Below are positions 1-64,000 of a stretch of 64,000 bases of DNA, in pieces. The DNA comes from Polaribacter sp. Hel1_33_78 (GTDB taxonomy: Bacteria > Bacteroidota > Bacteroidia > Flavobacteriales > Flavobacteriaceae): NCBI RefSeq assembly GCF_900106075.1, contig NZ_LT629794.1, forward strand, positions 558,001 to 622,000, given 5' to 3'. The position numbers and the translations under genes are program-made. Position 1 is the first letter of the stretch. Each line of letters starts with the position of its first letter. The notes under the pieces were generated by a model, which saw nothing but the letters and a program-made list of their open reading frames with translations, did not search any database and was not told the origin of the DNA.

Positions 1-722
1 GTTTTTCCAAATCGTCTTTCTCTATTCTGATAATCTATGATGGCATCATAGAAATGTTCTTGTCTAAAATCTGGCCAAAGAATATTTGTAAAGTATAATT
101 CAGCATACGCAATTTGCCATAATAAGAAATTACTAATGCGTTGTTCTCCACTAGTTCTTATTAATAAATCAACGTTGGGCAAATTAAACGTATATAAATG
201 GTTATTTATAGTATTTTCATCAATTTTTTCTAAATCAAGCTCTTTATTAACAACTTTTTTAGATATGTTTTTGATTGCGTTAACAATTTCTTCTCTTGAT
301 CCGTAACTTAAAGCAAAAGTTAGGGTCATTTCATTATTTGATTTTGTTTTCTGAATTACATCTAATAATGTTTTTTGAGCAGTTTTAGGCAGATTTTCTA
401 TGTTGCCAATGGCATTCACTTTTATTTTGTTTTCTTGAAAGGTCGGCAGTTCTTTTTTTAGTGAACTAATTAGTAAACTCATTAAAGCGTCTATTTCAAA
501 TTTAGGTCTTTTCCAATTTTCTGTAGAAAAAGCATATAGAGTGATATATCTTACTTTGAGTTCTCCTGCAGCCTCCAGTGTTTGTCTTACAGCAGTTAAT
601 GCATTTTTATGTCCAAAAACTCTAGTCATCCCTTTATCTTTTGCCCAACGACCGTTACCGTCCATAATAATGGCAACGTGTTTTGGAACTCTTTGTGGGT
701 TAATGCGTAGTTTTTTATCCAT
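1..722 (-). CDS. uppS: Isoprenyl transferase UppS (3' end outside window)
   Basis: Undecaprenyl diphosphate synthase condenses isopentenyl diphosphate units onto farnesyl diphosphate to make the C55 lipid carrier for peptidoglycan and surface glycans. The reading frame opens at an ATG at 722 and stays open to the window edge, giving 240 codons. It shows the family signature HVAIIMDGNGRWAK with catalytic Asp at residue 21, a SYGSREEI motif, and the LLIRTSGEQRISNFLLWQ substrate-binding motif. Only about ten C-terminal residues should be missing. It starts 3 bp after the stop of the DUF6089 gene, so the two are probably co-transcribed; in flavobacteria bamA usually follows, which cannot be seen here. 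Confidence 0.95.
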   Translation of the reverse strand, partial: MDKKLRINPQRVPKHVAIIMDGNGRWAKDKGMTRVFGHKNALTAVRQTLEAAGELKVRYITLYAFSTENWKRPKFEIDALMSLLISSLKKELPTFQENKIKVNAIGNIENLPKTAQKTLLDVIQKTKSNNEMTLTFALSYGSREEIVNAIKNISKKVVNKELDLEKIDENTINNHLYTFNLPNVDLLIRTSGEQRISNFLLWQIAYAELYFTNILWPDFRQEHFYDAIIDYQNRERRFGK

Positions 723-725
723 AAA

Positions 726-1403
726 TTATAGTCCGTTGGTGTAACAAGCGGGTCTTCCAAAGGTGTAAATTAAAGAAAAACCAGTAAACATATACCAATC
801 ATTGCCAGTGCCTCCAAAATTAAGGTCGGTAATTGTATCATTATTGTAATCTAAATCATCTTCAAATGTATATCTAAATTTGGCTTCTAAAGAAAATGCT
901 AAAGGACCTGCTAATTTTGATTTAAATCCAACACCAAAAGGAATAGAAAATGAGTTCTTAGTATCATAAACATATGCATCTGGTGACGATTCTGTAACAA
1001 CATATTGATAGTTGAAAGCAGCTAATTCCAATAGAATGTAAGGAGTCCAAGTTTTATCATCAGATGATAAATCGTACTCATAAAAATTATATTCTAAACC
1101 TACTGCCAATTCGTTTATTGTATTGGAAAAACTTGATCCTCTATCTCTTCTAAAATCTGTATCTGCATCTTTATCATTTGCTTCAATGGGCAAATAACTG
1201 TATGTTGCTCTTAGAACCATTCTAGGGTTTAAGTTGTACTTAAAAAAAGCGGCACCCGCAATCTTATTTGGGTATATGTAGTTGAATCTGCCGATATCTC
1301 CAACATAATTAGAGCCTCCAATAGAGATTCCTGCTTCATACATTTGTCCAAATGAAACACTAGAAATGTTCATAAAAATGATTAATAGTATACTTTTTTT
1401 CAT
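726..1403 (-). CDS. DUF6089 family outer-membrane beta-barrel protein
   Basis: The protein has 225 residues. A signal peptide (residues 1-20, ending SFGQ) is followed by GISIGGSNYVGDIGR and a run of alternating aromatic/polar strands typical of a small outer-membrane barrel, ending in aromatic strands with FTGFSLIYTFGR. This matches the Bacteroidota DUF6089 family. Its position between nadK and uppS (then bamA in relatives) is typical of flavobacteria and suggests a role in envelope biogenesis, but no biochemical function is established. It lies 3 bp upstream of uppS on the same strand. Confidence 0.8.
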   Translation of the reverse strand: MKKSILLIIFMNISSVSFGQMYEAGISIGGSNYVGDIGRFNYIYPNKIAGAAFFKYNLNPRMVLRATYSYLPIEANDKDADTDFRRDRGSSFSNTINELAVGLEYNFYEYDLSSDDKTWTPYILLELAAFNYQYVVTESSPDAYVYDTKNSFSIPFGVGFKSKLAGPLAFSLEAKFRYTFEDDLDYNNDTITDLNFGGTGNDWYMFTGFSLIYTFGRPACYTNGL

Positions 1404-1509
1404 CCTAAAAAATAGCGAGCAAATATAGGTATTTCAATTTGCTTTATAAAGTTAATATGTAGTCTTTTTTGAATAACTACTATTTCTATCATTTATTGTC
1501 ATAAGTACG

Positions 1510-2409
1510 TTAAAGGTTGGTTTCGTTCCTGGTATCTTCTCCCCACAATAATTTACTTCGTAAAGTTTGCAAAAAAGATTGATTATTTGGGGTGATACTT
1601 TTAATTTTAAATGCCGCTTTTTGTATAAAAACTTTCGTGTTTTTAGGTACAGAAGAAATTCTAGAATCTAAAGAAATTAAAAAGTCTTTTTCTCTAGAAT
1701 CTATGGTTAGTTGTATGATCGTTTCATCAGAAATAACCATTGATCTTGCGCTTAAATTATGGGGTGCAATAGGTGTTATTACAAGACTTTTAGAGTCTGG
1801 TGAAATTACGGGGCCATTGCAACTTAGAGAGTACCCTGTAGAGCCTGTAGGAGTTGCAATTATCAAGCCATCAGCCCAATAATTGGTTAAATATTCCTTA
1901 TTCAAACTAGTTCTTACACCAATCATAGAAGTAGTGTTTTTTCGGGCGATGGTAACTTCGTTTAAGGCAAAGTTTAACTCTGAAAACTCTTCTAACTTTG
2001 GCAGCGTTTTTATAGAAAGTAAAGTTCGCTCTTGAATTGTAAATTCACCTTTTAAAATAAGTTCTATGCTTTCTTTTATGTTTTTTTTGTTAATTGTTGC
2101 CAAGAAACCTAATCTACCTGTATTAATACCTAAAATAGGAATTCCTAAATCTCTAATATAATTAACTGCTCTTAAAATTGTACCATCTCCACCTAAAGTA
2201 AATAGAGTGTCAAAAGAAGTATTTAAGTCAGAAAAATGAGAAAAGGTTGGATATTTTTTTTCTAAAATATTTCCATCCTTTAATAAATCGTAAAATTCAC
2301 TTTCTATAAAACAGACAATATTATTTTCTTGCAGGACACTCAATAAAACTTGAATTTCTTTTTCGGCAGAAATTGAATAAGACTGACCGTAAATTGCTAC
2401 TTTCTTCAT
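1510..2409 (-). CDS. nadK: NAD kinase
   Basis: ATP-dependent NAD kinase makes NADP+ from NAD+ in the cytosol. The 299-residue length is typical. The diagnostic GGDGT motif is at residues 73-77, followed by an NEV motif near residue 150 and the glycine-rich TGSTGYSLSCNGPV motif that binds the dinucleotide. It is followed on the same strand by the DUF6089 gene and preceded by a CBS-domain gene, the usual flavobacterial neighbourhood. Confidence 0.95.
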   Translation of the reverse strand: MKKVAIYGQSYSISAEKEIQVLLSVLQENNIVCFIESEFYDLLKDGNILEKKYPTFSHFSDLNTSFDTLFTLGGDGTILRAVNYIRDLGIPILGINTGRLGFLATINKKNIKESIELILKGEFTIQERTLLSIKTLPKLEEFSELNFALNEVTIARKNTTSMIGVRTSLNKEYLTNYWADGLIIATPTGSTGYSLSCNGPVISPDSKSLVITPIAPHNLSARSMVISDETIIQLTIDSREKDFLISLDSRISSVPKNTKVFIQKAAFKIKSITPNNQSFLQTLRSKLLWGEDTRNETNL

Positions 2410-2473
2410 TTGTTTAATTCATTATCTTAGAAAAAATACAAAAAATTTGCTTCAATAAAGCCATCTTTTATGT

Positions 2474-3133
2474 TTACGCTTCTAGGTATTTTTGTAAATA
2501 TTCTAATCTATATTTTAAGTCCTCTAAATACTTGTCATTTTGATGTGAAGAGATAATTTTATAATTATACCTTCTGAAAGCTTGCATAATTTCATTTATA
2601 TCCTCTGTGATGATCTTTAGGGTAACTTGCACAAAATTATTGTGTTTTTCAGAAATATAAATTCCTAATAATTTGCCCCCATTGGCTTCTGCAATTTGAC
2701 TTGCCTCACTCATAGAATAGTCATTTTCTAATTTTTCTACGATTACGGTTTCACTTTCTTCAAGCATAAAAGGACTCGTGGAAAAAGCATCTAAAACGTC
2801 GCGTAAGTCATAATAACCTATGTAATGTTTATCAGTATTTACAACAGGAATTATGTTTGTGTCATTCTCAGAGAAAGTTTTTAACAACTCTAAGACTGTT
2901 GCTTTTTCATCAGAAAAAAAATAATTCACTAAATGAGTATAGCGCTCTAAAACAGCCTCTTTATTTTCAATAGTGTGCATGTCGTCTTCTGAAAAAGAGC
3001 CTAATAATCTGCCTTTTTCTACTAATGGAAAATGTGTTATTGGATAGTTTTTGAATAGCTTTTGCGCACTTTTTACATTGTCTTGTAAGCGAAGTGGCTT
3101 AATATCTTTTAATATGTAATCATTCATGTTCAT
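2474..3133 (-). CDS. CBS domain-containing protein
   Basis: A soluble 219-residue protein with an N-terminal pair of CBS motifs (about residues 10-125: FPLVEKGRLLGSFSEDD, then NIIPVVNTDKHYIGYYD) and a C-terminal ACT-like region (about residues 140-215). CBS pairs generally bind adenine nucleotides and regulate linked proteins. It lies immediately upstream of nadK on the same strand and is divergent from pdxJ, a pairing common in flavobacteria. The partner and ligand are unknown. Confidence 0.8.
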   Translation of the reverse strand: MNMNDYILKDIKPLRLQDNVKSAQKLFKNYPITHFPLVEKGRLLGSFSEDDMHTIENKEAVLERYTHLVNYFFSDEKATVLELLKTFSENDTNIIPVVNTDKHYIGYYDLRDVLDAFSTSPFMLEESETVIVEKLENDYSMSEASQIAEANGGKLLGIYISEKHNNFVQVTLKIITEDINEIMQAFRRYNYKIISSHQNDKYLEDLKYRLEYLQKYLEA

Positions 3134-3168
3134 TCTTTACGAATATAGGATAAAATGATTTAATGAGT

Positions 3169-3176
3169 TACATTTG
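3169..3176 (+). promoter_or_regulatory. Promoter -7 element of pdxJ
   Basis: TACATTTG matches the Bacteroidota -7 consensus TAnnTTTG and sits 18 bp before the pdxJ ATG. No clear TTG -33 box is seen at the expected distance. Confidence 0.5.
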
Positions 3177-3193
3177 CAACCTAATTTTATATA

Positions 3194-3916
3194 ATGACAA
3201 AGTTAAGCGTAAATATTAATAAAATTGCAACTTTACGTAATTCTCGAGGTGGTAATGTGCCTAATTTATTGAAAGTTGCTGCTGATATTGAAGCCTTTGG
3301 GGCAGAAGGGATTACCATTCATCCAAGACCAGATGAAAGACATATAAGGTATCAAGATGCAAGGGATTTAAAAACTATTGTTACCACAGAATACAATATA
3401 GAAGGAAACCCTATTACATCTTTTATGGATTTGGTTTTAGAAGTAAAACCAACGCAAGTTACTCTCGTGCCAGATGAATTAAATGCAATCACATCAAATG
3501 CAGGATGGGACACCATTAAACATCAATCCTTTTTAAAAGAAGTTATTTCGGAATTTAAAAAAAATGGCATTAGAACTTCAATTTTTATTGATACTGATTT
3601 AAAGTTGATTGAAGCTGCTGCAAAAACAGGTACAGATAGAATAGAATTGTATACTGAAGAATTTGCAACTCAATTTGATTTAGGAAATAAAAGAGCTATA
3701 AAACCATATACAGAAGCTGCAATCTTAGCACATAAATTAGGATTAGGAATTAATGCTGGTCATGATTTAAGTTTAGAAAACATCCAATTTTTTAAAGAGA
3801 ACATTCCTCATTTAGCTGAAGTTTCTATTGGGCATGCACTTATTACCGAAAGTTTGTATTTAGGTTTAGAAAATGTGGTGAGCATGTATTTGCATAGGTT
3901 GCAAAGCACAAAGTAA
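3194..3916 (+). CDS. pdxJ: Pyridoxine 5'-phosphate synthase
   Basis: PdxJ condenses 3-amino-2-oxopropyl phosphate with deoxyxylulose 5-phosphate to give pyridoxine 5'-phosphate in the DXP-dependent vitamin B6 route. The 240-residue TIM barrel shows the N-terminal VNINKIATLRNSRGG, the EGITIHPRPDERHI motif with its catalytic His/Arg set, QVTLVPDE, and the C-terminal GINAGHDL and VSIGHALI phosphate-binding segments. Length and motif order match the family. It is divergent from the CBS/nadK unit and has its own -7 element. Confidence 0.97.
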   Translation: MTKLSVNINKIATLRNSRGGNVPNLLKVAADIEAFGAEGITIHPRPDERHIRYQDARDLKTIVTTEYNIEGNPITSFMDLVLEVKPTQVTLVPDELNAITSNAGWDTIKHQSFLKEVISEFKKNGIRTSIFIDTDLKLIEAAAKTGTDRIELYTEEFATQFDLGNKRAIKPYTEAAILAHKLGLGINAGHDLSLENIQFFKENIPHLAEVSIGHALITESLYLGLENVVSMYLHRLQSTK

Positions 3917-3988
3917 GACCCTTAAAATTGATTATTTCTAATCTAGCTTTTGAAGCGAATGAGTACTCTAAAAAAATCAGAAATTTAA

Positions 3989-4762
3989 ATGTCTAAAAAT
4001 CCAATACTTCACGCAACGATAAAAGGAGAAGGGGAGCCATTACTAATTTTACATGGTTATTTTGGAATGGGTGATAATTGGAAGTCATTAGGAAATCAAT
4101 TTGCTAAAAAGTATCAAGTTCATCTAATAGATCAGAGAAATCATGGACGAAGTTTTCATGCAGATGAATTTTCTTATGAATTATTAGTGGATGATTTACA
4201 CAACTATATACTGCATCATCAATTAGAAAAAGTTAATTTAATTGGTCATTCTATGGGGGGTAAAACGGCGATGCTGTTTGCTGTTACATATCCAGAGTTA
4301 TTGAATAAATTGGTAATTGTAGATATTTCTCCAAGAAACTATAAACCTCATCATAATGCAATTTTAGCAGGTCTAAATTCGATTGATTTTTCTTTACAAA
4401 ATTCTAGAAATTTGGTCGATGAAAAATTATCAAAATATATTCCTGATTTTGGAGTTAGACAGTTTTTGATGAAGAATATTTATTGGAAAGAAAAAGGACA
4501 ATTAGGATATAGATTCAATCTACAATCTTTAACAGAAAACAATCCAGAAATTGGTGAAGCTTTGCCTTCTTTTGCTGTTTTTGAAAAGGATACATTATTT
4601 TTAAAAGGAGAAAAATCTGATTATATTACTGAAAATGAAAGGCCTATTATAGAAGCTCATTTTCCGAACTCAAAAATTATAAAAATTACAAATGCTGGTC
4701 ATTGGTTGCATGCCGAGAATCCGAAAGATTTTTATAGAGAAGTTGCTGAGTTTTTGGGTTAA
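3989..4762 (+). CDS. Alpha/beta fold hydrolase (YbfF-like)
   Basis: A soluble 257-residue alpha/beta hydrolase. It has the oxyanion-hole HGYFG motif (residues 22-26), the nucleophile elbow GHSMGG with Ser88, and the catalytic His at AGHWLHAENP (His238). The sequence style, with DQRNHGRS following, resembles the YbfF/YbdB esterase group. The substrate is unknown. It follows pdxJ by about 70 bp and may share its transcript. Confidence 0.85.
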   Translation: MSKNPILHATIKGEGEPLLILHGYFGMGDNWKSLGNQFAKKYQVHLIDQRNHGRSFHADEFSYELLVDDLHNYILHHQLEKVNLIGHSMGGKTAMLFAVTYPELLNKLVIVDISPRNYKPHHNAILAGLNSIDFSLQNSRNLVDEKLSKYIPDFGVRQFLMKNIYWKEKGQLGYRFNLQSLTENNPEIGEALPSFAVFEKDTLFLKGEKSDYITENERPIIEAHFPNSKIIKITNAGHWLHAENPKDFYREVAEFLG

Positions 4763-4875
4763 TCTTTTGACCGATTTGTAACGTAATTGGTTTCCTTTTT
4801 TTAAATTAACTTCTAATATTAGAATCAGAGAATGAAGTCAATAAACTTTATCTTTACTATATATTATTTCTAATT

Positions 4876-5682
4876 ATGAAAAAAATATTATTATTACTTT
4901 TTTTGTTAAGTTGTTTTGGGAAAACGTTTAGCCAAACTCAAAAAATTTCTCTAAATTTAAATACAAATAAAAATTTATGGCAAAATTTTACCTATGATTT
5001 AGGGAATATGGCTGGCGGAATGGGGTATGCTTACAGCAGACCTTTATACTGGAAAAAGAAACAATTTACTCATTTTGGATATATTGCTGCGGGTACAACT
5101 TCACTATATTTTATAGATGATAATGTTGATAGATGGGCAGATGGTTGGAGAGGTGATGTGCCACGTTGGTTGGTAAACTATGGAAACGATGTTGGGAGTC
5201 CAAATAATAACTTCATGTTAACAGGAGCAGTCTATTTAGCAGGTTTGTTTACTGAAAATCCAAAATTAAGAAGAACTGGAGTTTTGTTAATCTCCTCAGC
5301 TTCTGCGGCTGGGTTGATGCAACAAATAACAAAAAGAATTATTGGTAGAGCAAGACCTAAAGCTAACGTTGGTAAAGATGTTTTTGATCCTTTGCATTTC
5401 GATAGAGTTTATGATTACGACTCTTTTCCTTCTGGTCATGTAATGCTTGGCTTTACAAATGCGTATGCAATTGCGAAACAATTTAAAAGTCCATGGGTAA
5501 AAGCGGGTCTATATACAATAGGTTCTATACCTGGATTAAGCAGAATTATTGATCGTTTTCATTGGTTTTCTGATGTTGCCTTTTCTACTGCGTTAAGTAT
5601 TTTTATCGTTGAAGCTGTTGATAGATTTTTGGATAATAAGTACGATCAAAAATACAACCCTATAAAAAAGAACAAAAAGTAG
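4876..5682 (+). CDS. PAP2-type phosphatase, exported
   Basis: A 268-residue protein with a signal peptide (residues 1-20, ending KTFSQ) and the three PAP2 motifs: KRIIGRARP (KX6RP), PSGHV and SRIIDRFHWFSD (SRX5HX3D). It therefore belongs to the vanadium-haloperoxidase/PAP2 fold and likely dephosphorylates a lipid phosphate or diphosphate at the periplasmic side of the membrane. Candidates include undecaprenyl diphosphate recycling and lipid A; the sequence does not decide. Confidence 0.85.
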   Translation: MKKILLLLFLLSCFGKTFSQTQKISLNLNTNKNLWQNFTYDLGNMAGGMGYAYSRPLYWKKKQFTHFGYIAAGTTSLYFIDDNVDRWADGWRGDVPRWLVNYGNDVGSPNNNFMLTGAVYLAGLFTENPKLRRTGVLLISSASAAGLMQQITKRIIGRARPKANVGKDVFDPLHFDRVYDYDSFPSGHVMLGFTNAYAIAKQFKSPWVKAGLYTIGSIPGLSRIIDRFHWFSDVAFSTALSIFIVEAVDRFLDNKYDQKYNPIKKNKK

Positions 5683-5758
5683 TTTGGGATTTAAAAGTTA
5701 CACCACAAACTTTTGGTGTGGTAATGAATTTTTGATAAACAGATTGCATACGAAACTT

Positions 5759-5766
5759 TATCTTTG
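5759..5766 (+). promoter_or_regulatory. Promoter -7 element upstream of mazG
   Basis: TATCTTTG fits TAnnTTTG and lies 20 bp before the ATG at 5786. A TTG at 5732-5734 is 24 bp upstream, slightly longer than the usual 17-23 spacing. Confidence 0.45.
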
Positions 5767-5785
5767 ATTTTTTAATAAATGAAAT

Positions 5786-6112
5786 ATGAACATAGAAAAC
5801 GCACAGCAACAAGTAGACGATTGGATTAAGAATCATGGAGTTCGTTACTTTAATGAGCTTACAAACATGGCGCAGTTAACCGAAGAAGTTGGTGAAGTTG
5901 CTAGAATTATCGCAAGACGTTATGGAGAGCAAAGTGAAAAAGAATCTGATAAAAATAAAGATTTAGGGGAAGAGTTAGCGGATGTACTATTTGTAGTTTT
6001 GTGTTTGGCAAACCAAACAGGCATTGATTTACAAGATGCTTTTGAAAAGAAATTAGATGTTAAAACAAAACGCGATCACGATCGTCATCACAATAATAAA
6101 AAATTAAAATAA
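5786..6112 (+). CDS. MazG-like nucleotide pyrophosphohydrolase
   Basis: A single-domain all-alpha NTP pyrophosphatase of 108 residues. The metal-binding pattern EEVGEVARII (ExxE) and GEELADVLFVVLCLANQ (ExxD) are both present. Such proteins cleave canonical or modified nucleoside triphosphates to monophosphates and pyrophosphate, usually as house-cleaning enzymes. Its stop overlaps the next start by one base (TAATG), indicating translational coupling with the small membrane protein. Confidence 0.88.
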   Translation: MNIENAQQQVDDWIKNHGVRYFNELTNMAQLTEEVGEVARIIARRYGEQSEKESDKNKDLGEELADVLFVVLCLANQTGIDLQDAFEKKLDVKTKRDHDRHHNNKKLK

Positions 6113-6360
6113 TGAGTTTTATAGAGAAAATTAAAAATCCAGTTTTTTGGTCTAACTTTGTTAGAGTTGTCGTTCCCTTTTTTATCATAGTTACTTTATT
6201 TTCATTATTTATGAATAGTTGGAGAGAAATTTTTGCTGGTGATTTTACCGCAGTGGCAGAAACAAATTTTAATGATGGAAAATGGAAGAACTTTTGGGGC
6301 ATAAAAATATTTATTACCGTTTTTTATGGGCTATATATTACCAATAAGAACATGAAATAA
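6112..6360 (+). CDS. Small membrane protein, function unknown
   Basis: 82 residues with two predicted transmembrane segments (about residues 15-35 and 60-76) separated by a soluble loop containing FAGDFTAVAETNFNDG. I do not recognise a functional family, although proteins of this kind recur after mazG-type genes in flavobacteria. Coupling to mazG by TAATG supports that it is real. A strong hairpin terminator begins immediately after its stop. Confidence 0.7.
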   Translation: MSFIEKIKNPVFWSNFVRVVVPFFIIVTLFSLFMNSWREIFAGDFTAVAETNFNDGKWKNFWGIKIFITVFYGLYITNKNMK

Positions 6361-6390
6361 AAAAAAAGCGACTCTTAAGTCGCTTTTTTT
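6361..6390. terminator. Bidirectional terminator between convergent genes
   Basis: Perfect 13-bp inverted repeat: arms 6361-6373 and 6378-6390 around a 4-nt loop, core AAGCGACT/AGTCGCTT with A-run and T-run ends. It sits just after the small membrane gene and 20 bp from the end of the convergent BNR gene, so it can serve both strands. Confidence 0.9.
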
Positions 6391-6409
6391 ACATACTGTT
6401 TTATGGAAA

Positions 6410-9400
6410 TTAATCCAACTGAATTAAATCGATATTACTTTCTTTTACTTTCTGATTCAATTCTTTTACTCTAGCATCAAATAACGAATACAATTTTTTC
6501 AATTCAATATCTATATCCTTTACAATATCATTTTTAAAATCAAATGCTTGTTGCGTAGGAGCGTAGTTTCCAATTCTTGTCAACGAATTTAGATGCGCTA
6601 ATTTATTATTCAATCTAATAGGAAAATTTAATGGATCCTGACCACTTTTAGATTTTGTTTGATACAAGGTTTCCTCAATTGTTGTCATATCTTTTACGAG
6701 TGTATCTGCGTATTCTAATAACGCTTTGTGCGTTTCTTTATCTTTGATGGACTTCTTTAAAAGACCAACTTGACCTCTTACTTTTTGTACATTTTTTAAA
6801 GCTTTATGAATCTCTGTCATTTTTGTATTGATCTCATTTATAAAATCAAACTGAGTTTTCATATCTCTTTCTGTAGCTTCAGAAGCTGGGTTTCTTATGA
6901 TATTAAAACGTTGTGTTTGTTTTGTGTCATTGACCGCCAACTCCACTTTATAGTTGCCTGGTAAGGCCATTGGTCCACTTAAAGAAGCCCACCATAATAT
7001 CATGCCTTTTACAGATTCTGCTCCAGAATGCATCATGTTCCAATTAAAAATATTGTTTCCATCGGCTACTTTTAGTTTTTCCTCCTTTTTTTCTTTATCC
7101 GGTTTAGTCGTATATTTTTTAATAAGATGTTCATTTGAGTCAAAAAAGGAAATTGAAACCACATCTTTTTCAGCCACTTTTTTAATATAATAATTTACAG
7201 AAACGCCACCTGAATGATTTGTACCAGCAGTTCTAGAAGTTCGTCCATTTCCGCCAGATAAATTATAAGCATTTTTAGGTTTGTATAAAACGATCTCTTT
7301 CTTTAAGGTAGATTCGTTTAATTGATGTAAAGGCGTTAAATCGTCAATAATCCAAAGAGAACGCCCTTGGGTTGCAGCAATTAAATTATCGTCTTTAATC
7401 GTTAAATCAGTAATGGGAACAATAGGTAGATTTTGTTTGAAAGATTGCCAGTTTTTACCATCATCAAAAGAAATATACATTCCTCTTTCTGTTCCGGCAT
7501 ATAACAACCCTTTTCTTTTTGGATCTGCTCTTAGAGCTCTTGTAAAATCTTCATCAGAAATTCCCTCCACAATTAATTCCCAAGATTTTCCATAATTTTC
7601 TGTTTTGTAGATGTAAGGCTTGTAATCTCCAGATTTATATTTGGTACCTACGATATAAGCGCCACCTTTTGTAAACGGATCAATCTCAATACAATTGATC
7701 ATCATCCATTCTGGCATCTTTTTAGGAGTTACATTGTTCCAAGTTTCACCATTATTTTTAGAAATATGCACTAAACCATCGTCAGAACCTGTCCAAATTA
7801 AACCAGGTTCAAAAGTAGATTCTATCGCTGCGAAAATAGTTCCATAATATTCTACACCTGTATTATCTTGTGTAATTGGTCCGCCGGAAGATTTCAAAGT
7901 TTTAGGATCATTTCTAGTTAAATCAGGACTAATGATTTTCCAAGATTGCCCTTCATTTTCTGTAACATGTAAATGATTAGAAGCAGCATATAATTTTTTT
8001 TCATTGTTGGGTGAAAAGAAAATTGGAAAGTTCCATTGAAAACGATATTTAAAATCTTCAGCACCATGACCCATTGGGTCATCTGGCCAGACATTTACAG
8101 CGCGAGTTTCATTTGTTTTATGATTTTTTCTAGTTAATAAACCACCATAACTTCCTCCATAAACAATATCATCATTTAAGGGGTCTACGGCAATATGTGC
8201 ACTTTCTCCACCAGCAGTTGAGGTCCAATCAGATTCGGTTATAAATCTTCCTGAAGTTCTATGTGAAATTCTTACTGTAGAATTATCTTGTTGCGCTGCC
8301 AAAATTCGATATGGAAAATGATTGTCTGTGGTAACTCTATAAAATTGCGAAGTAGGCTGATTCATATACGTGCTCCAGTTATCGCCAGCATCAAAAGAAA
8401 TTTGAGCACCACCGTCATCGCCAATAATCATTCTTTGGTTGTCTTCGGGTGCAATCCATAAATCATGATGATCTCCATGCGGTGCATTATACGTTTTGTA
8501 AGTTTTCCCACCATCTGTTGATTTATGGTAACGAACATTTAATACATACAAAATATTTTCATCTTGTGTATCTGCATAAATACGGGTATAATACCAAGCT
8601 CTTTGACGCAATTTACGTTCAGAGTTTATGAGTTTAAAAGTCTTTCCTGCATCCGTAGATTTATAAATTCCACCTTTTTCATTCTCAATTAAAGCCCAAA
8701 CAATATCAGAGTTTATTGGTGAAACTGTAACTCCAGCAATTCCCCAAATTCCAGATGGTAACCCTTTATTTGTTGAAATGTTAGTCCAAGTTTCACCTTG
8801 ATCTACACTTTTCCATAAAGCAGAACCTTTTCCGCCAGAAGACAAACTGTAAGGAGTTCTTCGAACATCCCAAGTTGTTGCATATAAAATTCTTGCATTA
8901 TTTGGGTCAATGATTAAATCAACAACCCCAGAATTTTCATCAGAAAATAATACGCGTTTCCAGTTTTCGCCACCATCAACAGATTTATAAACACCTCTTT
9001 CTTGGGTTGGTTTATATAAATCGCCCATAACGCCTGCAAAAACAATATCAGCATTTTTAGGGTGAATTCTCATTCTAGGAATGTGTCTTGAGTTTTTTAA
9101 GCCCACATGCTTCCATGTTTTTCCAGCATTTTCGGTTTTCCAAATTCCATCGCCAGAAGAAACATTTCCACGAACTGTTTTTTCTCCCATTCCGGCATAC
9201 ATCACATTATTATCAGATTCTGAAACAGCAATTGCGCCAACAGAACCACCGAAAAATCCGTCAGAAATATTTTGCCATGTGTTACCGGCATCTGTAGTTT
9301 TCCATACGCCACCTCCAGTAGAACCCATATAAAAAAGATTTGCTTTGCCAGAAACACCTGTAACTGCGGCACTTCTACCTCCTCTAAAAGGTCCAATATT

Positions 9401-9517
9401 TCGCCATTTTACGGCGCTAAAATATTCGTCAGAAACTTTGTTAGATTTTTTTTGTGCATTAACTTTGACATTTGCTGATATAAACAAGCAAATTACTAGA
9501 AAATAGATTTTTTTCAT
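6410..9517 (-). CDS. Exported BNR/VPS10-type beta-propeller protein
   Basis: 1035 residues. A signal peptide (residues 1-22, ending VNAQ) precedes many BNR/Asp-box repeats of the form S-x-D-x-G-x-x-W (for example KTTDAGNTW, KSVDGGENWK, KNNGETWNNV, KTENYGKSWE) across roughly residues 30-720, as in sortilin/VPS10-like propellers. The C-terminal 300 residues are a beta-sandwich-like segment followed by charged helices. These Bacteroidota proteins are often labelled glycosyl hydrolase or VPS10 domain protein, but no catalytic residues can be assigned. No T9SS sorting domain is visible, so it is likely periplasmic. Confidence 0.8.
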   Translation of the reverse strand: MKKIYFLVICLFISANVKVNAQKKSNKVSDEYFSAVKWRNIGPFRGGRSAAVTGVSGKANLFYMGSTGGGVWKTTDAGNTWQNISDGFFGGSVGAIAVSESDNNVMYAGMGEKTVRGNVSSGDGIWKTENAGKTWKHVGLKNSRHIPRMRIHPKNADIVFAGVMGDLYKPTQERGVYKSVDGGENWKRVLFSDENSGVVDLIIDPNNARILYATTWDVRRTPYSLSSGGKGSALWKSVDQGETWTNISTNKGLPSGIWGIAGVTVSPINSDIVWALIENEKGGIYKSTDAGKTFKLINSERKLRQRAWYYTRIYADTQDENILYVLNVRYHKSTDGGKTYKTYNAPHGDHHDLWIAPEDNQRMIIGDDGGAQISFDAGDNWSTYMNQPTSQFYRVTTDNHFPYRILAAQQDNSTVRISHRTSGRFITESDWTSTAGGESAHIAVDPLNDDIVYGGSYGGLLTRKNHKTNETRAVNVWPDDPMGHGAEDFKYRFQWNFPIFFSPNNEKKLYAASNHLHVTENEGQSWKIISPDLTRNDPKTLKSSGGPITQDNTGVEYYGTIFAAIESTFEPGLIWTGSDDGLVHISKNNGETWNNVTPKKMPEWMMINCIEIDPFTKGGAYIVGTKYKSGDYKPYIYKTENYGKSWELIVEGISDEDFTRALRADPKRKGLLYAGTERGMYISFDDGKNWQSFKQNLPIVPITDLTIKDDNLIAATQGRSLWIIDDLTPLHQLNESTLKKEIVLYKPKNAYNLSGGNGRTSRTAGTNHSGGVSVNYYIKKVAEKDVVSISFFDSNEHLIKKYTTKPDKEKKEEKLKVADGNNIFNWNMMHSGAESVKGMILWWASLSGPMALPGNYKVELAVNDTKQTQRFNIIRNPASEATERDMKTQFDFINEINTKMTEIHKALKNVQKVRGQVGLLKKSIKDKETHKALLEYADTLVKDMTTIEETLYQTKSKSGQDPLNFPIRLNNKLAHLNSLTRIGNYAPTQQAFDFKNDIVKDIDIELKKLYSLFDARVKELNQKVKESNIDLIQLD

Positions 9518-9570
9518 GATGGTAGTTGTAAGTTTGAATGTTAAAAATAAGAATTAAAATCATTTTTGGA

Positions 9571-10800
9571 ATGGATATACTGTTAAATCATCTAGAGAAT
9601 AAAAAGATAAAAGAGAAAAATACCATTTCTGGTTCTAAAAGTGAATCTAATAGACTCTTAATTCTACAAAAATTATTTCCAGAAATTTTAATTCAAAATT
9701 TATCAGATTCTGATGATTCCGTGCACATGCAACATGCACTTTCTACCGAAGATGGGAGGGTAGATATTGGTCATGCAGGAACTGCAATGCGTTTTTTAAC
9801 ATCGTATTTTGCGGTTAACGATGGCAGAGATACTGTTTTAACTGGTTCTCAAAGAATGCAAAACAGACCGATCGAAATTTTAGTAAATGCATTAAATAAT
9901 TTGGGAGCAAGTATTGAGTATTTGGAGAAAGTTGGGTATCCACCGATAAGAATTAAAGGAACAAAAATAACAAAAGATAAAGTTCAAATAAATGGAAATG
10001 TAAGCAGTCAGTATATTTCTTCACTGCTATTAATCGCTTCAAAATTAGAGAATGGTTTAGAAATTGAATTGATTGGGAAAATTACCTCTGTTCCTTATAT
10101 TAAAATGACTTTAAGTTTGCTGACCCAACTTGGAATTGAAAACAAATTTGAAGGTAATTTCATCAAGGTTTTTCCAAAGACAGAAATCCAAAAACAAACC
10201 ATTGTTGTCGAATCAGATTGGTCTTCTGCGAGTTATTTTTATTCAATAGTCGCCTTGTCGAAAATTGGTTCAGAAATTACTTTATCAGCGTATAAAAAAG
10301 AAAGTTTACAAGGAGATTCTTGTTTGGCAGAAATTTACCAACATTTTGGAGTAGAAACTGTTTTTGGTGAACATAGTATCATTTTAAAAAAGACAAAAGT
10401 AAGTAATAAGGAGATCTTAGAGATTGATTTAAAAAATGCTCCGGATATTGCACAAACGATTGCAGTTACTTGTTTTGCTGAAAAAATTGCGTGTAATTTA
10501 TCGGGTTTACATACCTTAAAAATTAAGGAAACAGATAGATTAGAAGCTTTACACGATGAATTATCTAAATTAGGTGCTTTAATTTCTGTGACAGATAAAA
10601 GTTTACATTTAGAGAAATCATCAGAAATCAAGAAGAATATTGCCATAAAAACGTACAATGATCATAGAATGGCAATGGCGTTTGCACCCTTAGCTTTGTT
10701 AGTTCCAATTAAAATATTAAATGCTGAAGTTGTCACAAAATCATATCAAAAATTTTGGGAGGACATGCAGCAAATAGGCATTGTAATTAACGAACTTTAA
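9571..10800 (+). CDS. aroA: 3-phosphoshikimate 1-carboxyvinyltransferase
   Basis: EPSP synthase transfers enolpyruvate from PEP to shikimate 3-phosphate in aromatic amino-acid synthesis. The 409-residue form starting [10 protein letters not shown] is preferred. An ATG at 9538 would add 11 residues but lies only 20 bp from the start of the divergent gene. Motifs seen are GSKSESNR (shikimate-binding Lys and Ser), [37 protein letters not shown]-like [20 protein letters not shown] and [14 protein letters not shown]. It is on the short side for AroA but complete. Confidence 0.93.
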
Positions 10801-10818
10801 ATATAAACGGTCAAACAC

Positions 10819-10850
10819 TTGACAACGCCTATTTCGATGTCGTATATTTG
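10819..10850 (+). promoter_or_regulatory. Bacteroidota-type promoter of queA
   Basis: TTG at 10819-10821 and TATATTTG at 10843-10850 are 21 bp apart, matching TTG-N17-23-TAnnTTTG. Transcription would start near 10856, so translation cannot begin at the upstream in-frame codon at 10848. This decides for the ATG at 10875. Confidence 0.65.
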
Positions 10851-10874
10851 CCTCCTTTACAGCAAAATAGACAT

Positions 10875-11924
10875 ATGAAATTATCACACTTTGAATTTGA
10901 ATTGCCAGAAGAATTGTTAGCAATTTATCCTGCGGAACATAGAGATGAATCTCGTTTAATGGTTTTAAATAGAAAAGAGCAAACCATAGAACATAAAACG
11001 TTTAAAGATGTTATAAATTACTTTGAGGAAGGTGATGTTATGATGTTAAACAATACCAAGGTTTTTCCTGCGAGAATGTTCGGAAATAAAGAAAAAACAG
11101 GTGCTAGAATCGAAGTTTTCTTATTACGAGAACTAAATGCTGAGAATAGACTTTGGGATGTTTTAGTGGATCCTGCAAGAAAAATTAGAATTGGAAATAA
11201 ATTATTTTTTGGAGAAGACGATAGTTTGGTTGCAGAAGTTATAGATAATACAACTTCTAGGGGAAGAACTTTACGCTTTTTGTATGATGGGAGTTACGAA
11301 GCTTTTAGAGAAAAATTATTGGAATTAGGAGAAACTCCTTTGCCAAAAGCAATTAATAGAGAAGTAGAAGCTTCAGATGAAGAACGTTACCAAACTATAT
11401 ATGCAAAGCATGAAGGTGCAGTTGCAGCTCCATCAGCAGGTTTGCATTTTTCTAAGCACTTACTAAAACGTTTAGAAATTAAAGGAGTTGATTTTTCAGA
11501 GATGACGTTGCACGTTGGATTAGGAACTTTTAGTCCTGTAGAAGTAGAAGATTTATCTAAGCACAAAATGGATTCTGAACAAATTGTGATTTCTGCTGCT
11601 ACTGCAGATAAAATTAATAAAGCCAAAAAAGCAAAAAGAAGAATTTGTGCAGTGGGTACAACAGTAATGAGAACTGTAGAATCTTCAGTTTCATCTAAAC
11701 AGGAATTAAATGCTTTTGAAGGTTGGACAAATAAGTTTATTTTTCCTCCTTTTGACTTTAGTATTGCTAATAGTATGATCACAAATTTCCATGCGCCTAA
11801 ATCTACCTTAATGATGCAGGCAGCTGCTTTTGCTGGGTATGATTTTTTAATGGAAGCGTATAAAGTAGCAATCAAAGAGCAGTATAAATTCTCTACATAC
11901 GGAGATGCGATGTTAATAATATAA
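10875..11924 (+). CDS. queA: S-adenosylmethionine:tRNA ribosyltransferase-isomerase
   Basis: QueA transfers and isomerises the ribosyl group of SAM onto 7-aminomethyl-7-deazaguanine in tRNA, giving epoxyqueuosine. The 349-residue product starts [16 protein letters not shown] and contains the conserved [48 protein letters not shown] and [10 protein letters not shown] motifs. The promoter at 10819-10850 overlaps the longer possible start and rules it out. A queuosine-precursor transporter gene (48428-49114) elsewhere in the window belongs to the same pathway. Confidence 0.96.
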
Positions 11925-11947
11925 TTCAATTTTTTTATTGAAAACTT

Positions 11948-11976
11948 AAAACCTCACAAGTTTCTTGTGAGGTTTT
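11948..11976 (+). terminator. Terminator of queA
   Basis: Perfect 13-bp stem (AAAACCTCACAAG at 11948-11960, complement at 11964-11976) with a 3-nt loop, ending in TTTT. Its 3' edge directly abuts the -7 element of rlmN. Confidence 0.85.
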
Positions 11977-11977
11977 G

Positions 11978-11985
11978 TATTTTTG
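11978..11985 (+). promoter_or_regulatory. Promoter -7 element of rlmN
   Basis: TATTTTTG fits TAnnTTTG, begins one base after the queA terminator and ends 6 bp before the rlmN ATG, implying a very short or absent 5' leader. The TTG at 11983 that extends the frame is part of this element and is not a credible start. Confidence 0.55.
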
Positions 11986-11991
11986 CACAAT

Positions 11992-13032
11992 ATGGAAGTA
12001 AAAAAGAAAGACATAAGAGCCTTAACCAAAGAACAATTACGTGATTTTTTTGTAGAAAATGGCGATAAAGCTTTTCGTGGAAATCAAGTTTATGAATGGC
12101 TTTGGAGCAAGTCTTTGCATACTTTTGAAGCCATGACCAATATTTCTAAACAAACCAGAGAAATATTAGAATCAAACTTTGTTATCAATCATATTAAGGT
12201 TGATTCTATGCAAAAAAGTAACGATGGAACTATTAAAAACGGTATTAGATTGCACGATGGTTTAATTGTTGAATCTGTTTTAATACCTACAGAAAAAAGA
12301 ACAACAGCTTGTGTTTCTAGTCAAGTTGGTTGTAGTTTAGATTGCAAATTCTGTGCAACTTCCCGTTTAAAAAGAATGCGTAATTTAAATCCCGATGAAA
12401 TTTATGATCAAGTTGTTGTTATAGACAGGCAAAGTAGATTATATTTTAATCACAAACTAACAAATATTGTTTTTATGGGAATGGGAGAACCGCTGATGAA
12501 CTATAAAAATGTTTTAAAATCTATAGAAATGATTACATCTCCTGAAGGTCTGGGTATGTCGTCAAAAAGAATAACAGTTTCTACTTCTGGCGTGCCAAAA
12601 ATGATAAAAAAGATGGCAGATGAAGAGGTTAAATTTAATTTAGCTGTTTCTTTACATTCGGCTATTGATGAAGTTAGAACATCAATAATGCCGTTTAATG
12701 CAACTTTTCCGTTAAAAGATTTACGAGAATCTTTAGAATATTGGTACGAAAAGACAAACCGTGCAATTACCTATGAGTATATTGTTTGGGACGGAATTAA
12801 CGATAGAAAGGAAGATATAAAGGCGTTAGTTGAATTTTGCAAAGCGGTGCCGTGTAAGGTTAATTTAATAGAATACAACCCTATTGATGATGGGGAGTTT
12901 CAACAAGCAAGTTCATCTGCCATAAATAATTATATTTCTAATTTAGAAATGCACGATATTACAATAAATGTAAGAAGAAGTAGAGGTAAAGATATTGATG
13001 CTGCTTGCGGGCAATTAGCAAATAAATCTTAA
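11992..13032 (+). CDS. rlmN: Dual-specificity 23S rRNA/tRNA m2A methyltransferase
   Basis: RlmN is a radical SAM enzyme that methylates C2 of A2503 in 23S rRNA and of A37 in some tRNAs. In this 346-residue protein the [4Fe-4S] motif CSLDCKFC places Cys114, Cys118 and Cys121. Downstream are VFMGMGEPLMNY, RITVSTSG and NLAVSLHSA. The catalytic Cys near the C-terminus is in DAACGQL. The start is the ATG at 11992 because the upstream in-frame TTG lies in the promoter. It probably has almost no 5' leader. Confidence 0.96.
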   Translation: MEVKKKDIRALTKEQLRDFFVENGDKAFRGNQVYEWLWSKSLHTFEAMTNISKQTREILESNFVINHIKVDSMQKSNDGTIKNGIRLHDGLIVESVLIPTEKRTTACVSSQVGCSLDCKFCATSRLKRMRNLNPDEIYDQVVVIDRQSRLYFNHKLTNIVFMGMGEPLMNYKNVLKSIEMITSPEGLGMSSKRITVSTSGVPKMIKKMADEEVKFNLAVSLHSAIDEVRTSIMPFNATFPLKDLRESLEYWYEKTNRAITYEYIVWDGINDRKEDIKALVEFCKAVPCKVNLIEYNPIDDGEFQQASSSAINNYISNLEMHDITINVRRSRGKDIDAACGQLANKS

Positions 13033-13077
13033 GTGATACAGTCTATATATTTTGCTGCAAAATCTCATTATTTTCAC

Positions 13078-13085
13078 TACTTTTG
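13078..13085 (+). promoter_or_regulatory. Promoter -7 element of polyprenyl synthase gene
   Basis: TACTTTTG matches TAnnTTTG, and a TTG at 13052-13054 lies 23 bp upstream. It supports the ATG at 13117 rather than the TTG at 13099. Confidence 0.5.
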
Positions 13086-13116
13086 AATTGAAATTGCCTT
13101 GATAAATGAATCCTTA

Positions 13117-14094
13117 ATGAATCCTATCGAACAAATAAAATTGCCTATTTTATCAGAAATGGAAACTTTTGAAAAAAAGTTCAAAGATTCGATGCTTTCT
13201 AAAGTGCCTCTTTTAAACAGAATTACCTATTATATTGTCCGCAGAAAAGGAAAACAAATGCGGCCAATGTTTGTTTTTTTGGTGGCAAAAATGGTTTCTG
13301 ATGGTGGTTTTGATGAACGAACTTATAGAGGGGCTTCTGTGGTAGAACTGATTCATACTGCAACTTTAGTGCATGATGACGTGGTAGATGATAGTAATAG
13401 AAGACGTGGTTTTTTCTCTATAAACGCGTTATGGAAAAATAAAATTGCAGTTTTAGTGGGAGATTTTTTACTTTCAAAAGGATTGCTTTTATCCATAGAT
13501 AATCAGGATTTTGATTTACTGAAACTAATTTCTATTGCTGTTCGTGAAATGAGTGAAGGCGAATTACTGCAGATAGAAAAAGCAAGAAAATTAGACATTA
13601 CAGAAGATATTTACTTTGATATAATTCGTCAGAAAACTGCCACATTAATTGCAGCTTGCTGTGGAATTGGAGCAGCTTCAGTAGGAGCTAACCAAGAAAC
13701 AATTCGACAAATGCGAAAATTTGGAGAATATATTGGAATCGCGTTTCAAATTAAAGATGATTTATTTGATTACTCTGATGAAAAAATTGGAAAACCAACA
13801 GGGATAGATATTAAGGAGCAAAAAATGACCTTGCCATTAATTCATTCATTAAATACCTGTTCAAAAAAAGATAAAAATTGGATTATTAATTCTATAAAGA
13901 AACACAATAAAGATAAAAAACGGGTTAAAAAAGTAATTGCTTTTGTAAAAGAAAATGGAGGTATTGAATACACAACAAATAAAATGCTCGATTACAGAGA
14001 CAGAGCTACAGCCATTTTAGAAAACTACCCAACTTCGCCTTATAAAAATTCTTTGTTAGAAATGATTGACTATGTTGTAGAACGTAAAATATAG
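13117..14094 (+). CDS. Polyprenyl synthetase family protein
   Basis: A trans-prenyltransferase of 325 residues that elongates allylic diphosphates with IPP, probably to the octaprenyl or similar side chain of menaquinone. The first Asp-rich motif is in HDDVVDD (Asp87, Asp88, Asp91) and the second in KDDLFDY (Asp214, Asp215, Asp218). GKQMRPM binds IPP. The start at 13117 follows from the promoter element at 13078-13085. Product chain length cannot be read reliably from the sequence. Confidence 0.92.
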   Translation: MNPIEQIKLPILSEMETFEKKFKDSMLSKVPLLNRITYYIVRRKGKQMRPMFVFLVAKMVSDGGFDERTYRGASVVELIHTATLVHDDVVDDSNRRRGFFSINALWKNKIAVLVGDFLLSKGLLLSIDNQDFDLLKLISIAVREMSEGELLQIEKARKLDITEDIYFDIIRQKTATLIAACCGIGAASVGANQETIRQMRKFGEYIGIAFQIKDDLFDYSDEKIGKPTGIDIKEQKMTLPLIHSLNTCSKKDKNWIINSIKKHNKDKKRVKKVIAFVKENGGIEYTTNKMLDYRDRATAILENYPTSPYKNSLLEMIDYVVERKI

Positions 14095-14296
14095 TTTCTT
14101 TAATTCACTGATATTAGTGTATATAATTTCTCTTTCTTACACTAAAATAGTATTCCCCTTTTGGCATACTTTGTATTTAAAACTTTAACACAGGCCAATA
14201 GCTATAAATTGTTGTATCCGTAGCTATAAGAACATGTTACTTTTCTAGTATTGAAAAATGAATCTAGTGCAAAAATGTATTGGGAAACCTGTTTTT

Positions 14297-15805
14297 TTAT
14301 AATATCAATAATTCCTCTATGAATGCTCTTGAGTTTGATAGTCTTGGTATTTTATGTTGCCCTCCCAATTTGTCTTTACTCTTTAACCAAGTGTAAAATA
14401 AGCCCTTTTTAGCCACATGAATTATTGGCATTGCAAGTGTTAGAGAATTGTAACGCTTGGCCTCATAATCAGAATTGATAGATTTTAATGCATTGTCTAA
14501 CAGTTCTGTAAAATAGTTCATATTTTCTGGAGCTTTGTTAAACTCAATGACCCATTCATGACCCCCACTTTTTTTACCTTTCATAAAAATAGGTCCCACT
14601 GTATAATCGATGATAGTTGCATTTGTTTTCTTGCAAGCTAATTTTAAAGCATCTTCGGCATTTTCAATATTTACTTCTTCACCGAAAACATTGATGTAAT
14701 GTCTTGTTCTTCCCGTAATTTTAATTCTATAAGGATCTAAAGAAGTGAATCGTATTGTGTCTCCTATTAAATAGCGCCACAAACCACTATTTGTGGTAAT
14801 AATTAAAGCATAATCAATATCTTTTTTCACTTTTGATAAAGGAATTGTTTTAGAATTTTCTCCTTTATAAGAAGTCATCGGAATAAATTCATAGAAAATT
14901 CCATAATCTAACATCAACAATAATTCTTTTGAACCATTTCTGTCTTGAATAGCAAAAAAACCTTCGGAGGCGTTGTAGGTTTCATAATATTGAAAATCCT
15001 TTTTAGGAATTAATTTTTTATACTGCTCTCGATAAGGATTAAAATTAACACCTCCATGAAAATACACTTCCAAATTTGGCCAAACCTCTAAAATAGTATC
15101 TTTACCTGTGCGCTCTAAAACTCTATTTAAGAGTACGAGCATCCAACTGGGTACACCTACTAAACTAGTAATATCTTCATGTATTGTTTCGTCGATAATA
15201 GCTTCCATTTTGGTTTCCCATTCTGCCATTAAAGCCACTTCTTGACTTGGGGCAGAACTATAATCTGCCCAAAAAGGCAAGTTCTCGGTTATAATTGCCG
15301 ACAAATCTCCAAAGTATGAATTGTTGTCTTTGTAAATTTCAGAACTTCCTCCTAATTTTAAACCTTTACCTGTAAACAACTGGGTTTCATCATTGTTATT
15401 GATGTATAAGCATAACATGTCTTTACCCGCTTTTAAGTGACAATATTCCAATGCTTCATCACTCACAGGAATAAATTTACTTTTAGCGTTTGTAGTTCCG
15501 CTTGATTTTGCAAACCATTTTATTGGAGTTGGCCAAAATAAATTTTGTTCACCTTTTCTGCAACGCTCAATTAATGGTTCTATGCTTTCATATTTTTGAA
15601 TAGGTACGTTTTTCGTAAAATCTTCATAATTTTTGATAGAAGAAAAATGATACTCTTTGCCAAGCTCAGTTCTTTTTGCAGTAGCAATTAATTTCATTAA
15701 AAGTTCTTCTTGCACATCAATAGGATATTTTAAAAATAATTCTATTTGATGCACTCTCTTTTTTAAAAACCAAGAAATTATTGAATTTACAATTGGTAAA
15801 GCCAT
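14297..15805 (-). CDS. GH3-family adenylate-forming (acyl-amido synthetase-like) protein
   Basis: 502 residues related to the plant GH3 auxin-amido synthetase fold within the ANL superfamily. It shows the P-loop-like KSSGTTNAKSKFIPVS near residue 107, YNASEGFFAIQ, the WRYLIGDTIRFTS motif and a C-terminal TGRTRHYINVFGEE segment typical of GH3 proteins. Such enzymes adenylate a carboxylate and may pass it to an amine or thiol. The bacterial substrate is unknown. It is convergent with the polyprenyl synthase gene and divergent from the DUF2797 gene. Confidence 0.85.
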   Translation of the reverse strand: MALPIVNSIISWFLKKRVHQIELFLKYPIDVQEELLMKLIATAKRTELGKEYHFSSIKNYEDFTKNVPIQKYESIEPLIERCRKGEQNLFWPTPIKWFAKSSGTTNAKSKFIPVSDEALEYCHLKAGKDMLCLYINNNDETQLFTGKGLKLGGSSEIYKDNNSYFGDLSAIITENLPFWADYSSAPSQEVALMAEWETKMEAIIDETIHEDITSLVGVPSWMLVLLNRVLERTGKDTILEVWPNLEVYFHGGVNFNPYREQYKKLIPKKDFQYYETYNASEGFFAIQDRNGSKELLLMLDYGIFYEFIPMTSYKGENSKTIPLSKVKKDIDYALIITTNSGLWRYLIGDTIRFTSLDPYRIKITGRTRHYINVFGEEVNIENAEDALKLACKKTNATIIDYTVGPIFMKGKKSGGHEWVIEFNKAPENMNYFTELLDNALKSINSDYEAKRYNSLTLAMPIIHVAKKGLFYTWLKSKDKLGGQHKIPRLSNSRAFIEELLIL

Positions 15806-15864
15806 GGATAAAGTTACGTTTTTTGTGTAAGTTTGTTATAAGCTAAAAATACTAAAATTTGGTC

Positions 15865-16656
15865 ATGAAATATCAAGGAGTACTAAAAAAAATGAAAACT
15901 GAAAATTCATCACAAATTCAGTATTATTTGGATATGAATTCTGATTTTTTAAATATGAATCAGTTGTTAGACAAGGAGATAGTAATTAGTTTTGTGACTT
16001 ATGAATGTCTAAACTGTCATTTAGAAAAAAAAGTTTTTAGACAAGGATATTGTAAATCTTGTTTTTTTGAAATACCAAATGCTGCAGATTGGATCATGAA
16101 ACCAGAATTAAGCAAAGCGCATTTAAATATTGAAGATCGGGATTTAGCTTATGAAAAATCTGTACAATTAAAACCACATATTGTGTATTTAGCAAATTCT
16201 AGCAATGTTAAAGTGGGCGTTACAAGAAAGCAGCAAGTACCTACTAGATGGATCGATCAAGGAGCACACGAGGCTCTAGAAATTGTGGAAGTTCCTAACA
16301 GGTATTTAGCGGGAATTACAGAAGTCGCTTTAAAGGAATATGTTGCTGATAAAACTAATTGGCGTAAAATGCTGAAGAATGATATTGAAGATGAAAATTT
16401 AGTAGAATGGAGAGATAAGTTAAAAGTCTTTATTCCAGAAGAAGCAAAAGAGTATTTTATTGAAAACAATTTAGAAACCCACTTAAGCTTTCCTGTTTTA
16501 AAATATCCTGAGAAACCAAAAAGCTTAAATTTGATTAAAACACCAACTTTTAAAGGAAAGCTAGTTGGAATAAAAGGACAGTATTTAATCTTTGAAGATG
16601 AAACTGTTTTTAATGTAAGATCTAATGAAGGTTTGGTAGTTTCGATAGAGATATAA
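15865..16656 (+). CDS. DUF2797 domain-containing protein
   Basis: 263 residues. An N-terminal zinc-ribbon-like set of cysteines (CLNCHLEKK, then GYCKSC) precedes a domain with VKVGVTRKQQVPTRWIDQGA, the conserved core of DUF2797. That core has been compared with GIY-YIG folds, but catalysis has not been shown. I start it at the ATG (MKYQGVL) because the upstream in-frame TTG at 15859 is within an AAATTTG tract resembling a promoter element. It lies 40 bp ahead of the nitrilase gene and may form an operon with it. Confidence 0.82.
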   Translation: MKYQGVLKKMKTENSSQIQYYLDMNSDFLNMNQLLDKEIVISFVTYECLNCHLEKKVFRQGYCKSCFFEIPNAADWIMKPELSKAHLNIEDRDLAYEKSVQLKPHIVYLANSSNVKVGVTRKQQVPTRWIDQGAHEALEIVEVPNRYLAGITEVALKEYVADKTNWRKMLKNDIEDENLVEWRDKLKVFIPEEAKEYFIENNLETHLSFPVLKYPEKPKSLNLIKTPTFKGKLVGIKGQYLIFEDETVFNVRSNEGLVVSIEI

Positions 16657-16696
16657 TATCACCACCTCCTAGTCTGATGATAATAGAAGATTAATT

Positions 16697-17650
16697 ATGA
16701 AAAATAATTTACTAAAAGTAGCCTTAGCACAAATCTCTCCTGTTTGGTTAAATAAAGAAAAAACAATTCAAAAAATTAAAAACTCAATTGAAGGGGCAGC
16801 AAAAGAAAATTGCGAATTGATTGTTTTTGGGGAGGCCCTTCTGCCAGGCTATCCGTTCTGGATTGGTTTAACGAATGGTGCAGAATGGAATTCTCAAACT
16901 CAGAAAGAAATTCATGCACATTATGTTCGTAATTCTATAACGATAGAAAAAGGTGAGTTAGATTCCATTTGTAAATTAGCAAAAGAACATAACATTGCTA
17001 TTTATTTAGGGATTATGGAGCGCGCAAAAAATAGAGGAGGACATAGTATTTATGCTTCATTAGTGTATATCAATCAAGAAGGAGAAATAAAATCTGTTCA
17101 TCGCAAACTTCAGCCAACCTTTGATGAGCGCTTGACCTGGGCTCCTGGAGACGGAAATGGTTTGCAAGTTCATCCTCTTAAAGAATTTACGGTTGGGGGC
17201 TTAAATTGTTGGGAAAATTGGATGCCTTTGCCAAGAACTGCTTTATATGGTTTAGGAGAAAATTTGCACATTGCTGTTTGGCCAGGGAGTGACCATAATA
17301 CCAAGGATATTACGCGCTTCATTGCAAGAGAATCTCGTTCTTTTGTGATCTCTGTTTCTTGCTTAATGACTAAATCTGATTTTCCAAGGGATATTCCTCA
17401 TTATGAAAAAATTATAAAAGATGCTCCAAAGGTTTTAGCAAATGGTGGTTCTTGTATTGCTTCTCCTGACGGAGAATGGTTAGTAGCGCCTATTATTAAT
17501 AAAGAAGGTTTGATTATAGAAACTTTAGATTTTAATCGTGTTTTAGAAGAAAGACAAAACTTTGATTGTGTAGGTCATTATTCGAGACCTGATGTGACTA
17601 AATTACATGTAAATAGAGAAAGGCAAAGCACCGTTTCTTATGAGGATTAA
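16697..17650 (+). CDS. Carbon-nitrogen hydrolase, nitrilase branch
   Basis: 317 residues with the full catalytic triad of the nitrilase superfamily: Glu46 (GEALLPGYPFW), Lys137 (HRKLQPTFDERLTW) and Cys171 (GGLNCWENWMPL). The GGLNCWEN context and ALLPGYPFWI place it with true nitrilases and cyanide hydratases rather than amidases. It likely hydrolyses an organic nitrile to the acid plus ammonia; the natural substrate is not evident. The stop overlaps the stop of the convergent HAD gene by 4 bp. Confidence 0.88.
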   Translation: MKNNLLKVALAQISPVWLNKEKTIQKIKNSIEGAAKENCELIVFGEALLPGYPFWIGLTNGAEWNSQTQKEIHAHYVRNSITIEKGELDSICKLAKEHNIAIYLGIMERAKNRGGHSIYASLVYINQEGEIKSVHRKLQPTFDERLTWAPGDGNGLQVHPLKEFTVGGLNCWENWMPLPRTALYGLGENLHIAVWPGSDHNTKDITRFIARESRSFVISVSCLMTKSDFPRDIPHYEKIIKDAPKVLANGGSCIASPDGEWLVAPIINKEGLIIETLDFNRVLEERQNFDCVGHYSRPDVTKLHVNRERQSTVSYED

Positions 17651-18459
17651 GTTCTAATTTTAAGTAACTCCTCTAAAATACGTTCAACACCAAAATCATC
17701 ATTACTTTCTGTTGAAAAGTTTGCTAGTTCTGTAATATCAGCATGTGCATTTTTCATTGAAAAACTAAAATGTGCCTCTTGCATCATTTCTATGTCATTA
17801 TGATAATCTCCAAAAACCATAGTAGCTCCTTTGGTAACATCTAAAAGTTTCTGAACTTCTCTTAAAGCATTTCCTTTGTTGGCTTTTTCGTCAGATATAT
17901 CTAACCAATTTTTACCAGAAATTTTTAGTAAAACCTCTTCTTTTAGGTGTTTGATTGCGGGATAAATAAATTCTTCAGAAGAATCAAAATGATAGACTGC
18001 AATTTTAAACACAGGCGTTGTTTTTGGAATTTCTAACAAATCATCTACCAATTTAAAACTGTGATAATATTCTTGAAAGAGCTCAATGAAAAGTTTATCT
18101 GTGCTCTCTATAAAGGCAGCATTATTGCAACAAAGTACCATGTTTGCTCCTTTAATTTTTCTTAAAATAGGAATTAATTTTAATACTTTTTCTTGCTGTA
18201 GATAATTGGAAAGTAAAACTTCATCTCTTTTTTTGACAACTCCACCATTTTCTGCAATGATATAAATATCATCTTTTATAGTAGAAAGTTTATCAATAAT
18301 ACTATTGTGTTGTCTTCCACTTGCTGCGCAAAAAGTAATATTTCTTTTTTTAAGTTCTTTAAAAAGATTGAAAAATTGTGAACTAACTTGTCCCTGAGAG
18401 TTTAGTAAAGTTCCGTCCATATCAGAAACTACCAATTTTACTTTAGTGAAATCGGTCAT
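17647..18459 (-). CDS. HAD hydrolase, Cof/YbiV type
   Basis: 270 residues with HAD motif I DMDGTLLNSQG (nucleophile Asp near residue 14), a large C2-type cap, and motif IV GDYHNDIEMM. This is the Cof-like subfamily, which dephosphorylates sugar phosphates, flavin mononucleotide or PLP with broad specificity. The start overlaps the stop of the LacI regulator gene by one base (TAATG on the minus strand), so the two are translated together. A sugar-phosphate substrate sensed by the regulator is a reasonable inference. Confidence 0.88.
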   Translation of the reverse strand: MTDFTKVKLVVSDMDGTLLNSQGQVSSQFFNLFKELKKRNITFCAASGRQHNSIIDKLSTIKDDIYIIAENGGVVKKRDEVLLSNYLQQEKVLKLIPILRKIKGANMVLCCNNAAFIESTDKLFIELFQEYYHSFKLVDDLLEIPKTTPVFKIAVYHFDSSEEFIYPAIKHLKEEVLLKISGKNWLDISDEKANKGNALREVQKLLDVTKGATMVFGDYHNDIEMMQEAHFSFSMKNAHADITELANFSTESNDDFGVERILEELLKIRT

Positions 18460-19475
18460 TATAACTTAGCAGAATCTCTTATAACTAAATCAGTCTTAAT
18501 TACTTTGGTAACCGTGTCATTATGTTTTTTTTCTAATTTATCAATTAATATCTGTGCAGCGGCCTCTCCCATTTGCTCTCCATGTTGACTAATTGTTGTC
18601 ATTTTAGGACTTGAGTGTCTTGCTAAAATTCCATTTGAAAATGCAATTACAGATAAATTTTTAGGTATTTCAAGACCGCTTTTTAAGCCAGCTTTCATTG
18701 CAGCAATTGCAGCAGATTCGCCAGTAGCTATTACACTATCAATTTTATTATTTTTAAAGAGCGGAATCAAAATAGATTCATATTCTTTATAGTCTTGGTT
18801 TAAAATATTGACAATAAGATTTTCATTAAAAGGTAAACCTACATTTTCTAATCCTTTCTGATAACCTAAAAAGCGTTGTTCACCAATATGTAAATTGCTT
18901 AAAGTAGAAACAAAAGCAATATTTCTATGACCAGTTTTGTGTAAATATTCAACGGTATTCAAAGCACCATTAAAATCATCCGTAATAATTTTGTCACAAT
19001 CTATGGTTTTTGCAACTCGATCAAACATTACAATTGGAGTTCCATTTTCTATGGTTTCTTTAAAATGATTAAATTCTTGCTTAATTTCAGTCTCTTTAGA
19101 CATGGAAAGAATAAAACCATCAATACTTCCATTGGAAAGCATTTCTATAATTTCAACTTCCTTGTTGTATGACTCATTAGATATGCAAGCAATAACTTTG
19201 TAACCTCTTTCTAAAGCAGTTTTTTCTATTCCTTTAAATACTTGTGCAAAGTAATATTTAAGCATTGTTGGAATGATAATTCCAATCGTTTTGGTGCTTC
19301 TATTTTTTAAACTTAGTGCATTAAAGTTAGGCTTATAGTTTTTTGCTTTCGCATATTTTTGGATCTTATCTTTGGTCGCTGCACTAATTTCGTAGCTGTC
19401 ATTCAGCGCTTTAGAAACGGTGGAGATAGAAACATTAAATTCTTTTGCAATATCTTTTATGGTAAGCTTCTTCAT
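18459..19475 (-). CDS. LacI family transcriptional regulator
   Basis: 338 residues with an N-terminal LacI helix-turn-helix (residues 2-50, TIKDIAKEFNVSISTVSKAL, then hinge) and a periplasmic-binding-protein-like effector domain from about residue 60 (TKTIGIIIPTM). It probably binds a sugar or nucleoside effector. It is coupled to the HAD phosphatase and lies downstream of the GT87-like gene on the same strand, 59 bp apart. Which promoter it controls is not visible. Confidence 0.93.
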   Translation of the reverse strand: MKKLTIKDIAKEFNVSISTVSKALNDSYEISAATKDKIQKYAKAKNYKPNFNALSLKNRSTKTIGIIIPTMLKYYFAQVFKGIEKTALERGYKVIACISNESYNKEVEIIEMLSNGSIDGFILSMSKETEIKQEFNHFKETIENGTPIVMFDRVAKTIDCDKIITDDFNGALNTVEYLHKTGHRNIAFVSTLSNLHIGEQRFLGYQKGLENVGLPFNENLIVNILNQDYKEYESILIPLFKNNKIDSVIATGESAAIAAMKAGLKSGLEIPKNLSVIAFSNGILARHSSPKMTTISQHGEQMGEAAAQILIDKLEKKHNDTVTKVIKTDLVIRDSAKL

Positions 19476-19534
19476 ATAAACAATAATTAAGCACTAATAT
19501 ATAAAATTATAGGGATTCCTTTTTTATTAAATTA

Positions 19535-20938
19535 TTAAATTATCAGTTTTTTTAAGTTTGAACTTTTTATTTCATAAATTAAAAAGGAAAATACAATCAA
19601 ATATTCAAGAAGAACTAACCATAAATTTTCTTCCCAAGGAGAATTTGAATAGGCTTGATAACTTAAAATCACCACCAAACTCCAGACAACGGGGAATTTA
19701 TATTTGGTAAAAACTGATAAAATTATAGGAGTGGCTAAATACCAGGGGTGCACAGTGGTTGCCATAAAATAATAAAAACACAAGCCAAATAATAATGCTG
19801 TTATTAATTGAATAATGGTAGTGTTTTTCTTTAGAAATGTAAGAATTATTAAAAAAATGACAGTGAAAATAGGGGTTATTTTTCCAATAATTGCAATTTC
19901 ATTCCAACCTCTAAAAAGATAGCCGATTTCTCTAAATAAGTAGTAAAAACTGGCATTAAATTCAAAATTACCAAACCATAAACCGACTGAATTTGTGTAG
20001 TTTTCGATTAATTCTGAAGTGTAAAATGGAAGAAATAAAATGATAGTAGTTGCTAAAACAATTGTGTAAAAACTTATTAATCTGATCATTCCTTCGAAAG
20101 TAGGAATCCATTTTTTTGTATAACTTTTCAATTTTTTCTCTTCATTTATAGACACGTTCTGCTTCATAAACCATTGATAAAAAAGAGGCAAAAATAAAAG
20201 AGGAATCAATTTTACAGAAACAGAGCAAGCAATTAAAACGGCAGCTAAAATCCATTTTTGTTCGTATAGTTTGTGCAATCCCCAAATAAGAAAGAACAGC
20301 ATTACAGGTTCAAAATGTAAATTCCCTGTCATTTCTATAATGATAAAAGGATTTAAAGCATACCAAAAAATATTTTTTACAGGTAGCTGAAGTTTTTCTA
20401 AAAGCTTTTTGCCAAAATATAAGATTCCAATATCGGCAAGTATAATAAGCAATCTTAAAACGATAATAGATCCAAAAATACTTTTACTAGAAAATAATGC
20501 AGCTATTAAAAAACACAACTGATTTAGTGGTGGGTAATTTGTATAATGGCTTCCATTCATTTCACCCATTCCTTTGTATAATTCTGTTGTTTCTGCAATA
20601 GGCTGTAATCCCTGTTGAATAAAACTTTGTGGTATAGATAGATATGGATTTAGTCCCTCAAGAATCATTCTTCCATCCCAAATAAATCGATAAAAATCTT
20701 GAGATAAATTAGGTGTTGCAAATATAAATATCAACCTAAAAAGAATGGAGATTCCGATTAAATTAGAGAATGTTAGGCTTTTACTTTTTATGATTAGATA
20801 AAAACATCCAAAGAGAGAAAGCCATAAAAAAAGAAGTCTATAGAATGCAATTCTTTCTAAGAAATAAGCAAATAAGAAGAATAGAATAGCACTTATAGAA
20901 ATAAATAGCGCGTCTTTATTTTTTGTAAAAAAAGACAT
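19535..20938 (-). CDS. GT87-like polytopic glycosyltransferase
   Basis: 467 residues with about ten to twelve transmembrane segments. It has the lumenal-loop signature DFYRFIWDGRMILEGLNPYL near residue 80, followed by HYTNYPPLNQL and FEPVMLFFLIWGL. These are typical of GT-C polyprenyl-phosphate-sugar-dependent mannosyltransferase-type enzymes (GT87/DUF2029 group). It overlaps the upstream GT2 gene by one base. The chain DPM-like GT2, CESA-like GT2, GT-C suggests that the GT2 of 230 residues makes the polyprenyl-P-sugar donor used here. Confidence 0.75.
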   Translation of the reverse strand: MSFFTKNKDALFISISAILFFLFAYFLERIAFYRLLFLWLSLFGCFYLIIKSKSLTFSNLIGISILFRLIFIFATPNLSQDFYRFIWDGRMILEGLNPYLSIPQSFIQQGLQPIAETTELYKGMGEMNGSHYTNYPPLNQLCFLIAALFSSKSIFGSIIVLRLLIILADIGILYFGKKLLEKLQLPVKNIFWYALNPFIIIEMTGNLHFEPVMLFFLIWGLHKLYEQKWILAAVLIACSVSVKLIPLLFLPLFYQWFMKQNVSINEEKKLKSYTKKWIPTFEGMIRLISFYTIVLATTIILFLPFYTSELIENYTNSVGLWFGNFEFNASFYYLFREIGYLFRGWNEIAIIGKITPIFTVIFLIILTFLKKNTTIIQLITALLFGLCFYYFMATTVHPWYLATPIILSVFTKYKFPVVWSLVVILSYQAYSNSPWEENLWLVLLEYLIVFSFLIYEIKSSNLKKLII

Positions 20939-22428
20939 TATGCTTTAGAAAAAATTGATTTAAAAAAGACATATGAGAAGCCTATAAAAAGCATAAAGTG
21001 AAAGGGAAATAATCCGAAATCTCCACCTTGATCTCCTACAACGAATGCACTGTACATTCCAAAAATAAAGTAGATTGCTAGCAAGCCTTCTAAAACAACG
21101 TGAATGGATGGTTTTTTCTTGATATATTTATTTGTTTTCCAACCATCTTTTATATTCTTAATGTTGAATTTTGGTGTTCTAACAAATTCACTTTTTTTAC
21201 CCAAATGCCCTTCCAAAACTGCTATCGTATTGTGCAAAGAAAAGCCCATTGCTATGGAGAAAAAAGTAAAAAATGCACCTATATATTTAAAGAAATTCTT
21301 AAATCCACTACCATAAATATTTTTGTACATATACCAATAGCAAACAAAAAATATTAAAGAACTAAGGACAAAGAAACTCATTACATAAAAGTAATTTTTT
21401 AAATGGGCATATTCATTTTTAATGTAGAGCATAGGAACACTTAAAATAGCTACTAAAAAAATACAGGTAAACATTGAACTGTTCAATAAATGCAATAAAC
21501 TATGTATCTTACTCCTGAAAGGAACGTTTTTACTCGTTATTACACGTCTCATCATTTTTTGAAAATTCTCCGCACCGCCTTTATTCCATCTAAATTGTTG
21601 AGATCTTGCTGCACTAATTATTATTGGTAATTCTGCAGGGGTAACTACTTTTTCAAGGTATTTAAATTTCCATTTTTTTAACTGGGCTCTATAACTTAAA
21701 TCTAAATCTTCTGTTAGAGTATCACCTTCCCAATTACCTGCATCATAAATACATTTTTTTCGCCAAATTCCTGCAGTTCCGTTAAAATTTATAAAATGAC
21801 CTTTGCTATTTCTACCAACTTGTTCCAGAGTAAAATGAGCGTCTAGAGCAAATGCTTGAATTTTTGTAAGCGTCGAATAATTTCTATTGATATGTCCCCA
21901 GCGTGTTTGCACAACTCCGATTTCTGAGTTTTTAAAATAAGGAACAGTCTGGTATAACCAATCTTTTTGAGGTAGAAAATCTGCATCAAAAATAGCAATA
22001 AATTCACCTTTAGCGGTTTTTAACCCTTCCTTTAAAGCACCTGCTTTAAAACCCTTTCTATTGGTTCTCCTAATATGCTGTATATCAATTCCTTTTTCTT
22101 GAATTTTTTTAATATGTTTTGCAGTCATTTCTATAGATTCATCTGTGGAGTCATCTAAAACTTGTATTTCTAATTTATCTAAAGGATATTCTAATTTTGC
22201 GATGTTTTTTAACAAACGCTTCATTACATATAATTCATTAAATACTGGCAGTTGTATGGTTACAAAAGGGATTTCATCAGGATTTGAGAAATTAAATTTA
22301 GGAGAGTTGTCTTCTTTGTTTCTATACTTCAAATAATTAAAGAGTAGGTTTAATTGCGCTATTGCATACATGAAAATAAGCAATAAGCAAATAGTATAAA
22401 CAGCTATGATGATATATTCTAAAACCAT
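20938..22428 (-). CDS. Processive family 2 glycosyltransferase (CESA/CslA-like)
   Basis: 496 residues with an N-terminal membrane segment, a GT2 domain with DDSTDES and DADFLP metal/UDP-binding motifs, the acceptor TEDLDLSYRA motif and the processivity motif QQFRWNKGG (QxxRW), then four or so C-terminal membrane helices. This architecture makes beta-1,4-linked polymers or long glycans from nucleotide sugars while exporting them. The overall type resembles glucomannan synthases, although specificity is an inference. One-base TAATG overlaps link it to both flanking glycosyltransferase genes. Confidence 0.87.
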   Translation of the reverse strand: MVLEYIIIAVYTICLLLIFMYAIAQLNLLFNYLKYRNKEDNSPKFNFSNPDEIPFVTIQLPVFNELYVMKRLLKNIAKLEYPLDKLEIQVLDDSTDESIEMTAKHIKKIQEKGIDIQHIRRTNRKGFKAGALKEGLKTAKGEFIAIFDADFLPQKDWLYQTVPYFKNSEIGVVQTRWGHINRNYSTLTKIQAFALDAHFTLEQVGRNSKGHFINFNGTAGIWRKKCIYDAGNWEGDTLTEDLDLSYRAQLKKWKFKYLEKVVTPAELPIIISAARSQQFRWNKGGAENFQKMMRRVITSKNVPFRSKIHSLLHLLNSSMFTCIFLVAILSVPMLYIKNEYAHLKNYFYVMSFFVLSSLIFFVCYWYMYKNIYGSGFKNFFKYIGAFFTFFSIAMGFSLHNTIAVLEGHLGKKSEFVRTPKFNIKNIKDGWKTNKYIKKKPSIHVVLEGLLAIYFIFGMYSAFVVGDQGGDFGLFPFHFMLFIGFSYVFFKSIFSKA

Positions 22429-23120
22429 TATTTAAAACTATATTTAAAAATCCAACCTAAAATCTTTATTCCTGCAAAGATAGAACCTTTTATGGTACCT
22501 GAAACTTTTGAAACACCAATTCTATTTCTATATTTTACAGGTATTTCTGCATAGGTCAGTTTTTGTTTTAGTGCTTTTAATTGCATTTCAACCGTCCAGC
22601 CATATGTTTTGTCTTGCATTTTTAGTGCTAATAATTTGTCATATTTTATGGCTCTAAAAGGACCTAAGTCTGTAAATTTCGCGCCAAAAAATAATTTCAT
22701 TAAAAAGGTTGCTAACCAATTACCAAAAACTTGTTGCGGTGTCATAGAACCACTTTCACGCAATTTTTTTACACGAGAACCAATTACAAAATCAATATGA
22801 TCATGGATAATTGGAGCAATAATTTTTGTTAATTGTTCTGGATAATCAGAATAATCTCCATCTAAAAAAACAATGATTTCTGGTTTTTTGTTTTGTTTAC
22901 TGATGTACTCCATTCCTTTTAAGCAAGCATAACCATAACCCTTTTTACTTTCTTTTAAAACCGTAGCACCAGCATTTTTTGCATTGATTTCTGTATGGTC
23001 AGTAGAATTATTGCTTACAACAATTACTTCGTCAACGATTTTAGGAATGTCGTTGATAACATTTGCAATCGAGTCTTGTTCGTTATATGCAGGTATAATT
23101 ACTTTTATGGTTGGTGTCAT
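22428..23120 (-). CDS. DPM1-like family 2 glycosyltransferase
   Basis: 230 residues with a GT2 A-fold: PAYNEQDSIANVI at the N-terminus, FLDGDYSDYP (the metal-binding DxD) and GSRVKKLRESGSM. This pattern is typical of dolichyl/polyprenyl-phosphate sugar synthases. The C-terminal hydrophobic stretch (about residues 205-230) is too short for the multispan type, so the enzyme probably sits at the inner face of the membrane. It likely supplies a lipid-linked sugar to the GT-C protein of the same operon. Confidence 0.85.
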   Translation of the reverse strand: MTPTIKVIIPAYNEQDSIANVINDIPKIVDEVIVVSNNSTDHTEINAKNAGATVLKESKKGYGYACLKGMEYISKQNKKPEIIVFLDGDYSDYPEQLTKIIAPIIHDHIDFVIGSRVKKLRESGSMTPQQVFGNWLATFLMKLFFGAKFTDLGPFRAIKYDKLLALKMQDKTYGWTVEMQLKALKQKLTYAEIPVKYRNRIGVSKVSGTIKGSIFAGIKILGWIFKYSFK

Positions 23121-23126
23121 TTTATC

Positions 23127-23600
23127 TTAAATCTGGGACGCCGTTTTCATCTGTAAGGATGAAAAGTCTGTCCATACTTTTATTATTTTACCTTTTTTAT
23201 ATTTGGATGTTTTTATCAATTTTCTCCTATTGTAAATTAAGCAATATTTGTTTTTTTGATTGTTTTTTAATTGACATTTATGATGCACGCAACCTTAGGC
23301 CATCATAAAATAACCTCCAATTATTTAGTTTCTTTTCAAAAATGACCTTCTTTTTCTTTCTAAGAATCTTGGCCATAAAAGTACCAATAATTCGTTTCTA
23401 AATTATCTATAAAATGACCTTCTTTTTTCAGGTGCCCACTTTTGTAATAGAATCTCCAAAATGCTCTATTTTTACTATTTATAAGCTAGTCTTTTTCCTT
23501 ACGTTGTTCATTCTTATAATACTCTTTGTGATATTTTTTTGACAGAAAGAAGCAAAACTCAATGATAGTAAGAGAAAAGGAAGAATATTTTCTGAAACAT
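23127..23600 (-). pseudogene. Decayed MORN-repeat (YwqK-like) lipoprotein gene
   Basis: The gap between the polyferredoxin and GT2 genes contains remnants of a MORN-type protein in all three minus frames. An ATG at 23600-23598 overlaps the polyferredoxin stop (TAATG). It is followed by signal-peptide-like LLSLSFASFCQKN, then KKYHKEYYKNEQRKEK, FWRFYYKSGHLKKEGHF, NYWYFYG, EKKLNNWRLFYDG and finally KLIKTSKYKKGKIIKVW, broken by several stops and frameshifts. The W-x-x-Y-Y...G pattern is that of MORN/YwqK repeats. The gene was evidently the operon member between the polyferredoxin and glycosyltransferase genes and is now inactive. Confidence 0.7.
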
Positions 23601-25222
23601 TACTTTCTATTTACGAGATCCATTAAATCTACATCATTTCCAAGTAGAATTTCTGTAGGATTTATTCTTCCATCTTCAGGACCATTTTCTAATTTTAAAA
23701 CACCTCGAGGGCAAACTGCAGAACAAACTCCACAACCCACACAACTAGAACGTACAATATTTTCTCCTTTTTGTGCATACGCTCTTACATCAATTCCTTG
23801 TTCACAATAGGTAGAGCAGTTTCCACATGAGATACACTGTCCGCCATTCGTAGTAATTCTAAATCTTGATTTAAAACGTTGAATAAAACCTAAATAGGCT
23901 GCTAAAGGACAACCAAACCTACACCAAACACGGTTTCCAAAAATAGGATAGAATCCAGTACCAATAACACCCGCAAAAATAGAACCAATTAAAAAACCAT
24001 AAATATCTTGAATTGTTTGCGTTTTAATACCAATTACTTGACTCTCTCCAGAGAAGAAAGTGTACAAAGCAAACCCCGTCATGACCAAAACAAAAATTAA
24101 TACCGAATGAATTACAATACGTTCTACTCTCCAGGAAAGTAGCGTTTTACTCGATAGTTGTCGGTAAGGATCTCCTAATGTTTCTGCCAATCCACCACAA
24201 CCACAAACCCAAGAACAGTACCATCTTTTTCCAAAGAAATAGACCATTACAGGAACAACTACTATTGTTAAAACAACGCCCCAGACTAAAATAAATAGAC
24301 CAAATGTGCCACTAGCAAGCAGCTCGTCTAAATTCCATCTAAAGAAAAAATCATAGTCTAAAGGAAACGCATTTTTAAAGTCATACCAAGGTTTATCAAA
24401 ACGAACTAAAATTTCAGGAATTAAAAAAGCGAATACAATTTGAAAGAATAAAACAGATGTTGTTCTTAAAATTTGGTATTTATTATGACGGTATTTTATA
24501 TACATTCTCACAGCCATAACACTCATTACTGTACAATATAAAAAACCATATAAAAACCACTGACTTGCAGGATTTCCGCTAATAGATTTACTTATCGGAT
24601 CTACTAAATAGACCCAGTTAACGATTAAATCTGGGTAGAAATAGAGTAGGATGTAAAAAGTCACTAAAAAGATAAAAGCAAACCAACCAATCCAACCACG
24701 ATTTGTGGCTGCGTTTAAAAATATCCCATCGTTTTTAATTTCTGGCTTACCTAATAAAACAACATCGGGCACAATATACAGCAGTGCACCAATAATACCC
24801 AAACCAAAAGTTAGAAACCACATGAAACCAGTTTTGTCAGCAGCTAAACCCTTACCCGCTTTTTTTGCAAGTGCAAAACTTGTGCTTCTTAGTTTTCCTG
24901 AGATTTTATATTGATACTGTGCTCCTTTTTTAGTCCAATTTTTTTCAGCATTGTATTTTGCAATTAAGGTATCATAATAATTATTAGATGTTTCGAAGGC
25001 AGTAATTACTTTAGTAGAAAAAGCAAAAATGTTTAAATCTTTTTTGTTGACAATTGCTCTAGAAAGTTCGTCTTTGATGACTTCGCTTTTGTACCCTTTT
25101 TCGCTAATAAAAGTATCCAATTCTTGGGGGGTACAACTAAATGAACCTGTAAAAATAGTTCCTATAAAAAAGGCTAATCCTGTTAAAAAGACAACTAAAC
25201 CTGTTTGTTTTATAAATTTCAC
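23600..25222 (-). CDS. Membrane polyferredoxin (NapH/CcoG-like 4Fe-4S protein)
   Basis: 540 residues with about seven membrane segments and several cysteine clusters. RWYCSWVCGCGG and NRVWCRFGCPLAA are membrane-proximal motifs of NapH/NosR/CcoG-type proteins. Two ferredoxin motifs follow, CISCGNCSTYC and CVGCGVCSAVCP. It should pass electrons across or along the cytoplasmic membrane. The N-terminal 120 residues form an exported soluble segment after the first helix. It is 59 bp downstream of the FAD oxidoreductase gene, its probable redox partner. The terminal acceptor is unknown. Confidence 0.85.
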   Translation of the reverse strand: MKFIKQTGLVVFLTGLAFFIGTIFTGSFSCTPQELDTFISEKGYKSEVIKDELSRAIVNKKDLNIFAFSTKVITAFETSNNYYDTLIAKYNAEKNWTKKGAQYQYKISGKLRSTSFALAKKAGKGLAADKTGFMWFLTFGLGIIGALLYIVPDVVLLGKPEIKNDGIFLNAATNRGWIGWFAFIFLVTFYILLYFYPDLIVNWVYLVDPISKSISGNPASQWFLYGFLYCTVMSVMAVRMYIKYRHNKYQILRTTSVLFFQIVFAFLIPEILVRFDKPWYDFKNAFPLDYDFFFRWNLDELLASGTFGLFILVWGVVLTIVVVPVMVYFFGKRWYCSWVCGCGGLAETLGDPYRQLSSKTLLSWRVERIVIHSVLIFVLVMTGFALYTFFSGESQVIGIKTQTIQDIYGFLIGSIFAGVIGTGFYPIFGNRVWCRFGCPLAAYLGFIQRFKSRFRITTNGGQCISCGNCSTYCEQGIDVRAYAQKGENIVRSSCVGCGVCSAVCPRGVLKLENGPEDGRINPTEILLGNDVDLMDLVNRK

Positions 25223-25281
25223 AATAATAATTTTACGTTATAAGTTTGGATTGAAAGAGTTTTATGATTGCTAAACCCCAA

Positions 25282-26628
25282 TTAATTGGTAAAAATTCGT
25301 TTCCAACTTTTCTTTTTTAAATTGATGTTGGTCATCTGCTCTGTATTAAATTTTGTTACAATTTCAGCTTCATGCAATTTATAAAACTCAGGATCAAAAT
25401 TGGCATCCGCTAAATATTCTAAAACAAATTCTACAGATTTATTTTGGGTTAGCCACGTATCAAAAATTTCATGACGCATTCTAATTCCAAAGGTATTTAT
25501 TCCTAAAAATTGGCGAGAATCGATATCATAAGAAATGGTAATACATTTATGATCTTTTGGATGTTGCCATTGAAAATAAGCTTCATTTTCTTTTTTACTT
25601 CGTTCGCTAAAAACCCAACCATACGTTTGGTATTCAATGTCTAAAAATTTGGCAGAATTAAACCAATGTCCAGGTTTGTATTCCGTTTTATTACCACAAA
25701 TAGTTTGCGCAAGCGTTTCTCCCATCATTCTTCCTGTATACCAAACGGCTTCAATATTTCTTCTTTGTCCGATAGCTTCATGTTGCTCTGCACAATCACC
25801 AATTGCATAAACATTTTTTATGTTTGTTTCTAAAAAGCGATTCACTTTTACACCACGTCCTAATGCGATTCCAGAATCTTTTATAAAATCAATATTTGGT
25901 GTAACACCGGCTGTTAATCCCACTACATTGCAGAAAATTTCTTCACCGGTTTCTTCAATAATTACTGATTTTACGTTGCCGTTTTTATCTGCTTTGATTT
26001 CTTTTAAATTAGTGCTGAGTCTTAAATCTATGTGATGTTCTTTAATATGATTATTAATCATTTCTGATTCTTGCGTTGGTAAAACCCCATTCCAAAAACT
26101 AGCTTCACGCACTAAAAAAGTAACCGGAATTTTTCTACTTCTCAACATTTCTGCCAATTCAATTCCAATCAACCCACCACCAACAATTACAGCTCTTTTG
26201 CATTTTTCTTTATTTGGGGCAAATTTTTCTAAATTCTCTAAATCTTGTTTGTGATACATGCCCATAACACCTTTTAAATCTTGCCCTGGCCAGCCAAATT
26301 TATTAGGTTTAGAACCTGTTGCAATAATTAATTTATCGTAAGAAAGTATAGAAGAATCTTTAAATTTTAATGTTTTTTTATCAGTGTTTATCGTATTAAC
26401 AAAACCCTCTTTTAATTCGATTTTATTTTTATCCCAAAACCAATTTTCATAAGGTTGTGTGTGTTCAAATTTCATGTGCCCCATATAAACATACATAAGT
26501 GCAGTTCTCGAAAAAAAGTATTTAGTTTCAGCAGAAACTAGGGTAATTTTTTTATTAGAATTCTTTCTGATATGTCTTGCGGCAGTTACTCCAGAAATTC
26601 CATTACCAATAATAACAATATGCTCCAT
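25282..26628 (-). CDS. NAD(P)/FAD-dependent oxidoreductase
   Basis: 448 residues of the pyridine-nucleotide disulfide oxidoreductase class without a redox-active disulfide. It has the FAD-binding VIIGNGISGVTAARHI at residues 4-19, IIATGSKPN, the NAD(P)-binding VIVGGGLIGIELAEML near residue 145, and the second FAD motif NVYAIGDCAE. The roughly 130-residue C-terminal part (after GETLAQTICG) is not a classical dimerisation domain. The family resembles nitrite-reductase-like or rubredoxin-reductase-like electron donors. It leads the operon that continues with the polyferredoxin gene. Confidence 0.85.
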   Translation of the reverse strand: MEHIVIIGNGISGVTAARHIRKNSNKKITLVSAETKYFFSRTALMYVYMGHMKFEHTQPYENWFWDKNKIELKEGFVNTINTDKKTLKFKDSSILSYDKLIIATGSKPNKFGWPGQDLKGVMGMYHKQDLENLEKFAPNKEKCKRAVIVGGGLIGIELAEMLRSRKIPVTFLVREASFWNGVLPTQESEMINNHIKEHHIDLRLSTNLKEIKADKNGNVKSVIIEETGEEIFCNVVGLTAGVTPNIDFIKDSGIALGRGVKVNRFLETNIKNVYAIGDCAEQHEAIGQRRNIEAVWYTGRMMGETLAQTICGNKTEYKPGHWFNSAKFLDIEYQTYGWVFSERSKKENEAYFQWQHPKDHKCITISYDIDSRQFLGINTFGIRMRHEIFDTWLTQNKSVEFVLEYLADANFDPEFYKLHEAEIVTKFNTEQMTNINLKKKSWKRIFTN

Positions 26629-26796
26629 AGTTGATTGATTCTTACTTTTGAGTCGAAGACTAAGTTAAGAACTTAAACCTGAAATTTAATTTAGATTTAT
26701 TATAAATAAAAAAGCATAAGTCTAAATTGTAAGCATTCGATAATTTTAATGACTTACTTCGTAATTAAACTTTTAGAAATAAAACCAACTAGAAAA

Positions 26797-27666
26797 ATGA
26801 AAAAGAGATTTTCAAAAATTCTATTTCTTACCACATTTGTTGTCAGTTTTACCGCTTCTGCGCAAGAAAGAGAGCCTGTTAAAAGTAATATTCAAACATA
26901 TACGCCATCAAAATTATTAGACAAAGGTCAATGGGATGTTAAGTTTTTTAACAATTTGTATACAGAAACCAAGGGCAGCTATAATGGTATTACATCTGAT
27001 AAAGAAAGAGAAACTTATTTCACATCAACTTTAGATCTTTTTACAGGTGTTTCAGATAATAACAGATTAAACATTGGGTTGTTGTTAGAATACCGTTCAA
27101 ATGTTATTAATGGAAAAAGTGCTACTGCTGCTTTTGATTTTAAGAATGATGAAAATTCAAGAAATGGATTATCTTCTTTTGCACCAGCTTTAAAATGGCA
27201 GCCGATAGAAAATATTGGAAACTTCTCGATTCAATCTGCTTTTCATATTCCTATAATTTCAAATGAATCTGATGCAAATGGTGTGTATTTAGATCAGACA
27301 GCATATACATTTCAAAACCGTTTTTTTTATGATTATACGGTCGAAAATGGAAATTGGCAATTGTTTACAGAATTAAATACGGAGTATAATTTTGGTGATT
27401 CCACTAGTTTTGCAAACAACACAATTGTGTTAGCTCCGGGTGTATTTATGAGTTATTTTCCAAGTAATACAGCAACTATTTTAGGTTTTGTGCAACATTA
27501 TCAGCGTTTTGGAGATTTTACACAAAATTTTACGGCATTAGGTTTTGGAGGAAAATATCAATTAAACAGCACTTTAAACTTAGAAATTTTATACAGCAAA
27601 TTTGTAAGAGGGAGTGATACCGGTTTAGGACAAAGTTTTAATATTGGATTAAGAGCATTGTTTTAG
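26797..27666 (+). CDS. Putative outer-membrane beta-barrel (porin-like) protein
   Basis: 289 residues. The start MKKRFSKILFLTTF gives a clean signal peptide ending SFTASAQ; a longer frame from 26749 would bury it. The mature part alternates strand-forming segments (for example TYFTSTLDLFTG, RLNIGLLLEYRSN, ATILGFVQHYQRFG, NLEILYSKFVRG) and ends with an aromatic C-terminal residue (GLRALF), as barrel proteins do. No specific transporter family can be assigned. It is divergent from the FAD oxidoreductase gene and 26 bp ahead of the GH113-like gene, likely in one transcript with it. Confidence 0.65.
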   Translation: MKKRFSKILFLTTFVVSFTASAQEREPVKSNIQTYTPSKLLDKGQWDVKFFNNLYTETKGSYNGITSDKERETYFTSTLDLFTGVSDNNRLNIGLLLEYRSNVINGKSATAAFDFKNDENSRNGLSSFAPALKWQPIENIGNFSIQSAFHIPIISNESDANGVYLDQTAYTFQNRFFYDYTVENGNWQLFTELNTEYNFGDSTSFANNTIVLAPGVFMSYFPSNTATILGFVQHYQRFGDFTQNFTALGFGGKYQLNSTLNLEILYSKFVRGSDTGLGQSFNIGLRALF

Positions 27667-27692
27667 TAAAAAGAACTATTTTAGAGGGAATT

Positions 27693-28694
27693 ATGAAAAC
27701 AACAAAACTCTTTTTTTTACTGCTTCTTTTTTTAGAGTTACCCTGTAACAGTCAAACCAAAAAAGTAAACGGATTAAGCTTTGTAGCTTCCAGAGATAAA
27801 ATTGATATCACACACACAAATGCAGTTTTAAATGCACAAAGCAATTATGTTGCATTGATGCCTTTTGGTTTCATAAAAGAATTGTCTTCGCCAAAAATAA
27901 CACACAATACAAATAGACAATGGTTTGGTGAAACCAAAAGTGGACTGTTACAATATGCAAAAGAGTTTCAAAAGAATGCTGTAAACGTTATGGTAAAACC
28001 TCAAATTTGGGTTTGGCGCGGAGAATTTACAGGGAACATAGAAATGGATTCTGAAGAAAAATGGACTATTTTAGAGAATTCCTACTCAGAATTTATTTTA
28101 ACCTATGCAAAAGCGGCACAAGAAATTAATGCAGATATTCTTTGTATTGGAACAGAATTAGAAAAATTTGTAATGACTAGGCCACAATATTGGCAAAAAT
28201 TAATAAAGGAAATCAGAAAAATATATAAAGGAAAGTTAACTTATGCTGCAAATTGGGATGAATTTAAAAGAGTTTCTTTTTGGGGTGAAATCGATTTTAT
28301 TGGAGTTGATGCGTATTTTCCTTTGAGTGATGAAAAATCACCAACGGTACAAGAATTAGAAATTGGCTGGGAACCTCACAAAAACGAAGTTATAAAAATT
28401 CAGAAAAAATATAATAAGCCCGTTTTGTTCACAGAATTTGGATATAGAAGTGTAGATTTTAACGCTAAAAAACCTTGGGAATCGAATAGAGTAGAAGGCA
28501 ATGTAAATTTGCAAGCACAAGTTAACGGTTTGCAAGCGATACACAATCAATTTTGGAAAGAAGATTGGTTTGCTGGTGGTTTTATTTGGAAATGGTTTCA
28601 TAAACATGAGGAAGTTGGAGGTGAAAATAACAACAGATTTACACCCCAAAATAAACCAGCAGAGCAATTAATTAGAAAACTATATAAACAATAA
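27693..28694 (+). CDS. Exported GH113-like glycoside hydrolase (clan GH-A TIM barrel)
   Basis: 333 residues. A signal peptide (about residues 1-20, ending PCNSQ) is followed by a TIM barrel with NVMVKPQIWVW, the acid/base motif LCIGTELEKF (Glu155) and the nucleophile motif LFTEFGYRS (Glu248), and FAGGFIWKW near the end. This pattern fits GH113, whose characterised members are retaining beta-1,4-mannanases. A mannan-type substrate is an inference, but the CESA/CslA-like synthase in the neighbouring divergent operon makes a trimming role on the same polymer plausible. Confidence 0.75.
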   Translation: MKTTKLFFLLLLFLELPCNSQTKKVNGLSFVASRDKIDITHTNAVLNAQSNYVALMPFGFIKELSSPKITHNTNRQWFGETKSGLLQYAKEFQKNAVNVMVKPQIWVWRGEFTGNIEMDSEEKWTILENSYSEFILTYAKAAQEINADILCIGTELEKFVMTRPQYWQKLIKEIRKIYKGKLTYAANWDEFKRVSFWGEIDFIGVDAYFPLSDEKSPTVQELEIGWEPHKNEVIKIQKKYNKPVLFTEFGYRSVDFNAKKPWESNRVEGNVNLQAQVNGLQAIHNQFWKEDWFAGGFIWKWFHKHEEVGGENNNRFTPQNKPAEQLIRKLYKQ

Positions 28695-28719
28695 CATGTT
28701 TTTAAACATGATAAATATC

Positions 28720-28751
28720 TTGAAATAGAACATTAATTGTTTTTAAATTTG
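28720..28751 (+). promoter_or_regulatory. Bacteroidota-type promoter of the universal stress gene
   Basis: TTG at 28720-28722 and TAAATTTG at 28744-28751 are separated by 21 bp, fitting TTG-N17-23-TAnnTTTG. The ATG follows 24 bp downstream. Confidence 0.6.
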
Positions 28752-28775
28752 TGCTAGAATATAAAAATATTTTAG

Positions 28776-29609
28776 ATGAAAAAAATTATTGTGCCTATAG
28801 ATTTCTCAGAGCATTCAGAGTATGCGTTAAAAGCGGCAGCACTTTTGTCAAAAAAAATGGATGTTGAAATTTATGCTCTACATATGTTAGATCTTCAGGA
28901 GGTTAACTTTAGTCAAAGCTCAGAATTTAGCCAAGAAAAAGGAGTTTTCTTTTTAAAATTAGCAGAAAAAAGATTTGAAAAATTCCTACAAAAAGACTTT
29001 TTAAAAGAGGTGAAACTTGTGCCAATTATTAAGCATTATAAAGTTTTTAGCGAAGTAAATGCTATTGCGAAAGAAATAAATGCAGATTTAATAATTATGG
29101 GATCTCATGGAGCTAGTGGATTAAAAGAATTTTTTACAGGCTCAAACACGGAAAAAGTTATTAGATATGCAGAGATTCCTGTTTTAATACTTAAAAATGA
29201 ATTGAATGATGTAGATTTTTCTGATATCGTTTTTGCAACAGATTTTTCAGAAGAAACAATACCTGCTTTCAATAAAATGTTAGATTCATTAGATTTTTTG
29301 GGTGCTAAAAAACATCTTTTATTTGTGAATTCACCAAACGAACTATTTAAAACGACGCCAGAAATGGATGCTTTAGCAAACAACTTTTTAATGAAAGCAG
29401 AGGGCCATACAAATCGGTTAGTAAATGTTAATTTTGTTTGTGCCAAATCAATAGAAGATGGTATTTTAGACTTTTCGAATGCAGTTGGTGCAGACTTAAT
29501 TGCATTAATCACACATGGTAGAAAAGGATTGTCTCACGTTTTTTCAGGAAGTATTTCTGAAGATGTTTCAAACCATTCTGCTTTACCAATTATGACGTTT
29601 AAAATATAA
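28776..29609 (+). CDS. Tandem universal stress protein (UspA x2)
   Basis: 277 residues made of two UspA domains. The first (about 1-145) has KKIIVPIDFSEHSEYALKAA and the ATP-binding GSHGASGLKEFFTGSNT. The second (about 148-277) has DIVFATDFSEE and THGRKGLSHVFSGS. Both G-2x-G-9x-G-S/T motifs are intact, so ATP binding is likely. Such tandem proteins respond to stress or growth arrest, but the specific role is unknown. Confidence 0.92.
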   Translation: MKKIIVPIDFSEHSEYALKAAALLSKKMDVEIYALHMLDLQEVNFSQSSEFSQEKGVFFLKLAEKRFEKFLQKDFLKEVKLVPIIKHYKVFSEVNAIAKEINADLIIMGSHGASGLKEFFTGSNTEKVIRYAEIPVLILKNELNDVDFSDIVFATDFSEETIPAFNKMLDSLDFLGAKKHLLFVNSPNELFKTTPEMDALANNFLMKAEGHTNRLVNVNFVCAKSIEDGILDFSNAVGADLIALITHGRKGLSHVFSGSISEDVSNHSALPIMTFKI

Positions 29610-29617
29610 ATTGATGA

Positions 29618-30361
29618 ATGAAACTAAAACAGTTGCTACTTTCTGTTCCTTTTTCTATTTTCTTTTTTTTATGTTCAGAAGATAATGACATTACAATTCC
29701 AAGAAATTTGCAAGATTATTTTGAAGGAAACTCTGAAAGAGAGTTAAATAAAATTATTGCTTGTGCAGCAACTGCGGATGCAAATGAAAGCCTATCTTAT
29801 ATTTTTTATTATCCAGTTGAAGGTGCTTCGTAAGTGCTTTATTATGAAGCAGACAGTTTAAATATAGATGAAAATGATTTTACGAATTACAAAAGAATAG
29901 TTTTAGCTGAAACAGCTGTTTTTGCCCAAAAATTAAGTCGATTTTCACAATTAAATTCGGAAGAATTTTGGTGTGTGGTAACTTATTTAACTCATGGAAA
30001 AATGCACAAATCAAATCCCATTCGATTAAAAAATGAGACCAAACCTACAAATTGGACAAATGAAGTTACAATCGAATATCCAACAACTTTAAAACCAAAA
30101 TTTACATGGTCAGATTTTGATATTACAGATAATGAATTTTATTTTCAAGTAATTTCTGATAGAGATGATGATTCTATTTCTGGAACGTATAGCTATGATC
30201 ATTTTTTTCAATACTATAACACAACCAATATTGTTTTAAATATAAACACTGCAACTCCAAAGGATTTGGTGGTAGACGACACCTATAATTTTACCTTAAT
30301 GGCGGTAAGTGCAGATAATTGGGTAAATTTACGAATACAAAAATCTTTTGTTGCAGAATAA
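29618..30361 (+). pseudogene. Lipoprotein gene interrupted by one in-frame stop
   Basis: One frame of 247 codons is broken only by TAA at 29831-29833. The first part (71 residues) has a hydrophobic N-terminus ending FFFLCSEDND, a lipoprotein signal with the acidic residues common in surface-exposed Bacteroidota lipoproteins. The second part (29834-30361) continues with YYEADSLN and a beta-rich domain. Nothing else is damaged, and the downstream stop overlaps the Omp85 gene start (TAATG). This suggests a recent nonsense mutation, possibly Lys or Gln to stop, or a sequencing error. I do not recognise the family. Confidence 0.65.
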
Positions 30362-31638
30362 TGAAACTTAAAATCTGGATTTTTACTTTTTTATTTTTAG
30401 GGATCTCTTTTTCTCTTTTTTCACAAGAAAGAATAATTTTAGATCTTAAAATTAAAGGAGCAAGGAAGACTAAAATTTCTTTTTTAAAGAAATTTTTAAG
30501 TACCAAGAAAGACCTTGTTTTAGATTCTATTGCCTTAGAGAAAGATATTATTGAATTGAAAAGATTGCCAGCAATAAGGCATGCGTATTATCAAGTACTA
30601 AATGCTAATACTAATTTCTGCACTGTTTTTATTACCGTTGAAGAAAATTTAACCTTGTTTCCAGAAGTTAATTTTTGGACTACTACAAATCAGCAGTTTT
30701 CATACAAACTAGGTTTGTATGATTATAATTTTTTAGGAAAAAATATTGCCTTTGGCGGATATTACCAAAACAACGGGTTCAATTCGTATGGCATTAATTT
30801 TAGAGCGCCGAATTTGTTTTCTAAAAAGTGGGGGCTATCTGTAAATCATCAAGATTGGAAGAGTGAAGAGCCTCTTTATTTTGGAGATAAAACGGCTAAT
30901 TATGTTTACAATAATACTTCTTTTGAAGTTTTAGGGATTCATCAAATCAATTTTAAAAATCAAATTAATTTTGGCTTTAATTTTTTTACAGAGCAATATC
31001 AATATATTTCAGGAGCTATAGACCCCTCAATTCCAAAAAGGTTAAGCCTAAAAAAGACACTTTTTAAACTAGTATATGTTTATAATAATTTAGATTATTT
31101 TTATCAATATATAAACGGATTTAAAAGTGTACTGTATGCACAGTATGTAATTACAGAAAATGATTTCCAGAACGATTTTTGTATTTTTTGGAATGATTTT
31201 TTCTATTACACCCGAATTACTGAAAAAGGAAACTGGGCAAACAGATTAAGAATTGGTTTGTCATCAAATGAAAAAACACCCTTTGCACCCTTTGCTTTAG
31301 ATAACAATATAAATTTACGTGGAGTAGGTATTTTAGTAGATAGAGGTACAGGTAGTGTTGTTTGGAACACAGAATACAGGCACACGATCTATGATAAAAA
31401 TTGGTTGGCAATTCAAACAAATTTCTTTACAGATATTGGGTCTTGGAGAAACCCTGGCGGAAACTTAAATGATTTTTTGAGTAGCAAAAACATTCATATA
31501 TATTCGGGTTTTGGTTTGCGTTTTATCAGTAAAAAAATATACAATGCTACTTTTAGAATCGATTATGGGTTAAGAGTAAACACTATTAAGAACAATTCTG
31601 AAGGAGGTCTGGTTTTTGGAATTGGACAGTATTTTTAA
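30361..31638 (+). CDS. Omp85-superfamily outer-membrane protein, single POTRA
   Basis: 425 residues. Signal peptide (residues 1-22, ending SLFSQ), then one POTRA-like domain (about residues 24-98, ERIILDLKIKGARKTKISFL), then a barrel. Two Omp85 signatures support the assignment: LRGVG near residue 318 (the loop-6 RG motif) and FTDIG near residue 355. BamA has five POTRAs, so this is a reduced relative whose client is unknown. The ATG overlaps the upstream stop by one base, tying it to the interrupted lipoprotein gene. The frame also extends upstream to 30319, but that start lies inside the neighbour. Confidence 0.82.
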   Translation: MKLKIWIFTFLFLGISFSLFSQERIILDLKIKGARKTKISFLKKFLSTKKDLVLDSIALEKDIIELKRLPAIRHAYYQVLNANTNFCTVFITVEENLTLFPEVNFWTTTNQQFSYKLGLYDYNFLGKNIAFGGYYQNNGFNSYGINFRAPNLFSKKWGLSVNHQDWKSEEPLYFGDKTANYVYNNTSFEVLGIHQINFKNQINFGFNFFTEQYQYISGAIDPSIPKRLSLKKTLFKLVYVYNNLDYFYQYINGFKSVLYAQYVITENDFQNDFCIFWNDFFYYTRITEKGNWANRLRIGLSSNEKTPFAPFALDNNINLRGVGILVDRGTGSVVWNTEYRHTIYDKNWLAIQTNFFTDIGSWRNPGGNLNDFLSSKNIHIYSGFGLRFISKKIYNATFRIDYGLRVNTIKNNSEGGLVFGIGQYF

Positions 31639-31679
31639 TTAAATTAAGATTCCTTTCATCTTTTTTTTATAGAAAATAG

Positions 31680-31687
31680 TAGTTTTG
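31680..31687 (+). promoter_or_regulatory. Promoter -7 element of metallophosphoesterase gene
   Basis: TAGTTTTG fits TAnnTTTG and ends at the GTG (31687) that opens the longer frame. It therefore favours the ATG at 31705 as start. Confidence 0.5.
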
Positions 31688-31704
31688 TGAAAAATAAAAG
31701 GAAG

Positions 31705-32433
31705 ATGAGAACTTTTGCAATAGGAGATATTCATGGAGGCTTAAAAGCGTTAATTCAGGTTTTAAATAAACTAGAAATTAAAGAGGGAGATAAACTGATC
31801 TTCATGGGAGATTATGTCGATGGTTGGAGTGAATCTGCTCAAGTTGTTCAGTTTTTAATTGAGGTTTCAAATAAATTTAAGTGCGTCTTTATAAAAGGAA
31901 ATCATGATGTTTGGTGTCAAGATTGGTTAAAAACAGCAACGGTAAATACCTCTTGGTATATGCATGGTGGTAAAGAAACCATGGAAAGTTATGAGGGCTT
32001 TTCCGAAGAAGAAAAAAAACAACATTTGGTCTTTTTTGAGAAGCTACCTTTATATCATATAGATGCTGAAAATAGATTGTTTTTGCATGCCGGTTTTACT
32101 TCTTTACATGGTGTAGAAAAAGAGCCCTTTAAAGAGCTTTTTTATACAGATAGATCTCTGTGGGAAATGCTTTTGGTGATGGACAACCGAATAGAAAAAG
32201 ACTCGATGTATTATCCTAAAAGAATACAACATTATAAAGAAATTTATATTGGTCATACGCCCACTACAAAGTATAATGAATCTTTACCAATAAACATTGC
32301 AAATGTTTGGAATATTGATACCGGAGCTGCCTTTAAAGGAAAAGTAACCGGAATAAATATTGATACAAAAGTGTGCTCTCAAAGTGATCATTTGCCAGAT
32401 TTGTACCCGGATGAAAAAGGGAGAAATAAATAA
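31705..32433 (+). CDS. Serine/threonine phosphatase-like metallophosphoesterase
   Basis: 242 residues beginning MRTFAIGDIHGG. The five metallophosphoesterase blocks are present: GDIHG, GDYVDGW, GNHD, a His block in FLHAGF and GHTP. The arrangement (GDxHG at the very N-terminus, about 240 residues) is that of bacterial PrpA/B-like or Ap4A-hydrolase-like enzymes, so either a phosphoprotein or dinucleoside polyphosphate substrate is possible. The start is set by the promoter element at 31680-31687. Confidence 0.9.
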   Translation: MRTFAIGDIHGGLKALIQVLNKLEIKEGDKLIFMGDYVDGWSESAQVVQFLIEVSNKFKCVFIKGNHDVWCQDWLKTATVNTSWYMHGGKETMESYEGFSEEEKKQHLVFFEKLPLYHIDAENRLFLHAGFTSLHGVEKEPFKELFYTDRSLWEMLLVMDNRIEKDSMYYPKRIQHYKEIYIGHTPTTKYNESLPINIANVWNIDTGAAFKGKVTGINIDTKVCSQSDHLPDLYPDEKGRNK

Positions 32434-32650
32434 AATTGAATTAGTATTAAGTTAGTTTTTTTTATGTTTAAGTGATTTTTTCTCGTCGTTTATACTTTTC
32501 TATCGAAAAGAAATATTGAAGTTGTGTGTCATTCCTAAACTGTCAATATTGAGGTATCTAGAAAAATGTAGCACTCATTTTCTTTTTCCCTTTTCAAAAA
32601 TTATTACGCTAATCAATTAGAAAGGTAAAAGTATTTTTCTCATTTGGTTA

Positions 32651-32770
32651 AAAATTAATAGTTAGCAACATTCACAACCATCATAATATAGAATCTGAAA
32701 ATAAAAAGGTCGTCTCTTCTGAAAGTAGATAATGCAGCAGTTGTTTTATTAAAATTGCTAAGGCTCAATT
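32651..32770 (-). pseudogene. Relic of the 3' end of arsM
   Basis: This stretch aligns along its whole length with 45075-45206, the last about 38 codons of the arsM gene plus a few downstream bases, in the same orientation. Shared words include ttagcaacat/ctagcaacat, accatcataat, tcgtctctt, gcag.cgttgtttta-like and attgctaag. Small indels and point changes destroy the frame: the GGGCC terminus and the RDD core are no longer readable in one frame. It is a decayed duplicate of a methyltransferase gene end, stranded upstream of the giant adhesin gene. Confidence 0.75.
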
Positions 32771-32875
32771 ATCTCTTTGTTTATGTTTTTTATTAACTTA
32801 ACGGGTATTAATGAATATTCATCGATATCAATTTGCTAAGCAACTTTTTTTCTTTTTTAAAATTTCTTTGTTAAT

Positions 32876-32883
32876 TATTTTTG
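32876..32883 (+). promoter_or_regulatory. Promoter -7-like element upstream of giant gene
   Basis: TATTTTTG matches TAnnTTTG 85 bp before the ATG. No TTG box at the usual distance was found, so the assignment is tentative. Confidence 0.35.
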
Positions 32884-32967
32884 TAAAAAAAAGTTAGGAA
32901 AAGAAAATCAAAAACTCATATCCAAAATAAGTTTTTGAGTATTCTTTTTTACAAATTAATTATAAAA

Positions 32968-35900
32968 ATGAATTCATTGAATACAAAGTACTCCAGAAAA
33001 AAGACACTTTCACTTGCAATTGCGCTATTATCAATTATTCAGTTTAATTATGGATCTAACGTAATTAATACCAATGAAATTGCAAATGCTATCTCAGAAA
33101 AAGATGTTAAGAATTCTTTTACAGAAAACTTTTTCAGTAATTATGAAGCTAACTGGAAAAATCTTGAAAATTTTAATACTGAATTCAATCAGAGTGCTTT
33201 CGCAAGTAAGCAGTTTACAGCGATAAGTGCACCTGCACCTGAAGCAGATGATTGTACAAGCGCTTTACCTGCAGTAGATGCTATCAATTTTTCTGAAAGT
33301 ATGCTAGAAATTGCCATGGATAAAACTTATCAACCTGATAACAATCAAGGCTGTTGTTATAAGGAACAGCCTCAAGGTCACATGCATCCAAAGAGATTAA
33401 AACTAGAATATATAGGAAGTGGAAACCCCTGGATCGTTTTTAGATTTAAAAATTCTGGCGGAGCAGTTCATTTTCAGGGCAATGTTTCAAATGGTCAGTC
33501 CTTAATAGTTGATGGTTCGGGTATGGTAAATAAACACGGTCAAGAAGGACTCGAAACTAATACTTGGTATTCTATAGCGGGCGCTGCCGTCTCATATCAC
33601 ACCTCTTGTTCTACAAATTTAGATGTTGGTCATACTATTAACGGACATTTCAAAGTTTTGGCGATAGAAATGCCTTTAGTAAGTGGTATGGGTGGCGTTT
33701 CATGCACAGAAGGAAATTTTACACCTTGCAATAATGTTACAAACGCTGGTAGAACTTCTGATAGGAATAATGATTTATGTACAAGTAATGCAAGCAACCC
33801 TTTAACAATTCCTAATATTACGATGCCAGTGGCGAGTGGTGGAGAAGGCGGTGATATAGAATATCAATGGCAAATTAGATATTCTGGTAGTTCGTCTTGG
33901 CAAGATATTCCTGGAGCAAATAGTAAAGATTATAACCCAGTTAATTTAGCGAATAGTTCAAATGGTTGGAGGATCGGAGAAAATTATTGGAGAAGAAAAG
34001 CTAGAAGGACATGCCAAACTAGTTGGATTTATTCTGGTTATGAATATTATTGGATTGTTGAAAATTTTCAAGATCCAGGCGTAATTTCTGGAAATGAAAG
34101 TAGATGCGGTTCTTACGATCCAGATAATATTTTTAATTCCACAGGACCTTCTGGTGGGGCTCCAAACAATGCTACAATTGAATATAGATGGGAATATAAA
34201 ACAACAGGAGGTTGGATAGTAATTCCTAATGCAAAGCAATGGAAATACAATCCTGGAACAATTAACCAAACAACACAATATAGAAGAGGAGCTAGAAGAA
34301 CAGCTCCAGACTGTACTATAAATTACAAATACTCAAATACAGTTACAAAAACTGTTGTAAATAATAATTTAAGCTTAACCTGTGAGTATAAAATCGATAA
34401 TGGCGGTTGGATTACAAATAATTGTTCGATTACTCTAACACAAGGACAAAAACTTCAGCTTTCTACAAATCCAAATTATTTGTCGTCATATTCTTGGACA
34501 GGTCCAAATAATTTTTCAGGTAGCGGAAATAATGGTGGAGATATTCTACTTTCAAATTCTGTTACTACAGCTATGTCAGGAACATACACGGTTATAGCAA
34601 CAGATAGCAATGGATGCACTGGCTCAAAAAATATTACAGTTAATGTAGTATGTCCAAACCCTGCAAATAATACAACAGCAACTGCATCAATTAATGAAAA
34701 TCAAACCAAAACATTAACGGGCTCTCCTTCTGGAGGTTCTTGGAGTATTGTATCAGGTGGCGGAACTATTAATGGTTCAACGTATACACCTGCTAATATA
34801 AATACAAATACTAATGTTAAAATTAGATATACAATTGCAGCAAACGGAAGTTGTGCAGCGACTTCAGATGATGTTACGTTTACAGTAACTCCTGTTTGTA
34901 GTATAACGGCAAATAATACAACAGCAACTGCATCAATTAATGAAAATCAAACCAAAACATTAACGGGCTCTCCTTCTGGAGGTTCTTGGAGTATTGTATC
35001 AGGTGGCGGAACAATCAATGGTTCAACGTATACACCTGCTAATATAAATACAAATACTACTGTTAAGATTCGATATAGAATTGCAGCAAACGGAAGTTGT
35101 GCAGCGACTTCAGATGATGTTACGTTTACAGTAACTCCTGTTTGTAGTATAACGGCAAATAATACAACAGCAACTGCATCAATTAATGAAAATCAAACCA
35201 AAACATTAACGGGCTCTCCTTCTGGAGGTTCTTGGAGTATTGTATCAGGTGGCGGAACGATCAATGGTTCAACATATACTCCTGCTAATATCAATACCAA
35301 TACTACTGTTAAAATTCGATATACAATTGCAGCAAACGGAAGTTGTGCAGCGACTTCGGATGATGTTACGTTTACGGTAACTCCTGTTTGTAGTATAACG
35401 GCAAATAATACAACAGCAACTGCATCAATTAATGAAAATCAAACCAAAACATTAACGGGTTCTCCTTCTGGAGGTTCTTGGAGTATTGTATCAGGTGGCG
35501 GAACTATTAATGGTTCAACGTATACACCTGCTAATATAAATACAAATACTAATGTTAAAATTAGATATACAATTGCAGCAAACGGAAGTTGTGCAGCGAC
35601 TTCAGATGATGTTACGTTTACAGTAACTCCTGTTTGTAGTATAACGGCAAATAATACAACAGCAACTGCATCAATTAATGAAAATCAAACCAAAACATTA
35701 ACGGGTTCTCCTTCTGGAGGTTCTTGGAGTATTGTATCAGGTGGCGGAACTATTAATGGTTCAACGTATACACCTGCTAATATAAATACAAATACTAATG
35801 TTAAAATTAGATATACAATTGCAGCAAACGGAAGTTGTGCAGCGACTTCAGATGATGTTACGTTTACAGTAACTCCTGTTTGTAGTATAACGGCAAATAA

Positions 35901-38900
35901 TACAACTTCAACTGCATCAATTAATGAAAATCAAACCAAAACATTAACGGGCTCTCCTTCTGGAGGTTCTTGGAGTATTGTATCAGGTGGCGGAACTATT
36001 AATGGTTCAACGTATACACCTGCTAATATAAATACAAATACTACTGTTAAAATTAGATATACAATTGCAGCAAACGGAAGTTGTGCAGCGACTTCAGATG
36101 ATGTTACTTTTACTGTAACACCAGTTTGTACAACAGCAAATAATACAACAGCAACTGCATCAATTAATGAAAATCAAACCAAAACATTAACGGGCTCTCC
36201 TTCTGGAGGTTCTTGGAGTATTGTTTCTGGTGGCGGAACGATCAATGGAACAACTTATACTCCTGATGATATCAACACCGATACTGATGTGACTATTAGA
36301 TATACCATTGCTGCTGATAATGGTTGTGCTGCTACATCTGATGATGTTACGTTTACAGTAACTCCTGTTTGTAGTATAACGGCAAATAATACGACTTCAA
36401 CTGCTGATATTACTGAAGGACAAACCAAAACATTAACTGGTACTCCTGCTGGAGGAACTTGGTCAATCGTTTCTGGAGGCGGATCTATTACAGGAACTAC
36501 CTACACTCCTGCAGATATCAATACAGATACAACGGTAACGATTCGATATACAATTGCTGCAGATGGTGATTGTGCTGCAACAACTGATGATGTTACTTTT
36601 GATGTAACTCCTGTCTGTGATGTAGTTGCTAATAATACGACTTCAACTGCTAATATTACTGAAGACGAAACGAAAACATTAACAGGTACTCCAGCAGGCG
36701 GAACTTGGTCAATCGTTTCTGGAGGCGGATCTATTACAGGAACTACCTACACTCCTGCAGATATCAATACAGATACAACGGTAACGATTCGATATACAAT
36801 TGCTGCAGATGGTTCTTGCCCTGCTACAAGCGATGATGTTACTTTTACAGTAACGCCAGTTGACCTTTGTACTGATGGTGCAACAGTTGGTCTGGTTACT
36901 GCGAATGACCCAGATGCAGACGGCATAAATAATGTGTGTGATTTAGATGATGATAATGATGGTATTCTTGATGTAGAAGAAGGAGATAATGATTGTACTT
37001 CGTTTACAACGGTAGGAAAATCGTCTGGAAATCCTCAGGGAGTAGCTATATCTGGAACCTTAACATCGGGGTTGTTTAATGGAAGTTATCTTTATAAACA
37101 AAATAATGATGGAAGTTATACGGCTATTATTACCAAGACAGTAACAGGGGCTAAAATTGGCGGTGCAATAGCGATTAATTTTAATGAACTTGGTTCTACT
37201 ACAAATATAAATAACTCTGTAACAGTCAGAGTTAAAATAGCATTAGGATCTACCGTACTTTATGACGAACTCTTCACAACATTCAAAGCAACATATGGTA
37301 ATTATGGAAATATAAGTTTCAATACAACAGCACCAATTAATGATCCTGTTTTGAAATTTACTTTAACAAAACCTAATAATATTGGTAATCCAGACCCAAG
37401 ATTAACTAGTTTTGATTACACCTATTGCACGAGTAATGATACAGACAGCGACGGATTAATCAACAGTTTGGATTTAGATTCAGACGGTGATGGTTGCTAT
37501 GATGTAGTTGAATCTGGAGGCTTAGATACAAATAGTGATGGTATCCTTGATGGAACAGGAATTGATGCAGACGGTAAAGTTATCGGAAGTTCGGGAGGCT
37601 ATAATGGAGTTTCGGGAAATGAATATGCTGCACACCAAGCTAATTTTACTTCTAATCTTTCTAATCAAAATATTGACGAAGGTCAACCAGTTACATTTAG
37701 TGTTTCAGCATCTGCCGAACAAGCAACTTCTTACAATAATGGAGCACCTATTTATGGAACACCTGGAAATGCAAATAATGGAATAAACTATCAATGGTAT
37801 TTGGGAGACCCAGACAATAGTGGCATTACCCTAACTGATATTGGAATATATACAGGTACAAATACAGCAGATTTAAATATTAGCAATAGTACTGGTTTAA
37901 ATGGTAAACAATATTTTGTAAAATTGACACATGCTAATAATAGCTGTTTAATAGAAATTAAAAATGCAATATTAACTGTATGCTCAAGTGCAGATAACAC
38001 AACATCAAACGCTTCAATCACTGAAAGTGAAACCAAAACTTTATCAGGAAATCCATCGGGAGGAACTTGGTCAATCGTTTCTGGAGGCGGATCTATTACA
38101 GGAACAACATATACGCCTGCAGATATCAATACTGATACAACAATCGTAATTCGTTATACAATTGCTGTTGATGGAGATTGTGCTGCAACAACAGATGATG
38201 TTACTTTTGATGTAACACCTGTCTGTGATGTAGTTGCTAACAATACGACTTCAATTGCTGCTATTACTGAAGGACAAACGAAAACATTAACGGGTACTCC
38301 TGCTGGAGGAACTTGGTCAATCGTTTCTGGAGGCGGATCTATTACAGGAACAACATATACGCCTGCAGATATCAATACTGATACAACAATCGTAATTCGT
38401 TATACAATTGCTGTTGATGGAGATTGTGCTGCAACAACAGATGATGTTACTTTTGATGTAACACCTGTCTGTGATGTAGTTGCTAACAATACGACTTCAA
38501 CTGCTGATATTACTGAAGGACAAACGAAAACATTAACGGGTACTCCTGCTGGAGGAACTTGGTCAATCGTTTCTGGAGGCGGGTCTATTACTGGAACAAC
38601 ATATACGCCTGATGATATCAATACTGATACAACAATCGTAATTCGTTATACAATTGCTGCTGATGGTGATTGTGCTGCAACAACTTCAGATGTTACTTTT
38701 GATGTAACTCCTGTCTGTGATGTAGTTGCAAACAATACGACTTCAACTGCTGCTATTACTGAAGGACAAACCAAAACATTAACTGGTACTCCTGCTGGAG
38801 GAACTTGGTCAATCGTTTCTGGAAGTGGGTCTATTACTGGATCAACGTATACGCCTGATGATATCAATACTGATACAACGGTAACGATTCGATATACAAT

Positions 38901-41900
38901 TGCTGCTGATGGCGATTGTGCTGCAACAACTGATGATGTTACTTTTGATGTAACTCCTGTCTGTGATGTAGTTGCAAACAATACGACTTCAACTGCTGCT
39001 ATTACTGAAGGACAAACGAAAACATTAACTGGTACTCCTGCTGGAGGAACTTGGTCAATCGTTTCTGGAGGCGGATCTATTACAGGAACTACCTACACTC
39101 CTGCAGATATCAATACAGATACAACGGTAACGATTCGATATACAATTGCTGCAGATGGTGATTGTGCTGCAACAACTGATGATGTTACTTTTGATGTAAC
39201 TCCTGTCTGTGATGTAGTTGCAAACAATACGACTTCAACTGCTGCTATTACTGAAGGACAAACGAAAACATTAACTGGTACTCCTGCTGGAGGAACTTGG
39301 TCAATCGTTTCTGGAGGCGGATCTATTACAGGAACTACCTACACTCCTGCAGATATCAATACAGATACAACGGTAACGATTCGATATACAATTGCTGCTG
39401 ATGGTGATTGTGCTGCAACAACTGATGATGTTACTTTTGATGTAACTCCTGTCTGTGATGTAGTTGCAAACAATACGACTTCAACTGCTGCTATTACTGA
39501 AGGACAAACGAAAACATTAACTGGTACTCCTGCTGGAGGAACTTGGTCAATCGTTTCTGGAGGCGGATCTATTACAGGAACTACCTACACTCCTGCAGAT
39601 ATCAATACAGATACAACGGTAACGATTCGATATACAATTGCTGCTGATGGTGATTGTGCTGCAACAACTTCAGATGTTACTTTTGATGTAACTCCTGTCT
39701 GTGATGTAGTTGCAAACAATACGACTTCAACTGCTGCTATTACTGAAGGACAAACCAAAACATTAACTGGTACTCCTGCTGGAGGAACTTGGTCAATCGT
39801 TTCTGGAGGCGGATCTATTACAGGAACTACCTACACTCCTGCAGATATCAATACAGATACAACGGTAACGATTCGATATACAATTGCTGCTGATGGTGAT
39901 TGTGCTGCAACAACTTCAGATGTTACTTTTGATGTAACTCCTGTCTGTGATGTAGTTGCTAATAATACGACTTCAACTGCTGATATTACTGAAGGACAAA
40001 CGAAAACATTAACTGGTACTCCTGCTGGAGGAACTTGGTCAATCGTTTCTGGAGGCGGATCTATTACAGGAACTACCTACACTCCTGCAGATATCAATAC
40101 AGATACAACGGTAACGATTCGATATACAATTGCTGCTGATGGTGATTGTGCTGCGACAACTTCAGATGTTACTTTTGATGTAACTCCTGTCTGTGATGTA
40201 GTTGCTAACAATACGACTTCAAATGCTGCTATTACTGAAGGACAAACCAAAACATTAACTGGTACTCCTGCTGGAGGAACTTGGTCAATCGTTTCTGGAA
40301 GTGGGTCTATTACTGGATCAACGTATACGCCTGCAGATATCAATACAGATACAACGGTAACGATTCGATATACAATTGCTGCAGATGGTGATTGTGCTGC
40401 AACAACTGATGATGTTACTTTTGATGTAACTCCTGTCTGTGATGTAGTTGCAAACAATACGACTTCAACTGCTGATATTACTGAAGGACAAACGAAAACA
40501 TTAACTGGTACTCCTGCTGGAGGAACTTGGTCAATCGTTTCTGGAGGCGGATCTATTACAGGAACTACCTACACTCCTGCAGATATCAATACAGATACAA
40601 CGGTAACGATTCGATATACAATTGCTGCTGATGGCGATTGTGCTGCTACCACTTCAGATGTTACTTTTACAGTAACAACAGGTTTAGGAAGTATTGGAGA
40701 TACAGTTTGGTTTGATACTGATGGAGATGCTATAAAAGATGCAAATGAAGATGGATTAGGAGGTGCAACTGTTACTTTAGACCCAGGTACACCAGGAGAT
40801 CCTAGCGATGATACAACAGCGACAACCGATGTAAATGGAAACTATTTATTTAACAATTTACCACCAGGACATTACATAATAAGTGTAGATGTAAGCGCAG
40901 TAACTTCTGGAATTCCAGTGGGTAAAACACCTTCAGACTTGATACAAACATATGATTTTGATAGTGTAGGTACTCCAAATAACAGCGCGATTAATTTACC
41001 TTTAGGTCAAAACAATCTAGATCAAGATTTTGCTTATGGAGTTTCTTCAGGAAACACGGGAACAGGTAACAATGGTGGAGTTGAGTCAGAATCTTTAGGA
41101 GATGCAATTTCTAAGATTTACGTAGGTAGAAAGAAGAATTCTATGCCAACTGAATTTGTGAAATCAAGTGAGAACTTGTACAATAAAGTGAAGTTAAAAT
41201 CCATACAGCCTTATCAAGGAAAAGGACAAACTTTATTAGACATGTTCCCTACCGAATTAGTAGCTGGAAATGTAGCCAATGTAACTTCACCAACTGATAT
41301 TTTAGATTATACCATTGCTGATGAAGTATTATCTGTAGATTTCTCTATAAATGGAGAAACAAAAGGAGTTGTATTAGGAATTAAAACTTCAGATAAGATT
41401 TACAATCACACCAAAGCATCTTGTGATCGTTTAAGAGGTGCTGAAATATTGAATGTGCAAAAGGTTCGATTAGAAGGTTATAATTTCTTGATGCAAGGAA
41501 TTAAGCAAAGAAACGGTGTTGTAGAGTATGCGATCTCATTTGCGGTTTCTAAGAACAACAATGATGATAAGTATACAATTCAGACAAACTGGTATGTAAA
41601 TAACTATATCAAGTTTAACGATGCCTATAACTTCCAAGTATGGTCTACAAAGCCAGCGGATACTCAAAAATTAGTACAAGATATTTTAGATAACTTGAAA
41701 TCTTATATTCCTGTACAACAAACAGAAATTCAGAAATTTCCAGAAACCTATGCTTCTAAAATTTACAGAGAAAAAGGGGAATTAGTGGTGAATTTAAGAA
41801 GTACTGAAGTTGGAAATACTGCTGAAGTTTCTATGGTAGAGTTATATTCTGAAACTGCAAATAATAACAAACACAGATACAATTCTTTAGATACTGAAAT

Positions 41901-42765
41901 ACAGCAATCGTTAAGATTAGACATTGCTGATGGATATGAGTATGATGGTCTTGTAACAGTAGAGGATGAAGTAGAAGATGCATTTTATCATGCGGATGGT
42001 AACTGGGGCTTAGATTATGATTCGGATTATACAGAGATACTAAACTACTTTGTATGGAATGATTTTGATAGAACATATCAAGATGATGAATATTCAATAA
42101 ACAGAAATGTTGAGATCAAGGCAACTAGTGAGTATGATTACTTAACGGTTTACAAATCATTATTACCTGGTACATTGTCTGCTGATTACTCTGAGTACAA
42201 GTACTTATCATTTACTGCTAAAGGATCTGGTTTAATGGAATTAGGATTGATTAAATCTTCCATAGAACGATGGAAACAACAATACAGAGTGATGGTCGAT
42301 TTATCTAAAGAAGAACAAACGTACTATGTGCCTTTTGATATATTTTCTTCTACAGGTACAACGAATAAAATAACTGCAGATGACTTAACCACTCTAGCAT
42401 TTACTTTCTTGCCTGTTGAAGCGAATACTAAAGACTTAGATTTATTTATTTCTAACGTGAAATTCACTAAAACGGCTATTGAAGACCAGATAGTAAATAA
42501 AATTGAGAAGTTTGAAAATAACTTTATGGCATACCCAAATCCTTCTAAAGGAAGTGTAAATGTTATGATATTTAGTAAAGTGGATACCAATGCAACTATC
42601 TCTTTATTTGATGTAACCGGAAAAGAAATCTATGTAGCTCCGGTGCAATTAATAAACGGTAAGAATGAAATAGACTTCAATGTAAAAGTGAAGCCTGGTG
42701 TTTTATTCTTAAAGGTGAATAGTAAAAAAGTTAATTATGGAGTTTCTAAAATTATGTTTAGATAG
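32968..42765 (+). CDS. Giant T9SS-secreted repeat protein (putative adhesin)
   Basis: 3265 residues starting MNSLNTKYSRKK, with a signal peptide to about residue 30; a TTG frame extension from 32935 is unlikely. Order of parts: Cys-containing N-terminal domain (about 85-260); Ig/PKD-like segments to 560; nine 82-residue units (562-1298); Asp-rich thrombospondin-type-3 Ca-binding segments (about 1304-1345 and 1490-1530); an Ig-like domain; eleven more units (1672-2572); an SdrD-B-like domain (GSIGDTVWFDTDGDAIKDAN, 2573-2690); a unique region including a CIA30/carbohydrate-binding-like stretch (about 3040-3165); and a T9SS type A sorting domain (AYPNPSKG onward, 3188-3265). It is most likely a stalk-like surface adhesin. 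Confidence 0.9.
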   Translation: MNSLNTKYSRKKTLSLAIALLSIIQFNYGSNVINTNEIANAISEKDVKNSFTENFFSNYEANWKNLENFNTEFNQSAFASKQFTAISAPAPEADDCTSALPAVDAINFSESMLEIAMDKTYQPDNNQGCCYKEQPQGHMHPKRLKLEYIGSGNPWIVFRFKNSGGAVHFQGNVSNGQSLIVDGSGMVNKHGQEGLETNTWYSIAGAAVSYHTSCSTNLDVGHTINGHFKVLAIEMPLVSGMGGVSCTEGNFTPCNNVTNAGRTSDRNNDLCTSNASNPLTIPNITMPVASGGEGGDIEYQWQIRYSGSSSWQDIPGANSKDYNPVNLANSSNGWRIGENYWRRKARRTCQTSWIYSGYEYYWIVENFQDPGVISGNESRCGSYDPDNIFNSTGPSGGAPNNATIEYRWEYKTTGGWIVIPNAKQWKYNPGTINQTTQYRRGARRTAPDCTINYKYSNTVTKTVVNNNLSLTCEYKIDNGGWITNNCSITLTQGQKLQLSTNPNYLSSYSWTGPNNFSGSGNNGGDILLSNSVTTAMSGTYTVIATDSNGCTGSKNITVNVVCPNPANNTTATASINENQTKTLTGSPSGGSWSIVSGGGTINGSTYTPANINTNTNVKIRYTIAANGSCAATSDDVTFTVTPVCSITANNTTATASINENQTKTLTGSPSGGSWSIVSGGGTINGSTYTPANINTNTTVKIRYRIAANGSCAATSDDVTFTVTPVCSITANNTTATASINENQTKTLTGSPSGGSWSIVSGGGTINGSTYTPANINTNTTVKIRYTIAANGSCAATSDDVTFTVTPVCSITANNTTATASINENQTKTLTGSPSGGSWSIVSGGGTINGSTYTPANINTNTNVKIRYTIAANGSCAATSDDVTFTVTPVCSITANNTTATASINENQTKTLTGSPSGGSWSIVSGGGTINGSTYTPANINTNTNVKIRYTIAANGSCAATSDDVTFTVTPVCSITANNTTSTASINENQTKTLTGSPSGGSWSIVSGGGTINGSTYTPANINTNTTVKIRYTIAANGSCAATSDDVTFTVTPVCTTANNTTATASINENQTKTLTGSPSGGSWSIVSGGGTINGTTYTPDDINTDTDVTIRYTIAADNGCAATSDDVTFTVTPVCSITANNTTSTADITEGQTKTLTGTPAGGTWSIVSGGGSITGTTYTPADINTDTTVTIRYTIAADGDCAATTDDVTFDVTPVCDVVANNTTSTANITEDETKTLTGTPAGGTWSIVSGGGSITGTTYTPADINTDTTVTIRYTIAADGSCPATSDDVTFTVTPVDLCTDGATVGLVTANDPDADGINNVCDLDDDNDGILDVEEGDNDCTSFTTVGKSSGNPQGVAISGTLTSGLFNGSYLYKQNNDGSYTAIITKTVTGAKIGGAIAINFNELGSTTNINNSVTVRVKIALGSTVLYDELFTTFKATYGNYGNISFNTTAPINDPVLKFTLTKPNNIGNPDPRLTSFDYTYCTSNDTDSDGLINSLDLDSDGDGCYDVVESGGLDTNSDGILDGTGIDADGKVIGSSGGYNGVSGNEYAAHQANFTSNLSNQNIDEGQPVTFSVSASAEQATSYNNGAPIYGTPGNANNGINYQWYLGDPDNSGITLTDIGIYTGTNTADLNISNSTGLNGKQYFVKLTHANNSCLIEIKNAILTVCSSADNTTSNASITESETKTLSGNPSGGTWSIVSGGGSITGTTYTPADINTDTTIVIRYTIAVDGDCAATTDDVTFDVTPVCDVVANNTTSIAAITEGQTKTLTGTPAGGTWSIVSGGGSITGTTYTPADINTDTTIVIRYTIAVDGDCAATTDDVTFDVTPVCDVVANNTTSTADITEGQTKTLTGTPAGGTWSIVSGGGSITGTTYTPDDINTDTTIVIRYTIAADGDCAATTSDVTFDVTPVCDVVANNTTSTAAITEGQTKTLTGTPAGGTWSIVSGSGSITGSTYTPDDINTDTTVTIRYTIAADGDCAATTDDVTFDVTPVCDVVANNTTSTAAITEGQTKTLTGTPAGGTWSIVSGGGSITGTTYTPADINTDTTVTIRYTIAADGDCAATTDDVTFDVTPVCDVVANNTTSTAAITEGQTKTLTGTPAGGTWSIVSGGGSITGTTYTPADINTDTTVTIRYTIAADGDCAATTDDVTFDVTPVCDVVANNTTSTAAITEGQTKTLTGTPAGGTWSIVSGGGSITGTTYTPADINTDTTVTIRYTIAADGDCAATTSDVTFDVTPVCDVVANNTTSTAAITEGQTKTLTGTPAGGTWSIVSGGGSITGTTYTPADINTDTTVTIRYTIAADGDCAATTSDVTFDVTPVCDVVANNTTSTADITEGQTKTLTGTPAGGTWSIVSGGGSITGTTYTPADINTDTTVTIRYTIAADGDCAATTSDVTFDVTPVCDVVANNTTSNAAITEGQTKTLTGTPAGGTWSIVSGSGSITGSTYTPADINTDTTVTIRYTIAADGDCAATTDDVTFDVTPVCDVVANNTTSTADITEGQTKTLTGTPAGGTWSIVSGGGSITGTTYTPADINTDTTVTIRYTIAADGDCAATTSDVTFTVTTGLGSIGDTVWFDTDGDAIKDANEDGLGGATVTLDPGTPGDPSDDTTATTDVNGNYLFNNLPPGHYIISVDVSAVTSGIPVGKTPSDLIQTYDFDSVGTPNNSAINLPLGQNNLDQDFAYGVSSGNTGTGNNGGVESESLGDAISKIYVGRKKNSMPTEFVKSSENLYNKVKLKSIQPYQGKGQTLLDMFPTELVAGNVANVTSPTDILDYTIADEVLSVDFSINGETKGVVLGIKTSDKIYNHTKASCDRLRGAEILNVQKVRLEGYNFLMQGIKQRNGVVEYAISFAVSKNNNDDKYTIQTNWYVNNYIKFNDAYNFQVWSTKPADTQKLVQDILDNLKSYIPVQQTEIQKFPETYASKIYREKGELVVNLRSTEVGNTAEVSMVELYSETANNNKHRYNSLDTEIQQSLRLDIADGYEYDGLVTVEDEVEDAFYHADGNWGLDYDSDYTEILNYFVWNDFDRTYQDDEYSINRNVEIKATSEYDYLTVYKSLLPGTLSADYSEYKYLSFTAKGSGLMELGLIKSSIERWKQQYRVMVDLSKEEQTYYVPFDIFSSTGTTNKITADDLTTLAFTFLPVEANTKDLDLFISNVKFTKTAIEDQIVNKIEKFENNFMAYPNPSKGSVNVMIFSKVDTNATISLFDVTGKEIYVAPVQLINGKNEIDFNVKVKPGVLFLKVNSKKVNYGVSKIMFR
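34651..36861 (+). repeat. Tandem repeat block 1: nine coding units of about 246 bp
   Basis: Units begin at 34651, 34897, 35143, 35389, 35635, 35881, 36127, 36370 and 36616. Units 1-6 are of one type (ASINENQTKTLTGSPSGG, NGSTYTPANINTNT). Units 8-9 are of a second type (ITEGQ or ITEDE, GTPAGGTW, TPADINTDTTV). Unit 7 is a hybrid and is one codon shorter. Several units are near-identical at nucleotide level. Each unit starts with Cys and carries a second Cys (GSCAAT/GDCAAT), so each can form one disulfide. Confidence 0.95.
37981..40683 (+). repeat. Tandem repeat block 2: eleven coding units of about 246 bp
   Basis: Units begin at 37981 (243 bp), 38224, then every 246 bp from 38470 to 40438. All are of the second type (CDVVANNTTS, ITEGQTKTLTGTPAGGTW, TPADINTDTT). 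Units starting at 38716 and 40192 share the variant SGSGSITGSTYTP, six units apart, pointing to duplication of multi-unit segments. Identity is very high in units 14-18. Confidence 0.95.
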
Positions 42766-42854
42766 TATAAAATAATATCAATTGTATTTATTCAAAAAAT
42801 TAAGCTGCATTTTGTAGGGAAAAGCAGCTTATGTATTCAATTGTTTTGAAGGAG

Positions 42855-42880
42855 AAGAGCTGTTAATTTAGCTCTTTTTT
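42855..42880 (+). terminator. Terminator of the giant gene
   Basis: Stem AAGAGCT (42855-42861) with AGCTCTT (42870-42876), 8-nt loop, running into TTTTTT. A weaker hairpin (TAAGCTGC at 42801-42808 with its complement at 42824-42831) precedes it without a T tract. Nothing else was recognised in the gap to 43058. Confidence 0.75.
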
Positions 42881-43058
42881 CATTTCATAAAACTAGGCTA
42901 AAATATTTCGATTTTAAATCAACTCTTTTAAATCTAGATATAATAGATGATTTTTTAAAAGTTAAAAAGAAGATAGTCTTTTGTAAAAAATCTCATGATG
43001 AAAAAGATATAGGGCTAAAAGTTTTATTCAATACTATAATATAGATTTTTAAAAAAAA

Positions 43059-43874
43059 TTAAATCATTTTAATAACTTCCTTAAAGAGTGTAATCAGTTT
43101 AGGTTCAGCTTTACCAGCAATTGCAATAATTTCATTAATATCGACTGGCTGTAAGTTTTTAGGGTCACATTCATCGGTTAAAACAGAAATAGCAGCACAA
43201 GGTAAATTGAGTTGTTTGGCAACGATAACTTCTGGTGTAGTGCTCATACCTACAGCGTCTGTTTCTAAAATTTGTAACATTCTGTATTCTGCTCTAGTCT
43301 CTAATTGAGGTCCTAGAACACTTGCATAAATACCTTTATGCAGCAGAATGTTTTGCTGTTTCGCGATGGCAATAATTTTAGCATTGATTTCTTGTGAGTA
43401 GGGTGCTAACATGTCTGCAAAAATATTCCCAAAATTGTTAGCGCCCTTAAATGCAAGAGGAGAGCTTCCTTGTAAATTAATGTGGTCTTCAATTAGCATT
43501 AAGTCCCCTTTATTATAGCATAAATTTATGGCCCCTGCGGCATTTGAAACTAATAAGTTTTTAATTCCTAAACCATGCATGGTCCTAATACCGTAAGTTA
43601 CTTCCCAAGGATTGTATCCTTCATATAAATGAAAACGACCTGCCATCACTAGCACTTTCTTGCCTGACAATTCTCCGTAAATTAATTTGCCAGAATGAAA
43701 CTCTACAGTAGCAATAGGAAAATTTGGAATCTTAGAATAGGTAATTTCTTTTGTAATTGAAATTTCATCGACTAGTTTTCCTAATCCTGTACCTAAGACA
43801 ATTCCTATTTCTGGATTTGTAATTCCTTCCGATATTAAAAAATCGATTGTTTCTTTTAATTGTTGCTGTTTCAT
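43059..43874 (-). CDS. Purine nucleoside phosphorylase (trimeric PNP family)
   Basis: 271 residues of the trimeric PNP family, which splits purine nucleosides with phosphate. Motifs: VLGTGLGKL (phosphate loop), RFHLYEGY, VSNAAGAIN and GPQLETRAEYR with base-binding Glu192 (Glu201 in human PNP). Forty-two residues on, exactly as in the human enzyme, the purine-specificity position carries Asp234 (SVLTDECD) instead of Asn243. In human PNP the Asn-to-Asp change permits adenosine, so this enzyme may accept 6-aminopurine nucleosides. It lies 2 bp after the DUF2064 gene at the end of the arsenosugar cluster, fitting removal of adenine from an arsenic-adenosine intermediate. Confidence 0.92.
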   Translation of the reverse strand: MKQQQLKETIDFLISEGITNPEIGIVLGTGLGKLVDEISITKEITYSKIPNFPIATVEFHSGKLIYGELSGKKVLVMAGRFHLYEGYNPWEVTYGIRTMHGLGIKNLLVSNAAGAINLCYNKGDLMLIEDHINLQGSSPLAFKGANNFGNIFADMLAPYSQEINAKIIAIAKQQNILLHKGIYASVLGPQLETRAEYRMLQILETDAVGMSTTPEVIVAKQLNLPCAAISVLTDECDPKNLQPVDINEIIAIAGKAEPKLITLFKEVIKMI

Positions 43875-43876
43875 AC

Positions 43877-44476
43877 TTATAAAAATTGCTGAAAGGAGGG
43901 ATGATATTTTATATCTTCAAAGATGTCTATATCGTTCAGTTCCTCTAACAAATGTACTTTTTTATCTTTTAAATCTGTTAAAGTATCTTTTCTAACAGTC
44001 TGTGTGCCCCACTTTTTGTTTTTGAAGATTGTTGAATGCAACAAATTCATACCCAGTAAATAATAACCACCATCTTCTGCAGGTCCAAGAACTACATCAT
44101 TATTATCTAATTCAGTAAACGCTTTTTCTATGTTTTCGGATGTTAAATCATAAAGGTCACTGCCTATAATTACTACTTTTTTATATCCAGCATCAAATCC
44201 ATTTTTAAAAGCATTTTGCATTCTGATGCCGAGATCTTCTCCAACTTGTTGGTTTTTTTGATAGTTTTTTGAATCCCAAATATCATTAGACCTAATTTTT
44301 ACGGAATAATACACTTCTCTATCGGAAGATACTTGTAACGAAATATCTCTCGTTTTTTGAAGTAAGTATTTATAGATTTCTAACGCAGTTTCGTTACCAA
44401 CTGTTTTGGCTAAACGTGTTTTTACTTTTCCTAATTCAGGATTTCGGGTAAAGATTAATAACAAGTTTTTATTCAT
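43877..44476 (-). CDS. DUF2064/TIGR04282-type glycosyltransferase-like protein
   Basis: 199 residues starting MNKNLLLIFTRNPELGKVKT; longer frames into the rhodanese gene are rejected. It has the CofC-like nucleotidyl/glycosyltransferase A-fold: KTRLAKTVGNETALEIY, VVIIGSDLYDLTSENIEKAF and VLGPAEDGGYYLLGM, and WGTQTV. NCBI naming associates TIGR04282 with arsenosugar biosynthesis, which fits its neighbours arsM and arsS. Its role would be handling the sugar part of the arsenosugar. The start overlaps the rhodanese stop by 8 bp, and the PNP gene follows after 2 bp. Confidence 0.82.
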   Translation of the reverse strand: MNKNLLLIFTRNPELGKVKTRLAKTVGNETALEIYKYLLQKTRDISLQVSSDREVYYSVKIRSNDIWDSKNYQKNQQVGEDLGIRMQNAFKNGFDAGYKKVVIIGSDLYDLTSENIEKAFTELDNNDVVLGPAEDGGYYLLGMNLLHSTIFKNKKWGTQTVRKDTLTDLKDKKVHLLEELNDIDIFEDIKYHPSFQQFL

Positions 44477-44963
44477 ATACTTTTTCTCCTTTTGTAAGCC
44501 ATTTACTCCAATCGCTATCGAAAGTATGGATTTTGTCAGTATAATTTCCCAAAGTGTCAATTACTTGAAAATTATTGTTTTTCCATTCAAAAATACCTCC
44601 ATATAAATTATAAACATTGGTATAACCCTCTTTGATAAGTTGATATGCAATTGTTTCTGAACGAATACCGATAGAACAATACACTACAATTTTTATATCT
44701 TTTTCTTTAGGTAATTTTTTGAGGGTTTCTTTTAATTTAAAATCATTATAACCAACACAAATAGCCTCTTTAATATGACTTACTTTGTATTCTTTTTCTT
44801 CTCTAGCATCTAACAAAATAGCTTTCGTATTTGGCAATGCCAAAGTATTTACTGATATATAAGGAACATTTTTTTTGTTCCATTTTATCAAAAGCTTATC
44901 TAGTTTCTCTTGTGCAGAGACTGTTGCGCTAATAAGTAAAAAAAGTATTAAAATTTTCTTCAT
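44469..44963 (-). CDS. Exported rhodanese-like domain protein
   Basis: 164 residues. A signal peptide (residues 1-17, ending ATVSAQ) precedes one rhodanese domain with AILLDAREEKEYKVSHI and the active-site loop YCSIGIRSE, with Cys near residue 95. An intact Cys suggests real sulfur transfer or thiol chemistry in the periplasm. Thiol handling near methylated arsenic is plausible, but that link is inferred from position only. It is translationally overlapped with the DUF2064 gene. Confidence 0.85.
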   Translation of the reverse strand: MKKILILFLLISATVSAQEKLDKLLIKWNKKNVPYISVNTLALPNTKAILLDAREEKEYKVSHIKEAICVGYNDFKLKETLKKLPKEKDIKIVVYCSIGIRSETIAYQLIKEGYTNVYNLYGGIFEWKNNNFQVIDTLGNYTDKIHTFDSDWSKWLTKGEKVYE

Positions 44964-44984
44964 TATTTATGTATACATTCTTTT

Positions 44985-45063
44985 CATTGCTAGTACGAGG
45001 CAATCCTTTTATCGTCTGCACTTTGTTTTATGAGATTGCCGATTTATACCTTCTAGCAATGAC
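44985..45063. repeat. Degenerate intergenic palindromic repeat
   Basis: Left arm CATTGCTAGTACGAGGCAATC (44985-45005, quoted to 21 bases in total length only) and right arm from GATTGCC (45034) to CTAGCAATGAC (45053-45063) form an imperfect long inverted repeat. The ends resemble the GTCATTGCGAGG...CAATGAC intergenic palindromes that are scattered through many flavobacterial genomes. It fills the gap between arsM and the rhodanese gene. It could act as an mRNA processing or stabilising hairpin, or be a MITE remnant. Confidence 0.5.
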
Positions 45064-45090
45064 TTTTTTCATAAAAATTATCTAAGATGG

Positions 45091-46059
45091 CTAGCAACAT
45101 CCACCACCATCATAATGGAAGGTAGATTCTGAAAAGAAAATATCGTCTCTTCCTAAAGCTTGCAAAGCAGCCGTTGTTTTATCACAAATTGCTAAGGGTT
45201 GATTTTTTAATAAAGTATGTCCTAAACCGTCATCAAAATAATCTTCATCACCGAAATAAATGGCCGCTCTTCCGGTGAAAATACACGGTCCGTCTGCAGG
45301 CATTGGATCTTTAATTGCAGCCACTTCTATAGATTCAATATAGATAAGCTCATCAGTTGGATAATTCTTTGGATCTAAAATTCTGTAGGGTTTTCTGGCT
45401 CTTATTTCAATCGTTCCAAATCCAGCATCAGTTAATGCTTTTACATAATCTGCAATTGACAAACTTCCGCTTAAACATAAAGCACGCAAACGAGCGTCAT
45501 TTCGCAATTCGTCATTCATAGGTTGCTCACAGGTTGGATCGCTCATCACTAGTTTTCCATGAGGTTTTAAAACTCTGTACATTTCTGCAATTGCTTTCTT
45601 TAAATCATCCGATTTAAAAATATTGAACAAACAGTTTTGAGCTGCAACATCTATAGAATTATCTTCTACAGGTAAATCCATTGCATCCCCTTTTCTTAAA
45701 TCAACAAAATTACTTTTAAACCATTCATTTTGTTCTTCAGCAATTTTAAAGTTTTTATGAGAAGCTTCTAGCATTTCGTCAACAACATCTAAACCAATAA
45801 CACCACCTTTATTTCTGTTGAAATACGCAAATTGCAGTAATTCCATTCCGCCACCAACACCAACATATAGCATTTTTGGATTGTTGGTTAAATCTCTTGC
45901 ATGCACCGTAGAACCACAACCGTAGTTCATTTCTTGCATAATTCGTGGAATTTTTAGCCCTGGTAATTCCCAGATAGGATTGGTGGTGCAGCACAAACCA
46001 ACATCTGGTGTTAAAGCAGCTTCTTTGTATACATTGTGTGTGGTTTCTAAATAACTCAT
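45091..46059 (-). CDS. arsM: ArsM-type arsenite methyltransferase of arsenosugar pathway
   Basis: 322 residues. A class I SAM methyltransferase with KMLYVGVGGGMELLQFA (motif I), VIGLDVVDEML (motif II), GDAMDLPVEDNSIDVA and VLKPHGKLVMSD. Cysteines typical of arsenic binding occur early (VGLCCTT, NYGCGST) and at the extreme C-terminus (GGGCC). It probably methylates As(III) using SAM. I start at MSYLETTHN; another ATG nine codons upstream (46086) is possible. arsS lies upstream by about 60 bp. A broken copy of its 3' end sits at 32651-32770. Confidence 0.85.
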   Translation of the reverse strand: MSYLETTHNVYKEAALTPDVGLCCTTNPIWELPGLKIPRIMQEMNYGCGSTVHARDLTNNPKMLYVGVGGGMELLQFAYFNRNKGGVIGLDVVDEMLEASHKNFKIAEEQNEWFKSNFVDLRKGDAMDLPVEDNSIDVAAQNCLFNIFKSDDLKKAIAEMYRVLKPHGKLVMSDPTCEQPMNDELRNDARLRALCLSGSLSIADYVKALTDAGFGTIEIRARKPYRILDPKNYPTDELIYIESIEVAAIKDPMPADGPCIFTGRAAIYFGDEDYFDDGLGHTLLKNQPLAICDKTTAALQALGRDDIFFSESTFHYDGGGCC

Positions 46060-46118
46060 ATTTTTTATTCTTTGATACGAATTCATGAATGATTCGTGAT
46101 TATTTTTTTACTAATAAA

Positions 46119-47174
46119 TTAAGCAACAACTCCTTGACAGCTACTTCCAGCTCCTGCTGTGCATCCATAACAATGTTGATTAACAATAATATTTCTGTCT
46201 TGTAATATTTTTTCGTTGTAATCCGAAATGTGTTTTATTGCACTAGCGACCTTTAAATTTAACATCTGATTAAAATCGCAGTCATATAAATTTCCATCCC
46301 AACTTACAGAAAGTGTGTTCGTACACATTACATTTTCTACTGCAGAAGGGTTATAAGCTTCTACCAAATTATACATATAATCTTCATAGTTTTCTGATGC
46401 GATTAAATAATCTAAAAACCTACTAATTGGTAAATTTGTAATCGCAAATAAACTATGAAAAGCGATATTAAAATCTGCTTTTAATGCTTTTTTGAAATCA
46501 TTTTCTAATGCCATTTGGTCTCCAGGTAAAAATGCTCCTGAAGGATTGTACACTAAATCTAATTTCAAATCTGATCCCTCTATTCCATAACCAATAGCAT
46601 TTAATTCTTGTAATGCTTTTATGGATTTATCAAAAACTCCATTGCCACGTTGTTTATCTGTTTTTCCCCTCGTCCAATGTGGCATCGAAGAAACTATGTG
46701 AACATTGTGTTTTTTGAAAAATTCTGGTAAATCATAATATTTTTTGTTGGCCCTTATAATTGTTAGGTTAGAGCGAACAATAAAATCTTTAATTCCTGCT
46801 TTGGATGCTTCTTCTACGAACCATCTAAAATTAGGATTCATTTCTGGTGCTCCACCTGTTAAATCTAAAGTATGTGCTTCTGTTTTTTTGATTACTTCTA
46901 AACATTGATGCATTGTGTCAAGTGTCATAATTTCTTTACGATCAGGACCCGCATCTACATGGCAATGTTCACAAACTTGGTTGCACATATACCCTAAGTT
47001 TATTTGTAAAACTTCTAATTTTTTAGGACGCAAAGGAAACTGATTTGTTTCTTTAATTTTAGAAGCAAAAGTGGGTAACTCTCCATTTGCAAAAATTCCT
47101 TCTGAAAGAATTTCCATTTGACGAGAAGTATTTGCAATGTCGTTATTTCTTGCTTTTAATGATTTTGTAGCCAT
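46119..47174 (-). CDS. arsS: Radical SAM arsenosugar biosynthesis protein ArsS
   Basis: 351 residues. The radical SAM cluster CNQVCEHC gives Cys64, Cys68 and Cys71, followed by VDAGPDRKE, LDLTGGAPEMNPNF and a DUF3641 C-terminal domain ending in the cysteine-rich CYGCTAGAGSSCQG and upstream YDCDFNQML. Characterised ArsS forms 5'-deoxy-5'-dimethylarsinoyl-adenosine from dimethylarsenic and SAM. Gene neighbours (ArsM, CMD protein, DUF2064, PNP) fit the same pathway. The CMD gene lies 123 bp upstream. Confidence 0.9.
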   Translation of the reverse strand: MATKSLKARNNDIANTSRQMEILSEGIFANGELPTFASKIKETNQFPLRPKKLEVLQINLGYMCNQVCEHCHVDAGPDRKEIMTLDTMHQCLEVIKKTEAHTLDLTGGAPEMNPNFRWFVEEASKAGIKDFIVRSNLTIIRANKKYYDLPEFFKKHNVHIVSSMPHWTRGKTDKQRGNGVFDKSIKALQELNAIGYGIEGSDLKLDLVYNPSGAFLPGDQMALENDFKKALKADFNIAFHSLFAITNLPISRFLDYLIASENYEDYMYNLVEAYNPSAVENVMCTNTLSVSWDGNLYDCDFNQMLNLKVASAIKHISDYNEKILQDRNIIVNQHCYGCTAGAGSSCQGVVA

Positions 47175-47297
47175 ATATTTTGTTGAGCTGAACTTTTTTC
47201 AGCTGTTGATAATTTTGAGATGATTCTGTATGATAAATTTAGAATTATATAGGAAACACTTATCTAATAAAAGTATTTTTTAAAAAGTATAAACTAC

Positions 47298-47633
47298 TTA
47301 CATTTCTAATTTATTAACTTTATTCATCATTTGAACTCCATGAACTAAAGTAGCGCCACTTTTTATTGCAGCACCAACATGAATTGCCTCCATCATTTGC
47401 TCTTTTGTAATTCCACGCTGTAAACCATCTTTTGTGTAGGCGTCTATGCAATAAGGACACTGTTCTGTATGCGCAACAGCCAATGCAATTAAAGATTTTT
47501 CGCGGGCCGTTAAAGCGCCTTCCTCAAATACTTTTCCATAATAATCAAAAAACTTGTTTCCAAGCTCTTCGCTCCATTCTGTAATTTTGCCGAATTTTCT
47601 TAAATCAGCAGCATCATAATAGTTTTTAGACAT
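47298..47633 (-). CDS. CMD-family protein associated with arsenosugar clusters
   Basis: 111 residues of the carboxymuconolactone decarboxylase/AhpD-like fold. The redox pair CPYC (Cys59, Cys62) in AHTEQCPYCIDAYTKDG is intact, with VGAAIKSGATLVHG in the second half. Families of this type next to arsM/arsS are named arsenosugar biosynthesis-associated peroxidase-like proteins. A thiol peroxidase or disulfide-reducing role toward arsenic intermediates is inferred. It follows the DUF547 gene by 30 bp. Confidence 0.88.
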   Translation of the reverse strand: MSKNYYDAADLRKFGKITEWSEELGNKFFDYYGKVFEEGALTAREKSLIALAVAHTEQCPYCIDAYTKDGLQRGITKEQMMEAIHVGAAIKSGATLVHGVQMMNKVNKLEM

Positions 47634-47663
47634 AAAATTTTATTTGAAAGGGAAAGATAATAT

Positions 47664-48374
47664 TTATTTACCGTTTAAAGTCCAGTCATATTTTAAATAA
47701 CTAATTTTTGCTTTAGGACTAATTTTTGTTTCTGAATACGTACTTAAATAACTTATTAAGGAACCTTTTTTTGTAAAATCGTCTTGAAACCAATCAAAGA
47801 TAGAAGAAATCTGAATTTTCTTGTTAGAAATTTTATTTCTTGAAGAATCATTCACAAAATCTTTCATTAAACGTTCTAATTCTGCATCAATGTTATCCTC
47901 TGTAAAAGCGATATTTGATAATTTAGGACAAGAACCTGAGGCACAGTTTACTCCCACATGAATTCTAGCATCAAATAAGGTTTTACGTAGGATTTCGTGT
48001 TCAATATGGTCTAGCGTATATGTTTTACCACCAATTTTAGCAAAAGGAATTTTCCAAGCAGTTTGTCCTTCTCGTTTAATGTCCATGATACTTTTTAGAG
48101 GATGGCTTTCTAAAATGAGTTTGATTGTATATGCATTATACGCATTAATCCAAAAAGCTTTTTGTTGATCTTGTGACCATGATTTTTCTGGAGATGTTCT
48201 CTCTAAATAAGAGATGTAATTATCTAACTTAAGGGCGTCTTTCTTAAAAGATTTATAATCTACAATTCCCTCTTCGGTCACATGTTTATGCAGTAAATCG
48301 TTAAAAATTGATGTTTGTGCATTTACTTGTGCTACAAATAAAATGGTAACAAATAATAAGCCTATTTTTTTCAT
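47664..48374 (-). CDS. Exported DUF547 protein
   Basis: 236 residues with a signal peptide (residues 1-19, ending AQVNAQ) and a DUF547 domain: QKAFWINAYNAYTIKLIL, TLDHIEHEILRKT, DARIHVGVNCASGSCPKL. The conserved Cys/His pattern (HVGVNCASxSCP) suggests a papain-like or transglutaminase-like fold, but no activity is established. DUF547 genes are frequent in Bacteroidota arsenosugar clusters, and its 30-bp spacing to the CMD gene supports one operon. Confidence 0.87.
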   Translation of the reverse strand: MKKIGLLFVTILFVAQVNAQTSIFNDLLHKHVTEEGIVDYKSFKKDALKLDNYISYLERTSPEKSWSQDQQKAFWINAYNAYTIKLILESHPLKSIMDIKREGQTAWKIPFAKIGGKTYTLDHIEHEILRKTLFDARIHVGVNCASGSCPKLSNIAFTEDNIDAELERLMKDFVNDSSRNKISNKKIQISSIFDWFQDDFTKKGSLISYLSTYSETKISPKAKISYLKYDWTLNGK

Positions 48375-48427
48375 TCTTTGTTTTTTCTAAATATATAGAC
48401 GAAGCCATTTTATATTAATTACAAAAA

Positions 48428-49114
48428 TTACTCCAAAATTTCCTCTCCAATTTTTAAGTTGAATTTTTTTCTAAAAAGAAATACAAATCCATATAAAATA
48501 GGAGTATCCAAAGCTGCTATAATTACTTTAAAAAGGAAGCCACTTATTAGTAAACTTGCAAAAATGGTCCAAGGCAAAATTTTAAAAGAGCATAATAAAA
48601 AAAGAACTGTAAAAGTGTCAATAAATTGCGACGCAAAAGTAGAAAAATTATTACGCAACCATAAATGTTTACCATGCGTTAGTTTTTTCCAAAAATGGAA
48701 AATTCTAATATCTATAAATTGCGCACATAAATATGCTATCATCGAAGCAAAAACAGCCAAAGGCGATAATCCAAAAACTTGATGAAAAATAATATCGTTA
48801 ATTGGAGAATTGTCTATTGCTGGAGCAAAATCTGCAATTAAAATGATTAGCATTGAAAAGAAAGATGCGAAAATACCGGCAATAACAACTTGATTTGCTT
48901 TCTTCTTTCCGTAGATCTCTGATAAAATATCTGTGATTAGAAACGTAATTGGATACGGCAAAATACCTACTGAAATTTCAAAACGATATAAACCAAAAGG
49001 TTCCCAATAAAAGAATTTTTGAAAAATTAAATTAGAGGCCACTAAAGAAGCAATAAATAATGCCGCTAGAATTAAATAGATGCTATCTGCTAATTGTTTG
49101 TCTTTAATTTTCAT
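48428..49114 (-). CDS. Queuosine precursor transporter (YhhQ/DUF165)
   Basis: 228 residues with about six transmembrane helices. It shows the family features ASNLIFQKFFYWEPFGLYRFEISVG-like N-terminus, TFLITDILSEIYGKKKANQVV and a C-terminal half with DIRIFHFWKKLTHGKHLWLRNN and SQFIDTFTVLF (each shown in part). YhhQ imports preQ0/preQ1 for queuosine synthesis, matching queA in this window. It lies 53 bp upstream of the DUF547 gene on the same strand, but its function is unrelated to arsenic. Confidence 0.9.
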   Translation of the reverse strand: MKIKDKQLADSIYLILAALFIASLVASNLIFQKFFYWEPFGLYRFEISVGILPYPITFLITDILSEIYGKKKANQVVIAGIFASFFSMLIILIADFAPAIDNSPINDIIFHQVFGLSPLAVFASMIAYLCAQFIDIRIFHFWKKLTHGKHLWLRNNFSTFASQFIDTFTVLFLLCSFKILPWTIFASLLISGFLFKVIIAALDTPILYGFVFLFRKKFNLKIGEEILE

Positions 49115-49306
49115 TGAACGAATTTACTAAATATTCTATCACTTTCTAAAAAGCTCTTTGTTAATTGAAAATTTTTAAAAGCTCGAAAGGGTATTGTTTT
49201 TTGTCTTTAGTTTCAATAAAGTAATTAAAATTGACCAATTTTATTTGGAGATGAGAAGCAAAAAAGATATCATATAAAGTAGTAAATACCTTCAAATAAA
49301 AATTAT

Positions 49307-49314
49307 TATTTTTG
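49307..49314 (+). promoter_or_regulatory. Promoter -7 element of fabD
   Basis: TATTTTTG fits TAnnTTTG, 42 bp before the fabD ATG. No TTG box was found at the expected spacing. Confidence 0.45.
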
Positions 49315-49356
49315 TCCAAAATTAAATGAATAAACAGTTACATAGATAAATACTTT

Positions 49357-50244
49357 ATGAAAGCATATATTTTTCCAGGGCAAGGAGCACAATTTACAGG
49401 AATGGGTTTGGATTTGTACGAGAAATCTGCCTTAGCGCAAGAGTTATTTGAAAAAGCAAATAAAATTTTAGGGTTCTCAATTACTGATATTATGTTCGAA
49501 GGAACAGCAGAACAGCTAAAAGAAACAAAAGTTACACAACCTGCAGTTTTTTTACATTCAGTAATTTTAGCAAAGGTTTTAGGTGATGATTTTCAGCCTG
49601 AAATGGTTGCAGGCCATTCTTTAGGAGAATTATCTGCTTTGGTTGCAAATGGAGTTTTAACATTTGAAGATGGATTGAAATTGGTCTCTAAACGTGCTTT
49701 GGCAATGCAAAAAGCCTGTGAGGTTGTACCTTCTGCCATGGCTGCTGTTTTAGGTTTAGCAGATAATATTGTTGAAGAAACATGTGCCGAAATTGAAGGA
49801 GTAGTGGTGGCGGCAAATTACAATTGCCCTGGTCAATTAGTGATTTCTGGTGAAATTTCAGCTATTGAAAAAGCATGTGAGGTTTTAACTGAAAAAGGAG
49901 CTAGAAGAGCTTTGTTATTACCTGTTGGTGGCGCGTTTCATTCACCAATGATGGAACCTGCAAGAGAAGAATTAGCAGCGGCAATTGAAGCAACAGCATT
50001 TGGTAATCCCTCTTGTCCTGTGTATCAGAATGTCACGGCGAGTGCGGTTACAAACCCTGATGAGATCAAGAAAAACTTAATGATTCAGTTAACGGCGCCT
50101 GTTAGATGGACGCAATCTATACAAGCAATGATTGCTGACGGTGGAACTGAGTTTATTGAAGTTGGGCCAGGTAAAGTATTACAAGGTTTAATGCGTAAAA
50201 TTGATAGAAGTGTTACTGCTAGTGGAGCATTTTTAGGAGCATAA
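49357..50244 (+). CDS. fabD: Malonyl-CoA:ACP transacylase
   Basis: FabD loads malonyl units onto acyl carrier protein for fatty-acid synthesis. The 295-residue protein has the N-terminal FPGQGAQFTGMG, the nucleophile motif VAGHSLGE with Ser88, the catalytic-His segment VGGAFHSPMM, and the C-terminal EVGPGKVLQGLM. Length and motif spacing are normal. It is monocistronic as far as can be seen. Confidence 0.97.
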   Translation: MKAYIFPGQGAQFTGMGLDLYEKSALAQELFEKANKILGFSITDIMFEGTAEQLKETKVTQPAVFLHSVILAKVLGDDFQPEMVAGHSLGELSALVANGVLTFEDGLKLVSKRALAMQKACEVVPSAMAAVLGLADNIVEETCAEIEGVVVAANYNCPGQLVISGEISAIEKACEVLTEKGARRALLLPVGGAFHSPMMEPAREELAAAIEATAFGNPSCPVYQNVTASAVTNPDEIKKNLMIQLTAPVRWTQSIQAMIADGGTEFIEVGPGKVLQGLMRKIDRSVTASGAFLGA

Positions 50245-50374
50245 ATTATTTATTTTAAAAGCTTTTTTTCTTTTTTAACGCTTTTTTTTCCTTTTCAGTC
50301 ATATTATTAGGTGAAGAAACTATAAATAGTTATTTATTTGCGAAGAATTAGCAAAAACTTAAAAATCAAAAATT

Positions 50375-50797
50375 ATGAAGTCCTTAATTAAAATAATTTT
50401 TACAATCTTCACATTATCTAGTGTATTATTTTTTTCAAGTTGTGAAGATTCATCAAACGAAATTGAAAAAGAATTAAGTATCCTAGAAAAAGTACTATTA
50501 CTTGAAAGTAGTGAATGGCTTTTAAAAGGTTTTGAACATAATACTATGCATACTTTTGCAAATGGAGAACGTTTCACATATTATGGAACAGATCATATTT
50601 TCTTTGACGAGGCAATTCCTGGAACTGTAGACTACGTAATTGACGGGAGTTTATTAACTATGGATTTTCATTTTGGTCATGTTTACACTTTTGAAATTAA
50701 AGTTTCTTGCGATTCTAATATTATAGAGTTTCATCGAGATGGAGAGTTAAATACCACACTTTATAAACGTGGTTCTAATTATGAGGAGTGTTTATAA
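50375..50797 (+). CDS. Small lipoprotein, function unknown
   Basis: 140 residues. The N-terminus ends VLFFSSCEDSSNE, a lipoprotein signal with acidic residues after the Cys, as in Bacteroidota surface lipoproteins. The remainder looks like a small beta-sandwich or lipocalin-like domain (SEWLLKGFEH, HFGHVYTFEIK, NTTLYKRG). I do not recognise the family. A strong terminator follows 20 bp after its stop. Confidence 0.7.
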   Translation: MKSLIKIIFTIFTLSSVLFFSSCEDSSNEIEKELSILEKVLLLESSEWLLKGFEHNTMHTFANGERFTYYGTDHIFFDEAIPGTVDYVIDGSLLTMDFHFGHVYTFEIKVSCDSNIIEFHRDGELNTTLYKRGSNYEECL

Positions 50798-50817
50798 AAA
50801 AAATATTTAAAATAATT

Positions 50818-50854
50818 AAAAAAGGCTTTCAAAATCAATTTGAAAGCCTTTTTT
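50818..50854 (+). terminator. Terminator of the small lipoprotein gene
   Basis: Perfect 16-bp stem: arms 50818-50833 and 50839-50854 with core AAGGCTTTCAAA, 5-nt loop, T-run at the 3' end. Confidence 0.92.
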
Positions 50855-50895
50855 AATTTAAGGTATTTACGTTTTTCACTTCCAAACAATAAGCG

Positions 50896-50903
50896 TAAAT
50901 TTG
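50896..50903 (+). promoter_or_regulatory. Promoter -7 element of leuS
   Basis: TAAATTTG fits TAnnTTTG and lies 22 bp before the leuS ATG. Confidence 0.5.
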
Positions 50904-50925
50904 CACACTTTAATAAAAGAATCAA

Positions 50926-53900
50926 ATGCAATATAATCACCTAGATATAGAAAAGAAATGGCAAAAATTTTGGTCAGAAAACCAAACTTTTAAAGCCAGT
51001 AATGAATCTGAGAAACCTAAATATTATGTTCTAGATATGTTTCCTTATCCTTCTGGAGCAGGTTTACATGTAGGACATCCTTTAGGGTATATTGCAAGTG
51101 ATATTTATGCGCGTTACAAACGCCACAAAGGTTTTAATGTTTTGCATCCGCAAGGATATGATTCTTTTGGATTGCCAGCAGAACAATACGCAATTCAAAC
51201 TGGGCAGCATCCAGCAAAAACAACGGAAGAAAATATTACAACCTATCGAAGACAATTAGATCAAATTGGCTTCTCTTTTGATTGGAGTAGAGAGGTACGA
51301 ACTTCTAATCCTGAGTATTATAAATGGACACAATGGATTTTTATCCAACTCTTTAATTCTTGGTATAATAAAGAAACAGACAAAGCAGAAGATGTTTCTT
51401 CTTTAGAAAACATCTTTAAAAAATCAGGAAACACTTCAATAAATGCGGTTTGTGATGAAGATATTATTTCTTTTTCTGCGGATGAATGGAATGCCTTTTC
51501 AACAAAAGAACAAGAAGAAATTTTATTAAAATATCGTTTAACATTTTTGTCGGATACTGAAGTAAATTGGTGTCCTGGTTTAGGAACTGTTCTAGCAAAT
51601 GATGAAATTGTAAACGGCGTTTCAGAACGTGGAGGTCATCCTGTTGTTCGTAAAAAAATGACACAATGGTCTATGCGAATTTCTGCATATGCGCAGCGTT
51701 TATTAGATGGTTTAAATACTATTGATTGGCCTCAACCTTTAAAAGATTCTCAAACTAATTGGATCGGTAGAAGTCAAGGTGCAATGGTTTCGTTTAAAGT
51801 TGCTGGAGATTTTGAAAGCACTACTTCTGAAGTGAAATTATCTTACAAAGAATTAGAAGCTTTAAAAGAATTACGTCAAAATTTATCAAAGGCAGAAATG
51901 ACGCTTTGGAATGAATTGAAAAATAAAAAAGGAGCTTCAAAATTTAGAAAAAAATATACAATAGGTGCATTTTTAGTAGATTATGTGTGCTTAGCAAAAA
52001 ATATAATTGTTGAGTTTTCCGGCAAAGAAGATGAAGCCGCGAGAACTATTTACTTTGCAAAAGAAGGATTTAACGTTATTCGTTTTACAAACGAAGAAGT
52101 CTCTGATAACGTTCTGAAAATTGTTTCTAAGATTAATTCTGCAATTCAATTTCCAAAAAAAAATAAAAAGGAAATAGAAAATAAAACGGTTTCAAAAGAA
52201 GAAAATCAATATAAAATTGATGTTTTCACAACAAGACCAGATACTATTTACGGAGTAAGCTTTATGACGCTAGCTCCAGAACATGAGTTGGTGTCAAAAA
52301 TAACAACAGATGCTCAAAAAGCAGAAGTTGAAGCTTACATAAAGGCAACTGCTAAAAGGTCAGAACGCGATAGAATGGCAGATGTAAAAACCATTTCTGG
52401 TGCTTTTACAGGTGCGTATGCAATTCATCCTTTTTCTGGTGAAAAAGTACAAATTTGGATTGGAGATTATGTATTAGCAAATTACGGAACAGGAGCTGTG
52501 ATGGCTGTTCCTTGTGGAGATCAGCGTGATTTTGATTTCGCAAAACATTTTGACATTCCGATTCCGAATATTTTTGAAGACGTCGATATCTCTGAAGAAG
52601 CACATACAGGTAAAGACGGAACAAAAATCGCGAACTCAGATTTTTTATCAGGATTAAAATATAAGAAAGCATTAAAATTATCCATTTTTGAAATGGAGAA
52701 ACGTGGTTTTGGTTATGGAAAAATAAACTACCGTTTGCGTGATGCTGTTTTTAGCAGACAACGTTATTGGGGAGAACCTTTTCCGGTGTATTATAAAGAC
52801 GGAATGCCACAAATGATTGATGTAAAACATTTGCCAATTGTGTTGCCAGAAGTTGAAAAATACTTGCCAACGGAAGATGGAAAACCGCCTTTAGGAAATG
52901 CAACAGTATGGGCTTGGGATTCTCGTGGAAAGAAAGTAGTGTCTAATGAGAAGTTGAAAAACAAAACAGTTTTTCCTTTAGAATTAAATACAATGCCTGG
53001 TTGGGCAGGAAGTTCTTGGTATTTTAACAGATACATGGACGCGGCAAATTCAGGCGAATTTGCAAGTAAAGAATCTTTAGAATATTGGAAAGAAGTAGAT
53101 TTATATATTGGAGGTTCAGAACATGCAACCGGGCATTTATTATATGCTCGTTTTTGGCAAAAGTTCTTGTTTGATAAAGGAATTGTTCCTGTAGATGAGT
53201 TTGCAAAAAAACTGATTAATCAGGGAATGATTTTAGGGACTTCTGCTTTTGTTTACAAAGCAACGCCGTTTATAAAATCAGATTGTTTTACGGCACACGC
53301 TAGTGAAGCAATCATGAATAAAATTCCTGCAATACTTGTTTCTAAAAACCTTTTTAATTCTGATAATGAATTTGAAACGATTGTAAAGAATCATATAATT
53401 GATAAAGGATTTTTAAATGCTAATGATGCGGATAGCATTATGATTGTAAAGTCAGCTTTGCATGCAGATGTTTCTCTAGTAAATTCCTCTGATGAACTAG
53501 ATATTGAAGCGTTTAAGAATCATTCTTTGAACGCTGATCATAAAAATGCTGAATTTATTTTAGAAGACGGAGTTTATAAAACTGGACGTGAAGTGGAGAA
53601 AATGTCAAAGTCTAAATACAATGTTGTGAATCCTGACGCTATTTGTGCAGCATATGGCGCAGATGCATTGCGTTTGTTTGAAATGTTTTTAGGCCCTTTA
53701 GAACAGGCAAAACCTTGGAGTACTTCGGGTATTTCTGGAGTTTCCTCGTTCTTAAAGAAACTATGGAAACTGTATTTTAACGAAGAAACATTTGAGATTT
53801 CAGAAGAAGAGGCAACAAAAGATGAGTTAAAGGTTTTACACAAAACCATTAAGAAAGTTGAAGAGGATATCGAGAACTTCTCTTTTAATACTTCTGTTTC

Positions 53901-54279
53901 TACCTTTATGATCGCTGTAAACGAATTAACTGTTTTAAAATGTAATAAACGCGCAGTATTGCAACCGTTAGTAATTTTGGTTTCTCCGTATGCACCCCAT
54001 ATTGCAGAAGAATTATGGAGTTTGTTAGGGAATAAAGAAAGTATTTCTACTGCTGATTTTCCTCTTTTTGATGCAAAACATTTGATAGAAAGCACTAAGA
54101 ATTATCCGATTTCCTTTAACGGAAAAATGCGTTTTACATTGGAGCTTTCTCTTGATTTATCGAAAGAAGAGATAGAAAAAACTGTTTTGGAAAACGAAAA
54201 AACAATTGCGCAATTAGAAGGTAGAACTCCTAAAAAAGTAATTATTGTACCAGGTAAAATTGTAAATATAGTTGGATAG
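50926..54279 (+). CDS. leuS: Leucyl-tRNA synthetase with inserted DUF559 domain
   Basis: Class I LeuRS charges tRNA-Leu. The 1117-residue length exceeds the usual 860-950. The HIGH motif is in LHVGHPLGY near residue 48 and KMSKS is at 892-896. Editing-domain motifs TTRPDTIYG and GTGAVMAVPCGDQRDFDFA are intact, so proofreading is likely kept. Between MVSFKVAGDFES (to 298) and YKIDVFTTRP (from about 428) lies an extra domain of about 100 residues (305-405). It reads LRQNLSKAEMTLWNELKNKK, FLVDYVCLAKNIIVEFSG and NVIRFTNEEV, the pattern of DUF559, a Vsr-like nuclease fold. The insertion is in frame and the enzyme is presumably functional. Confidence 0.93.
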   Translation: MQYNHLDIEKKWQKFWSENQTFKASNESEKPKYYVLDMFPYPSGAGLHVGHPLGYIASDIYARYKRHKGFNVLHPQGYDSFGLPAEQYAIQTGQHPAKTTEENITTYRRQLDQIGFSFDWSREVRTSNPEYYKWTQWIFIQLFNSWYNKETDKAEDVSSLENIFKKSGNTSINAVCDEDIISFSADEWNAFSTKEQEEILLKYRLTFLSDTEVNWCPGLGTVLANDEIVNGVSERGGHPVVRKKMTQWSMRISAYAQRLLDGLNTIDWPQPLKDSQTNWIGRSQGAMVSFKVAGDFESTTSEVKLSYKELEALKELRQNLSKAEMTLWNELKNKKGASKFRKKYTIGAFLVDYVCLAKNIIVEFSGKEDEAARTIYFAKEGFNVIRFTNEEVSDNVLKIVSKINSAIQFPKKNKKEIENKTVSKEENQYKIDVFTTRPDTIYGVSFMTLAPEHELVSKITTDAQKAEVEAYIKATAKRSERDRMADVKTISGAFTGAYAIHPFSGEKVQIWIGDYVLANYGTGAVMAVPCGDQRDFDFAKHFDIPIPNIFEDVDISEEAHTGKDGTKIANSDFLSGLKYKKALKLSIFEMEKRGFGYGKINYRLRDAVFSRQRYWGEPFPVYYKDGMPQMIDVKHLPIVLPEVEKYLPTEDGKPPLGNATVWAWDSRGKKVVSNEKLKNKTVFPLELNTMPGWAGSSWYFNRYMDAANSGEFASKESLEYWKEVDLYIGGSEHATGHLLYARFWQKFLFDKGIVPVDEFAKKLINQGMILGTSAFVYKATPFIKSDCFTAHASEAIMNKIPAILVSKNLFNSDNEFETIVKNHIIDKGFLNANDADSIMIVKSALHADVSLVNSSDELDIEAFKNHSLNADHKNAEFILEDGVYKTGREVEKMSKSKYNVVNPDAICAAYGADALRLFEMFLGPLEQAKPWSTSGISGVSSFLKKLWKLYFNEETFEISEEEATKDELKVLHKTIKKVEEDIENFSFNTSVSTFMIAVNELTVLKCNKRAVLQPLVILVSPYAPHIAEELWSLLGNKESISTADFPLFDAKHLIESTKNYPISFNGKMRFTLELSLDLSKEEIEKTVLENEKTIAQLEGRTPKKVIIVPGKIVNIVG

Positions 54280-54388
54280 CATGCTCAGAGTACATCTGTT
54301 ATTCAGCTATTAGTAAAGAAAGACATATAAAGATGTTTTTTGTCATTCTTTTTGAGTTCAGAATTTATCAAAATAAACGAAAGAAAAA

Positions 54389-54646
54389 GTGATTGATTTT
54401 TATGAAATTATTGGTTTAGTAGCTGCCTTTATTACAACAGCATCATTTTTGCCACAAGTTTTTAAAACTTACAAAACGAAAGATACCTCAGGACTTTCTT
54501 TAACCATGTATCTCACTTTTTTTGTTGGGATTGTTTTATGGTTAATTTATGGTATTCATTTAAAAAGTTTACCAATGATTTTAGCAAATTCAATCACAGC
54601 AATTTCATCATTATTTTTGGTAATAATGAAGTTGAAGTACAAATAA
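54389..54646 (+). CDS. SemiSWEET family transporter
   Basis: 85 residues with three transmembrane helices and the PQ-loop motif LPQVFKTYKTKDTSGLS followed by a long hydrophobic helix. This is a typical SemiSWEET, a dimeric sugar facilitator of the cytoplasmic membrane. The start is a GTG (MIDFYEIIG), as no ATG is available at the right place. Substrate unknown. Confidence 0.88.
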   Translation: MIDFYEIIGLVAAFITTASFLPQVFKTYKTKDTSGLSLTMYLTFFVGIVLWLIYGIHLKSLPMILANSITAISSLFLVIMKLKYK

Positions 54647-54729
54647 ATATTTATTTTTTAGAATGAAACAAGTTTGTCACATTATAATTAATTCTCTTTT
54701 TTGCGCAATAATTCTTCCTCAATTTAACA

Positions 54730-54760
54730 TTGACATTCTTGTTATAAAAACCTATTTTTG
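54730..54760 (+). promoter_or_regulatory. Bacteroidota-type promoter of enoyl-CoA hydratase gene
   Basis: TTG at 54730-54732 and TATTTTTG at 54753-54760 are 20 bp apart, a close match to TTG-N19-TAnnTTTG. The ATG follows 16 bp later. Confidence 0.6.
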
Positions 54761-54776
54761 GTAAAACTTATATTTT

Positions 54777-55547
54777 ATGACGACTACAAGGCAAAATGGA
54801 AGTTTATATACCAGCCTTCAAAATAATATTGCAACGATAGAATTTGGGCATCCTGCCAGTAATTCTTTTCCAAGTGAATTGTTAAATAGGTTAACAAAAG
54901 AATTGAATTCAATCTCAGAAAATGATGCTATTTCAGTTGTCATTTTAAAATCTGAAGGGGAGAAAGCTTTTTGTGCAGGTGCTTCTTTCGATGAGTTAGT
55001 TGCTATTTCTAATCTACAGGAAGGAGAAAAATTCTTTACTGGTTTTGCAAATGTGATTAACGCCATGAGAACTTGTGGTAAGATTATTATTGGACGTGTT
55101 CAAGGAAAAACTGTTGGAGGAGGAGTTGGTTTGGCCTCAGCCTGCGATTATGTTTTGGCTACAGAAAATGCCGCTATTAAATTATCAGAACTCACAATTG
55201 GTATCGGTCCTTTTGTCATTGAGCCAGTAGTTAAAAGAAAAATAGGGTTAGCTGCGTTATCCGAATTAACGTTAGATGCGACCAATTGGAAAACAGCTTA
55301 TTGGGCAAAAGAAAAAGGGTTGTATGCAAAAGTCTTTGAAACCGTTAAAGAATTAGATGAAGAAGTAGAAATTTTAGCATCAAAATTAGCGTCCTACAAT
55401 CCATCAGCTTTGGGTGAAATGAAGAAAGTTTTATGGGGAAATACCCAAAATTGGAATGAATTATTGGCTGAAAGAGCATTGGTTTCAGGAAAATTAGTGC
55501 TATCGGACTTCACAAAAAAGGCGTTATCTAAATTTTCTAAAAAGTAA
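54777..55547 (+). CDS. Enoyl-CoA hydratase/isomerase family protein
   Basis: 256 residues with the crotonase fold: VVILKSEGEKAFCAGASFDELV provides one oxyanion-hole segment and GKTVGGGVGLASACDYVLAT the other. Family members hydrate or isomerise enoyl-CoA in fatty-acid or amino-acid degradation. The canonical catalytic Glu pair is not both clear (SELTIGIGP follows), so it may be a specialised member such as methylglutaconyl-CoA hydratase. It is followed after 4 bp by the MOSC gene. Confidence 0.85.
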   Translation: MTTTRQNGSLYTSLQNNIATIEFGHPASNSFPSELLNRLTKELNSISENDAISVVILKSEGEKAFCAGASFDELVAISNLQEGEKFFTGFANVINAMRTCGKIIIGRVQGKTVGGGVGLASACDYVLATENAAIKLSELTIGIGPFVIEPVVKRKIGLAALSELTLDATNWKTAYWAKEKGLYAKVFETVKELDEEVEILASKLASYNPSALGEMKKVLWGNTQNWNELLAERALVSGKLVLSDFTKKALSKFSKK

Positions 55548-55551
55548 TTGA

Positions 55552-56109
55552 ATGAAAATTGTGTCGACAAATATTGGCGAACGAAAGGAGGTTATTTGGG
55601 AAAATATAAAAGTGGTCACAGGTATTTTTAAATTTCCAATGGATAAACCTGTTTTTTTAGATACTGAGGATGTGAGAGGAGATGCAATTTGTGATAGGGA
55701 AAATCATGGAGGAATCAATCAAGCAATTTATGGATATTCTTTAAAACATTATGAGTATTGGAAGCCTTTGTACCCCAATTTAGATTGGAGTTTAGGAATG
55801 TTTGGAGAGAATTTAACCATTGATAATCTCGATGAATGTAATACTCATGTTGGAGATACCTTTAAAGTAGGCGAGGCTGTTTTAGAAGTCACCCTTCAAA
55901 GAAACCCTTGTTATAAACTAGGCATTCGTTTTGACGATATGAAAATTGTAAAACAATTTTGGAATACTACTTTTTGCGGTGTATATTTTAAAGTATTACA
56001 AACGGGTTTTGTGAAAACTGGAGATGCGTTTGTTCAAATAAAAAGTTGTTCCGAAAATCCAACTATTGCAGATTTATTAGCCAGAAAGAAAATAGAAAAA
56101 AGAATGTAA
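55552..56109 (+). CDS. MOSC domain-containing protein
   Basis: 185 residues, YiiM-like. MOSC features are present: VRGDAICDRENHGGINQAIYGYS (shown in part), FGENLTIDNLDECNTHVGDTF and VLEVTLQRNPCYKLG with the conserved Cys. MOSC proteins are related to the molybdenum cofactor sulfurase C-terminus and reduce N-hydroxylated compounds in some members. It is the second gene after the enoyl-CoA hydratase. Its stop codon is inside the left arm of its own terminator. Confidence 0.9.
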   Translation: MKIVSTNIGERKEVIWENIKVVTGIFKFPMDKPVFLDTEDVRGDAICDRENHGGINQAIYGYSLKHYEYWKPLYPNLDWSLGMFGENLTIDNLDECNTHVGDTFKVGEAVLEVTLQRNPCYKLGIRFDDMKIVKQFWNTTFCGVYFKVLQTGFVKTGDAFVQIKSCSENPTIADLLARKKIEKRM

Positions 56110-56132
56110 TTCTAAAAATACATTCTTTTTTT
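56096..56132 (+). terminator. Terminator overlapping the MOSC stop codon
   Basis: Arms 56096-56108 (AAAAAAGAATGTA) and 56119-56131 with a 10-nt loop and T-run. The left arm includes the first bases of the TAA stop at 56107-56109. Confidence 0.8.
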
Positions 56133-56384
56133 ATACCCATGTTTATTGACTTAATGAAAGAAAAAGTATGCCGAGTTTGTTAAAACTTGATTTGTTTAAT
56201 TTTAGGTTGAAATAAATAATTAGTTGTATTTCAAAGACTTCGCAATTAAACAAAACGAAAAATATAAATAATTACATTAAATGTAAAAAAAATGTAATTT
56301 TTATATTTTTATATCATAAAATTATATTTACATTTGTGTGTGCTTTTTAAGTAAAGCACACTTTTTCTTTTTCATAGCAATTTT

Positions 56385-56412
56385 CCCACTCAATTTATTG
56401 AGTGGGTTTTTT
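56385..56412 (+). terminator. Strong hairpin terminator upstream of ctaB
   Basis: Perfect 9-bp stem CCCACTCAA/TTGAGTGGG with TTTA loop and six T residues. No coding gene ends just before it, so it likely ends a short transcript or attenuates a longer one. Confidence 0.75.
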
Positions 56413-56464
56413 AATTTACAAAACAATATTTTACAAATTCTATGGTAAATTGATATTTATAAAA

Positions 56465-56472
56465 TATCTTTG
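56465..56472 (+). promoter_or_regulatory. Promoter -7 element of ctaB
   Basis: TATCTTTG fits TAnnTTTG and includes the TTG (56470) that would extend the frame, so ATG 56491 is chosen as start. Confidence 0.5.
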
Positions 56473-56490
56473 CATTCAATTGGTTTAATA

Positions 56491-57393
56491 ATGAATTCAA
56501 TAGTAATTTCAGAGACAAAAACTTCAATGAATATACTTTTATCAGACTTAAAACAACTTACAAAAGTTGGCTTGTCTTTAAGTGTGGTGTTTTCTTCTGT
56601 TGCAGGATATTTGTTAGCAGTAGATGTCATAAACTTTACTACAGTTGTATTATTAGCATTAGGAGGTTTCTTTATGGTGGGTGCATCTAATGCATTTAAT
56701 CAAATTATAGAGAAAGATACAGATGCTTTGATGCAAAGAACCAAAGATAGACCTCTCCCAACAAAAAGAATGTCTGTGACTTTTGCAATGATCATTGCCA
56801 TTTTGTTTACAGTTTTAGGAATTTCTATTTTATATAGTATCAACCCAAAGACCGCTTTATTTGGGGCTATTTCAATTTTTTTATATACTTGTGCTTACAC
56901 GCCTCTAAAATCGGTAACACCTTTAGCAGTTTTTGTGGGTGCAATTCCTGGTGCAATTCCCTTTATGTTAGGATGGGTAGCAGCAACAGACCAATTTGGA
57001 GTAGAAGCAGGGATGTTATTTATGATTCAGTTTTTTTGGCAGTTTCCACATTTTTGGGCAATTGGATGGTTGCAATTTGAAGAATACAAAAAAGCAGGGT
57101 TTAATATGTTGCCCATGAATACCAAAGATAAAGGAGCGGTAAAACAAATTATATTTTATACGGTTATCATGATTTTAGTTTCTGTAGCTCCAGTTTTAAA
57201 GTTGTCTGGAAACTTTTACATATACCCGATAACTGCAATAATCGTTGCTTTCTTAGGAGTTATTATGTTATTTTATGCACTTCAATTGCATAAATCAGAA
57301 GAAAATACAGATGCAAGAAAATTAATGTTGTCTAGTGTTTTGTATATTACTGTTGTGCAAATTATATATGTAGTTGATAAATTTTTACATTAA
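56491..57393 (+). CDS. ctaB: Protoheme IX farnesyltransferase
   Basis: CtaB/CyoE adds the farnesyl chain to heme b to form heme O for the terminal oxidase. The 300-residue membrane protein has the UbiA-family motif NAFNQIIEKDTDALMQRTKD (Asn-rich, first Asp motif) at about residues 70-90 and a second loop LQFEEYKKAGFNMLP. About eight to nine membrane helices are seen. It starts an operon with two cox subunit III genes and cox subunit IV; the next gene begins 3 bp after its stop. Confidence 0.93.
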   Translation: MNSIVISETKTSMNILLSDLKQLTKVGLSLSVVFSSVAGYLLAVDVINFTTVVLLALGGFFMVGASNAFNQIIEKDTDALMQRTKDRPLPTKRMSVTFAMIIAILFTVLGISILYSINPKTALFGAISIFLYTCAYTPLKSVTPLAVFVGAIPGAIPFMLGWVAATDQFGVEAGMLFMIQFFWQFPHFWAIGWLQFEEYKKAGFNMLPMNTKDKGAVKQIIFYTVIMILVSVAPVLKLSGNFYIYPITAIIVAFLGVIMLFYALQLHKSEENTDARKLMLSSVLYITVVQIIYVVDKFLH

Positions 57394-57396
57394 AAA

Positions 57397-57984
57397 ATGA
57401 TAGGAGAACAAGCTTTAAAACAAGAATATACAGTCGCTAAAAAGAAATCAGCAAAGCCAATGTTGTGGATTTCTATGATTAGCATGGTTATGTTTTTTGC
57501 AGGATTAACAAGTGCTTATGTAATAAGTATGAAGCGTGATGATTGGGTTTCTTTTGACTTACCTGATGCCTTTTACGTAAGTACGGTTCTAATAGTGGCG
57601 AGTAGTATTACACTATTTTTTTCACAAAGATTTTTAAAACAAAACAAAAGACAGTTATCATTAATAATGGTGCTTGTTACCTTATTTTTGGGAATTGGAT
57701 TTATTTGGCAACAATATGCTGGATTTAATCAACTTAAAAGTATCGGATTGTTTTTTACAGGACCAGAGAGCACGGTGTCAACATCCTTTATAATCGGAAT
57801 TACTTTTATCCATGTATTACACTTGTTCGCAGGGGTCGCTGTACTTTTAGTTGTTATTTATAATCATTTTAAATACAAATATAAATCGGATGATATGCTT
57901 GGTTTTGAACTAGGTGCAATCTTTTGGCATTTTGTAGATATACTTTGGATTTACCTATTTTTCTTTTTCTATTTTATTAGGTGA
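57397..57984 (+). CDS. Cytochrome c oxidase subunit III (short paralogue)
   Basis: 195 residues with five transmembrane helices, the heme-copper oxidase subunit III family. It shows LTSAYVISMKRDDWVSFDLP, FIIGITFIHVLHLFAGVAVLL and the C-terminal GAIFWHFVDILWIYLFFFFY that is typical of subunit III. It lacks the long insertion of the next gene. It sits between ctaB and the longer subunit III gene, so both paralogues probably belong to one aa3- or caa3-type oxidase. Confidence 0.88.
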   Translation: MIGEQALKQEYTVAKKKSAKPMLWISMISMVMFFAGLTSAYVISMKRDDWVSFDLPDAFYVSTVLIVASSITLFFSQRFLKQNKRQLSLIMVLVTLFLGIGFIWQQYAGFNQLKSIGLFFTGPESTVSTSFIIGITFIHVLHLFAGVAVLLVVIYNHFKYKYKSDDMLGFELGAIFWHFVDILWIYLFFFFYFIR

Positions 57985-58039
57985 TTAAAAATAGTTATTT
58001 TTGGCGAACTAATTAAGAAATAATTAACAGATAAGATTT

Positions 58040-59020
58040 ATGGAAGCAAATATTGCTATACCTTCTGATAGTAAGAAAACTTGGAATGGTGGCGGAGTAA
58101 AGCCATTCGGAGCAAGTTATGGTAAAATGATGATGTGGTTTTTTATCGTTTCTGATGCATTAACCTTTTCGGGATTTTTAGCGGCTTACGGCTTAACACG
58201 TTTTAAATTTATAGATTCATGGCCAATTGCAGATGAAGTGTTTACTCACGTGCCATTTATACATGGTAATTACCCTATGTATTATGTTGCTTTTATGACA
58301 TTTATACTTATTTTCTCATCAGTAACAATGGTAATGGCTGTTGATGCTGGTCATAAAATGCAAAAAAATAAGGTAGCATGGTATATGTTCGCAACAATTA
58401 TTGGAGGTTTAATATTTGTAGGTTCTCAAGCATGGGAATGGAATACTTTTATTAAGGGCTCTTATGGAGCTGTGAAGACTGCGGATGGAAGACTTTTACA
58501 ATTTGTAAAAGACGGTCACCAAATAGCTTTGTCAGATTTTGTTGTTGGTGATCGAATGGATCATAGAGAATCTAATACCAAAAAAAATGGACTATGGTTT
58601 GAATCTGGAGAATCTGTAGGAGCTTACTCCGTTGCTCAAATAATGGCCTCTTATAAAGCAGATCCTTCAATACAAATTAGAAGTGAACAAATTGATTTAG
58701 AGAAAAAGCAAAAAATTATTTTCTCAAGAGAAAAAGGTGCTTCGGAATTAGCAAAAGGAAAACTTGTTGTAGAAGGAGCAAATTTAAAAGTAAATGAGTA
58801 TGGAAATACAATTTTTGCAGATTTCTTTTTCTTCATTACAGGTTTTCACGGATTTCACGTATTCTCTGGAATCGTAATTAATATTATCATTTTCTTTAAT
58901 GTTATCCTTGGTACATATGAAAAAAGAGGGCATTACGAAATGGTAGAAAAAGTAGGATTATATTGGCACTTTGTAGATTTAGTTTGGGTATTTGTTTTTA
59001 CCTTCTTCTACTTGGTTTAA
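58040..59020 (+). CDS. Cytochrome c oxidase subunit III (long paralogue)
   Basis: 326 residues. N-terminal helices (about 28-50, 85-105, 118-140) and C-terminal FITGFHGFHVFSGIVINI and GLYWHFVDLVWVFVFTFFY are typical of subunit III. Between them is a hydrophilic insertion of roughly 110 residues (about 145-255, containing LSDFVVGDRMDHRESN and FESGESVGAYSVAQIM) that is absent from the short paralogue. It would project from the membrane. Its role is unknown but may be an assembly or partner-binding module common in Bacteroidota. Confidence 0.88.
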   Translation: MEANIAIPSDSKKTWNGGGVKPFGASYGKMMMWFFIVSDALTFSGFLAAYGLTRFKFIDSWPIADEVFTHVPFIHGNYPMYYVAFMTFILIFSSVTMVMAVDAGHKMQKNKVAWYMFATIIGGLIFVGSQAWEWNTFIKGSYGAVKTADGRLLQFVKDGHQIALSDFVVGDRMDHRESNTKKNGLWFESGESVGAYSVAQIMASYKADPSIQIRSEQIDLEKKQKIIFSREKGASELAKGKLVVEGANLKVNEYGNTIFADFFFFITGFHGFHVFSGIVINIIIFFNVILGTYEKRGHYEMVEKVGLYWHFVDLVWVFVFTFFYLV

Positions 59021-59044
59021 TTATAAAATAATAGCAAAATAAAA

Positions 59045-59386
59045 ATGGCACACGCACACGAATCTAATGTAAAAAGAATATGGATGGTATTTGGTTTACT
59101 ATCCGTTGTAACTATTATAGAAGTTGCTTTAGGTATTATAAAACCAGAAGTTTTATATTTAACTAATTTTTTAGGAACAAGTCCGTTGAACTGGATTTTT
59201 ATTATTCTAACACTTTATAAAGCATATTATATTACTTGGACTTTCATGCACATGGAAGGAGAAAAAAAATGGTTTAGACGTGCTGCAGTTTGGACTGCAG
59301 TTTTTCTAATCTGTTTCCTTGTAACTTTACTTTTAATTGAAGGTGGCTACTTATATGACACATTGGCGCCACTTGTAAAATGGTAA
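59045..59386 (+). CDS. Cytochrome C oxidase subunit IV family protein
   Basis: 113 residues with three transmembrane helices. The N-terminus MAHAHESNVKRIWMVFGLLS and the central FMHMEGEKKWFRRA match the small subunit IV of bacterial oxidases. It is the fourth gene of the ctaB-cox operon, 24 bp after the long subunit III gene, and a terminator follows immediately. Confidence 0.87.
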   Translation: MAHAHESNVKRIWMVFGLLSVVTIIEVALGIIKPEVLYLTNFLGTSPLNWIFIILTLYKAYYITWTFMHMEGEKKWFRRAAVWTAVFLICFLVTLLLIEGGYLYDTLAPLVKW

Positions 59387-59398
59387 TTAGAAAATTAT

Positions 59399-59425
59399 AA
59401 AGGTGGTGTTAACCACCTTTTTTTT
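59399..59425 (+). terminator. Terminator after cox subunit IV
   Basis: Perfect 9-bp stem AAAGGTGGT (59399-59407)/ACCACCTTT (59412-59420), 4-nt loop, eight T residues to 59425. Confidence 0.9.
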
Positions 59426-59497
59426 ATATTCAAAATATGTCATCTTAAACAAGTTGATGTTTTTTAGTATTCTTAAAATTGTATTAACTATTTAGAA

Positions 59498-60169
59498 ATG
59501 AAATTTATCACAAAAAAAAGAGTAGTACTATTTTTGCTTTTTATTTTTCCTTTAATTTGTTTTTTAATTCTTTCTACAGGAAAAAATAATTTCACAAAAC
59601 TACCAATTGTAACTAAAAATATTACTGATATTTCAAAAATTGATGGGACCAAAAAAGTTCAATTAAAAGATAATGTTTCCATTATTTGTTTTTTAGGAAA
59701 TGATGTAAACACGAATAAATCTGGCCTCTTCAACCTAAATGAAAAGGTGTATAAGAAGTTTACAGATTATAAGAAATTTCAGATTGTAGCGATTTATCCT
59801 AATGGAAAAGAAACTGAAGCAGAGAAATTAAAAGGAGAAATTGGTGCTTTTACGGATATGCAAAAATGGGTTTTCATGGCAAGTTCTAAAGAAGAGATAG
59901 AAGCTTTGTATAGCAGTTTTTCTTTTGATGAGCCTCTGACAAATTTAGCTTCTTCAAAAGCATTTTTAATTGATAAAAATGTAAATTTAAGAGGAAGACT
60001 AAAAGACTCAGATAGTAAAGATGGAAAACTTTATGGGTATAATATGAATTCTGTTTCAGAATTGAATGCAAAATTAAAAGATGATGTAAAAGTACTCTAT
60101 TACGAGTATTACGCTGCTTTTAAGGAAAAGAATAAAAACAAAGCAGATCGAAAAGAGGTTGGGCTATGA
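59498..60169 (+). CDS. SCO-like membrane-anchored protein lacking the copper cysteines
   Basis: 223 residues: an N-terminal membrane anchor (about 8-28) and a thioredoxin-like fold. Where SCO proteins carry CxxxC it has VSIICFLGNDVNTNKSG, so only one Cys remains and canonical copper binding is unlikely. The stop overlaps the start of the true SCO gene by 4 bp, and the cox genes lie just upstream. It may act as an accessory to oxidase assembly; this is inferred from position. A pseudo-family label for such proteins is not known to me. Confidence 0.65.
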   Translation: MKFITKKRVVLFLLFIFPLICFLILSTGKNNFTKLPIVTKNITDISKIDGTKKVQLKDNVSIICFLGNDVNTNKSGLFNLNEKVYKKFTDYKKFQIVAIYPNGKETEAEKLKGEIGAFTDMQKWVFMASSKEEIEALYSSFSFDEPLTNLASSKAFLIDKNVNLRGRLKDSDSKDGKLYGYNMNSVSELNAKLKDDVKVLYYEYYAAFKEKNKNKADRKEVGL

Positions 60170-60867
60170 ACAAAAAATATTCTTACATAGGTGTTTCTTT
60201 TATTATACTTTTATTCGGAATTTATGTTGTTAGAAATATAGATAGAAGGTTAAATGACAATGATTTTGTTCAAGATGATAGATTGAATAAAGTTGATAAA
60301 AAATCAGGAAGTACAAATAGTTTATTTAAATTTAATAAAGTTCCAGATTTCGAATTTACAAATCAAGAAGGAAATATAATCACGAATAAAACTTACGAGG
60401 GTAAGGTGTTTGTTGTAGAATTTTTCTTTTCTACTTGTCCAACAATTTGTCCTTTAATGAATCAGAAGATGTTGAGCATCCAAGATTCATTTCTTGGAAA
60501 TCCGGATTTCGGAATAGCTTCTATTTCTATTACTCCAGAAATTGATTCTCCAAAAATCTTAAAAGAGTTCGCAAAAAACAAAGGAATTAAGCATAAAAAT
60601 TGGCACTTGCTTACAGGTAAATCCGAAGAGATTGTGTATGCTTTGTCTAACAAAGGGTTTAAATTATATGCAGGAAAAGGAGATGAAGAGCATGGGGGAT
60701 TTGAACATTCAGGTTTGTTCGCGTTGGTGGATAAAGATGGTTATATTAGATCTAGAAAAGATAAGTTTGGCAATCCTATTATGTATTACAGAGCGTTGCA
60801 AGAACAAACTTTTCCTGATCAAATAAATGAATTAAAAGAAGATATTAAATTGTTATTAAATGAGTAA
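60166..60867 (+). CDS. SCO1/SenC/PrrC copper chaperone
   Basis: 233 residues, membrane anchor at about 6-22, then thioredoxin-like fold. The copper site is complete: CPTIC with Cys91 and Cys95, and the distal His181 in GGFEHSGLF. SCO proteins deliver copper to the CuA site of cytochrome c oxidase subunit II, matching the oxidase operon upstream. It overlaps both the SCO-like gene (4 bp) and the DUF420 gene (8 bp). Confidence 0.92.
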   Translation: MNKKYSYIGVSFIILLFGIYVVRNIDRRLNDNDFVQDDRLNKVDKKSGSTNSLFKFNKVPDFEFTNQEGNIITNKTYEGKVFVVEFFFSTCPTICPLMNQKMLSIQDSFLGNPDFGIASISITPEIDSPKILKEFAKNKGIKHKNWHLLTGKSEEIVYALSNKGFKLYAGKGDEEHGGFEHSGLFALVDKDGYIRSRKDKFGNPIMYYRALQEQTFPDQINELKEDIKLLLNE

Positions 60868-61399
60868 GCTAGCACAAGAACGAAAGTACAGAAAAATAAT
60901 CACAGGGTTGTCTATTATAATTCCAATAGCTGTTGCAGCGTTATTTGGAGTTAATGTAAGAGACTTAGGTTTTGATGTAGAGCCTTTTACTTTTTTACCA
61001 CCAATTTATGCATCTATAAATGGATTAACAGCTATTGTATTAATAGCAGCTGTTCTCGCTATTAAAAACGGAAATAAGAAATTACATGAACAATTAAACA
61101 CTCTTGCAATTATTTGTTCTTTAGCTTTTCTGTTGATGTATATAGCGTATCATATGACATCTGATTCTACTAAATTTGGTGGTGAAGGAGCCATTAAATT
61201 CGTTTATTATTTTATTTTATTTACACACATTGTATTGTCTATAATTGTAATACCTTTTGTATTAACCACCTACTTGAGAGCGAAATTAGGTAATTTTGCA
61301 CAACACAAAAAAATAGCAAAAATTACATTTCCGTTATGGCTATATGTAGCTGTAACCGGGGTAATAGTTTATATAATGATATCTCCTTATTATGCTTAA
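60860..61399 (+). CDS. DUF420 membrane protein
   Basis: 179 residues with five transmembrane helices. It shows FLPPIYASINGLTAIVLIAA and MYIAYHMTSDSTKFGGEG, then HIVLSIIVIPFVL, typical of DUF420. DUF420 proteins are oxidase-linked membrane proteins found next to SCO genes and related in fold to subunit III/II assembly factors; the activity is unproven. Start overlaps SCO by 8 bp, and the next gene overlaps its stop by 8 bp. Confidence 0.85.
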   Translation: MSKLAQERKYRKIITGLSIIIPIAVAALFGVNVRDLGFDVEPFTFLPPIYASINGLTAIVLIAAVLAIKNGNKKLHEQLNTLAIICSLAFLLMYIAYHMTSDSTKFGGEGAIKFVYYFILFTHIVLSIIVIPFVLTTYLRAKLGNFAQHKKIAKITFPLWLYVAVTGVIVYIMISPYYA

Positions 61400-61613
61400 A
61401 AAAAGAATATATACCTTTTTTCTTTTAATTCTTTTTACTGTAAAATCAACTTACTCCCAGTGTGCAATGTGCAAAGCTGTTGTAGAAAATGGTGATGTTT
61501 CTATGGCAGAAGGTGTTAATAACGGAATTACTTATTTAATGGTATTTCCATACTTACTTATTGGTGTGTTGTTTTATACAATTTACAGATATAAAAAACA
61601 GGCAAAAATTTAA
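61392..61613 (+). CDS. Small exported CXXC membrane protein
   Basis: 73 residues: signal peptide (residues 1-22, ending STYSQ), then CAMCKAVVENGDVSMAEGV with a CxxC pair, one C-terminal helix (about 47-66) and a short basic tail. The CxxC after the signal peptide recalls metal or redox handling. It is the last gene of the SCO/DUF420 unit, overlapping by 8 bp, so a role in oxidase maturation is inferred. No named family recognised. Confidence 0.72.
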   Translation: MLKKRIYTFFLLILFTVKSTYSQCAMCKAVVENGDVSMAEGVNNGITYLMVFPYLLIGVLFYTIYRYKKQAKI

Positions 61614-61745
61614 CATTTCAATAAGAGTGAAAATCTGTAACATTTTATAGTTTTAGTCGTCTTATATGCACAATCAAAGTAATATTTTTTTGCTTTTGAA
61701 CTGTAGTGAATAAAAGTAATAAACAAACAAAAAACAAAAGACGTT

Positions 61746-63077
61746 GTGAAAATTAAATTTATAGTAATAGTAGCTTTTTTAACTTCAATAACTACTTTTT
61801 CACAGAAAAAGTGGGATTTAAGGGAATGTGTAGATGAAGCGTTAGTGAAAAATATTTCTATCCAACAAAACAGACTTAGTTTAGAGTTGGCAGAAAAAGA
61901 TGTAGAGATTGCGAAAGGAAATTTTTTGCCAAATCTAACTGGTAATACTGGAGGTAATTTGAATTTTGGTACTGGTTTTGATCCAGTTTCTCAAAATAGG
62001 GTGAACACAACTTTTTTTGGAGGCTCAATTAACGTAAATTCAGGTATTACTGTATTTAATGGGTATAGAAATACAAATACATACAAACAAGCGCAATTAG
62101 GTGTGGAAACAAGCATGTTAGATTTAAAGAAAATTGAAAATGACATTTCTTTATTTGTAGTTAATGGTTATTTGAATATTCTATTTGCTAAGGAAAACTT
62201 AAATGCAGCCAAGGTTCAGCATGAAATAAGCAAAAAACAAATTGAAGCAGCAGAAAGTAGATTTAATTCTGGAGTTATACCAAAAGGAGATTTATTAAAC
62301 GCACAATCTACAGCAGCTACAAATTTACAAACAGTAATTACGCAAGAAAATGCTTTAGATTTAGCATTGTTAAATTTGGCACAGTTATTACAGGTTCCTG
62401 TTGAAGGTTTTGATATAGCTTCTATTGATGTAGGCACTCCATCTTCAAACTTGTTATATAAAAGTTCATCAATAGTATATAATAAATCCTTAGAAACAAT
62501 GCCAGAAATTGCTAGAGCTAAAATAGCGATTGAAAGCGCAAGTTTAGGTATAGAAATATCTAAAGCTTCTTTTTTACCTTCAGTTACAGCTTCTGCAGGA
62601 TTATCGACAAATTATGGATTTAATTTAAAGCTTCCGGAGGGACTTTCTAATCCTGGTTTGTCAAATCAATTAAATGATAACTTTGGTTATGGTGTTGGTT
62701 TTAACGTAAGTGTTCCAATTTTTAATCGTTTTCAAACTAGGAATAGAGTTGCACAATCCGTGATAAATAAAGAAGTTTTTGAAATAAGATTAGAGAGCGA
62801 GAAAGTAGCTTTAAAACAAACTATAGAACAGGCTTTTTTGGATGTGAAATCGGCTTTAAAAACATATGAAACCGCAAAAATTTCTTTAGGAGCGCAAGAA
62901 GAAGCATTTAAAAATGCACAAGAGCGCTATAATTTTGGAGCAATGACGCAGTTTGATTTTGATCAAGTAAGAACACGTTTGGTAAATGCTGAAGCTGCAT
63001 TAATTCGTTCTAAATACAATTATGTTTTTAAAACTAAAGTATTGCAATTTTATTCTGGAGAATTAATTTTAGAATAA
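61746..63077 (+). CDS. TolC family outer-membrane efflux protein
   Basis: 443 residues, GTG start, signal peptide (residues 1-19, ending TTFSQ). Two homologous halves contain alpha-helical hairpin repeats with the OEP signatures WDLRECVDEALVKNISIQQN and SRFNSGVIPKGDLLNAQ, then AQERYNFGAMTQFDFDQVRT. It should form the trimeric outer-membrane duct of a type I or RND exporter. No inner-membrane partner is next to it within the window, since the next gene is tsaB after a terminator. Confidence 0.92.
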   Translation: MKIKFIVIVAFLTSITTFSQKKWDLRECVDEALVKNISIQQNRLSLELAEKDVEIAKGNFLPNLTGNTGGNLNFGTGFDPVSQNRVNTTFFGGSINVNSGITVFNGYRNTNTYKQAQLGVETSMLDLKKIENDISLFVVNGYLNILFAKENLNAAKVQHEISKKQIEAAESRFNSGVIPKGDLLNAQSTAATNLQTVITQENALDLALLNLAQLLQVPVEGFDIASIDVGTPSSNLLYKSSSIVYNKSLETMPEIARAKIAIESASLGIEISKASFLPSVTASAGLSTNYGFNLKLPEGLSNPGLSNQLNDNFGYGVGFNVSVPIFNRFQTRNRVAQSVINKEVFEIRLESEKVALKQTIEQAFLDVKSALKTYETAKISLGAQEEAFKNAQERYNFGAMTQFDFDQVRTRLVNAEAALIRSKYNYVFKTKVLQFYSGELILE

Positions 63078-63097
63078 TTTACTTCAAAAAATAGTTT

Positions 63098-63137
63098 AAA
63101 CCTCATAGTGAGTAGATTACTGTGAGGTTTTCTTTTT
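63098..63137 (+). terminator. Terminator of the TolC-type gene
   Basis: Arms 63098-63109 and 63119-63130 (AAACCTCA.AGT with ACT.TGAGGTTT, one T-G wobble), 9-nt loop, T-rich tail. Confidence 0.8.
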
Positions 63138-63168
63138 AATTTATCTTTACAAAAAAGAATTATAGATT

Positions 63169-63855
63169 TTGAGCATCATTTTAAATATTGAGACTACCAC
63201 TAAAAATTGTTCTGTAAGCATTGCAGAAAAAGGTGAAATTTTAGCCATCAAAGAATTAAATAATGGTAATTACTCTCATGCAGAAGTTTTGCACCCTTTT
63301 ATTTTAGATGTTTTAAAAGAAGCAAATCTTACCTCTGATAAAATAGATGCTGTAGCAGTAAGTAAAGGTCCTGGGTCTTATACTGGGTTAAGAATTGGAG
63401 TTTCTGCCGCAAAAGGGCTGTGTTTTGCCCTTGATAAACCTTTAATTTCTATTGATACTCTTACTTCTTTGTCTTTTTCAATTACTATTGAAGAAGGAAT
63501 TATTGTGCCGATGTTAGATGCAAGAAGATTGGAAGTTTATGCATCAGTTTTTAATGAGAAGCATCAAAAAATAAGAGAAATTAAAGCTGAGATTATAGAT
63601 GAAAATTCTTTTTGTGAATATTTAGAAAGGAGTAAAGTTTATTTTTTAGGTGATGGATCTCAGAAATGTAAAAAAATTATTACGCATAAAAATGCGATTT
63701 TTATAGATGCTAAGTTTCCTTCGGCACAAGAAATGGCAAAACTTTCTTATGAGAAATATAAAATAAGCGACATAGAAAATGTCGCTTATTTTGAACCTTT
63801 TTATTTAAAAGATTTTATTGTTATTCCAGAAAAGAAAAAGAAACCTACTTTTTAA
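63169..63855 (+). CDS. tsaB: tRNA threonylcarbamoyladenosine synthase component TsaB
   Basis: TsaB is the non-catalytic ASKHA partner of TsaD in making t6A at position 37 of ANN-decoding tRNAs. In this 228-residue protein the N-terminal SIILNIETTTKNCSVSIA and the GPGSYTGLRIGVSAAKGLCF segment are diagnostic. The start is a TTG; homologues begin at the same point, and no ATG fits. Near the 3' end is a perfect 14-bp hairpin inside the coding sequence. The last 11 bp overlap the convergent MscS gene. Confidence 0.93.
   Translation: MSIILNIETTTKNCSVSIAEKGEILAIKELNNGNYSHAEVLHPFILDVLKEANLTSDKIDAVAVSKGPGSYTGLRIGVSAAKGLCFALDKPLISIDTLTSLSFSITIEEGIIVPMLDARRLEVYASVFNEKHQKIREIKAEIIDENSFCEYLERSKVYFLGDGSQKCKKIITHKNAIFIDAKFPSAQEMAKLSYEKYKISDIENVAYFEPFYLKDFIVIPEKKKKPTF
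63760..63792 (-). terminator. Hairpin inside the tsaB 3' end, possible mscS terminator
   Basis: Arms 63760-63773 and 63779-63792 form a 14-bp perfect stem with a 5-nt loop. On the minus strand it follows the MscS stop by about 50 bp and ends in TTATTTTATATTTC, a weak T-rich tail. That it ends mscS transcripts is a guess. Confidence 0.4.
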
Positions 63856-64000
63856 TTTCTACTATATGAGGATAAGGTATTTCTATTCCTGCCTCGTCTA
63901 AGGCTATTTTAGTATTTTCAGTAATATCAAAATAAACACTCCAATAATCAGCAGATGCACACCAAGGTCTCACTGCAAAATTTACTGAGCTATCGGCTAA
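63845..64000 (-). CDS. MscS-type mechanosensitive channel (5' end outside window)
   Basis: The last 51 codons are visible on the minus strand. They include SVNFAVRPWCASADYW, FDITENTKIALDEAGIEIP and YPHIVEIKK before TAG at 63845-63847. The IEIPYPH segment ending close to the C-terminus is typical of MscS cytoplasmic domains. Most of the gene lies beyond the window. The last 11 bp overlap the end of convergent tsaB. Confidence 0.85.
   Translation of the reverse strand, partial: LADSSVNFAVRPWCASADYWSVYFDITENTKIALDEAGIEIPYPHIVEIKK

Follow-up and report, generated by a model that had tools for sequence, protein, structure and literature searches.

By the usual view, mobile elements lodged in conserved genes either need splicing, as introns and inteins do, or are very short, as REPs and RPEs are. 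REPtrons consist of a RAYT (TnpA-REP) with flanking REPs, RAYTs being HUH tyrosine transposases encoded in their own genes. DUF559 is a common family of unknown function. Rickettsia palindromic elements (RPEs) and intragenic GTAG and CGTC REPs are presented in PMC3733652 as short palindromes that lie in frame within genes for housekeeping functions, repair and tRNA synthetases; the CGTC REPs are characterised there as having no dedicated transposase. Known EDxHD homing endonucleases are carried in introns or inteins or are free-standing (PMC3943268). The RAP domain of FASTKD4 has a Vsr-like fold and is reported to bind RNA without cutting it (PMC11879112), and DUF559 domains of Plasmodium are termed RAP-like (PMC11079077). 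In-frame palindromes, REPs without a known transposase and homing endonucleases of introns and inteins are already known; our search of open-licence PMC papers yielded none that treats DUF559 along with leucyl-tRNA synthetase (LeuRS) or any tRNA synthetase, and none that presents DUF559 as an in-frame, palindrome-flanked insertion.

Here we analysed a DUF559 domain encoded in leuS of Polaribacter sp. Hel1_33_78, within a window (the whole stretch of DNA analysed) of 64,000 nucleotides. We favour, at slightly better than even chances, the reading that this insert descends from a nuclease-bearing palindromic element and has since become immobile and domesticated, being carried in frame and unspliced. 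With the DUF559 family (PF04480; solved member 3hrl, NGO0050 of Neisseria gonorrhoeae) it shares the profile match, the fold and the catalytic Asp and Glu; it differs in having Ser in place of the second acid and in being embedded in a tRNA synthetase rather than forming a free-standing ORF. With EDxHD homing endonucleases it shares the fold of the catalytic domain, and close relatives carry filled as well as empty versions of its site. Unlike I-Bth0305I (3r3p) and Vsr, the leuS domain stays in the host protein and the Hel1_33_78 copy has lost one catalytic acid. RPEs and intragenic REPs resemble the leuS insert in their in-frame entry into a housekeeping gene that is empty in relatives, whereas they encode about 20–82 residues and no enzyme, and DUF559 elements have a nuclease frame between inverted palindromes. 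The RAP domains of FASTKD4 and of apicomplexan mitoribosomal proteins share the Vsr-like fold of the insert; unlike it, they are eukaryotic, mitochondrial and joined to FAST or helical-repeat modules.

A DUF559 domain within the CP1 editing domain of LeuRS

The host gene, leuS (positions 50926–54279, + strand), is a single open frame of 1117 codons, and its product matched the bacterial LeuRS model TIGR00396 (leuS_bact) with 873.4 bits against a cut-off of 548.4. The motifs HVGH (residues 48–51), KMSK (892–895) and TRPDT (436–440) fell in invariant columns of 45 aligned LeuRS, in agreement with the preliminary description, which had taken the synthetase motifs to be retained. In a phmmer search of solved structures, the alignment with Thermus thermophilus LeuRS was interrupted between query residues 294 and 427, which flank the neighbouring chain residues 238 and 239, the chain being ungapped. 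The segment from NWIGxS to FTTRPDT comprises 150 residues in Hel1_33_78 versus 18 in LeuRS of the same genus with an empty site (for example L153), a surplus of 132 residues or 396 nucleotides. Judged from these alignments, the DUF559 insertion is a clean one, at the turn of the CP1 editing domain just ahead of the FTTRPDT block, and the foreign stretch occupies about 51802–52212 (+ strand; residues ~293–429). The insert had previously been placed at 51838–52158 with about 100 residues; its position was right and its size was underestimated.

Pfam DUF559 (PF04480) matched LeuRS residues 312–407 (51859–52146, + strand) with 68.8 bits against a gathering cut-off of 20.6 (E = 4.5e-19), and the insert piece searched alone scored 73.7 bits (E = 1.3e-20), so that the in-frame DUF559 assignment in CP1, which an absent match would have overturned, holds. 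It is the single DUF559 match in the whole 3.23-Mb genome. The domain is preceded by an N-terminal linker (residues 293–306; 51802–51843, + strand) that is poorly conserved and at which intact relatives encode a palindrome; the mean top-residue frequency was 0.68 over residues 291–306 of window-type LeuRS segments. It is followed by a fast-evolving C-terminal linker (residues 411–430; 52156–52215, + strand) with a mean top-residue frequency of 0.50. Both frequencies came from a motif-filtered set and are circular for the EFSGKEDE motif itself. The C-terminal linker is a remnant of the 3′ end of the insert, and some relatives have short in-frame repeats within it. Immediately 3′ of the insert, the TRPDT block of the editing domain (52231–52245, + strand) is intact.

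An altered, conserved active-site loop

A structure model and fold matches assigned the insert to the restriction-endonuclease-like (Vsr/PD-(D/E)xK) fold, as had been proposed from the sequence, and also to the fold of the EDxHD homing-endonuclease catalytic domain. Neither Pfam nor NCBIfam gave LeuRS an intein or Hint splicing-domain match at E values up to 1. The complete D ... E-x-D motif is absent: D352 (51979–51981, + strand) and E363 are kept, and within the altered motif E363-F-S-G-K-E-D-E370 (52012–52035, + strand) the second acid is S365 (52018–52020). Hereafter, we call leuS inserts like that of Hel1_33_78, with E-x-S, window-type, and DUF559 copies with a full E-x-D intact.

To follow conservation, we used 151 distinct segments picked without using residues 352–372; the identity cut also let in five rows with D365, which we took as intact-type. 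Residue 352 was Asp in 151/151, and residue 363 was Glu in 148, with Asp in the other three. Among the 146 window-type segments, residue 365 was Ser in 143, Val in two and Ala in one, bearing out the suggestion that the active-site motif was changed (E-x-D to E-x-S). The remaining loop residues were nearly as constant in the 151 segments (K367 and E368 in 149 each, G366 in 147 and E370 in 146). In the separate alignment A2, the second acid was Asp in 67/67 non-window-type rows and Ser in 12/12 window-type rows. The dN/dS ratio (41 sequences, 810 pairs) was 0.146 in the window-type domain and 0.124 in the LeuRS body, and it reached 0.63 in the C-terminal linker. The window-type domain is under purifying selection near that on the synthetase itself, not in decay, and the altered active-site loop is itself conserved, not the core alone.

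Filled and empty leuS sites

We compared 85 leuS genes across the NWIGxS–TRPDT stretch, where "same genus" covers both names Polaribacter and Tenacibaculum. Window-type inserts were present in 41 (Hel1_33_78 and 40 of the same genus), with stretches of about 148–155 residues. Intact copies occurred in 20 (8 from the same genus, 12 from other genera; 150–201 residues), at the identical leuS site and in frame. The same-genus genes without DUF559, 24 whole and one partial, had stretches of 18–47 residues, mostly 18.

A profile search of the genus yielded 95 DUF559 matches in 65/97 genomes; 47 had a window-type score and ORF size, and the stretch was examined in 41 of them. Three of the 95 matches lay in ORFs shorter than 200 aa and 92 in ORFs of at least 250 aa. 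The insert is thus common in the genus, which the preliminary description had not foreseen. More widely, DUF559 was carried by at least 188/397 Flavobacteriaceae and at least 138/247 Bacteroidota genomes; the host-gene counts in these surveys are lower bounds, among the matches listed. By profile positions, the LeuRS match was broken at the place of the insert in at least 11/130 genomes of Flavobacteriaceae, sampled at one per genus. The segment is not shared by all relatives as an ordinary loop, which would have spoken against an insertion. A contig scan with six patterns, EFSGKEDE being one, in one genome per species found 65 window-type loci in Polaribacter, Tenacibaculum, Lutibacter and other Flavobacteriaceae, of which 63 were readable across the entire site. 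Among the named window-type copies, the best-studied ones from Lutibacter have diverged furthest, so the lineage predates the genus of the window.

Inheritance of window-type and intact copies

Homing elements group according to host gene rather than species. A tree was built from 128 distinct domain rows (142 before removal of identical rows); in it, the window-type copies (40 rows, 100/100) and those of recG (15), hemD (3) and hsdR (2) each formed a single clade, as did the metH copies (12 rows, two from other families). Such host-gene clades could equally stem from old insertions followed by many losses. The intact leuS copies did not form a single clade (4 changes, of which at least 3 were forced), and 20/23 of them lay in one cluster, shared with a UvrD-like host. 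A mostly fused side of 94 rows was split from most free-standing copies with a support of 100/93. Within this group, the window-type clade had a long stem of 1.18 and joined at an unresolved fork, and because of these two features the tree does not show descent of the window-type from the intact leuS copies.

We also built a tree of the leuS body (85 rows, with the insert removed and the partial L176 left out of the leuS trees) and one of rpoB (61 genomes, as rpoB was found in 61/65). The three site states were intermixed on both. On the rpoB tree, the window-type state required 11 changes (at least 7 forced), the state without DUF559 9 (7) and the intact state 8 for its 8 rows (6). Close sisters had unlike leuS states, such as the pair G131 (intact) and G452 (window-type) and the trio G409 (intact), G415 (window-type) and G430 (empty). 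Whether the insert follows its host, a point raised in the preliminary description, depended on the type of copy. Window-type insert distances followed those of rpoB (Mantel r 0.67, p 0.0002, 29 genomes; other leuS blocks 0.60–0.81), whereas intact ones did not (r 0.01, p 0.42, with 8 genomes only; other leuS blocks 0.03–0.83). We read this as vertical inheritance of the window-type with frequent loss or replacement, and the result suggests, from few genomes, that intact copies may spread independently of their host. No distinct conversion tract was detected around the leuS site; codons 432–472 were variable in same-state pairs too.

Palindromic ends of intact copies

Intact copies end in G+C-rich hairpins, which are translated in frame and give peptides such as FPKGE, PPKGE, PPSGARG and PPLGAGGA. 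We called a copy hairpin-flanked when at least one flank exceeded shuffled sequences at p <= 0.05, for which about 10% is expected by chance, after removal of repeated rows. In leuS, 22/23 intact copies were hairpin-flanked versus 1/40 window-type copies. Elsewhere, hairpins flanked 7/12 metH, 11/15 recG, 14/15 other fused and 22/23 standalone copies, although in standalone genes the 3′ hairpin may merely be a terminator. At the Hel1_33_78 leuS insert, no hairpin exceeded shuffles, and in this respect the copy is unlike RPEs and intragenic REPs. The left and right ends were inverted copies of each other in 10/12 metH, 14/23 standalone and 5/15 recG copies; in leuS, this was weak (8/74 rows, with window-type and duplicate rows included).

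A pattern derived from the ends had 38 matches in G050, 17 in G396, 13 in G125, 6 in G176 and 5 in G215, a single match each in three genus members, and none in G416 and the Hel1_33_78 genome; the reversed pattern had none in any of the ten genomes. The metH copies in G215 (twice), G176 and G396 each lie between two such palindromes, which face in opposite directions exactly 390 bp apart. Because four of the five G215 matches are such metH brackets, dispersal is clear only in G050, G396 and G125. No target-site duplication was established for DUF559 insertions. With REPtrons these elements share the arrangement of a nuclease gene flanked by inverted palindromes that are scattered over the genome; unlike in REPtrons, the enzyme between the palindromes is a PD-(D/E)xK-type DUF559 and not an HUH RAYT, and in the genus it lies mostly inside host proteins, as the ORF sizes given above indicate.

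Other short repeat-like stretches, some clearly palindromic, occur in frame at the leuS turn before FTTRPDT, with peptides such as VIASETKQS and VTSSAVEKS and a long inverted repeat in L170. They were seen in window-type genes (L094, L095, L096, L102, L106, L118, L124, L290 and L309) and in genes without DUF559 (L170, L175 and L176). The CP1 turn of leuS looks like a hotspot for in-frame repeats.

Other host genes

At other Flavobacteriaceae loci, DUF559 with the full E-x-D motif was found in frame in metH, recG, hsdR, hemD and hisD, and further Bacteroidota hosts included restriction-modification, methylase and UvrD-like genes; Pfam confirmed the host labels for the ten proteins scanned. The metH element is about 410 bp long. 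The metH linker measured 14–19 residues without an insert versus 148–156 in carriers, and up to 184 in two carriers from other families. One metH gene (L004, in G215) has two closely related DUF559 copies that are neighbours in the tree. Relatives with a complete motif and palindromic flanks in several housekeeping genes are a second result that had not been anticipated.

Two side observations concern these hosts. In L005, palindrome-like peptides without DUF559 lie near the second metH site. Fused hosts are often DNA enzymes (methylases, HsdR, HsdM-like, RecG and UvrD-like proteins; L177, L178, L193, L203, L064, L065 and L066), a bias that resembles the one reported for intragenic REPs and that may reflect targeting or tolerance.

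Origin and fate of the leuS insert

For descent from a palindromic element, and for its mobility, cutting and present function, we infer the following course of events. A Vsr- or homing-endonuclease-like DUF559 domain would have arrived at the CP1 turn within a small mobile element, ancestrally a nuclease reading frame with G+C-rich palindromes on both sides. It would have entered in frame and been translated as part of the host protein, never being spliced out. Intact copies may spread when they nick or cut either the empty allele (homing) or the palindromes at their own ends, the lesion then being repaired by copying. One copy, in the ancestor of the Polaribacter/Tenacibaculum/Lutibacter lineage, would have lost its ends and its second acid, become immobile and been retained on the editing domain as a folded module that probably binds nucleic acids. 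This module may touch tRNA(Leu) without cutting it, by analogy with the FASTKD4 RAP domain, and a tRNA-binding role is possible. The early suggestion of a domesticated homing-type element comes close to this account, and the results offer nothing pointing to a defence-linked sensor, which had also been considered.

The same data can be read with an element-derived insert that is now a useless passenger, selected only against misfolding and kept because precise removal is rare. LeuRS works without the insert, since 24 fully read same-genus leuS genes and one partial gene are empty or short; the 11 window-type changes (at least 7 forced) on the species tree imply repeated loss or replacement, and purifying selection is expected anyway for a folded domain in an essential enzyme. 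What makes this reading rather unlikely in our view is that the altered S365–E370 loop, and not only the core, is nearly fixed (K367 in 149/151, for example) and that the domain (dN/dS 0.146) is under nearly the same constraint as the LeuRS body (0.124), in contrast to a relaxed linker (0.63). Near-fixation of the loop could also reflect a site rebuilt with K367 or the following acids and still cutting DNA or RNA, for instance in defence or stress, and the constancy of D352 (151/151), E363 (148/151) and K367 (149/151) would fit such an enzyme. We hold this to be very improbable, as the second acid, Asp in 67/67 other copies, is Ser in 143/146 window-type segments, E363 is Asp in three segments, and an active enzyme fused to an abundant essential protein would be costly.

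A different origin is conceivable as well, namely a DUF559 fusion that is old, arose separately at a permissive turn and was never palindrome-flanked, the intact copies at the same site being independent. The window-type is one clade with a long stem and an unresolved fork and has no palindromes, and the other short repeats at the same turn make repeated use of the site plausible. Yet the gene, the turn and the domain family are all shared with intact elements of the same genus, and the window-type sits in the mostly fused 94-row side, apart from most free-standing copies (100/93); we consider an unrelated fusion improbable. Under the preferred reading of domestication, the Hel1_33_78 leuS would represent, somewhat more probably than otherwise, an end state in which the ends and part of the active site were lost and a conserved domain of an essential enzyme was left.

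The wider point is that LeuRS, methionine synthase and RecG can each contain, unspliced, a nuclease domain of ~100 residues, and that close relatives have matching sites that are empty. Should the intact copies prove mobile, they would exemplify a selfish strategy with the host protein as bearer of the nuclease, and DUF559 would become a candidate for mobilising REP-like palindromes that have no known transposase. Tentatively, and at somewhat less than even chances, all these copies in Flavobacteriaceae, and probably across Bacteroidota, may be read jointly as an unrecognised selfish element: a DUF559 frame between inverted REP-like palindromes that enters conserved genes (for example leuS, metH, recG and hsdR) in frame, is translated as a domain that stands by itself within the host protein, spreads without splicing by homing or palindrome-directed nicking and is the mobiliser that REP-like palindromes have been missing. 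Its leuS form in Polaribacter, Tenacibaculum and Lutibacter would have been domesticated into a conserved domain, catalytically altered and possibly turned to RNA binding.

Two further observations concern LeuRS outside the CP1 turn. At a second leuS site, before LELNTMPGWAGSS, L008 and L026 encode an in-frame palindrome-like peptide (SPSGRLGG and SPLGRLGG, respectively) without DUF559. The stretch between the core and KMSKS (residues ~774–870; 53245–53535), which we take to be the leucine-specific region, is hypervariable in length and sequence among the LeuRS compared.
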